From Sulfurospirillum sp. (GTDB taxonomy: Bacteria; Campylobacterota; Campylobacteria; Campylobacterales; Sulfurospirillaceae), in the NCBI GenBank assembly GCA_026988125.1, contig JALSLU010000052.1:1-32919 (forward strand): DNA of 32,919 bases, in the 5' to 3' direction. The notes beneath the pieces were generated by a model, which worked only from the letters and a program-made list of their open reading frames with translations, had not been told where the DNA came from and did no database searches. The translations under genes and the position numbers were made by a program. This document shows positions 1-32,919 of the stretch, in pieces. How positions within the stretch are numbered: the stretch's first letter is position 1; every line of letters starts with the position of its first letter.

Positions 1-2066
1 ACATAGTGTAGATTTAGCCTATCTTCATCTTCTAAAATCTTCTCTTTTTGAACTGCTCTTTTGTAACTCTCATCAAGAAACTCTCTATTTTTTACTCTTT
101 TATAGACCCCCACAAGCTCTATTGAGTTGTATTCAAAAATAAGTGGAGATGATTTGTTATTTTTTTCTCCCAATCTATCTACAACTATCACACTCTCAAA
201 CTCAAGCCCTTTTGATTTGTGTATGGTTAAAATCTTAACCCCTTCATTATCCTCTTCTTTTGCCTTTATGCCCAACTCATCACACTCAAACAAAAAGCTC
301 TCAATACTAGAGTATGTGCTACAAACTTCTAAAAACTTAATTAAGTCCATATCGTTACAAAACAGCCCAAACTCTTCTATGATTTTTCTCACAAGTGTAA
401 CTAACGGCAAATCAAAATCAACAAAACCAACATCCAAATCACAATCTATCTGCTTACCAATAGACACTAAAAAATTACACCTATAGAGTTTATCTCCAAA
501 ATAGGCATACTTCAAAAGATCTATTATCGCCTTTATAGTTTTAGTCTCTACAAGAAGCAAGTTTGCCTCATTTTGAAAAGCTATCTCTTTAAACTGCTCC
601 TCCAAATAGAGCTTTATAGCCAAAGCATCTTTGTTTTGGTGAGTAAGTATGGCTATATCTTTTGGTGAAGCTCCACTTTTTAGTAGCCTCTTAAGCTCAT
701 CTTTTACTAGCTCAAGCAACTTCTCTCCACTAATTATACTAACAAAACCATCAACATCACTATTTACATGTTGAATTTCATAGCCTTTGATTTTATGCTC
801 AAATGTGCTATTTACAAAATCGACCACATGTCTTGAGCTTCTATAGTTGGTATCTAAACTCTCTTTTTTTAAATTATATCTCTCCTTAACATAACCAAAG
901 AGCTCCTTAGCTCCTCCTCTAAATCTATAGATAGACTGTTTTATATCTCCAACACAAAACAAAGACCTAAACTCACTAGCTCCAAACCCAGCAACCGCTT
1001 CATTAAAAAGTGGCTCTAAAATCCTATACTGCATTGTACTTGTATCTTGAAACTCATCTATGAGTATATGTTCACACCTACTGTCCAATCTAAAGTATAA
1101 AAAATCACTTCTTATTTCATCTTTTAAAAGGTTGTATAGTATGTTTGTCACATCGCTAAAACTTAGTCTATTTAGCTCTTTGTTTGTCTTTAAAATCGCC
1201 TCTTTATATATCTCAAAAAGCCCGAAAAGCTCGCTTAAAAGATAGCTCTCCCTAACTTGCATCTCTTTTTTTATCAAGCTCTTTAACTCAAAAAACCTCT
1301 CATCCATTTTTGCACAAAAGTATTTTTTAAAATAGTGGTGCTCCTTCAAACTCTCTTTTTCAAACACAGATTTTTTGTAAAGCTCCTCAAAACTCTCAAC
1401 ATCAAAAGTCTTAATTGCACTCTTGCTAGCCCCGCTTTTTTGGGTTATCTCTTTTAACTCCTTAGCAACTCTTAAAATCTCTTTTTCAAAATTTCCACCT
1501 CTTCTAGCAAGACTAAATCCCTCAAATTCACTCTCTTTTGCATAAAAACTATCTAATAATCCAAATATATCTCCAACTTTTTTCTCCTCATTTATGCAGA
1601 AATTGACTAATGACTCATATCTGTTTTTAGCTATGCACAAAGAGAGAAACTTATGTAAAACCCACTTTTGAAGAAGCCTGTCTTCTGTGGTAAAATCCGG
1701 CATAAGCCCACTATAGAGTGAAAACTTTCTTAAAACCTTTGCAAAAAATGAATCGATTGTAGATATAAGAAGATCATCTTTTAAAAATCCTTCCAAAATT
1801 TTGCTCTTATTTTTTAAAAGATACTCTTTTGAAAATCCAGTAAGTTTGCAAATCTCCTCTAGCTCACCTCTATTTTCAAGATTCAATAAAACCTCACAAA
1901 TCCTACTCTTCATCTCACTTGAAGCTTTATTTGTAAAAGTAAGTGTTAAAATGGAGGTTGGCCTTGCACCTAGATACAAAAGTGAAATATACCTAACAGA
2001 AAGTGCATAGGTCTTACCACTTCCCGCACTAGCTTCCAATGCCAAGTATGGCTCAAACCTACTCAT
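1..2066 (-). CDS. addA: AddA-type UvrD/RecB-like helicase, 3' end beyond window
   Basis: This is the ATP-dependent helicase subunit of an AddAB (RecBCD-like) complex that processes double-strand breaks in the cytoplasm. About 688 codons are open from an ATG to the window edge; the C-terminus, where a nuclease domain may lie, is missing. Visible superfamily 1 motifs in order are Walker A ASAGSGKT near residue 13, TLTFTNKA (motif Ia), ILIDEFQDTS (motif II), GDIKQSIYRFRG (motif III), TNYRSS (motif IV) and TIHKSKGLEF (motif V). The ATG overlaps the addB stop by 4 bp (ATGA), which fixes the start and implies translational coupling. UvrD/PcrA helicases share these motifs, but pairing with addB and the long insertions favour AddA. 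Confidence 0.9.
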   Translation of the reverse strand, partial: MSRFEPYLALEASAGSGKTYALSVRYISLLYLGARPTSILTLTFTNKASSEMKSRICEVLLNLENRGELEEICKLTGFSKEYLLKNKSKILEGFLKDDLLISTIDSFFAKVLRKFSLYSGLMPDFTTEDRLLQKWVLHKFLSLCIAKNRYESLVNFCINEEKKVGDIFGLLDSFYAKESEFEGFSLARRGGNFEKEILRVAKELKEITQKSGASKSAIKTFDVESFEELYKKSVFEKESLKEHHYFKKYFCAKMDERFFELKSLIKKEMQVRESYLLSELFGLFEIYKEAILKTNKELNRLSFSDVTNILYNLLKDEIRSDFLYFRLDSRCEHILIDEFQDTSTMQYRILEPLFNEAVAGFGASEFRSLFCVGDIKQSIYRFRGGAKELFGYVKERYNLKKESLDTNYRSSRHVVDFVNSTFEHKIKGYEIQHVNSDVDGFVSIISGEKLLELVKDELKRLLKSGASPKDIAILTHQNKDALAIKLYLEEQFKEIAFQNEANLLLVETKTIKAIIDLLKYAYFGDKLYRCNFLVSIGKQIDCDLDVGFVDFDLPLVTLVRKIIEEFGLFCNDMDLIKFLEVCSTYSSIESFLFECDELGIKAKEEDNEGVKILTIHKSKGLEFESVIVVDRLGEKNNKSSPLIFEYNSIELVGVYKRVKNREFLDESYKRAVQKEKILEDEDRLNLHY

Positions 2067-4381
2067 CCCTCTCTCCCGCAAAGCCTAGTGTATGGACAGT
2101 ATTGGCACTCTTTCAAATCTTCGCTCATCTCATACCCATTGATTGGCTTTTTAAGCTCTCTTAAAATCTCTTCCAATCTTTGCAGCTTTTCGCTAAACAT
2201 ACTCTCACTCACAAGCTCACCACCATTTAGATCATAGTAGCAAACCTCTTCTATATCGAAGCCAAATTTTTTCGCTAAAAGATAGTAAAATTCAAGCTGG
2301 AAATTACTCTCGCTCCTAAGAGAGTTCTTTGTTGCTTGCTTGATTTTGCCACTTTTGTAGTCTATTATAGTTAGTTTGTTATCTTTTTTATCAATTCTAT
2401 CAATCTTGCCCTCAATCTTAAAACCATCAAACTCTACATGTAAAGACCTCTCTAAGTCAAAAATCCTATAACCCTCTTTAAATCTTCTCTCTTCATTTTG
2501 TGCAAATTTATCCAATTTTTTAAGCCAAATATCTACTAAAAATCTATCTTCTATTGAGTTTACCTCATCATTTAAAAACTTATGCAATCTTTTTAAGACA
2601 AGCTCCCTGCTTACATCGTTTAAATCTAAAAAACTCCTATGGAGTGCTTTATGAAGAAGAGTTCCAAAATCTTTTGAATCCAAGCCCTCTTTTGGCATAG
2701 AAGCCTCTTTTATATTTTTTATGTAGCTATAATAAAACTTTCTTTTACACCTAAGAAGAGTGGCCAATTTTGAAGCTGAAAGTACTTTTACAGCATGAGG
2801 AGAATCTATACTCTCTTGCAAAAAAAGCTCCTTTTTAGAGCCACTTTTTAGCATAAAACCAAAATAGGACTCCTCATCCACCTTTTGAATTTTGCTGCTC
2901 AAATTTAGCTCATCTAAGAATCTTGAAGGCATGCTTTGCTCATTTTGAACAAAACTTATGGCTACCTCTTTGGCACTACTCATAAGGGAGTTATAAAAAT
3001 AGCGTTGTAAATTTTCTCTATCTTTTGTGGTTGGAAGCCCTACTGACTCTCTTAAGTAAGAGTTTATAAACATATCTTTTTGGCTTCTTTTTGGCACAAA
3101 CTCATCACTAAAATCAACTATAATCACCCCCTCATAGCTAACTCCCCTACTCTCTAAAAGCCCCATTACTGTAACTTTTCCACCTCCAACATCATCTAAG
3201 CTTCTACTTTTGAGTCTATTTAAAAAGAGTCTAAAGGCATCTTTGAGTGTCAATTTTTCTACTCTTTTTAGAAAATTTTCAAACCTATATAGCTCTTCTT
3301 TATATATACTCTCATCACTCTGCAATTTTTTTAAAATCTGCACAACTTCATTGACGCTCAATTTTTTATGCCAAATTTGCCTAATCTCATCTATGAGGTT
3401 TTGCTCAATTTGTAGTCTATTTACTCTATAAAAATTCTCTATCTCTTGAAGTCTCAAAAAGCTATCGAGTGCCTCGATTTTTTTATAAATCTTTGTTTGA
3501 GCAAAACTCCTACCCATAGCAAAGTTAAGATTTTTATGCCTATCAAACTCTCTTAAAAGCTCCGCCATATCTTCACTAGGAGTAACAACTACAATCTTGC
3601 TTGGCTCTATGCCACTATTAACAAAGCTAGCTATACTCTCTTGAACAAATGCACACTGCATGGCTCTGCTTGAAAAGGCTTTTATGGCTACATTTGGATT
3701 GGCTCTTGTTAAAGGATCTTTTTGCAAAACTCTCTTTTGGCTCAGATCTAACTCATACTCATAACCAATCTCTAAATCAAACTCTTTAAATGAGTTAATG
3801 ATCTTTTTATTGTAACTATCTACTTTTAATACAACCCTAAATGGCACAACCTTGGCAATCTTTTCAAACAGCTCCAGCTCAAACCCATTTAATAAACCCT
3901 CTACATGTAAACAAAACCCTTTAGAAGATTTCAGGTACTCATAATTTAACTCATAAAGCTCTTTTAAATTTACTCTATCAAATAACTTCTTCTTATCTAA
4001 CAAAGCTTTGTATCTAGATAGTAACTCCTCTAAAATCTCAAGATGCTCACTAAACTCTGCATAGGTGTCTTTGGAGCTTAATTCCTTCAGGCTTACACCA
4101 TTTTGAGCCAACTCCTCAAAAAAGCCAAATATAAACTCAGAATTTTTTAGAAATGCTAAAAAATCTCTATCGATTCTAAGTTTTGAAAAATTTTGAAAAT
4201 CTGAAGCCTCTTTTAGAAGTAAAACTCTAGTGTCTTGATCTGCTAAAGTTCTATCTGGTACAATCACACTTGATTGCTCCAAATCTGAGATGGTAATTGC
4301 TTTTGGAAGTAGCTGATTTGAGTCTAAAAAAGATGCCCAAAACTCTCTTAGACACCTACTTGTAGCAAATACTTGGATCAT
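2063..4381 (-). CDS. addB: AddB-type subunit with PD-(D/E)XK nuclease domain
   Basis: This 772-residue protein is the second subunit of the AddAB helicase-nuclease. The C-terminal third carries the PD-(D/E)XK nuclease core: GKIDRIDK followed by IIDYKSGK, with the Asp and Asp-x-Lys catalytic residues present. A Cys in LLRCKRKF ahead of this core and three Cys in CQYCPYTRLCG near the C-terminus match the four-cysteine iron-sulphur staple known in AddB nucleases. No clear Walker A motif is visible in the N-terminal half, so ATPase activity probably rests with AddA. The gene ends in a 4-bp overlap with addA. It begins 32 bp after the FixH-like gene, with a possible promoter and palindrome in that gap. 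Confidence 0.88.
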   Translation of the reverse strand: MIQVFATSRCLREFWASFLDSNQLLPKAITISDLEQSSVIVPDRTLADQDTRVLLLKEASDFQNFSKLRIDRDFLAFLKNSEFIFGFFEELAQNGVSLKELSSKDTYAEFSEHLEILEELLSRYKALLDKKKLFDRVNLKELYELNYEYLKSSKGFCLHVEGLLNGFELELFEKIAKVVPFRVVLKVDSYNKKIINSFKEFDLEIGYEYELDLSQKRVLQKDPLTRANPNVAIKAFSSRAMQCAFVQESIASFVNSGIEPSKIVVVTPSEDMAELLREFDRHKNLNFAMGRSFAQTKIYKKIEALDSFLRLQEIENFYRVNRLQIEQNLIDEIRQIWHKKLSVNEVVQILKKLQSDESIYKEELYRFENFLKRVEKLTLKDAFRLFLNRLKSRSLDDVGGGKVTVMGLLESRGVSYEGVIIVDFSDEFVPKRSQKDMFINSYLRESVGLPTTKDRENLQRYFYNSLMSSAKEVAISFVQNEQSMPSRFLDELNLSSKIQKVDEESYFGFMLKSGSKKELFLQESIDSPHAVKVLSASKLATLLRCKRKFYYSYIKNIKEASMPKEGLDSKDFGTLLHKALHRSFLDLNDVSRELVLKRLHKFLNDEVNSIEDRFLVDIWLKKLDKFAQNEERRFKEGYRIFDLERSLHVEFDGFKIEGKIDRIDKKDNKLTIIDYKSGKIKQATKNSLRSESNFQLEFYYLLAKKFGFDIEEVCYYDLNGGELVSESMFSEKLQRLEEILRELKKPINGYEMSEDLKECQYCPYTRLCGREG

Positions 4382-4383
4382 TT

Positions 4384-4410
4384 ATGTCACCATTTTTTTG
4401 TGACATTATA
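4384..4410 (-). promoter_or_regulatory. possible addB promoter -10 and inverted repeat
   Basis: In the 32-bp gap before addB, the minus strand shows TATAAT (4410-4405) running into a perfect 7-bp inverted repeat, ATGTCAC then nine bases then GTGACAT (4406-4384), which ends just before the addB ATG. The repeat could be a protein operator, a leader hairpin or a weak end to the cco operon; no U-rich tract follows on the minus strand. A related 20-base sequence lies beside the ccoN -10 box at 9075-9094. Confidence 0.4.
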
Positions 4411-4413
4411 GCA

Positions 4414-4917
4414 TCATTTTGTAGCATTGATTTCATATTTATTAAAACTACTATACTCACCTATCTTTATCTTGGTTAAAATTTGCCACCTACCTGGCAG
4501 TTCAATCATAACATCTTCTATTTTAAAAATCCCATTTTGATCACTATTTGTTAAATTATATTTTTTATTAAAATCATTTTTATCTGGTCTAGTGATCAAA
4601 AGTTCTATTGAAGCACTATTTATATCTTGTGAGTCATCTTTATTTAAAATTTTAAATTCAAAACTATTTGGAGAATTTAATTTAAATTTTTTTGTTTCAT
4701 ATACTATCTTAAATCTTTCATCAAACTTTTTTTGATTATTTATAATTGTATTTATATCTTCATCAACTTTCTGATACTTTTCAAAATAGTAGCTATCCAT
4801 CTGCACTGGATTATCAAAAGCAATTTTTAAAACAACACTCACTGCAAAAACCATAAACAACAAAACAAGAACTATAGCATGTGGCCAATAATTTCTCTCT
4901 TTTTTAAGACTACTCAT
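4414..4917 (-). CDS. FixH/CcoH-like cbb3 oxidase assembly protein
   Basis: This is a 167-residue protein with a single membrane segment (roughly residues 14-33, starting after NYWPHA) and a periplasmic domain of beta-rich character. FixH/CcoH proteins stabilise or help assemble cbb3-type oxidase, and this gene closes the cco operon. The open frame extends 14 codons further upstream, but the ATG at 4917 is preferred because AAAGGAAA lies just ahead of it. That start overlaps the upstream TPM-like gene by 8 bp (ATGAGTAG). The C-terminal LPGRWQILTKI resembles the end of FixH-family domains. The family assignment rests on context plus overall architecture, so it is a good but not certain call. 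Confidence 0.7.
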   Translation of the reverse strand: MSSLKKERNYWPHAIVLVLLFMVFAVSVVLKIAFDNPVQMDSYYFEKYQKVDEDINTIINNQKKFDERFKIVYETKKFKLNSPNSFEFKILNKDDSQDINSASIELLITRPDKNDFNKKYNLTNSDQNGIFKIEDVMIELPGRWQILTKIKIGEYSSFNKYEINATK

Positions 4918-5512
4918 TTTTAAATTTCCTTTTTTGATAAAAATAACCAAATACAACAAAAATTAAAAAACCATATATTCCATATCTAAGTATATGATAA
5001 ATAGTTCTATTTGTACTGCCTATTGCACTTTCTAGCTTTATATTTTTACTTTTTGCAACCTGCTCTGCAATATCGGCATAACCATTAAGCATTGCAACAT
5101 TATACTTATCTTCCATTTTTGGATTAGCTAAAATAGGAATAATAGAACCACTCCAAGAAAATGGACTCAGTGTCATATCTTTATCAAAAAGTTTAATAGC
5201 ATCAGATGAATTATATATATCAACCTTTTGATTATCTCTTGCTAAGAAAAGGAGGATGAATGGGGATCGAAGATCTTTTGAAATACCTTTTACAAAATCA
5301 CCTATTTTTTTATTTTGAACTCTTTTTACAACATAAATATAGACCGAGACACCAGTTTTTTTGTAAAGCTCTTCCCCCATTTCGTTAATCTTTTTAGAAA
5401 CTCTTTCATTTAAAATATCTTCATTTTTTAAAACAAAGGAAGCTTCAAGATTAACTGCCATAAAGAGAGCGCAGAGTAAAAAAACTCCACGCTTAAAAAG
5501 TAAATTGAACAA
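4910..5512 (-). CDS. TPM-like periplasmic domain protein with C-terminal membrane anchor
   Basis: About 200 residues. An N-terminal signal sequence ends near NLEAS. A periplasmic domain follows, resembling the TPM fold (GVSVYIYVV and SPFILLFLARDNQKVDIY strands). A C-terminal membrane segment (YGIYGFLIFVVFGYFY) is followed by a basic cytoplasmic tail. The function is not known; position in the cbb3 operon suggests a role in oxidase assembly or maintenance. The start is uncertain. A TTG at 5512 gives a complete signal peptide and follows GGGTAAG closely. A longer frame to a TTG at 5557 would overlap the 29-residue ORF upstream. The ATG at 5461 would cut into the signal sequence. The 3' end overlaps the FixH-like gene by 8 bp. 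Confidence 0.6.
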   Translation of the reverse strand: MFNLLFKRGVFLLCALFMAVNLEASFVLKNEDILNERVSKKINEMGEELYKKTGVSVYIYVVKRVQNKKIGDFVKGISKDLRSPFILLFLARDNQKVDIYNSSDAIKLFDKDMTLSPFSWSGSIIPILANPKMEDKYNVAMLNGYADIAEQVAKSKNIKLESAIGSTNRTIYHILRYGIYGFLIFVVFGYFYQKRKFKNE

Positions 5513-5517
5513 AAAAC

Positions 5518-5607
5518 TTACCCAATAAAGAGATGATTGGAAGTTAAAACTGCCCAAGCAGCAACAATACCCATAACTATTAAGCCTAAAGTTATAATCT
5601 TATCCAT
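5518..5607 (-). CDS. 29-residue single-span membrane peptide in cbb3 operon
   Basis: This small ORF begins MDKIITLGLIVMG and ends SNHLFIG. It is almost entirely one hydrophobic helix with a short charged N-terminus. An AGGA sits 8 bases before the ATG, giving a good ribosome binding site. It fills the gap between the DUF4006 gene and the TPM-like gene on the same strand, and is followed within a few bases by the likely start of the next gene. Small single-span subunits such as CcoQ and CcoM are known in cbb3 oxidases, so an accessory subunit is a reasonable inference, but no homology can be shown from this sequence alone. Confidence 0.6.
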   Translation of the reverse strand: MDKIITLGLIVMGIVAAWAVLTSNHLFIG

Positions 5608-5616
5608 AGCAATATC

Positions 5617-5820
5617 CTATTGTATTAATTTTGCATTATCTTTATCTATCATTTTAATAGATTGAGGATTGGTTATTTTATACGGATTTTCAGCCGCAAC
5701 TTGTTGTGCTTTTATACCCCAAATTGTCAAACCTGCCAAAATTGATAACAATAAAGCCGTAGCTATCAACATCCCTGTAATTCCATCTAATCCAAATATA
5801 TTTCTATTTGTGTTTTCCAT
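5617..5820 (-). CDS. DUF4006 family small membrane protein
   Basis: A 67-residue protein with one membrane helix (about residues 15-36, GMLIATALLLSILAGLTIWG) and a short polar C-terminal tail. DUF4006 proteins are found beside ccoP in Campylobacterota and have no established function; an accessory role in cbb3 oxidase stability is the obvious inference. The ATG is preceded by AAGGATTTGAG, a usable ribosome binding site. The gene starts 9 bp after the ccoP stop, consistent with one transcript. Confidence 0.75.
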   Translation of the reverse strand: MENTNRNIFGLDGITGMLIATALLLSILAGLTIWGIKAQQVAAENPYKITNPQSIKMIDKDNAKLIQ

Positions 5821-5829
5821 CTCAAATCC

Positions 5830-6678
5830 TTATTGTGAAAGTGAGTTAACATACTTGCCAACTGCAAGTTTTTGTATATCGCTCAAGCGGCCGTCATTAA
5901 ATTTAGGCATTACTCCTATATTTCCAGCTTTTCCGCGGTTTAAAACATCAACCACAAATTCAGGCTTTCCATAATTTTTTAGAGAAGGTGAATTTCCACC
6001 CATACCATCACCATTTTGTCCATGACAACCAGCACAAACTGCCCATAAGCTTTCACCTTTTGCAACTAAATCTGGATTTTTACTTTTTCCTAGTTTAGCA
6101 ATTTTCTCCACCATATATGCTGCAACGGCTTTTGCATCATCACCTTGAAGTAGCCCAGCAGGCATCTCTCCCAACGGATAATTTAAACCTTTTGAACCCT
6201 TTAAAATAACATCAACTATAGCAGCTTCACTTCCCCATACAGTCAAATCTGCAGCTTTACCATTAATACCATCACCAGTTACACCATGACAAGGAGCACA
6301 CTGTACAAAGAATACTCCCTCACCCATACCCATTAGAGTCTCTTCGTCTGGGTTTGCCCACTTATTTTCGAATTTAGTATTGTACTTTTGTACCTCTTCA
6401 TTGTATTCACCTATCTGTGAATATCCATTGAGAGGATATCCTATTAGAAAATACCAAAGTCCCCAAACTATAGTACCTAAAAAAGCTAATGACCAACCGA
6501 TTGGAAGTTCATTTTTGTACTCACCAATTCCATCCCAATTCTCTTCAGCTAATTCACCAGTACTTTTATCCTCTTTCATTTGCTTTATATACTTAGCAAC
6601 AACAAATACAGTAATAAGTATAATAGCAGCTGCACCTAAAAGTGCAAGCATATTTACATTATCATTTAGCCAATTCAT
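5830..6678 (-). CDS. ccoP: cbb3-type cytochrome c oxidase subunit III, di-heme (CcoP)
   Basis: CcoP is the membrane-anchored di-heme cytochrome c that passes electrons from soluble cytochrome c towards CcoO and CcoN. The 282-residue product has two membrane segments (about 8-30 and 60-81) and then two cytochrome c domains with CAPCH (127-131) and CAGCH (215-219) heme-binding motifs. Later Met residues in GEMPAGL and GVMPKF are likely axial ligands. The length is normal for the family. Its ATG overlaps the ccoQ stop by 4 bp. Confidence 0.96.
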   Translation of the reverse strand: MNWLNDNVNMLALLGAAAIILITVFVVAKYIKQMKEDKSTGELAEENWDGIGEYKNELPIGWSLAFLGTIVWGLWYFLIGYPLNGYSQIGEYNEEVQKYNTKFENKWANPDEETLMGMGEGVFFVQCAPCHGVTGDGINGKAADLTVWGSEAAIVDVILKGSKGLNYPLGEMPAGLLQGDDAKAVAAYMVEKIAKLGKSKNPDLVAKGESLWAVCAGCHGQNGDGMGGNSPSLKNYGKPEFVVDVLNRGKAGNIGVMPKFNDGRLSDIQKLAVGKYVNSLSQ

Positions 6679-6893
6679 CTATCGCTCCTTTTTTTTAGCG
6701 GCTCTTTTGGTTCAACTAGAGCATCATCAATTTCATCATTTAGTGCAATTTTTGCATAATCTTCAAAATCTTTGCCACCCTTTTTCTTAGATGTATAAAG
6801 ATAATAAACATAAGAGTAGAAGATAACTGCTAAAAAAACACTACCAAAGGCATATGCGTAAGCTTGAAGCTCTCTAATTGTTCCCATATCCAC
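6675..6893 (-). CDS. ccoQ: cbb3-type oxidase small subunit (CcoQ)
   Basis: A 72-residue protein with one membrane helix (about residues 11-33) followed by a charged tail, the usual CcoQ layout. It lies between ccoO and ccoP, the canonical place. The start may be the GTG at 6893, which has AAAAGG seven bases upstream, or the ATG two codons later at 6887; the former has better ribosome binding site spacing. CcoQ stabilises the oxidase complex in some bacteria. Confidence 0.88.
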   Translation of the reverse strand: MDMGTIRELQAYAYAFGSVFLAVIFYSYVYYLYTSKKKGGKDFEDYAKIALNDEIDDALVEPKEPLKKRSDR

Positions 6894-6904
6894 AATTTAA
6901 CCTT

Positions 6905-7570
6905 TTATTTTAAACTATTTAAATATGCAATAATTGCAACTATCTCTTTAATTTCGCCTCTTTTAAGTGCCTCTTTTACCTCAGGTGATTTCATATTTGC
7001 AACTATCTCTTCAGCTTCTTTTAAAGCTTGTGCCTTAGCCTCTTCTAGCGTACCAAGTTTTGGCATACCAGACTTATCATAAGGTACATTAAATACCTTC
7101 TTAACTGTTAAAGCCTCAGCATAAGCAGTCTCTATATCAGCAACATTTTTAAACATATGAGGATACTTAGGCATTATTGAGCCTGGAACAATCTCAGCTG
7201 GATTTAACATATGGTTTTCATGCCAATCTGTAGTTCTATAGTTTCCAACCCTCATCAAATCAGGTCCAGTTCTTTTTGAACCCCAAAGAAATGGTCTATC
7301 ATACGCATACTCACCACTTAAACTATACATTCCATACCTATCTGTTTCAGACTTAAAAGGACGAATAAGTTGAGAGTGACAAGCATTACAACTATCTTTT
7401 ATATATACATGACGCCCAGCTAACTGTAAAACAGTATAAGGTTTTGTACCTACTACTGGTCTAGCACTATTCATAAAATCTGGCAAAATTGTCACTATAC
7501 CAGCATAAGCTATAACTATAAACACACCTACTGCAAAAAAGAACGGATTTCTCTCTAACCAATGAAACAT
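6905..7570 (-). CDS. ccoO: cbb3-type cytochrome c oxidase subunit II, mono-heme (CcoO)
   Basis: CcoO is the membrane-bound mono-heme cytochrome c subunit that relays electrons to the catalytic subunit. The 221-residue product has an N-terminal membrane anchor (about residues 10-30) and one CNACH heme motif (61-65), followed by the characteristic GSKRTGPDLMRVG. A frame extension of 18 codons exists upstream but overlaps ccoN; the ATG at 7570 is chosen because a near-perfect AAGGAGGAATAAA precedes it. It begins 13 bp after the ccoN stop. Confidence 0.95.
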   Translation of the reverse strand: MFHWLERNPFFFAVGVFIVIAYAGIVTILPDFMNSARPVVGTKPYTVLQLAGRHVYIKDSCNACHSQLIRPFKSETDRYGMYSLSGEYAYDRPFLWGSKRTGPDLMRVGNYRTTDWHENHMLNPAEIVPGSIMPKYPHMFKNVADIETAYAEALTVKKVFNVPYDKSGMPKLGTLEEAKAQALKEAEEIVANMKSPEVKEALKRGEIKEIVAIIAYLNSLK

Positions 7571-7583
7571 TTTATTCCTCCTT

Positions 7584-9053
7584 TTAAGCTGCCATAGGTG
7601 AAGCAAACTGAGGTTCTTTCTCAATTGCCTTACTTGCAGTCATTGTTTTGTAAAAATTATATGCAAACATCATAAATCCTATAAGATACAAGAGACCTCC
7701 AAGACCCCTAATAACATAGTAAGGATGTAGTACATTTACAGTATCTATGAATGAATAAGCCAAATTTCCATACTGGTCGGTTGCTCTCCACATCATACCT
7801 TGAGTAATCCCTGCAATCCACATGCTAGAGAAATACAGTACTATACCAGTAGTTTGAATCCAAAATTGAGATTCCATAAGCTTTTTGCTATATATCTCTC
7901 TCTTAAACATTCTTGGTGCCATATGAAAAAGTGAACCAACGATCATAAAACCAACCCAACCAAGGGTTCCATCATGAACATGACCAGGAATCCAATCTGT
8001 AAAGTGTGCTAAAGCATTTACAGACTTAATTGCCTGAATAGGTCCCTCTAGTGTTGAAAACATATAAAATGTTGAAGCTAAAATATAAAACTTTATAAGC
8101 GGATTCTCTTTTAACTGTCCCCACTCACCTTTCATTGTTAGAAGCATATTGATTGCACTTCCCCATGAAGGTAAAATCAACACAACAGAAAATATTGAAC
8201 CCATAGTTTGAACCCAATCAGGAACTGTAGAGTAAAGAAGATGGTGACCACCAGCCCAAAGATAAACAAACATAAGTCCCCAGAAACTTAAAATAGAAAG
8301 TTTATATGAAAAAACAGGTTGTCCTGATTCTTTTGGTAAAAAGTAATAAATCATTGCAATAATTGGCACAGTAAATACAAATGCAACAGCATTGTGGCCA
8401 TACCACCACTGAACCATAGCATCATTAGTACCAGCATACATACTAACAGAGTGCCACCAATCACCAATTCCACCACTTGCAAAGTATGTAGGAACTGCCA
8501 TATTATTAAATAGATAAAGCATAGCAACTCCCAAGAATGTTGCTATATAGTACCAAATTGAGATATATAATGTTTTCTCTCTTCTTATACCAATAAGACC
8601 AAAAATACTCATACCCCAAATAACCCAAACTATAACAATAGCTATATCAATAGGCCATTCAAACTCTGCATACTCTTTTGATGTAGTTATCCCCATCGCT
8701 AAAGATATAACAACCGCTACAACACCAACTAAGTAAAGCCAGAAGTGTAACTTACCTAAAAACATTAAAAATGGCGATTCAGCCATAGAAACTTTAAGAA
8801 CTCTTTGCCCGACATAGTACCAAGTTGCCCATATACCACTTAGTAGAAAGCCAAAAATTACTGCATCCGTATGTAAAGGTCTTAAGCGACCAAATGTACC
8901 ATACTCTCCAGCTAAATTATTTAGCTCCGGATATGCCATTTGAAAAGCAATAAATACTCCAATTAACATTCCAACTATTCCAAGAATAATTGCTGCAATT
9001 GCAAAGTACTTTGCAACTGTATAGTCATAGTTAATCATCCTACTAGGTTGCAT
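7584..9053 (-). CDS. ccoN: cbb3-type cytochrome c oxidase catalytic subunit I (CcoN)
   Basis: CcoN is the heme-copper catalytic subunit that reduces oxygen to water at high affinity and pumps protons across the inner membrane. The 489-residue protein has about 12 predicted membrane helices. Histidines expected as heme b, heme b3 and CuB ligands are visible in RLRPLHTDAV, WWYGHNAVAF, AGGHHLLYS and GHVHDGTLGW. It is the first gene of the operon, with TAGGAGGAATC ahead of the ATG and a promoter-like region upstream. It is the type of oxidase used in microaerobic growth by Campylobacterota. Confidence 0.97.
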   Translation of the reverse strand: MQPSRMINYDYTVAKYFAIAAIILGIVGMLIGVFIAFQMAYPELNNLAGEYGTFGRLRPLHTDAVIFGFLLSGIWATWYYVGQRVLKVSMAESPFLMFLGKLHFWLYLVGVVAVVISLAMGITTSKEYAEFEWPIDIAIVIVWVIWGMSIFGLIGIRREKTLYISIWYYIATFLGVAMLYLFNNMAVPTYFASGGIGDWWHSVSMYAGTNDAMVQWWYGHNAVAFVFTVPIIAMIYYFLPKESGQPVFSYKLSILSFWGLMFVYLWAGGHHLLYSTVPDWVQTMGSIFSVVLILPSWGSAINMLLTMKGEWGQLKENPLIKFYILASTFYMFSTLEGPIQAIKSVNALAHFTDWIPGHVHDGTLGWVGFMIVGSLFHMAPRMFKREIYSKKLMESQFWIQTTGIVLYFSSMWIAGITQGMMWRATDQYGNLAYSFIDTVNVLHPYYVIRGLGGLLYLIGFMMFAYNFYKTMTASKAIEKEPQFASPMAA

Positions 9054-9074
9054 GATTCCTCCTAATTTTGTTTT

Positions 9075-9110
9075 ATGTCACAAAAATATCACATAATTGC
9101 GGGAATTATA
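9075..9110 (-). promoter_or_regulatory. likely cco operon promoter and candidate operator
   Basis: The minus strand has TATAAT at 9110-9105 inside an AT-rich run (TATATTATAAT), about 50 bp before the ccoN ATG, so the cco operon probably starts near 9098. No convincing -35 is visible, as is common in this phylum. Just after it lies ATGTGATATTTTTGTGACAT (9094-9075), which contains two GTGA half-sites and resembles the inverted repeat ahead of addB. The regulator is not identifiable. Confidence 0.55.
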
Positions 9111-9155
9111 ATATATAAACTATACAACTAAGCTTAATAGGATTAATTTTGTGTT

Positions 9156-9183
9156 AAATGATTTTTATCTAAAAAAATCATTT
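9156..9183 (-). terminator. stem-loop after response regulator gene
   Basis: An 11-bp perfect inverted repeat (aaatgattttt / aaaaatcattt) with a 6-base loop starts at the stop codon of the response regulator gene. It would form a hairpin at the 3' end of that transcript. The stem is very AT-rich and no strong U tract follows, so termination efficiency is doubtful. It may instead separate the operon from the ccoN promoter. Confidence 0.4.
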
Positions 9184-9863
9184 TAGTGAGAAGCATAATT
9201 TATTTTATACCCTAAACCTGGTACATTTTTGATAAATTCTTTGTCAGTTTTTTCTCTAATTCTTTTTATAAATGTCCTAATAGCAGCATCTGTAACGCCT
9301 TTATTTGTCCAAACATACTTTTTTATTTCATCATGCAAAACAAATGCTCCCAAATTTTTTACCAATATGGATATAAAAAGTAACTCTTTTTTAGTTAGAG
9401 TAATAGTGTTACCATTTTTCACTAAAACCTTTTTTAGTTTATCAAACTGATAACCATTTCCTAAATCAACCAACTGATCAACAAGATTTAAATTTTTGAT
9501 AACTATTTCTATTGTACTCATTAACTCATCAGGATCAATCGGTTTTATAAGATACTTATCTATACCTATGTCTATAGCTTTAAGAAGTCTATCTCTCTCA
9601 CTAAATGCGCTTAATACAATGATTGGAGTCTCTTTTGAGAGTTTTTTAATCTCTTTTGACATCTCTAAACCATCAAGTATGGGCATCATTATGTCAGTTA
9701 AAACTATATCGGGTTTAAATTTTTTAAACTTCTTTAAACCATCTTCACCATCTCTAGCAAGTATAAACTTTTTAAACTCATCTGAAATGGCACTATTTAG
9801 AGCATTTCTCAACTCTACTTCATCTTCTACAAATAAAACGGTTAAATCTTTTAATTTACTCAT
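9183..9863 (-). CDS. OmpR-family response regulator next to cbb3 operon
   Basis: A 226-residue transcription factor with an N-terminal receiver domain and a C-terminal winged-helix DNA-binding domain. Receiver landmarks are the acidic pair VEDE (13-15), phosphoacceptor Asp57 in VLTDIMMP, Ser/Thr in VLSAF and Lys in YLIKPID. The DNA-binding half has TLTKKELLFISILV and the recognition region TDAAIRTFIKRIREK. It follows the kinase gene by 1 bp, with AGGAGATATAAA serving as ribosome binding site inside the kinase 3' end. Position directly upstream of ccoN suggests control of respiratory genes, which is inference. Confidence 0.92.
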   Translation of the reverse strand: MSKLKDLTVLFVEDEVELRNALNSAISDEFKKFILARDGEDGLKKFKKFKPDIVLTDIMMPILDGLEMSKEIKKLSKETPIIVLSAFSERDRLLKAIDIGIDKYLIKPIDPDELMSTIEIVIKNLNLVDQLVDLGNGYQFDKLKKVLVKNGNTITLTKKELLFISILVKNLGAFVLHDEIKKYVWTNKGVTDAAIRTFIKRIREKTDKEFIKNVPGLGYKINYASH

Positions 9864-9864
9864 T

Positions 9865-11094
9865 TTATATCTCCTTTTCTTTACAGACAGGAATTTTTAT
9901 CTTAAAACATACCCCACCTTCTATATTTTCAACATCCATACTACCATTCATGCTATTTTGAACTATCATTCTACTCATATACAATCCCACTCCTGTTCCA
10001 CTACTAGCATGTTTTGTCGTAAAATAGGGTTCAAATACCTTATCTATGATACTTTCACAAATTCCACCTGCGTTATCTTTAAACACTACCATAGCATATT
10101 TTTCATTAAACTTTTTTATTTCTAAAACTATAACACGATTATTTATGTCATTTTTTATAAATGCATCCTTCGAATTGTTTAAAAGATTTATTAAAACTTG
10201 TGAAAATTCACTCTTATAACCTTCTATTTTAACCTCTTTAGAACAAATTACATCTAATCTTATGTTATACTTCTCAAGAGTTCTTTGCATAACTATCATA
10301 GCTTCATCAAGAGCTTCTCTAACTAAAAATACCTCTTTTGGTCTATGAGGATTAAAAAAATTTCTAAAATCCTCTATAGTGTCACTCATCTTTTTTATAA
10401 CATTTTTAGCTTCTTGATACACCTCTTGAAACTCATCTGTATCTAAATTTTTTCTTTTAAAAACTTTTTTTATTTTATAAAGAATTATTCCTAGCTCACT
10501 CAATGGTTGTCTCCATTGATGAGCAATATTTCCTATCATCTCTCCTAAACTAGCAAGTCTTGCTTGTTGAAACAAAAATCTATCTTTTTCTCTATTTTTT
10601 TCAACCTCTTCTTTAACTCTTTTTTCTAAATTTTCATTTAACTCTCTTAACTCTTGAGTCTGCTTTTTTACTCTTAGTTCCAAAGTTGAGTTTAACTGCT
10701 CTAACTCTTCTTCTTTCTTTTTTAGCTCTTTTGTTAATTTGACATTTTCAGTTACATCATATCTGATTGCTATAAACTCTTCAATTTCATCATTCTCATT
10801 AACCATAGGGATAACTGTTGTATTGACATAAAAAGTTGAGCCATCTTTTGCTAAATTTTTAACTGTAGAGACATAAGTTTTTTTTGCTAATATTGTATTC
10901 CATAACCTTTCAAAATTTTCTTTAGGAACATCTGGATGTCTTATGATATTGTGGTTTTTACCAATTAGCTCCTCTTTTTTATATCCAGAAATTTTACAAA
11001 ACTCATCATTGACAAAGGTTATAATGCCATTTATATCTGTTTTGGAAACTATATTGCTCGACTCAATAGCTTCTTGATATCTTTTTAAATTCAT
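9865..11094 (-). CDS. PAS-domain sensor histidine kinase
   Basis: A 409-residue kinase without obvious membrane segments, so probably cytoplasmic. Residues 1-115 form a PAS domain with the Aer-like sequence NIIRHPDVPKENFERLW. Residues about 118-175 form a coiled coil. The phosphoacceptor is His192 in the H-box NIAHQWRQPLSELG. The ATPase domain has QVLINLLNNSKDAF (N box), DNAGGI (G1), YFTTKHAS (F) and GTGVGLYMS (G2). The PAS resemblance to redox-sensing (FAD-binding) Aer domains suggests it senses redox or oxygen state. It overlaps the TauE/SafE-type gene by 4 bp and presumably phosphorylates the next gene's product. Confidence 0.92.
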   Translation of the reverse strand: MNLKRYQEAIESSNIVSKTDINGIITFVNDEFCKISGYKKEELIGKNHNIIRHPDVPKENFERLWNTILAKKTYVSTVKNLAKDGSTFYVNTTVIPMVNENDEIEEFIAIRYDVTENVKLTKELKKKEEELEQLNSTLELRVKKQTQELRELNENLEKRVKEEVEKNREKDRFLFQQARLASLGEMIGNIAHQWRQPLSELGIILYKIKKVFKRKNLDTDEFQEVYQEAKNVIKKMSDTIEDFRNFFNPHRPKEVFLVREALDEAMIVMQRTLEKYNIRLDVICSKEVKIEGYKSEFSQVLINLLNNSKDAFIKNDINNRVIVLEIKKFNEKYAMVVFKDNAGGICESIIDKVFEPYFTTKHASSGTGVGLYMSRMIVQNSMNGSMDVENIEGGVCFKIKIPVCKEKEI

Positions 11095-11771
11095 CCCCTA
11101 ACCGCCAAAAAACCCTCATAAGCTATATATATACCATAACATATAATAACAATAGATGCAACCTTAACCATGGTATCTCTAAAAATACTACTTTTTAAAA
11201 AACCTACAATATAACCAAAACCTAAGAGTACTGGTATGGTTGAGACTCCAAAAATAAACATTGTAAATGCTCCCATAAAAACAGAACCAGTAGCTGCAGC
11301 ACTAATAGCAAAAAAGTAAACTAATCCACAAGGAAGAAATCCATTTAAAAGTCCCAACCCATAAAAACTAAAATATGATTTTGAATGAATAAGAGATGAA
11401 AAAATTTTTTTTACTATTCCATCTTTAGATATAGTACACTCCAAAGAGGTTAAAAATCTAATTTTACCCATCAGAGATAATCCCATAAGAACCATTATAA
11501 TTCCAACAAAAAAATATAAATATCCGGTAGAAGTTTTAGAAAATGAAACTACACTACCAATGTAGCCAAAGATAGCTCCCAAAAAGGTATATGAGGTTAC
11601 GCGTCCTAAGCTGTAAAAAAGATGAGAAAAAAACTGATAAAGCTTTGTAGAGTTTGAGTCAATTTTTGCACTACTATAAGCAACTATAAATCCTCCACAC
11701 ATCCCTATACAGTGACCTAAACTACCAAGTAGTGCTACACTTACAATTGTAAAAAAACTTATAGACTCCAT
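11091..11771 (-). CDS. TauE/SafE-type six-helix membrane protein (COG2836-like)
   Basis: A 226-residue polytopic inner-membrane protein with about six helices in two related halves. The first half carries GSLGHCIGMCGGF and the second NGFLPCGLVYF, the Cys-containing signature of the sulfite exporter TauE/SafE-like group that often accompanies cbb3 oxidase or metal-handling genes. The transported substrate is unknown; a role in copper handling or thiol redox for oxidase maturation is a guess from context. Its ATG shares one base with the carA stop (TAATG), and its stop overlaps the kinase start. Confidence 0.75.
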   Translation of the reverse strand: MESISFFTIVSVALLGSLGHCIGMCGGFIVAYSSAKIDSNSTKLYQFFSHLFYSLGRVTSYTFLGAIFGYIGSVVSFSKTSTGYLYFFVGIIMVLMGLSLMGKIRFLTSLECTISKDGIVKKIFSSLIHSKSYFSFYGLGLLNGFLPCGLVYFFAISAAATGSVFMGAFTMFIFGVSTIPVLLGFGYIVGFLKSSIFRDTMVKVASIVIICYGIYIAYEGFLAVRG

Positions 11772-12901
11772 TATAAACTATTTGCAAACTCTTTAAAAAT
11801 ATATTTACTCTCATGAGGACCTGGGCTTGCCTCCGGATGGTGCTGTACAGAGAAAATTGGTTTATCAATATACTTTACACCCTCAATTGTATCATCAAAT
11901 AGATTTATGTGGGTAACTTTTGCAATGTTGCATATCTCTTTAGGAACATTATAATTGTGATTTTGTGAAGTAATTTCTACAATTTTACTATGTTGATTTT
12001 TTACAGGGTGATTACTTCCATGTTGACCAAATTTTAATTTATATGTAGGATAACCATGTGCTATACTAAGAAGTTGATGACCAAGACAGATAGCAAACAT
12101 CGGAATGTTTGCCTCTATGAGCTTCTGTATCTTTTTAACTTCATTTTTTAAAACTAGAGGATCGCCAGGACCATTAGATAAAAACAGACCTTTTATTTCA
12201 CCTTTTTCATATCTTTTAATTACTTCATCTGTATCAAAATTACTTGGAATAACCTCCACCTCAAGCCCAACTTCACAAAGCTCATTCAAAATATTTCTCT
12301 TAACTCCAAAATCTATTGCCAATATCTTTTTATTTAAACTATTTGAAGCACTTTTATATGCTAATTTTTTGTCATCCCACGCTCCAGATCTGTGTATATA
12401 AGGCTCTTTAGTGCTAACTCTTTCTATATAGTTAATCTCCTCAATACGAGGTGATTCTTCTAAAATATCTTTTAGTTTGTCTTTAGATTTTACCTCTGTT
12501 GAAGCAATCATCATTTGAGGACCACTATCTCTTATGATTTTTGTCAAAAATCTTGTATCTATTTCACAAACTCCTAAACAATTATGCTTTTTCAAAAAAT
12601 TCGAAAGTGAATCAGTTGCTCTAAAATTTGAAAATGTCTCATTTAAACTTCTTACAAACATTCCACTTGCATGAATTGTGTTACTCTCTAAATCATCATC
12701 ATTAGTACCTACTATCCCAATTTCTGGCATAGTGAAAACTACAAACTGACCCGCATAACTAGGATCACTCATAATCTCCTGATAACCACTCATAGCTGTA
12801 TTAAAAACTATTTCACCAACCCTTGTACCATCGCATCCAAAGCTTTTCGCTTCCAAATAAACACCACTCTCCAAATAGATATATATAGGTTTCAAATTCA
12901 T
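11771..12901 (-). CDS. carA: carbamoyl-phosphate synthase small (glutaminase) subunit
   Basis: CarA hydrolyses glutamine and feeds ammonia to the CarB subunit, making carbamoyl phosphate for pyrimidine and arginine synthesis. The 376-residue product has the family N-terminal domain (GEIVFNTAMSGYQEIMSDPSY) and a class I glutaminase domain with GLFLSNGPGDP, nucleophile Cys in FAICLGHQ, and the His/Glu pair in QHHPEASPGPH. Length is normal. The start overlaps the DUF507 stop by 4 bp. carB is not in the window, so the two subunits are unlinked here. Confidence 0.97.
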   Translation of the reverse strand: MNLKPIYIYLESGVYLEAKSFGCDGTRVGEIVFNTAMSGYQEIMSDPSYAGQFVVFTMPEIGIVGTNDDDLESNTIHASGMFVRSLNETFSNFRATDSLSNFLKKHNCLGVCEIDTRFLTKIIRDSGPQMMIASTEVKSKDKLKDILEESPRIEEINYIERVSTKEPYIHRSGAWDDKKLAYKSASNSLNKKILAIDFGVKRNILNELCEVGLEVEVIPSNFDTDEVIKRYEKGEIKGLFLSNGPGDPLVLKNEVKKIQKLIEANIPMFAICLGHQLLSIAHGYPTYKLKFGQHGSNHPVKNQHSKIVEITSQNHNYNVPKEICNIAKVTHINLFDDTIEGVKYIDKPIFSVQHHPEASPGPHESKYIFKEFANSL

Positions 12902-13452
12902 AAAAGCAATCCTTTTTTTCTAAGCTCCTCTTCATAGAGTCTCTCAAATATTAAATCATATTCACTACTACCAGGAATCAATTTTCTCTTGTAATTACTT
13001 ATCTTCTCAATCACAATCTCTTCAACATCCTCAAAGCTATTCAAATAGCTCTCAATTGCGTTATAGATTATATTTTTTATACGATTTTCACTCACACTGT
13101 ACTCTATAAGATCCTCTTTCCATAATCTTTCTTGAATCTTATGAGCCAAATCACTGTATCTATCTTCATAAGATAGAACAACTCCATACTCTCCTGCAAG
13201 TTTTTTCTTTATAAGCCAAAACATATTGCGTCTATCTACTTGCATAAACTCCATATCATCTTCATTTTCATCTAAAATTTCATCAATCCTAGCTTCAAGA
13301 GCCATCTCTTTTTTTATATCCTCTTCAATAAACTCTTGAGCAACTTTTATAACAGGTTCTATCCCACTATTAAGAGTTACAAACCCACTATTTAACAAGT
13401 CTATAGCTATTTTATTTGCAATATATGGTGCATGAGGTAACCTGATTTTCAT
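12898..13452 (-). CDS. DUF507 family protein
   Basis: A 184-residue, highly charged, probably cytoplasmic protein. It begins MKIRLPHAPYIANKIAIDLL and contains two related helical halves, one around EPVIKVAQEFIEEDIKKE and one around RIKNIIYNAIESYLNSFEDV, which is the DUF507 arrangement. Its function is not established. It is translationally coupled to carA (ATGA), and DUF507 next to carA is a recurring pair in Campylobacterota. Its Shine-Dalgarno sequence, TAAGG, lies inside one arm of a 13-bp inverted repeat. Confidence 0.8.
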   Translation of the reverse strand: MKIRLPHAPYIANKIAIDLLNSGFVTLNSGIEPVIKVAQEFIEEDIKKEMALEARIDEILDENEDDMEFMQVDRRNMFWLIKKKLAGEYGVVLSYEDRYSDLAHKIQERLWKEDLIEYSVSENRIKNIIYNAIESYLNSFEDVEEIVIEKISNYKRKLIPGSSEYDLIFERLYEEELRKKGLLL

Positions 13453-13458
13453 TAACAG

Positions 13459-13499
13459 ACCTTACTTTAGAATTTTGTTTATTTTATCTAAAGTAAGGT
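13459..13499 (-). promoter_or_regulatory. 13-bp perfect inverted repeat enclosing the DUF507-carA ribosome binding site
   Basis: The arms are ACCTTACTTTAGA (13459-13471) and TCTAAAGTAAGGT (13487-13499), with a 15-base loop. In the minus-strand transcript the 3' arm contains TAAGG, the only Shine-Dalgarno candidate for the DUF507 start at 13452. Folding would therefore hide the ribosome binding site. It could instead be a DNA operator. No long U tract follows, so it is not a standard terminator. Confidence 0.7.
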
Positions 13500-13513
13500 A
13501 AATATCTTATTAG

Positions 13514-13543
13514 ATAGTATTTATTTGTCTATTTAATTCTCAA
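13514..13543 (-). promoter_or_regulatory. possible promoter for DUF507-carA operon
   Basis: On the minus strand TTGAGA (13543-13538) and TACTAT (13519-13514) are separated by 18 bases. Transcription would start near 13507, so that the leader would begin almost directly with the inverted repeat at 13499-13459. The matches to consensus are moderate. Confidence 0.35.
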
Positions 13544-13576
13544 CAAATTTACTAAAGAACCTAAAAATGATTTATA

Positions 13577-13605
13577 GGCACCTCAAAAAAAATTTTAGAG
13601 GTGCC
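13577..13605 (-). terminator. rho-independent-type terminator after MotE-like gene
   Basis: GGCACCTC and GAGGTGCC form a GC-rich 8-bp stem that can extend through A/T pairs in the 13-base interior. It starts one base after the MotE-like stop codon. The downstream sequence on the minus strand is AT-rich but lacks a long U run. It separates the flagellum-type genes from the DUF507-carA operon. Confidence 0.6.
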
Positions 13606-13606
13606 C

Positions 13607-14125
13607 TTATTTTATATCTGTAAAAGGTGGCCCCTTTCTCAATCTTTGGGTAATTTGTGAAGCCTTTTTAGGATCCATCTTTGCCATAATTTTTGAAACT
13701 TTTTTAGCCTGTAGCGTAAACAAAACTGCTGCTGCTTCATTTATTGGTAATTCTTGAAGTATATTTGCAGCAGCCGAATCTTTCATTTTTGCATAGCTTT
13801 CACTTATTTTGTCATCTTTAGCACCCTTGATCGCTTCAAGTAGTTTTTTATTCTCTTCTATAAGTTTTTTTATATTTTCCTCTTTAGCTTTAATTTTCTG
13901 CATTGTTGCATTTAAATCTTCTCTCTGTTTTTTAAGACTCTCTCTTTGTTTGTCAAAAAGAGCATTTGAAGCTGCTCTTAGTGCTTCAAATGATTGCCTG
14001 GCCTCATCAATCTTTTCAACCTCTTTTAAAAGCTCACTCTTTCTCTCTTCAAAAATCTTTGTACAATCAACACTTGCACCATTTAAACCAACTAAACTTA
14101 TAAAAATAATAATAAACAGTCTCAA
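13607..14125 (-). CDS. MotE-like periplasmic coiled-coil protein with MgtE-N-type C-terminus
   Basis: A 172-residue exported protein. It has a signal sequence (about residues 1-17), a long charged coiled coil (about 25-100), and a small C-terminal domain (AANILQELPINEAAAVLFTLQAKKVSKIMAKM and following). That domain resembles the MgtE N-terminal domain found in MotE-type flagellar motility proteins. It directly follows a FliJ-like gene, which supports a flagellar role, probably at the motor in the periplasm. The exact partner cannot be read from the sequence. Confidence 0.65.
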   Translation of the reverse strand: MRLFIIIFISLVGLNGASVDCTKIFEERKSELLKEVEKIDEARQSFEALRAASNALFDKQRESLKKQREDLNATMQKIKAKEENIKKLIEENKKLLEAIKGAKDDKISESYAKMKDSAAANILQELPINEAAAVLFTLQAKKVSKIMAKMDPKKASQITQRLRKGPPFTDIK

Positions 14126-14127
14126 AT

Positions 14128-14544
14128 CTAACTCCTATTTGCAAATAACATCATAGATACTTCATCCATATCTAACTGCTCTTGTCTTTTTAATTTTTTC
14201 ATAAACTCTTCAAAGTCCCTTCCCTCTAAGTACTTCATCTTCTCAAACTCTCTTAAGGCATTTTTATATTTTTGTTGAAGCTGAGCTACCTCTTGGTTGG
14301 AAATTTCATAAGCTTTTTCTACTTCACTCATCTCTTTTCTTAAAATTGACAAATTTTCTCTATACACATTGTACAGCTGTATATTTCCCTCCTTTGGAGC
14401 TATCTGTGAGCTTATCTCCTCTTTTAAGGATTCTAACTTTTTTTTAAGCTGAGTGTTTTTATGTCTAGCCTTTGCAAGATGGGTTTCTACCATATCCATA
14501 TGCTGTTTTTTTATCTTTACTATTGGGGTAAATTTGCTGGTCAT
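14128..14544 (-). CDS. fliJ: FliJ-like flagellar export coiled-coil protein
   Basis: A 138-residue protein that is almost wholly alpha-helical coiled coil, without signal or membrane segments. Size, charge pattern and the C-terminal EFMKKLKRQEQLDMDEVSM fit the FliJ family, which works in the cytoplasm at the flagellar type III export ATPase. Sequence conservation in FliJ is low, so the call rests on architecture and on the neighbouring MotE-like gene, 2 bp downstream. The ATG is preceded by AAAGGAGACAGT, which is also box B of the repeat element described upstream. Confidence 0.65.
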   Translation of the reverse strand: MTSKFTPIVKIKKQHMDMVETHLAKARHKNTQLKKKLESLKEEISSQIAPKEGNIQLYNVYRENLSILRKEMSEVEKAYEISNQEVAQLQQKYKNALREFEKMKYLEGRDFEEFMKKLKRQEQLDMDEVSMMLFANRS

Positions 14545-14547
14545 TTT

Positions 14548-14621
14548 ACTGTCTCCTTTAACTTGAGCCTTGTGCTATGCACTCTCTGTGAGAAAGCCCA
14601 AGTTAAATTCCTCTCACTAAA
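14548..14621 (-). repeat. modular repeat element, copy 1 (immediately before fliJ)
   Basis: On the minus strand the order is box A TTTAGTGAGAGGAATTT (14621-14605), a long stem (arms 14604-14593 and 14571-14560, beginning AACTTGGGCTTT), and box B AAAGGAGACAGT (14559-14548), which is the fliJ Shine-Dalgarno sequence. The stem contains two smaller possible hairpins (CTC/GAG and GTGC/GCAC), giving a three-way junction. GGCTTT begins 7 bases after box A, as in the other two complete copies. Confidence 0.75.
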
Positions 14622-14653
14622 GCACGAGCTGACGCTCTGCAAGAGTTTTTTTA

Positions 14654-14703
14654 ACTGTCTCCTTTCTTAGGGGTAAAGCCCCTAAGAAATTCCTCTCACT
14701 AAA
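14654..14703 (-). repeat. modular repeat element, copy 2 (between purA and fliJ)
   Basis: Minus-strand order is box A (14703-14687, identical to copy 1), an 8-bp stem CTTAGGGG/CCCCTAAG (14686-14679 and 14673-14666) extendable by three A/T pairs, and box B AAAGGAGACAGT (14665-14654). No start codon follows box B, so this is an orphan ribosome-binding-like site. Copies 1 and 2 look like an old tandem duplication. The rest of the 205-bp purA-fliJ gap (14704-14749) has only an AT-rich stretch and a small ACC/GGT hairpin with a GCAA loop. Confidence 0.75.
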
Positions 14704-14749
14704 ATACAACCTTGCGGTCATATGAGAAACTATATATTTTACTACTTCT

Positions 14750-16844
<2,095 letters not shown>

Positions 16845-16848
<4 letters not shown>

Positions 16849-17948
16849 TTTGTTATCTCTTTTGTAAATATAGCGTTTGCTGTCCCATCATATGCTCTTC
16901 TTCCAAGCTCATCCAAAGCTAACTCTATGGCATTGAGAGTCCAAGAGAGCTCATATGGTTTAACGAGCCCCATGTGATTTATCCTAAAAAGGGTATTTTT
17001 AACATGCTCTTGACCACCTGCAATGTTTACTTCATACTTTGTTTTTAAAATCTTTCTTATCTTTGGAGCATCCTCATCATAGACAGCACTCATAGCTCTA
17101 GCCGGAGTTTTTGGAAAAATCTTTAACCCAAGAGCCTTTAGTGCCTCTTTTGTAGCATCGGAAGATTTTTTAGTCTCCTCATAAAGCTTTTCAAACCCAA
17201 TCTCTCTCATCTTCTCAAGCATAGCCTTTAGACCGATTATAAGCGTGGTTGCAGCAGTATATGCGGTTGTATTTGCCCTTTGCTTTTTAAGTTCACTCTT
17301 TAAGTTCAAATAATAACCAAAGCCACCATTTTCTATCGTCTCTATAGCGTTACTACTAAGTCCGACTAAAGAGAGTCCAGGAGGTAGCATAAGGGCCTTT
17401 TGAGAGCCACTAATTAGAGCATCTATGTTTGAGCAATCTATCTTTTCAACCCCAACAGCTGTTACACCATCAGCTATAACCATAATCTCTGGTCTAATCT
17501 CCTTTACTCTGCTTGCAATCTCCTCTACAGGATGCCTAAGGCCACCCGCACTCTCACAAATCTGTATAAAAATAGCATCTATGCTCTCATCCTCTTCTAT
17601 CGTTTGTATAACCTCTTTGGTTGAAGCTGGAGTATCCCAATCATACTTTAACTCTTTATACTCTTTATTGTAAGCTTCACAAATTTTACCAAATCTCTCT
17701 CCAAACTTACCAGCATTTATAACTAAAGCTTTTGATTTACACAAGTTAGTAACACAAGCCTCCATAGCACCAGTTCCACTGCTTGCAAGCATTAAAACCT
17801 CAGGCATACCAAAAAGCTCTTTTAAAAGCTCTCTGGTTTTAGAAAAAATCTCTTCAAATTCTGGAGTTCTATGGTGAAGTGTCTCACCAGCCATAGCGAT
17901 TCTTATATCTTCAGGAACCGGAGTTGGTCCAGGAGTTAATAGTAACAT
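16845..17948 (-). CDS. class V PLP-dependent aminotransferase (alanine/serine-glyoxylate type)
   Basis: A 367-residue cytoplasmic enzyme of the alanine-glyoxylate/serine-pyruvate aminotransferase group. It starts with the family signature LLLTPGPTPVPEDI and has SSGTGAMEA, the cofactor-binding VIADGVTAVG, and the PLP lysine in SGSQKALMLPPG. The natural amino donor and keto acceptor cannot be decided from sequence. GGAAGAGG ahead of the ATG is a good ribosome binding site. It leads the group with the HisZ-like gene and purA; a weak -10-like TAAAAT lies at 17984-17979. Confidence 0.85.
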
Positions 17949-18003
17949 TTATATACCTCTTCCATATATATTTGCTTGATTTTATCTAAAAATTACTTAT
18001 AAC

Positions 18004-18768
18004 TTACAAAACCAAAAGCAAAATTCCAAACAAAATCCTATATATGCCAAAAGGAACAAAGGTAAATCTTTGCAAAAATACCAAAAATAGCTTTATAACA
18101 AAAAAAGCAACTACAAATGAAACAAAAAACCCTACACCCAAGTTTACAAGATTAGCAGAGCTAAACTCCTCATAGTGCTTCAAAAGATCATAAGCAGTAA
18201 CTGCTCCCATTACAGGAAATGCCAACAAAAAGCTAAACTCTGCACTAGCTTTTCTACTAAGTCCAGCTAAAAGTGCGCCTACTATGGTAGAACCTGCTCT
18301 ACTTGTTCCAGGAATTAAAGCAAAAACTTGAGCAACTCCAATAATAATTGATTGCTTTAGGCTAACCTTTTCAACATCATCTACTAAAACTCTTTCCTCT
18401 TTTATAAAAAATTTCTCTACTATTAAAAATATAACCCCACCGACTATAAACATCCAAGCAACAATCTCAACACTAAAAAGCTCTTTAATCTGATGCGAAA
18501 AAACAAACCCAACAGCACCAATAGGCAAAAATGCTATAAAAACCTTAGCCCACAGGTCTATGTGCTTTAAGCTAAACTTGTCTCTATAGTTAAAAAATAC
18601 AGCCAAAATAGCAGCCGATTGTATAATCACCTCAAAAGCCTTTGAAACACTATTTTGCTCAACCCCCAAAAAGTGACTAGCAACAATCAAATGCCCCGTT
18701 GAGCTAACCGGCAAAAACTCCGTAATTCCTTCTATAATTCCCAACATAATTGCATCAAATATACTCAT
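18004..18768 (-). CDS. uppP: undecaprenyl-diphosphate phosphatase
   Basis: UppP (BacA) is an integral membrane enzyme that dephosphorylates undecaprenyl pyrophosphate to recycle the lipid carrier for cell-wall synthesis. The 254-residue protein has about eight hydrophobic segments and both active-site regions: [15 protein letters not shown] near residue 14 and [20 protein letters not shown] near the middle. It overlaps the upstream HAD phosphatase gene by 4 bp. Polyprenyl synthase ispA is nearby in the same run, so precursor supply and carrier recycling are linked. Confidence 0.96.
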
Positions 18769-19415
18769 AATTTTCCTACCATCTTTATCAAATCTTTGGG
18801 AGTATCTACTATGTAGTCTGCTCCACTCTCAATCAAAACACTTTTTTCTCTAAAGCCCCAAGCTACCCCAATGGAGCGCATATCTGCTCTTTTTGCACAC
18901 TCTACATCTATCTCAGTATCTCCTACAAATATGGCCTCATTTGGTTGTACTTGTAGCTCTTTTAGAATTTTAGTTACATTTGAAGGGTCTGGTTTTGGCT
19001 TCTTGCCCTCGCCTATGCCATATACTGCATCAAACTCCCACTCTCCTAGGTAGATGTATGCACATAGTTTTACAAAGCTATCTGGTTTGTTTGAGAGGAT
19101 TGCTAGTTTGTAGCCTTTGGTTTTTAAAAAGGTTAGAAGTTTATTAATTTCAGGATATATCTTTGTGTGAGATTTAAACTGTATTTTATAGTGTTTTTCA
19201 AAAATCTCTTTGGCTTTTGCATACTCTTTATCACTCAAATTTGACAGTAAATCTTTAAAGAGCTGAGATGAACCTTTGCCTACAATCCTTTTGTACTCAC
19301 TTAGCTCTAAAGGAGCCCTTTTGAACTCCTTTAAAACATGGTTGCAACTTATGGATATATCTTCAATGGTATCTAAAAGTGTACCATCTAAATCAAAGAT
19401 AAATGCCTTAAGCAT
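18765..19415 (-). CDS. HAD-family phosphatase, phosphoglycolate phosphatase-like
   Basis: A 216-residue cytoplasmic hydrolase. The nucleophile motif is [12 protein letters not shown] (Asp8, Asp10), motif II is AILSNKP, the lysine is in [10 protein letters not shown] and motif IV is [12 protein letters not shown]. These and the helical cap place it with Gph/PGP-type enzymes, though the substrate is not certain. The open frame extends 14 codons upstream, but the ATG at 19415 directly precedes the HAD nucleophile strand, the usual start. It overlaps the tkt stop by 8 bp. A phosphoglycolate role would fit a tkt neighbour, by inference only. Confidence 0.82.
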
Positions 19416-21366
19416 TGCAACTTTGTGTCTCTTTGTAAGTTGCTCCAACAAGCTCACACGCCTTTTTTACTATGTTTTCTATAGTAAATCCAAACTTCTC
19501 AAACAGCTTATCTGCAGGAGCACTCGCTCCAAATCTTTTCATAGATATAACTTCATTGGCAAATCTGTACCACTCTAGACCACTTCCTGCCTCTATAGCC
19601 AAAGCTTTTGTAGAGCTATCAACAACTCTATCTATATACTCTATATCTTGCTCAACAAAAAGATCAAAACATGGCACACTTACAATATTTGCTTTTACAC
19701 CTAATTTTTCAAGTTCACAAGCTGCTTGTAAAGCTAGATAAACTTCACTTCCACTAGCCATCAAAGTAAGAGCCGCTCCATCTCTTTTTGCTAAAAGATA
19801 GCCTCCATTTTGCACATCTCCATAGGCTCTATCATCTTTTAAGACTGTAAGCTTCTGGCGAGAGCAAACAAAAGCACTAGGTGCACTCATCTGCAAAGCT
19901 CTCTTCCAAGCCTTTACATTCTCACTAGCATCTGCTGGTCTCCAAAGATAGAAGTTTGGCATAGCTCTAAATTGGCTTAGCTGCTCAATTGGCTGGTGCG
20001 TTGGACCATCTTCCCCTACCCCAATGCTATCATGAGTCCAAACATAAAAGCTCTTCAAGCTCATTAGCGCACTCAATCTTGCTGCTGGTTTTAGGTAATC
20101 GCTAAAGATAAAAAATGTTGCACTAAAGGGGATAAATAGGCCATACAGGGCAAAAGAGTTAGCAATAGCAGCCATAGAGTGTTCTCTTATGCCAAAATGT
20201 ATGTTTCTTCCACAAGGAAAATCACCCATCCCTTTTAATTCACTCTTATTTGAAGGAGATAGATCTGCACTACCACCTATAAATCCCGGAACTGCTTTAG
20301 CTATAGCGTTTAAAATGGCTCCATTGCTATCTCTAGTTGCAACATTTTCTCCAGCTTTATACTCCGGATACTCAATCTTGCTAAAATCTGGATTTAAAAG
20401 TGCCTCTAAAAGCTCTTTTTGCTCACTGCTTAAATCATTTTCTACAACTTTTTTCCACTCATCTTCAGCCATGCTTCCCTTTTGGATTGCACACTCAAAT
20501 CTAGCCTTTACATCCTCAGGGATAAAAAACTCTCTATCTGGATCAAAACCAGCCTTTTTCTTCGCATTTTTGATCTCTTCTTCCCCTAAAGGAGCCCCGT
20601 GAGAGTGATGAGAGCCTTCTAGTTCACATGCACCTTTGGCTATGATGGTATCTGCAATAATCAAAAATGGCTTTGTTTGATTTTTTGCATTTTCTAAAAC
20701 TGCATTTATCTCATCAAAATTATGTCCATCAATCTTAGCAACACTCCAACCTTGAGCCTCAAATCTAAGCTTTACATCTTCACTCCAAGCGATGTTGGTC
20801 TCACCCTCAATGGTTATGTTGTTAGAATCATATATAACAACAAGATTGTCTAGCTCCAAGTGTCCTGCCAAACTACAAGCCTCGTAGCTAATCCCCTCTT
20901 GAAGGTCACCATCACCACACAAGCAGTAAACTTTGTGATCTATTACTTTAGCAGTGTTGCTATTTAAAACATTGCTTGCATACTTCGCTGCCATTGCAAA
21001 ACCAACAGCATTTGTTATACCTTGACCAAGAGGTCCTGTTGTGACTTCCACTCCAGGAACATCTAAAAACTCAGGATGACCGGGAGTCTTGCTACCCAAT
21101 TGTCTAAACTCTTTTAAATCTTCTAAACTTATATCATAGCCACTTAAGTGTAAAAATGAGTAAACCAAACTAGAGGCATGTCCTCCACTAAAAACTACTC
21201 TATCTCTATTGAGCCATTTTGGATTTTTTGGATTGTGCTTTAGGTGTCTGCTTAGAACTGTAACAATGTCTGCTAGCCCCATAGGAGCTCCTGGATGCCC
21301 ACTATTTGCTCTTTGAACCATATCTGCACACAAAAATCTTATGGTATCGGCTTGCTTTTGTAGCAT
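19408..21366 (-). CDS. tkt: transketolase
   Basis: Transketolase moves two-carbon units between sugar phosphates in the pentose phosphate pathway, using thiamine diphosphate. The roughly 652-residue protein has GHPGAPMG, the ThDP motif GDGDLQEGISYEA with NNITIEG, SGGHASSLVYS, the catalytic GIREHSM and the SIGVGEDGPTHQP loop. The start could be the GTG at 21381 or the ATG at 21366. The ATG is chosen because family members begin close to LxKQADTIRF and GGAAG lies 7 bases ahead. The 3' end overlaps the HAD gene. Confidence 0.96.
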   Translation of the reverse strand: MLQKQADTIRFLCADMVQRANSGHPGAPMGLADIVTVLSRHLKHNPKNPKWLNRDRVVFSGGHASSLVYSFLHLSGYDISLEDLKEFRQLGSKTPGHPEFLDVPGVEVTTGPLGQGITNAVGFAMAAKYASNVLNSNTAKVIDHKVYCLCGDGDLQEGISYEACSLAGHLELDNLVVIYDSNNITIEGETNIAWSEDVKLRFEAQGWSVAKIDGHNFDEINAVLENAKNQTKPFLIIADTIIAKGACELEGSHHSHGAPLGEEEIKNAKKKAGFDPDREFFIPEDVKARFECAIQKGSMAEDEWKKVVENDLSSEQKELLEALLNPDFSKIEYPEYKAGENVATRDSNGAILNAIAKAVPGFIGGSADLSPSNKSELKGMGDFPCGRNIHFGIREHSMAAIANSFALYGLFIPFSATFFIFSDYLKPAARLSALMSLKSFYVWTHDSIGVGEDGPTHQPIEQLSQFRAMPNFYLWRPADASENVKAWKRALQMSAPSAFVCSRQKLTVLKDDRAYGDVQNGGYLLAKRDGAALTLMASGSEVYLALQAACELEKLGVKANIVSVPCFDLFVEQDIEYIDRVVDSSTKALAIEAGSGLEWYRFANEVISMKRFGASAPADKLFEKFGFTIENIVKKACELVGATYKETQSCNA

Positions 21367-21384
21367 TTCTTTATCTTCCACTTT

Positions 21385-22230
21385 TTATCCTTTGAAGTAT
21401 TTGTTTATTATCTCTTTTAATTTTTTTGCTAAATTATCCTCTAGCGAATCTGCTTCACTTACTAACTCCTCGACCAAACCATCTCTATGCCCAATTGCCT
21501 CATCTAAGCCCAATAGATTTACAAAAGAGTTTTTATGTCCATCATTTAGAGTTGGCTTTCCAGCCTCTTTGCTTGAGCAGGTTGCATCTATGATGTCATC
21601 TTGAACTTGAAAAAGAAGACCTAACTTTAATCCAAAATCATAAAGTGTATCTAGCTCTTTTTTACCAAGCTCGCAAATCACACCACCCATAAGCAATGAA
21701 GCTGCTATAAGCTTTGCTGTTTTGTTGTAATGTAAAAATCTCAACTCCTCTAAGCTTAGTTTTTTATCTTCAAACTCACAATCAATTGCTTGACCTATAA
21801 TCATCCCCTCGATGCCGCCATCTCTAGCAAGTATAGAGACAAGCTTTATCTTTATCTCATCACTTAGAGGTGCATTTGCTAAAAGATAGAACGAGTGGGT
21901 ATTTAGTGCATCTCCAACAAGAGTAGCCGTCACCTCATCATAGACTACATGTAAAGTCGGCTCCCCTCTTCTCAAATCAGCATCATCCATACAAGGCAGA
22001 TCATCATGAATCAAAGAGTAGGTGTGTAGTAGCTCAATAGCTAATGCCACAGGGTATGAGTTTTTAACTAAAAGCGGATTTGAAGCCTCAACCACGCTTA
22101 AAAGCAATAGTGGTCTAAATCTCTTCCCTCCAGCTAATAGCATTTTTGACAAAGCGTCATTAAAATGTGGGTGAAAACTCTCAACTTTTGGTAAATTCTG
22201 TTTCAAATAACTTTCAAAATCTTCTAACAA
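21385..22230 (-). CDS. ispA: polyprenyl (farnesyl/geranylgeranyl) diphosphate synthase
   Basis: A trans-prenyltransferase of 281 residues that condenses isopentenyl diphosphate with allylic diphosphates. The two aspartate-rich motifs are present: HDDLPCMDDADLRRG (first) and QDDIID (second), as are GGKRFRPLL and HTYSLIHDD. Chain length is probably C15, as for IspA, because bulky residues lie just before the first motif, but this is inference. The start codon is TTG with AGGGG six bases upstream, at the end of the PDZ gene. In this phylum ispA next to tkt is a recurring arrangement. Confidence 0.92.
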   Translation of the reverse strand: MLEDFESYLKQNLPKVESFHPHFNDALSKMLLAGGKRFRPLLLLSVVEASNPLLVKNSYPVALAIELLHTYSLIHDDLPCMDDADLRRGEPTLHVVYDEVTATLVGDALNTHSFYLLANAPLSDEIKIKLVSILARDGGIEGMIIGQAIDCEFEDKKLSLEELRFLHYNKTAKLIAASLLMGGVICELGKKELDTLYDFGLKLGLLFQVQDDIIDATCSSKEAGKPTLNDGHKNSFVNLLGLDEAIGHRDGLVEELVSEADSLEDNLAKKLKEIINKYFKG

Positions 22231-22231
22231 A

Positions 22232-23236
22232 TCAAACCCCTAAATAAACAAAAAATTGAAAGTCATCCCTATCTATAAGCAATTCTATCTTTTTATCTCT
22301 ACTTTTCTTAAAATATTCTTTGATTTTTTCAACATTTTTAACTCTTTTACCATTAATGCTTAAAATCTTGTCTCCAACTCTCAAGCCAGATCTATATCCT
22401 AAATCTGTTTTTTTTAAATCAATTATTTTTAAATTTTTATCAAATTTTATTCCAAACTTTTTTGAGTAAAAACCACTATCAAGAAACCTATCTTTAACCT
22501 TTATATCTGATTCTATGAGTGCTTTGCCTCTAAAATACTTCACCTTCAATACCACACCTGGCTTTGAAAAGAGTATAGCCCTTCTTAGCTGCTTGATAGA
22601 GTTTAGCATTTTACCATTTATACTCACAATTCTATCTCCAACCTTCAAAGGCTGTTTATTATCAAGCACCTCTTTAACTACAAAGTTTTTTCCTATTTTT
22701 TTAAACTCTACTCCTATATCACCATACTTTATTATTCTTTCTTTACTATTTATAAGTCTCTTAATAAACTCACTTCCAACAAACTTTCCACCCTCTATAC
22801 CCAATCCATAAACATCGCAACATAAACAGGAGATTATACTACTGGGTGAAAGTTTTGCATTTGGAAGATATATGCTATCGTAAATATCATCACTTGTAGC
22901 ATAATTTCCTACATAAAGAGCATCCTCATCCATACCAGCTATCCACTCACCTATTTTTAACTTATTAGAGCTCCTTAGTTTGACAGCATTCAATGGCTCT
23001 TTTGAGCGAAATAGATATAGATTCAAAAGAGGATCATACTTTTCATACTTTCTTTTTGGTTTCGTTTTTAAATAGGCAACTGCTAAATATTTGGAAATAG
23101 CAACAGCTTTTATATTGCCAAAATATACGAAAGATTTTAAATTTTTTTTATAGCACTGCTTAAAATCAGGATATGTAAAACTAACTCCATAAGAAGTAGA
23201 AAAAAACAAAGCAATAGAGAGAAGCAACTTTAACAT
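22232..23236 (-). CDS. periplasmic protein with two PDZ domains
   Basis: A 334-residue exported protein with a signal sequence (MLKLLLSIALFFSTSYG). The N-terminal half (to about 165) is of unrecognised type and includes an odd Cys cluster SCLCCDVYGLG. Two PDZ domains follow, each with the same core: LKVGDRIVSINGKML near 197-211 and LRVGDKILSINGKRV near 285-299. There is no protease triad, so it is more likely a binding or scaffold protein than a DegP-type protease. It sits 3 bp after ybaB and directly before ispA. Confidence 0.8.
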   Translation of the reverse strand: MLKLLLSIALFFSTSYGVSFTYPDFKQCYKKNLKSFVYFGNIKAVAISKYLAVAYLKTKPKRKYEKYDPLLNLYLFRSKEPLNAVKLRSSNKLKIGEWIAGMDEDALYVGNYATSDDIYDSIYLPNAKLSPSSIISCLCCDVYGLGIEGGKFVGSEFIKRLINSKERIIKYGDIGVEFKKIGKNFVVKEVLDNKQPLKVGDRIVSINGKMLNSIKQLRRAILFSKPGVVLKVKYFRGKALIESDIKVKDRFLDSGFYSKKFGIKFDKNLKIIDLKKTDLGYRSGLRVGDKILSINGKRVKNVEKIKEYFKKSRDKKIELLIDRDDFQFFVYLGV

Positions 23237-23239
23237 TAA

Positions 23240-23557
23240 TTATCCTTGTGAACCTAAACCCCCCATGCTTGAAAACATCTTGGCAGCAGAGAGTTTTTTA
23301 TTGTCTTCAACCATCTTTATGGCATCATTAATAGCGCTTATCAAAAGAATTTGTAAAGACTCCTTATCTTCTAGGAGCGAATCATCTATAGTAATGTCAT
23401 TTATTTCACCTTCACCATTTATCTTAACACTCACCAAACCTCCACCACTTTTTGCAACAAATTCTAAATTTTTTGCCTCTTCTTGCAACTTTTGTGCATT
23501 CTTCTGAACCTCTTGCAACATCTCACCCATTTTTGAAAAATCTATATTATCAAACAT
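23240..23557 (-). CDS. YbaB/EbfC-family nucleoid-associated protein
   Basis: A 105-residue DNA-binding protein of the YbaB/EbfC family, a dimer of tweezer shape known to bind DNA and compact the nucleoid. The amphipathic N-terminal helix ([20 protein letters not shown]), the central strands around [20 protein letters not shown], and the C-terminal helix are all recognisable. Length is normal. Its ATG overlaps the panD stop by 8 bp, so expression is coupled to panD. Unlike in Escherichia coli, it is not next to dnaX or recR. Confidence 0.93.
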
Positions 23558-23915
23558 AATCTCTTACTTCTTCAATTGAATTTTTTTCATCTACTAAAAC
23601 TATATATGGTTTAAACTTACTTCTCTCGTCTTGTGTCATATTTGCATATGCAATTATAATCACTCTATCTCCAATTTGTGCTTTTCTAGCTGCTGCTCCA
23701 TTTAGGCATATCTCTTTTTTACCATATTCGCCTTCAATAACATATGTAGAAAATCTCTCTGCATTATTTATATTGACAATCTCTACTTTTTGACCTACAA
23801 CTAACTTTGCCGCATCCATCAACTCTTTATCTATTGTAACTGAACCTACATAATTCAAATTTGCATTTGTTACTACAGCTCTGTGAATTTTACTATATAA
23901 CATTTCAAATGTCAT
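23550..23915 (-). CDS. panD: aspartate 1-decarboxylase (pyruvoyl enzyme)
   Basis: PanD decarboxylates aspartate to beta-alanine for pantothenate and coenzyme A synthesis. The proenzyme is cleaved between Gly24 and Ser25 to make the pyruvoyl cofactor; here [10 protein letters not shown] supplies that Gly-Ser. [19 protein letters not shown] is also typical. The ATG at 23915 is preferred over the TTG one codon earlier, since it gives the standard numbering and has AGGA six bases upstream. panB and panC are not in the window. Confidence 0.95.
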
Positions 23916-23934
23916 CAATCATCCTATTTTGATT

Positions 23935-24306
23935 TTATGCCATTTGTTCCATAGCATCTTTTGGATTTATTGGCTCATCCCAAAACTCCTTTGGAATCAA
24001 AAACTCCTCAACAGGAATACCATTTAAGATATGCTCATCTATAATTCTATCTATTTTTTCCTTAGTTAGTCCAATATACATATAGTGCCCTGGCTCGACC
24101 AACATAACTGGTCCCATTTGACATCTACCTAAGCAAGATGTTCTTATGGGTAAAACTGTCGTTGTTACTCCCATACTCATAAGCTTATTAGACATGTATT
24201 GATAAAGCTCTCTTGTTTGCTCATTAACACAACTAGGTTTTGGCATACCAGGAGGTGAACTCTGCTCACATTTAAAAATATAAAATGCAGGTTGTGGAAA
24301 TCCCAT
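23935..24306 (-). CDS. thioredoxin-fold [2Fe-2S] ferredoxin domain protein
   Basis: A 123-residue cytoplasmic protein with the thioredoxin-like [2Fe-2S] ferredoxin pattern: Cys13, Cys26, Cys58 and Cys62 in a C-x12-C-x31-C-x3-C arrangement, the last two in TSCLGRCQMGP. Such proteins are related to the NuoE-type domain and to Shethna-type ferredoxins. Its electron partner is unknown. It is the first gene of the packed run that continues with panD. A weak -10-like TAAAAT is at 24344-24339 in the 78-bp upstream gap. Confidence 0.85.
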   Translation of the reverse strand: MGFPQPAFYIFKCEQSSPPGMPKPSCVNEQTRELYQYMSNKLMSMGVTTTVLPIRTSCLGRCQMGPVMLVEPGHYMYIGLTKEKIDRIIDEHILNGIPVEEFLIPKEFWDEPINPKDAMEQMA

Positions 24307-24384
24307 AACTGATCCTTTCTAATACAAAATTTGTCCGAATTTTACCTAAAACAGATAGATTTTAGCTGAAAATTAATTAAAAAG

Positions 24385-26484
24385 TTAAAAAATCTTCTGT
24401 GAAGGTTTAAAAAAGTAATACCCTTGAGCATATTTAACATCAAGCTCTTTTAAAATTTGACAAATTTTTTCATTTTCTACAAACTCTGCAACAACCTCTA
24501 TGCCAGACTCTTTAGCAAATTGACTTATAAGTGAGACAATCCTTTTTGAACTTTCATCAGTATCTATATGTTTTATAAGGCTTCCATCTATTTTTAAGAA
24601 ATCTATATCTAAATTCAAAAGATGCTCAAAATTTGAATATCCACTTCCAAAATCATCTATGGCAACTTTTGCTCCCCTAGCCTTAACAAATTCTATAAAC
24701 AGTTTTATCTCATTATAATCATCTATAGCTTCACTCTCTAGCAATTCAAAAGTTATTTTATCAAAAATATAACTATTTTTTATAGAAATCTCTTCTAAGT
24801 ATGCGATAATTTTTTCATCCAATATATCCTCTATGGAGAAATTAATACTAAAATTCAAATTTTTATATGCACTAAACTCTTTTATAGATTTTTTTAAAAT
24901 TGCCATAGTAATACTGTAGTACATTTTATTGTCTTTTGCAATTTGCAAATATGGAAATATTGTTTCAACTCTACCATCTTCATGCAAAACTCTAGCTAAT
25001 ACCTCATACTTTTCTATCTCTTTTGTCTCTATATTTACAATAGGTTGATAAAAAGGTATAACTCTGTTATACTTTATTGCATCATATAAAATTTTACTCT
25101 TATTTATGTTATTTTCAATCTCCTTAGCTCTATTATACTCTTCGCTATACTGCATACACTTAAGTCTATGAGAATCTTTCGCAACCCTAAGAGCAATATC
25201 AGCTTTTTCAAAATACGGACTTGAATCACTTATACCTATACATACACTAACTTTAAATTTTAGATTTTCAACTTCTATTTCATTATTTTCAAACCATTCA
25301 ACTATTTTTCTCGATAGGTTCGAGTAAATTAAGTCTCTATTTTTTTCACTACTGATTAGTATTCCAAAATCATCTGCACCAAGTCTGTATATATTTGCCC
25401 CATAAGAGGTAGTCTGCTTCTTTAGTATCTCTCCAACCTTTTTTAAAGTTAAATCTCCAATTTTTGTTCCGTAGTACTCATTTATCTGTTTAAATTTATT
25501 TATATTTACTAAATATAAAACATCTTTACCACTACTTTTTTCTATATCTTTTTCATATTTGTATCTGTTATAAAGTCCAGTTAAAATATCGGTTTTTATA
25601 GACTTTTTTAATTTATCAGAAACCCTTTTTAGTTTTAAGTTCTCCCTATCTATTCTAGAAAAAAGAAAAATCACAAAGAGTGTATAAAAAATCACAAGTC
25701 CAATAATTAAAACAAAAACATAATTTACATTTTTTAATGTTTTTAAGTTTTTATTAAAAAAATTATTATTTATTTCAGCAAGAGTCACTAGTGTATGTTC
25801 GTGAGTTATCTTTTTTAATAAGTCTTTATATATAGGAAATTTTTCATATATCATTTTTAAATGGGCGACTATATTTTTATTAATCTTCTCTTGTCCTTTG
25901 TCATGAAATTTAAAATTTTCAAGCTTATCAATATTCTCCTTTTCAATAAAATTTTTCAGGGAGTTTTTACTAAGAAATATGTTTGATATTGTACTAATCA
26001 AAGAGTGAATGTACTCTACAGGAAACTTATTTTCACCACTCATATGTTCTTTAGGAAACTTTGAAATGGAGTAAAGTAAAAAGGTATTAGAGTTTTTTAT
26101 CGTACTATTTATGCTATTGAACTCATATATCATCTCAATTTTTTTATCTATATTTACAGCGTAATCATTTTTAAATTTTTTATACAAAGAACCATAATTC
26201 TTTTTAAAAAACTCATTTTTTTCTAATTTAGAAATTTCATCTTTTAAATCACTTATACTTCTAACCAAATCATCATTATTGCTATACAAAAATATAGTAG
26301 ATTCTAAAAATATATAATTTAAATTTATCTCTTTATGTCCAATTTTATCTAAACTTAATTGAACTTTATTGCTATTATAAAAGTAGCCCTCTCTTTGATT
26401 ATAAAAAATAACCAACAAAGTTACAATTAATATACCTACTAATAAAAAAACTATAGATTTTTTATTAAAAATAGTTCTACTCAT
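24385..26484 (-). CDS. membrane sensor with degenerate GGDEF and EAL c-di-GMP phosphodiesterase domains
   Basis: About 699 residues. Two membrane helices (near 9-30 and 254-276) flank a roughly 220-residue helical periplasmic sensor region. A GGDEF-like domain follows, but its signature is GADDF (about 369-373) and the metal-site segment reads VNINKFKQIN, with Asn where an Asp is expected. The EAL domain begins EVLARVLHEDG; ITFELLESE, AIDDFGSGYSNF, DFLKIDGS, VVAEFVE and AQGYYF are all present. It is therefore probably a c-di-GMP phosphodiesterase with a regulatory GGDEF. The ATG at 26484 is chosen because AGGG is about six bases upstream; it overlaps the peroxidase stop by 8 bp. Confidence 0.85.
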   Translation of the reverse strand: MSRTIFNKKSIVFLLVGILIVTLLVIFYNQREGYFYNSNKVQLSLDKIGHKEINLNYIFLESTIFLYSNNDDLVRSISDLKDEISKLEKNEFFKKNYGSLYKKFKNDYAVNIDKKIEMIYEFNSINSTIKNSNTFLLYSISKFPKEHMSGENKFPVEYIHSLISTISNIFLSKNSLKNFIEKENIDKLENFKFHDKGQEKINKNIVAHLKMIYEKFPIYKDLLKKITHEHTLVTLAEINNNFFNKNLKTLKNVNYVFVLIIGLVIFYTLFVIFLFSRIDRENLKLKRVSDKLKKSIKTDILTGLYNRYKYEKDIEKSSGKDVLYLVNINKFKQINEYYGTKIGDLTLKKVGEILKKQTTSYGANIYRLGADDFGILISSEKNRDLIYSNLSRKIVEWFENNEIEVENLKFKVSVCIGISDSSPYFEKADIALRVAKDSHRLKCMQYSEEYNRAKEIENNINKSKILYDAIKYNRVIPFYQPIVNIETKEIEKYEVLARVLHEDGRVETIFPYLQIAKDNKMYYSITMAILKKSIKEFSAYKNLNFSINFSIEDILDEKIIAYLEEISIKNSYIFDKITFELLESEAIDDYNEIKLFIEFVKARGAKVAIDDFGSGYSNFEHLLNLDIDFLKIDGSLIKHIDTDESSKRIVSLISQFAKESGIEVVAEFVENEKICQILKELDVKYAQGYYFFKPSQKIF

Positions 26485-27382
26485 CTTCATCCCTATATAA
26501 AATTTCACCTGTTAAAGTTTTTAAAAATGCCTCAATATTTTCTACCTCTTCCTTATCCAATGGAAAGCCTAGATTAAAATGAGCCATCTTAATAATAGCA
26601 TCTTTTAAAGTTTTAGAACTGCCATTATGAAAATATGGTGCAGTTAAAGCTATATTTCTCAAAGTTGGAACTTTAAATACGCACCTATCTATCTCTTTTT
26701 TAGTTATGCTAAATTTATCTCCAACACAATCTTCAAACTTATAAATAGTACCAATTTTCTGAAATGAGTTTCCCCCCATATTTATTCCGTTGTGGCATGT
26801 AATACAGCCTATTTTCTTAAAAAGCTTATATCCATCTCTCTCTTTTTTAGAGAGTTTTACCTCATCTCTTAAAAACTTATCAAATTTTGAGTCTGGAGTT
26901 ATAAGTGATTTTACAAATTCTGAAATTGCATCCAATACATCTTTATACTCAATATACTCTTTATTAAAAAGTTTTTTATATTTTGAAGTATAATTTATCC
27001 TTTTTTCAATCAAAGACCTACTCATAGCCATTTCAATTGGATTATGAAAAGTATCATCTAGCTGTTTTTGAAGAGTATCTACTCTTCCATTCCAAAATTG
27101 TCTAAAATTAAAAATTGAGTTTAAAACAGTTGGGGTATTTATATCGTCTATTTGATTTTTAACTCCTATAGATTTAGCTCTATTATCTGCCCAACCATAC
27201 TTTGGATTGTGACAACTAGCACAACTTAAACTCTTATCATAGGATAATGCTTTATCAAAAAATAGCTCCTTTCCTGCCAAAGCTAACTCATTATTTATAT
27301 CAATTTTTCTGGGAATTGGAGTTGTTAGATCTCCAGCAAATACAAAACCTACCAAAGTCAAAATCAAGATTACTTTTTTCAT
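26477..27382 (-). CDS. di-heme cytochrome c peroxidase-family protein
   Basis: A 301-residue periplasmic protein with a signal sequence ending near FAG. It has two cytochrome c motifs, CASCH (54-58) and CITCH (193-197), and conserved family segments FNFRQFWNGRV, FHNPIEMAMS, FKVPTLRNIALTAPYFHNGS. The family reduces hydrogen peroxide with electrons from c-type cytochromes; MauG-like oxidases share the fold. It is slightly short for the family. The start overlaps the murE stop by 4 bp, and it is followed by the EAL protein, whose sensor region also lies in the periplasm. Confidence 0.9.
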   Translation of the reverse strand: MKKVILILTLVGFVFAGDLTTPIPRKIDINNELALAGKELFFDKALSYDKSLSCASCHNPKYGWADNRAKSIGVKNQIDDINTPTVLNSIFNFRQFWNGRVDTLQKQLDDTFHNPIEMAMSRSLIEKRINYTSKYKKLFNKEYIEYKDVLDAISEFVKSLITPDSKFDKFLRDEVKLSKKERDGYKLFKKIGCITCHNGINMGGNSFQKIGTIYKFEDCVGDKFSITKKEIDRCVFKVPTLRNIALTAPYFHNGSSKTLKDAIIKMAHFNLGFPLDKEEVENIEAFLKTLTGEILYRDEDE

Positions 27383-28659
27383 AGCATACCCCTTACAACC
27401 TCTTTGTCACTAAAAGGCAATTTATCACCCCTAATTTCTTGAAATGCTTCATCTCCCTTTCCAAGTATTAAAAGCACTTCACTCTCTTTTTGCATCTTTA
27501 ATGCTAACTTAATAGCGTCCTTTCTATCTTCTTGCACAAAAAGATTCTCTTTTGAATTTATACCTTCCAAAATATCCTTTATAATGTCATCTGGGTTTTC
27601 ACTTCTTGGATTATCACTAGTTATTATTACCTTTTTTGCATATCTTCTAGCAATTTCACCCATTTTTGCTCTTTTTGTTTTATCTCTGTCTCCGCCTGCT
27701 CCAAAAACAACTACTAAATCTCTACCTTTTAAAGATTCAAAAACTTTTTTCATACCATCTGGAGTATGTGCAAAATCTACAATTACTAAAGGATTATGAC
27801 TCACAATTTCCATACGCCCCTCAACACCAGCAAAATTTGCAACAACATCACATATAGTTTCTAAGTCTGAAATTTTAAGTAGATCTACCGCAGCTAAACT
27901 AGCGGTTAAATTGTATAGATTAAACACCCCATATAATGATGAACTAAACTCATATAATTTATCAATCTTTTGTAAAACGGCTTCTATTCCATCTTTTATG
28001 CTATAAGCAACAATCTTATATGTTGCAGGATTTTCCAAACCATAAGTGTAACAATTTTTTGGATTAAATCTTATTTTTTTATCATCTTTATTAATAAGTT
28101 TTAAAGACTCATCTGAAAAAAAACTACTCTTTATAGAAATATAGTTTTCCAAAGTTTTATGAAAATCTAAATGATCTTGAGTAAGATTTGTAAAAACCTT
28201 TAAATAAAACACTAAACCTTCAACTCTTTTTTGAGCAATTGCATGTGAGCTAACCTCCATTACAAAATATTCACAGCCACTATCCATTGCAACTTTAAGA
28301 TTATTAATCGTCTCAAGTATAGAAGGAGTAGTCAATCCTTTTTTTGCAACTCTCTTATCGTTTACAAAACAACCTCTAGTGCCTTGTAATCCAACTTTTT
28401 TACCTAAATCTAAAATAATTGAATATATACATGCAGCTGTTGTAGTTTTACCATTTGTACCAGTAATGCCTATGATTTTTATCTTTTTATCAATACCAAA
28501 AAGCTCTATTAATTCCTTGGGGGTTAAAATTTTACAATTTTTGAAATCATGAAAATACTTTTTATTCTGTTGTGTTAGCAAAAAAGCGGAACTTGAATCA
28601 ATCTCATTAGTATTATCAGTTACATATGAAAACTCTGGATTATCTACTGCTATCTTCAC
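27379..28659 (-). CDS. murE: UDP-N-acetylmuramoyl-tripeptide (meso-DAP) ligase
   Basis: MurE adds the third amino acid to the peptidoglycan stem peptide. The 426-residue product has the ATP loop GITGTNGKTTTAA, VSSHAIAQKRVEG, and the meso-diaminopimelate signature DNPRSENPD, so the product is DAP-type peptidoglycan. The N-terminal domain is short, as in Campylobacter MurE as I recall it. The start is GTG with only weak ribosome binding sequence, inside the last 20 bp of the upstream gene, which points to translational coupling. Confidence 0.95.
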   Translation of the reverse strand: MKIAVDNPEFSYVTDNTNEIDSSSAFLLTQQNKKYFHDFKNCKILTPKELIELFGIDKKIKIIGITGTNGKTTTAACIYSIILDLGKKVGLQGTRGCFVNDKRVAKKGLTTPSILETINNLKVAMDSGCEYFVMEVSSHAIAQKRVEGLVFYLKVFTNLTQDHLDFHKTLENYISIKSSFFSDESLKLINKDDKKIRFNPKNCYTYGLENPATYKIVAYSIKDGIEAVLQKIDKLYEFSSSLYGVFNLYNLTASLAAVDLLKISDLETICDVVANFAGVEGRMEIVSHNPLVIVDFAHTPDGMKKVFESLKGRDLVVVFGAGGDRDKTKRAKMGEIARRYAKKVIITSDNPRSENPDDIIKDILEGINSKENLFVQEDRKDAIKLALKMQKESEVLLILGKGDEAFQEIRGDKLPFSDKEVVRGML

Positions 28660-29242
28660 TTTTTTTCACTTTTTTTACAAGAGATAAAAGTTTTTTGTCA
28701 TTTGGAAACATACTAACAGCACTTTCAAAGTAGCTCCAAGAGATGTCTTTATAACCATTATCTATAAGTTTTTCTAAAAAATCTAAAAAATCATCTTTGT
28801 TATAAATTACAACTTTTGTAGAGAACATAATATCTTCAAATGCCTCTTTAAAGCTGTTTTTACTCTCAACTAAAGTTTTAAAATCATCATAGCCAATAAC
28901 CTTTTCATAGTCAATTCTATCTTCTACAGAACTCTCATAAAAAATTTGCTCTAGTGCTTCTAAAGTAAAGTCTACAGAGTTTAAAATGTCTTCTACTATT
29001 TTCTCTGGATTTTCTACACCATTGGTTTTATTAACCAAATAGTACTCAAACAGTGCTATAGCCTCTTGCTCTTTACTCATTGCAAAGTCACTTAGCATTG
29101 CTCCAAGCTTTGCCTCTTTTGAACTACTATCAATCTCCAAAGCTTGAGCAAAATTTAGCATTGCCATATCATACTTTCTCTCAAAAAAGAAATCTGTAGC
29201 CGATTTTATTAACCCCTTACTTTTATTTATCAAATTTTTCAA
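28640..29242 (-). CDS. hypothetical TPR-like protein between nifU and murE
   Basis: A 200-residue, acidic, helical protein without signal peptide. The first 50 residues look like one TPR unit (FFFERKYDMAMLNFAQALEI). A second, weaker helical pair lies at the C-terminus (YKDISWSYFESAVSMFP). I do not recognise a function. The likely start is a TTG at 29242, with GGAAG six bases upstream, giving a 20-bp overlap with nifU; another TTG is three codons later. The gene ends with a second 20-bp overlap, with murE. A gene in this position is also present in Campylobacter, as I recall. Confidence 0.65.
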   Translation of the reverse strand: MKNLINKSKGLIKSATDFFFERKYDMAMLNFAQALEIDSSSKEAKLGAMLSDFAMSKEQEAIALFEYYLVNKTNGVENPEKIVEDILNSVDFTLEALEQIFYESSVEDRIDYEKVIGYDDFKTLVESKNSFKEAFEDIMFSTKVVIYNKDDFLDFLEKLIDNGYKDISWSYFESAVSMFPNDKKLLSLVKKVKKSEDSSR

Positions 29243-29504
29243 TCGTATCTTCCATACCTTGTATTATATTTATAACTTCAATCTCTGGGTGTATATCTAT
29301 TCTTAACTGTCTTTCAATTCCATACTTAAGAGTCTGTCCACTAGAAGCACAACCAACACATGCTCCTTGTAGCTGAACAAAAACTTTACCATTTTTTATA
29401 TCGAGTAATTTCAATCCACCACCATCTAAAGCCAACATTGGCTTAACTTTTTCTAAGGATTTTTCTACTGCTGGTCTTAACTCTTCATCACTAAAAGGTA
29501 TCAT
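29223..29504 (-). CDS. NifU C-terminal domain-family Fe-S cluster carrier
   Basis: A 93-residue NifU-like scaffold/carrier with the CVGC motif (Cys49, Cys52) in QGACVGCASSGQTLKYGIE and the usual N-terminal ALDGGGLKLLDI. Proteins of this type hold and pass on Fe-S clusters. The ATG at 29504 is preferred over an upstream in-frame ATG at 29519 because GGAG is five bases ahead of it. A strong TATAAT lies about 30 bp upstream, so this is probably the first gene of the nifU-TPR-murE-peroxidase-EAL transcript. Confidence 0.9.
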   Translation of the reverse strand: MIPFSDEELRPAVEKSLEKVKPMLALDGGGLKLLDIKNGKVFVQLQGACVGCASSGQTLKYGIERQLRIDIHPEIEVINIIQGMEDTIEKFDK

Positions 29505-29533
29505 ACTAACTCCAATCATTATATTTTAGTACG

Positions 29534-29539
29534 ATTATA
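29534..29539 (-). promoter_or_regulatory. -10 box of nifU operon promoter
   Basis: A consensus TATAAT in GTAGTATAATCG sits about 30 bp ahead of the nifU ATG on the minus strand, preceded by a T-rich stretch. The predicted leader is only about 23 bases. The -35 region is not clear, as is usual in this phylum. Confidence 0.6.
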
Positions 29540-29594
29540 CTACAAAAGCTCGAAAAAGAAGTTTAATTTTTAATGAAATATTTATCCAAGGAGA

Positions 29595-29619
29595 GTAGAA
29601 GACCTAAAAGATCTTCTAC
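29595..29619 (-). terminator. hairpin after rplQ
   Basis: GTAGAAGA and TCTTCTAC form an 8-bp stem around a 9-base loop, 11 bp past the rplQ stop. A long U tract is absent, so it may be a weak terminator or RNA-stabilising hairpin ending the ribosomal operon. The rest of the 111-bp gap is AT-rich and holds the nifU promoter. Confidence 0.5.
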
Positions 29620-29630
29620 GGCAATGAGTT

Positions 29631-29981
29631 TTATACTAACTCAATAAAAGCCATAGGAGCAGCATCGCCCCTTCTAATTCTAGTCTTAATGATTCTAGTG
29701 TATCCACCATTTCTATCACTATACTTAGGCGCTATATCTTCGATAAGTTTTTTTGTACACTCTTTGTCTTGAAGTGCAGCAAAAACTACTCTATGTGCAT
29801 TAAAGTCACCTTTTTTAGCTCTAGTAATAAGTTTTTCTACATATCCTCTTAACTCTTTTGCTTTAGGAAGTGTAGTTTCAATTTTCTCATTTTTTATGAT
29901 TGCTATAGCCATATTTTTAAGAAGTGCACTTCTATGTGATGAAGTACGCCCTAGCTTTCTATATCCATGCTTATGTCTCAT
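29631..29981 (-). CDS. rplQ: 50S ribosomal protein L17
   Basis: A 116-residue protein beginning [20 protein letters not shown], the L17 signature, with [15 protein letters not shown] in the middle and [25 protein letters not shown] at the end. Length is normal for the short L17 form. It closes the rpoA operon, starting 2 bp after rpoA. Confidence 0.98.
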
Positions 29982-29983
29982 TT

Positions 29984-30997
29984 TTATTCCTCACTCATGC
30001 TAGATTTTAAATCTGCAATTTTTTTCTTTAGTAACTCAACAGTCTCCGTTGAAAAATCAGCCCCAACTGGAAACCCAATTTCTTCCATAACTGCACTAAT
30101 CTCTTCTAGTGATTTTTTACCTAAATTTTTAAGATTCTTTAACTCCAACTCACTCATCAAAGCCAACTCACCAACAAATTTAACCCCAGCTCTATCCAAA
30201 CAGTTATAGCTTCTAGCACTTAAATTCAACTCTTCAATAGTTTGTAACAATTTATCTAACTCAATTGAGTCAGCCTGACTTTCAACTTTTGGTGAAATAT
30301 CAATATCTAATACTCCATTAAAAACAGCCATTTGATTATACATCGCTTCTAAAGAATTTTTAAAGGCCTCTACAGGAGAGATTAAACCATCAGTCTCTAT
30401 TGTAAAAACAACTTTTTCAAAATTAGGGTTGTCCTCAACCAAGATATTTTCAATCTCATAGACTGCTTTTTTAACAGGAGTGAAAAAAGCATCCAACGCT
30501 ATATAGTCACTACTTACAATCTCTCTAATAGTTTCACTAGGAACATAGCCTATACCCTTTTCAATCACCAATGTAAAATTCAAATCTGCGTCTTCATTAA
30601 TAGTAGCCAAATAAGCCTCAGGTGTTACAACCTCTACTTCATCATTTGTCAAATCACTACCAAAAATCTCTTTTGGTCCACTAAAAGAATAGTTTACCTC
30701 TACTCTGTTTTCATCACCTTTAATTTTAAAGCGAATGTTTTTTAAATTGATAATAAAGAGGGCAACATCTTCAAGCATTCCTCTCATACTATCAAATTCA
30801 TGGGTTACCCCATCAATCTTTATAGCAGTCGGTGCATAACCAACTGTACTACTAAGTAGCAGGCGTCTTAGTGGATGAGCTAAAGTTACAGCAAAACCAG
30901 ACTCGAATGGGTAAGCAACCACTTGAGCCTTGTTTTTTGAAATATTTTTAACTTCTATCTCTGTTGGCACATGTGCCGATGTACTGATCTGTTTCAT
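29984..30997 (-). CDS. rpoA: RNA polymerase alpha subunit
   Basis: A 337-residue alpha subunit. The N-terminal assembly domain has [16 protein letters not shown] and the insert region [21 protein letters not shown]. The C-terminal domain has the helix-hairpin-helix region [19 protein letters not shown] and [12 protein letters not shown], which contacts UP elements and activators. Length is normal. It lies between rpsD (16 bp upstream) and rplQ, as in most bacteria. Confidence 0.98.
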
Positions 30998-31013
30998 TTA
31001 TACTACCTCGCTA

Positions 31014-31640
31014 CTATTTAGAGTATAGCTCGACGATTAATCTCTCTTCAACCGGTATAACTACTTCTTCTCTCTCTGGGATTCTTGTAAAAATACCCAT
31101 AACTTTTTCTTTTTCTACATCAACCCATGGAACTATTCCCGTTTGATTAGTAAGCTCTAAAGCTCTTTGAATTTGAGGATTATTCTTAGACTTCTCTCTT
31201 ATCTCAATCTTATCACCAGGATTAACCTGATAAGAAGGAATATCTAATTTTTTTCCATTAACAAGAACATGTCCGTGAGTTACAAGTTGTCTAGCATTTC
31301 TTCTTGTTGTTGCAAATCCCATTCTGTACACTACATTATCCAATCTTCTCTCTATAAGAAGAATCAAATTTGTACCTGTATTTCCATCTCTTCTAGCTGC
31401 CTCTTTAAAGAGTCTTCTAAACTGTTTTTCAGAAACTCCATACATAAATTTTGCTTTTTGCTTCTCTCTTAATTGAAGCCCATACTCACTAATTTTCGTT
31501 CTTCTTTGACCATGCTGTCCTGGTGCATATGGTCGCTTGTCCAATGCACTTTTGCCAGCAAGGCGACGCTCACCTTTAAGAGCCAAACTAACACCTAGTC
31601 TTCTCTCTAGCTTTTCGACAGGTCCTCTGTATCTAGCCAT
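31014..31640 (-). CDS. rpsD: 30S ribosomal protein S4
   Basis: A 208-residue S4 with [19 protein letters not shown] at the start, then the S4 RNA-binding domain [40 protein letters not shown]. The zinc-type Cys residues seen in some S4 proteins are absent. AGGAGAGAAG precedes the ATG. S4 is a known translational autoregulator in other bacteria, and the 216-bp gap upstream could hold such a site. Confidence 0.98.
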
Positions 31641-31856
31641 CTTCTCTCCTAGTTATATACAAATATACAAAATATTTAAATCAAATTCCAACCCAACGCT
31701 CTACAATAAACAAAACCAACTCAAGTTGTGAAAAGTAAAACTCTTCAAAGTAGAAACGCTAAGTGAATCAAAATTACTACCAAATTTTTAAATCTACACT
31801 CTTTAATCAGGTATAAGTTTTTATACTAAAACAGATACTGACCAAATAAAGGTAGC
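31641..31856 (-). other. 216-bp rpsK-rpsD spacer, possible rpsD leader
   Basis: This is the only long gap inside the ribosomal operon. On the minus strand it has a TATAAA-like box in TTTTAGTATAAAA, overlapping a small hairpin (GTATAA/TTATAC at 31811-31826). A long AT-rich stretch follows to the rpsD ribosome binding site. I see no ORF or copy of the repeat element. It may carry an internal promoter or a regulatory leader for rpsD-rpoA-rplQ; neither is proven. Confidence 0.3.
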
Positions 31857-32249
31857 CTAAACTCTTCTTCGTTTTGGTGGTCTACAACCGTTGTGTGGCA
31901 ACGGACTTATATCTTTTAGAAAAGTAACTCTTATACCTTCCGTTGCACCCACAGTTTTTACTGCTGTTTCACGCCCACTTCCTGGACCTTGAACCTTTAT
32001 ACCAACTTCTTTTATCCCATGCTCTTTTGCTTTATTTAAAGCATCTTCAACAGCTTGTTGTGCAGCATAAGGAGTCGATTTTTTACTACCCTTAAAGTTC
32101 AAACTTCCTGCACTACTCCATGCGATTACATTTCCCATCTCATCAGTAACAGTTACTACAGTATTATTGAATGTTGCAGAGATATAAACTACACCTTTAG
32201 CAATATTTTTCTTTACAACTTTTTTTCGTACTACTCTTCTTTTTGCCAT
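31857..32249 (-). CDS. rpsK: 30S ribosomal protein S11
   Basis: A 130-residue S11 with a basic N-terminus, [22 protein letters not shown], the central [14 protein letters not shown] and the C-terminal [17 protein letters not shown]. These are diagnostic for the platform protein of the small subunit. It begins 21 bp after rpsM in the standard order. Confidence 0.98.
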
Positions 32250-32270
32250 TTAATTTTTCCTCGTAATCAA

Positions 32271-32636
32271 TTATGCTTTAGCGCCGACGGTTTTTTTCTT
32301 ACCTTTTCTCGTACGCGCATTAGTTTTTGTTTTTTGACCACGCACAGGAAGACCTCGTCTATGTCTTAATCCTCTGTAGCTACCCATATCCATTAGAGCT
32401 TTTATATCTAGCGTAACTTTCTTTCTTAAATCACCCTCTACTTGGTAATTGTCTTGAATCTCTTTACGAATAGACGCTATGTCAGATTCGCTCAACTCAT
32501 GAACTCTTTTATCTAACGATATACCAACTGCATTCAAGATTTTTCTTGATGTTGTCAAACCGATACCATATATGTATGTCAACGCATACTCAACTCTCTT
32601 CTTCTTAGGAAGGTCTACACCTGCAATTCTTGCCAT
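32271..32636 (-). CDS. rpsM: 30S ribosomal protein S13
   Basis: A 121-residue S13 starting [20 protein letters not shown], with [14 protein letters not shown] and the C-terminal [22 protein letters not shown]. It sits in the small-subunit head. It starts 2 bp after the rpmJ stop and continues the operon to rpsK. Confidence 0.98.
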
Positions 32637-32638
32637 AC

Positions 32639-32752
32639 TTATCCTTGTCTCTGTTTATGTTTAGGATTAGTACAAATGATTCTTACAACACCTCTTCTTT
32701 TAATCACTTTGCACTTATCACACATTTTTTTGACACTTGGTCTTACTTTCAT
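32639..32752 (-). CDS. rpmJ: 50S ribosomal protein L36
   Basis: A 37-residue L36 that begins [20 protein letters not shown] and ends with PKHKQRQG. It has the zinc ligands of the zinc-binding form: CDKC, one Cys in IICTNP, and the following His. AAAAGGAGAAATTAA ahead of the ATG is the ribosome binding site and is also box B of the repeat element. rpmJ before rpsM is the usual order. Confidence 0.96.
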
Positions 32753-32757
32753 TTAAT

Positions 32758-32804
32758 TTCTCCTTTTAGCTAGGCAAAGCCTAGCAAAAATTCCTCTCAC
32801 TAAA
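32758..32804 (-). repeat. modular repeat element, copy 3 (immediately before rpmJ)
   Basis: Minus-strand order is box A TTTAGTGAGAGGAATTT (32804-32788), the stem-loop GCTAGGC/GCCTAGC (32785-32779 and 32775-32769) with loop TTT, and the box B core AAAGGAGAA, the rpmJ Shine-Dalgarno sequence. The distance from box A to box B is 21 bases, as in copy 2, and GGCTTT is at the same offset. The stem sequence differs from copies 1 and 2 but is fully paired. Confidence 0.75.
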
Positions 32805-32919
32805 GCTTTCGCCTTGCGAAGAGTGAATACATTTTAAACTAATTCCTCTCACTAAAGCTTTCGCCTTGCGAAGAGTGAATACATTTTAAACTAATTCCTC
32901 TCACTAAAGCTTTCGCCTT
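32789..32919 (-). repeat. 52-bp tandem repeat upstream of rpmJ, open at window end
   Basis: Box-A-like AATTCCTCTCACTAAAG starts at 32789, 32841 and 32893 on the plus strand, an exact 52-bp period, with about 2.5 identical units before the window ends. Each unit, read on the minus strand, has box A, then AGTTTAAAATG, then a hairpin TTCGC-AAG-GCGAA, then the next box A. Each full unit holds a 10-codon ORF, MYSLFARRKL (32832-32800 and 32884-32852), whose TAG lies inside the next box A. The perfect identity suggests recent amplification. Copy number beyond the window is unknown. Confidence 0.85.

Follow-up and report, generated by a model that had tools for sequence, protein, structure and literature searches.

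A dispersed two-hairpin RNA repeat carrying a Shine-Dalgarno sequence in gene leaders of Campylobacterales

Two unrelated genes, fliJ and rpmJ, lie in one 32,919-nucleotide stretch of a Sulfurospirillum sp. draft genome (contig JALSLU010000052.1, hereafter the window), and each appears to take its translation signal from a copy of the same repeat. What is this repeat, and how did it come to stand before such genes? A first-pass annotation of the window had described three copies. A covariance model of the element (R1, see below) recovered all three as complete copies where they had been placed, on the minus strand (Table 1). Their extents had been drawn too short, since the full element starts further upstream, where hairpin P1 precedes the conserved box. 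The exact box TTTAGTGAGAGGAATT occurred five times in the window. When up to three mismatches were allowed, nine matches were obtained against 1.39 expected, and none of 100 shuffles reached nine.

Table 1. Element copies, their parts and the genes that they lead in the window.
Feature	Position	Strand	Evidence and remarks
Element copy 1, complete	14548..14640	-	R1 match, E=2.1e-13; directly precedes fliJ (ATG at 14544)
P1 hairpin, copy 1 (GCAGAGC GTCA GCTCGT)	14624..14640	-	Direct reading; helix covaries
Conserved box GCTTTAGTGAGAGGAATTT, copy 1	14605..14623	-	Box search and direct reading; alignment columns near-invariant
P2 hairpin, copy 1 (TTTAACTTGGGC ... GCTCAAGTTAAA), module TTTCTCACAGAGAGTGCATAGCACAAG in loop	14557..14607	-	Direct reading
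Shine-Dalgarno (SD) GGAGA, foot of copy 1 P2	14552..14556	-	7 nt before fliJ ATG
fliJ, led by copy 1	14128..14544	-	ORF; Pfam PF02050, 4e-16
Element copy 2, complete (box variant ATTTTAGTGAGAGGAATTT; P2 CTTAGGGG/CCCCTAAG)	14654..14723	-	R1 match, E=3.3e-11
Element copy 3, complete	32755..32822	-	R1 match, E=1.1e-10; directly precedes rpmJ (ATG at 32752)
rpmJ (ribosomal protein L36), led by copy 3	32639..32752	-	Pfam PF00444, 3e-20
Tandem array, 52-bp period, P1+box units without canonical P2	32789..32919	-	TRF, 100% matches

The element is about 70 nt long and consists, from 5' to 3', of hairpin P1, the box GCTTYAGTGAGAGGAATTT, hairpin P2 and the sequence AAAGGAGA. P1 has a core of 4 bp, mostly with an AC/GT foot, and falls into three classes, of which TCTCGCC...GGCGAAGC was the commonest across genomes. 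The box is an unpaired stretch between the two hairpins. P2, a hairpin of 12 bp, begins with TTT, ends with AAA and has a TTT loop; the SD sequence GGAGA follows it. The motif GGCTTT, earlier taken as one invariant unit, was indeed present and proved to be composite: GGC forms the upper end of the 5' arm of P2, and TTT is the P2 loop. The 5' end of the element (ACAGAAG, ACGACC or TCTCGCC) is not complementary to its 3' end, P1 and P2 being separate hairpins, and terminal inverted repeats of the kind that define a MITE were not found in the element.

In the window, AAAGGAGA ends copies 1 and 3 at 7 nt upstream of the fliJ ATG and 6 nt upstream of the rpmJ ATG, which agrees with its earlier reading as the ribosome binding site of these two Pfam-confirmed genes. 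Copy 2 is the upstream partner of copy 1 in a tandem pair, with no gene directly after it. Copy 1 holds an extra module of 23-27 nt within its P2 loop (14569-14595). This nested module (CTCNNAGAGAGTG...CACAAG), a repeat inside a repeat, follows GCTTT in the P2 loop or in the box and was also seen at loci L009, L011, L024, L070, L202 and L228; it occurs in three species, and the P2-loop module of copy 1 recurs in L011, L024 and L070. Copy 3 is the final unit of the tandem array with a 52-bp period (Table 1). The window contig (C52) ends within this array, and contig C53 (G000:C53:1-150) starts in the same array and continues into sequence like the infA-rpmJ spacer of relatives. The two contigs are therefore probably adjacent, and the array would then comprise at least 4-5 units.

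Each variable arm had been said to be matched by its own complement. To begin with, 22 copies were aligned, with the P1 loops padded with N, and pairs were counted for the stated structure. In this alignment 98.7% of cells were paired, and two-sided changes numbered 79 as compared with 26 in shuffles and at most 28 in slid controls. R1 was built from these 22 copies. Fitting 107 distinct matches from many genera to R1 gave 94.8% paired cells and 541 two-sided changes (164 when shuffled; slid controls at most 117), and in the cells of the P1 core and P2 pairing reached 97%, in accord with the claim. The element ranks as a structured cis-acting RNA by its compensatory changes, which exceed both column shuffles and slid controls. 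We also considered a further helix, P0, between an upstream CUCUC and the GAGAG of the box. It is attractive in the copies within RNase P RNA and in one P1 class; its pairing residues barely vary there, so that P0 is a candidate helix.

Searches against Rfam 15 gave no gathering-level match in the window, and six element loci scanned down to E<=1 matched nothing but 16S rRNA. A riboswitch or other known RNA was accordingly rejected, and the family had rightly been left without a name.

The position of the element relative to genes was inspected at 99 loci. A start codon lay 2-5 nt past the end of the model in 67 of the 99, a sample drawn mostly from the top of the score lists with a model that contains the SD, so that SD-less relatives are under-represented. 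Chance would give this spacing in a fraction of a percent of cases, as estimated from gene density. We conclude that the element supplies the SD at these starts, and the preference for positions just before start codons, which the first-pass annotation had made a test of its proposal, is strong. In ten further matches the start codon lay at 17-21 nt, in many of them after a second SD-like sequence. Copies in RNase P RNA, in the 16S leader and inside arrays are not used as SD, and before ddl of one congener (G005) the element's GGGGAC precedes the ATG by about 38 nt. The genes led in the window's own genome (G000) include recR, clpB, thrB, a KH-domain protein, guaB, trkA-like genes, torD, nadC, fliJ and rpmJ; these names were judged from the sequences, fliJ and rpmJ alone being confirmed by Pfam.

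The reading that we favour, with a probability of about 0.6, is that of a dispersed small repeat in mRNA leaders which has spread through Campylobacterales by copy insertion and by local tandem duplication, and which is retained chiefly where it acts as a portable translation-initiation leader. The element would be transcribed as part of the leader, and P2 would close on itself in the mRNA through its UUU...AAA foot. GGAGA would then stand unpaired just past the 3' side of the helix, correctly spaced from the ATG and shielded from upstream context. Folding predictions are consistent with such an arrangement: the mean unpaired probability of the SD was about 0.73 over 78 elements, and predicted SD accessibility was about 0.70 for 67 element-led starts versus 0.56 for 24 native leaders of the window (p=0.03). 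Because a self-contained P2 is predicted to leave GGAGA open, the element would act like a portable insulated ribosome-binding site, and this would explain its insertion before essential genes. A new copy would add to or replace the SD of the gene and leave expression unspoiled. An RNA thermometer was rejected on the same predictions, since it needs the SD in a helix and only the AAA preceding GGAGA lies within P2.

Dispersed structured repeats are known and are usually viewed as passengers or as donors of promoters or terminators. REP elements are intergenic hairpin repeats made of a single palindrome with a GTAG/GGAG foot; they are biased towards 3' regions and have a RAYT (Y1 transposase) partner. 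The present element is likewise a hairpin repeat dispersed in intergenic regions; unlike the REP/RAYT system, its copy number is not tracked by Y1 genes. The closest in behaviour are BOX elements and TAACTGA repeats. BOX, RUP and SPRITE of Streptococcus pneumoniae are short, modular, highly structured interspersed repeats that are co-transcribed with genes; the copy number of an internal module varies in BOX, and for BOX and RUP terminal inverted repeats and probable mobilisation by IS transposases have been described (PMC3049150). The Campylobacterales element is also short, modular, structured and interspersed; as judged from that published description it differs from BOX and RUP in lacking terminal inverted repeats and in spanning an order. 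It also places an SD at a fixed spacing from the start codon, which BOX and RUP are not reported to do (PMC3049150). The TAACTGA direct repeats of marine Beggiatoaceae are dispersed and tandem, lie mostly a few nucleotides from start codons of functionally unrelated genes, and have been proposed to act in translation in organisms where canonical ribosome-binding sites are rare (PMC4679880). Our element shares the dispersal, the tandem repetition and the nearness to start codons of unrelated genes. TAACTGA is a heptamer, in contrast to a 70-nt two-hairpin unit carrying an SD, and in neither TAACTGA repeats nor BOX is an SD part of a covarying pair of hairpins. What sets the element apart from other dispersed structured repeats is what it delivers and how precisely. 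We found no description of it in the literature; intergenic candidates from Arcobacter sp. L (PMC6429828, e.g. HRC-4) may overlap with it.

If the favoured reading holds, housekeeping genes across an order (rpmJ, recR, guaB, clpB, secY, pheT) would have been handed a correctly spaced ribosome-binding site, and such a family would be a route to uniform leaders among unrelated genes. Its copies would form a natural library for testing the effect of an insulated SD. Rfam lacks this family, which can be modelled from the present alignments.

Box and SD are near-invariant across the alignments, and conservation is far higher in the 19-nt box than in the stems. Because this exceeds what a passive spacer requires, the main rival is a binding factor: a trans-acting post-transcriptional regulator, either an RNA-binding protein or a small RNA, would recognise the element by its single-stranded box and govern an order-wide regulon by masking or exposing the SD. 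The box carries a second SD/CsrA-like motif, GAGAGGA, about 25-30 nt upstream of the SD, its GAGAG can in many copies pair with an upstream CUCUC to give predicted alternative folds, and tandem copies would multiply the binding sites. We nevertheless regard a regulator as possible rather than probable. The downstream genes have no pathway in common, the SD is mostly predicted to be open, and a copy number that runs from 0 to 99 among related genomes is hard to square with an essential regulon. Moreover, every box match with 0-1 mismatches in the own genome lies in an element, whichever strand is taken; no independent locus for an antisense RNA is therefore seen there, and an antisense sRNA to the box was rejected.

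The proposal of a dispersed element was tied to the existence of other copies with paired stems, and many were found across the genome. The own genome (1.87 Mb, 176 contigs), whose named relatives are Sulfurospirillum arcachonense and kin, gave 51 R1 matches. The T form of the box occurred in it exactly 12 times, and GTGCTTYAGTGAGAGGAATT 30 times when up to one mismatch was allowed. Both the number of copies and the length of arrays are underestimates in this draft, since many of its contigs break within arrays (C44, C82, C84, C123, C131, C146, C152 and C159 end inside them). Many of these copies stand in tandem arrays with an 81 bp period, the last unit giving the gene its SD. Each of the six genomes of the genus had 6-53 matches. 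In the family 34 of 44 genomes had matches, with up to 99 in one related genus and just 0-4 per genome in the Sulfurospirillum-like genus g4. Across Campylobacterales 115 of 399 genomes and 27 of 87 genera were positive, counts in which SD-less relatives are under-represented because R1 includes the SD. Among the genomes of a phylum-wide sample 49 had matches, and all of these belonged to this order. A plasmid of Sulfurovum mangrovi, outside the family, carries a copy 10 nt before an annotated gene.

Comparison of orthologous sites revealed gains within a single genus. The infA-rpmJ spacer contains the element in four congeneric genomes (G000, G002, G004 and G005) and a remnant in G003, and no element was found there in G001 of the same genus or in 19 leaders from other genera. 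In the G003 leader (L236) P2 and the SD are all that remains (TTTTTCTAGGTTTACCTAGTAAAAAGGAGA), which suggests that this is the part retained once P1 and the box are lost. At the ruvA-ddl junction no element was present in G000, G001, G003 or G004, whereas G002 carries one P1 class and G005 another. These single-locus gains fit the earlier suggestion of a mobile 5' UTR cassette. They also largely refute the reading of the element as an ordinary leader or riboswitch-like RNA that a few genes have inherited vertically. Such a leader could account for the element being retained before argF, fliJ and 16S in several species; it conflicts with empty rpmJ and ddl sites in close relatives, with gene sets that differ almost wholly between species, with tandem arrays and with the lack of an Rfam match, and we hold it to be very improbable.

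The flanks offer indications of how copies are inserted. In G005 the last 24-25 bp of ruvA are repeated 3' of the element, before the ddl start. At 87 single loci the two flanks of a given copy, 5' and 3', had a mean similarity score of 16.2, as against 15.0 for cross-paired copies (permutation p=1e-4), and 8 loci scored 24 or more (1.97 expected). Duplications are clear in about ten loci only, their flanks are A-rich, and their length varies from about 10 to 25 bp, so that the fixed-length target-site duplication of a MITE was not seen. Insertion with a 10-25 bp target duplication is thus supported statistically but not proven. Several duplications start at the SD of the gene itself and extend over its ATG, and relic ATGs are often seen upstream; this matches insertion at, or template switching through, an SD sequence. 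From the empty sites and the target duplications we infer that the element is mobile, and it may have been copied by template switching or insertion through homology at SD sequences.

Y1 transposase (PF01797) was absent from G000 (51 copies), G009 and G014, all high-copy genomes, and present in low-copy g4 genomes, and reverse transcriptase (PF00078) was absent from G000, G001, G002, G004, G005 and G013. Mobilisation by RAYT or reverse transcriptase was rejected because neither gene tracks copy number, and these scans yielded no mobiliser. Phage carriage was also rejected: two IMG/VR box matches were coding-sequence coincidences without P2, and no phage match was obtained. A combined scheme, in which a mobile cassette with target-duplicating insertion at start-codon regions rewires the leader-sharing genes in each species and a dedicated trans-acting factor reads the box, seems to us improbable. 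If true, it would mean a post-transcriptional regulon built by transposition across an order and present also in RNase P RNA and before 16S rRNA.

The same flanking duplications, together with the variable copy number, tandem arrays, nested insertions and contig breaks at arrays, are what a selfish MITE-like repeat without host function would leave; it would sit before start codons because other insertions are harmful, and its SD would merely spare the gene. Against this speak the compensatory changes that keep the stems over many genera, the precise ATG spacing and the persistence of old copies. In the low-copy g4 genomes matches occur at four places: the argF leader, the grpE-dnaK spacer (weak), the pre-16S rRNA leader (weak) and the inside of RNase P RNA. 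The argF placement is conserved in eight Sulfurospirillum genomes and that in RNase P RNA in nine, so these copies have persisted, and we think a purely selfish repeat improbable too.

The RNase P copies (L137, L138, L139, L140, L143, L148, L151 and L152 in g4; L136 in g3) have the P1-box-P2 order intact with AAGAAGACAGTTTAATGG after P2. The surrounding gene was confirmed by Rfam in 8 of 8 scanned cases, and the ninth, L148, was read by eye. From its place in the sequence we take the host position to be probably the variable P12 stem-loop (E. coli numbering). In several of these copies the GAGAGG of the box pairs with an upstream CCUCUC. Vioque is said to have described, in 1997, cyanobacterial STRR repeats within rnpB. 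Here too a dispersed short repeat lies in a variable stem-loop of RNase P RNA; STRR are short tandem units of unrelated sequence and are not known to carry SDs.

In the own genome one copy (L013/L076, C24:104-172) runs right up to the mature 5' end of 16S rRNA as placed by Rfam, and pre-16S copies were also seen in some Sulfurospirillum relatives (L145, L153, L157). An rRNA antitermination box, a candidate prompted by L013, was rejected: the box fits boxA poorly, and the element adjoins the mature 16S 5' end. Copies within RNase P RNA and before 16S rRNA show that essential RNAs tolerate the fold. In the fliJ leader, lastly, the element was observed in three g1 species and one g5 species (L031, L034, L163 and window 14548-14723) with different P1 and P2 arms, and this site is therefore either old or repeatedly used.
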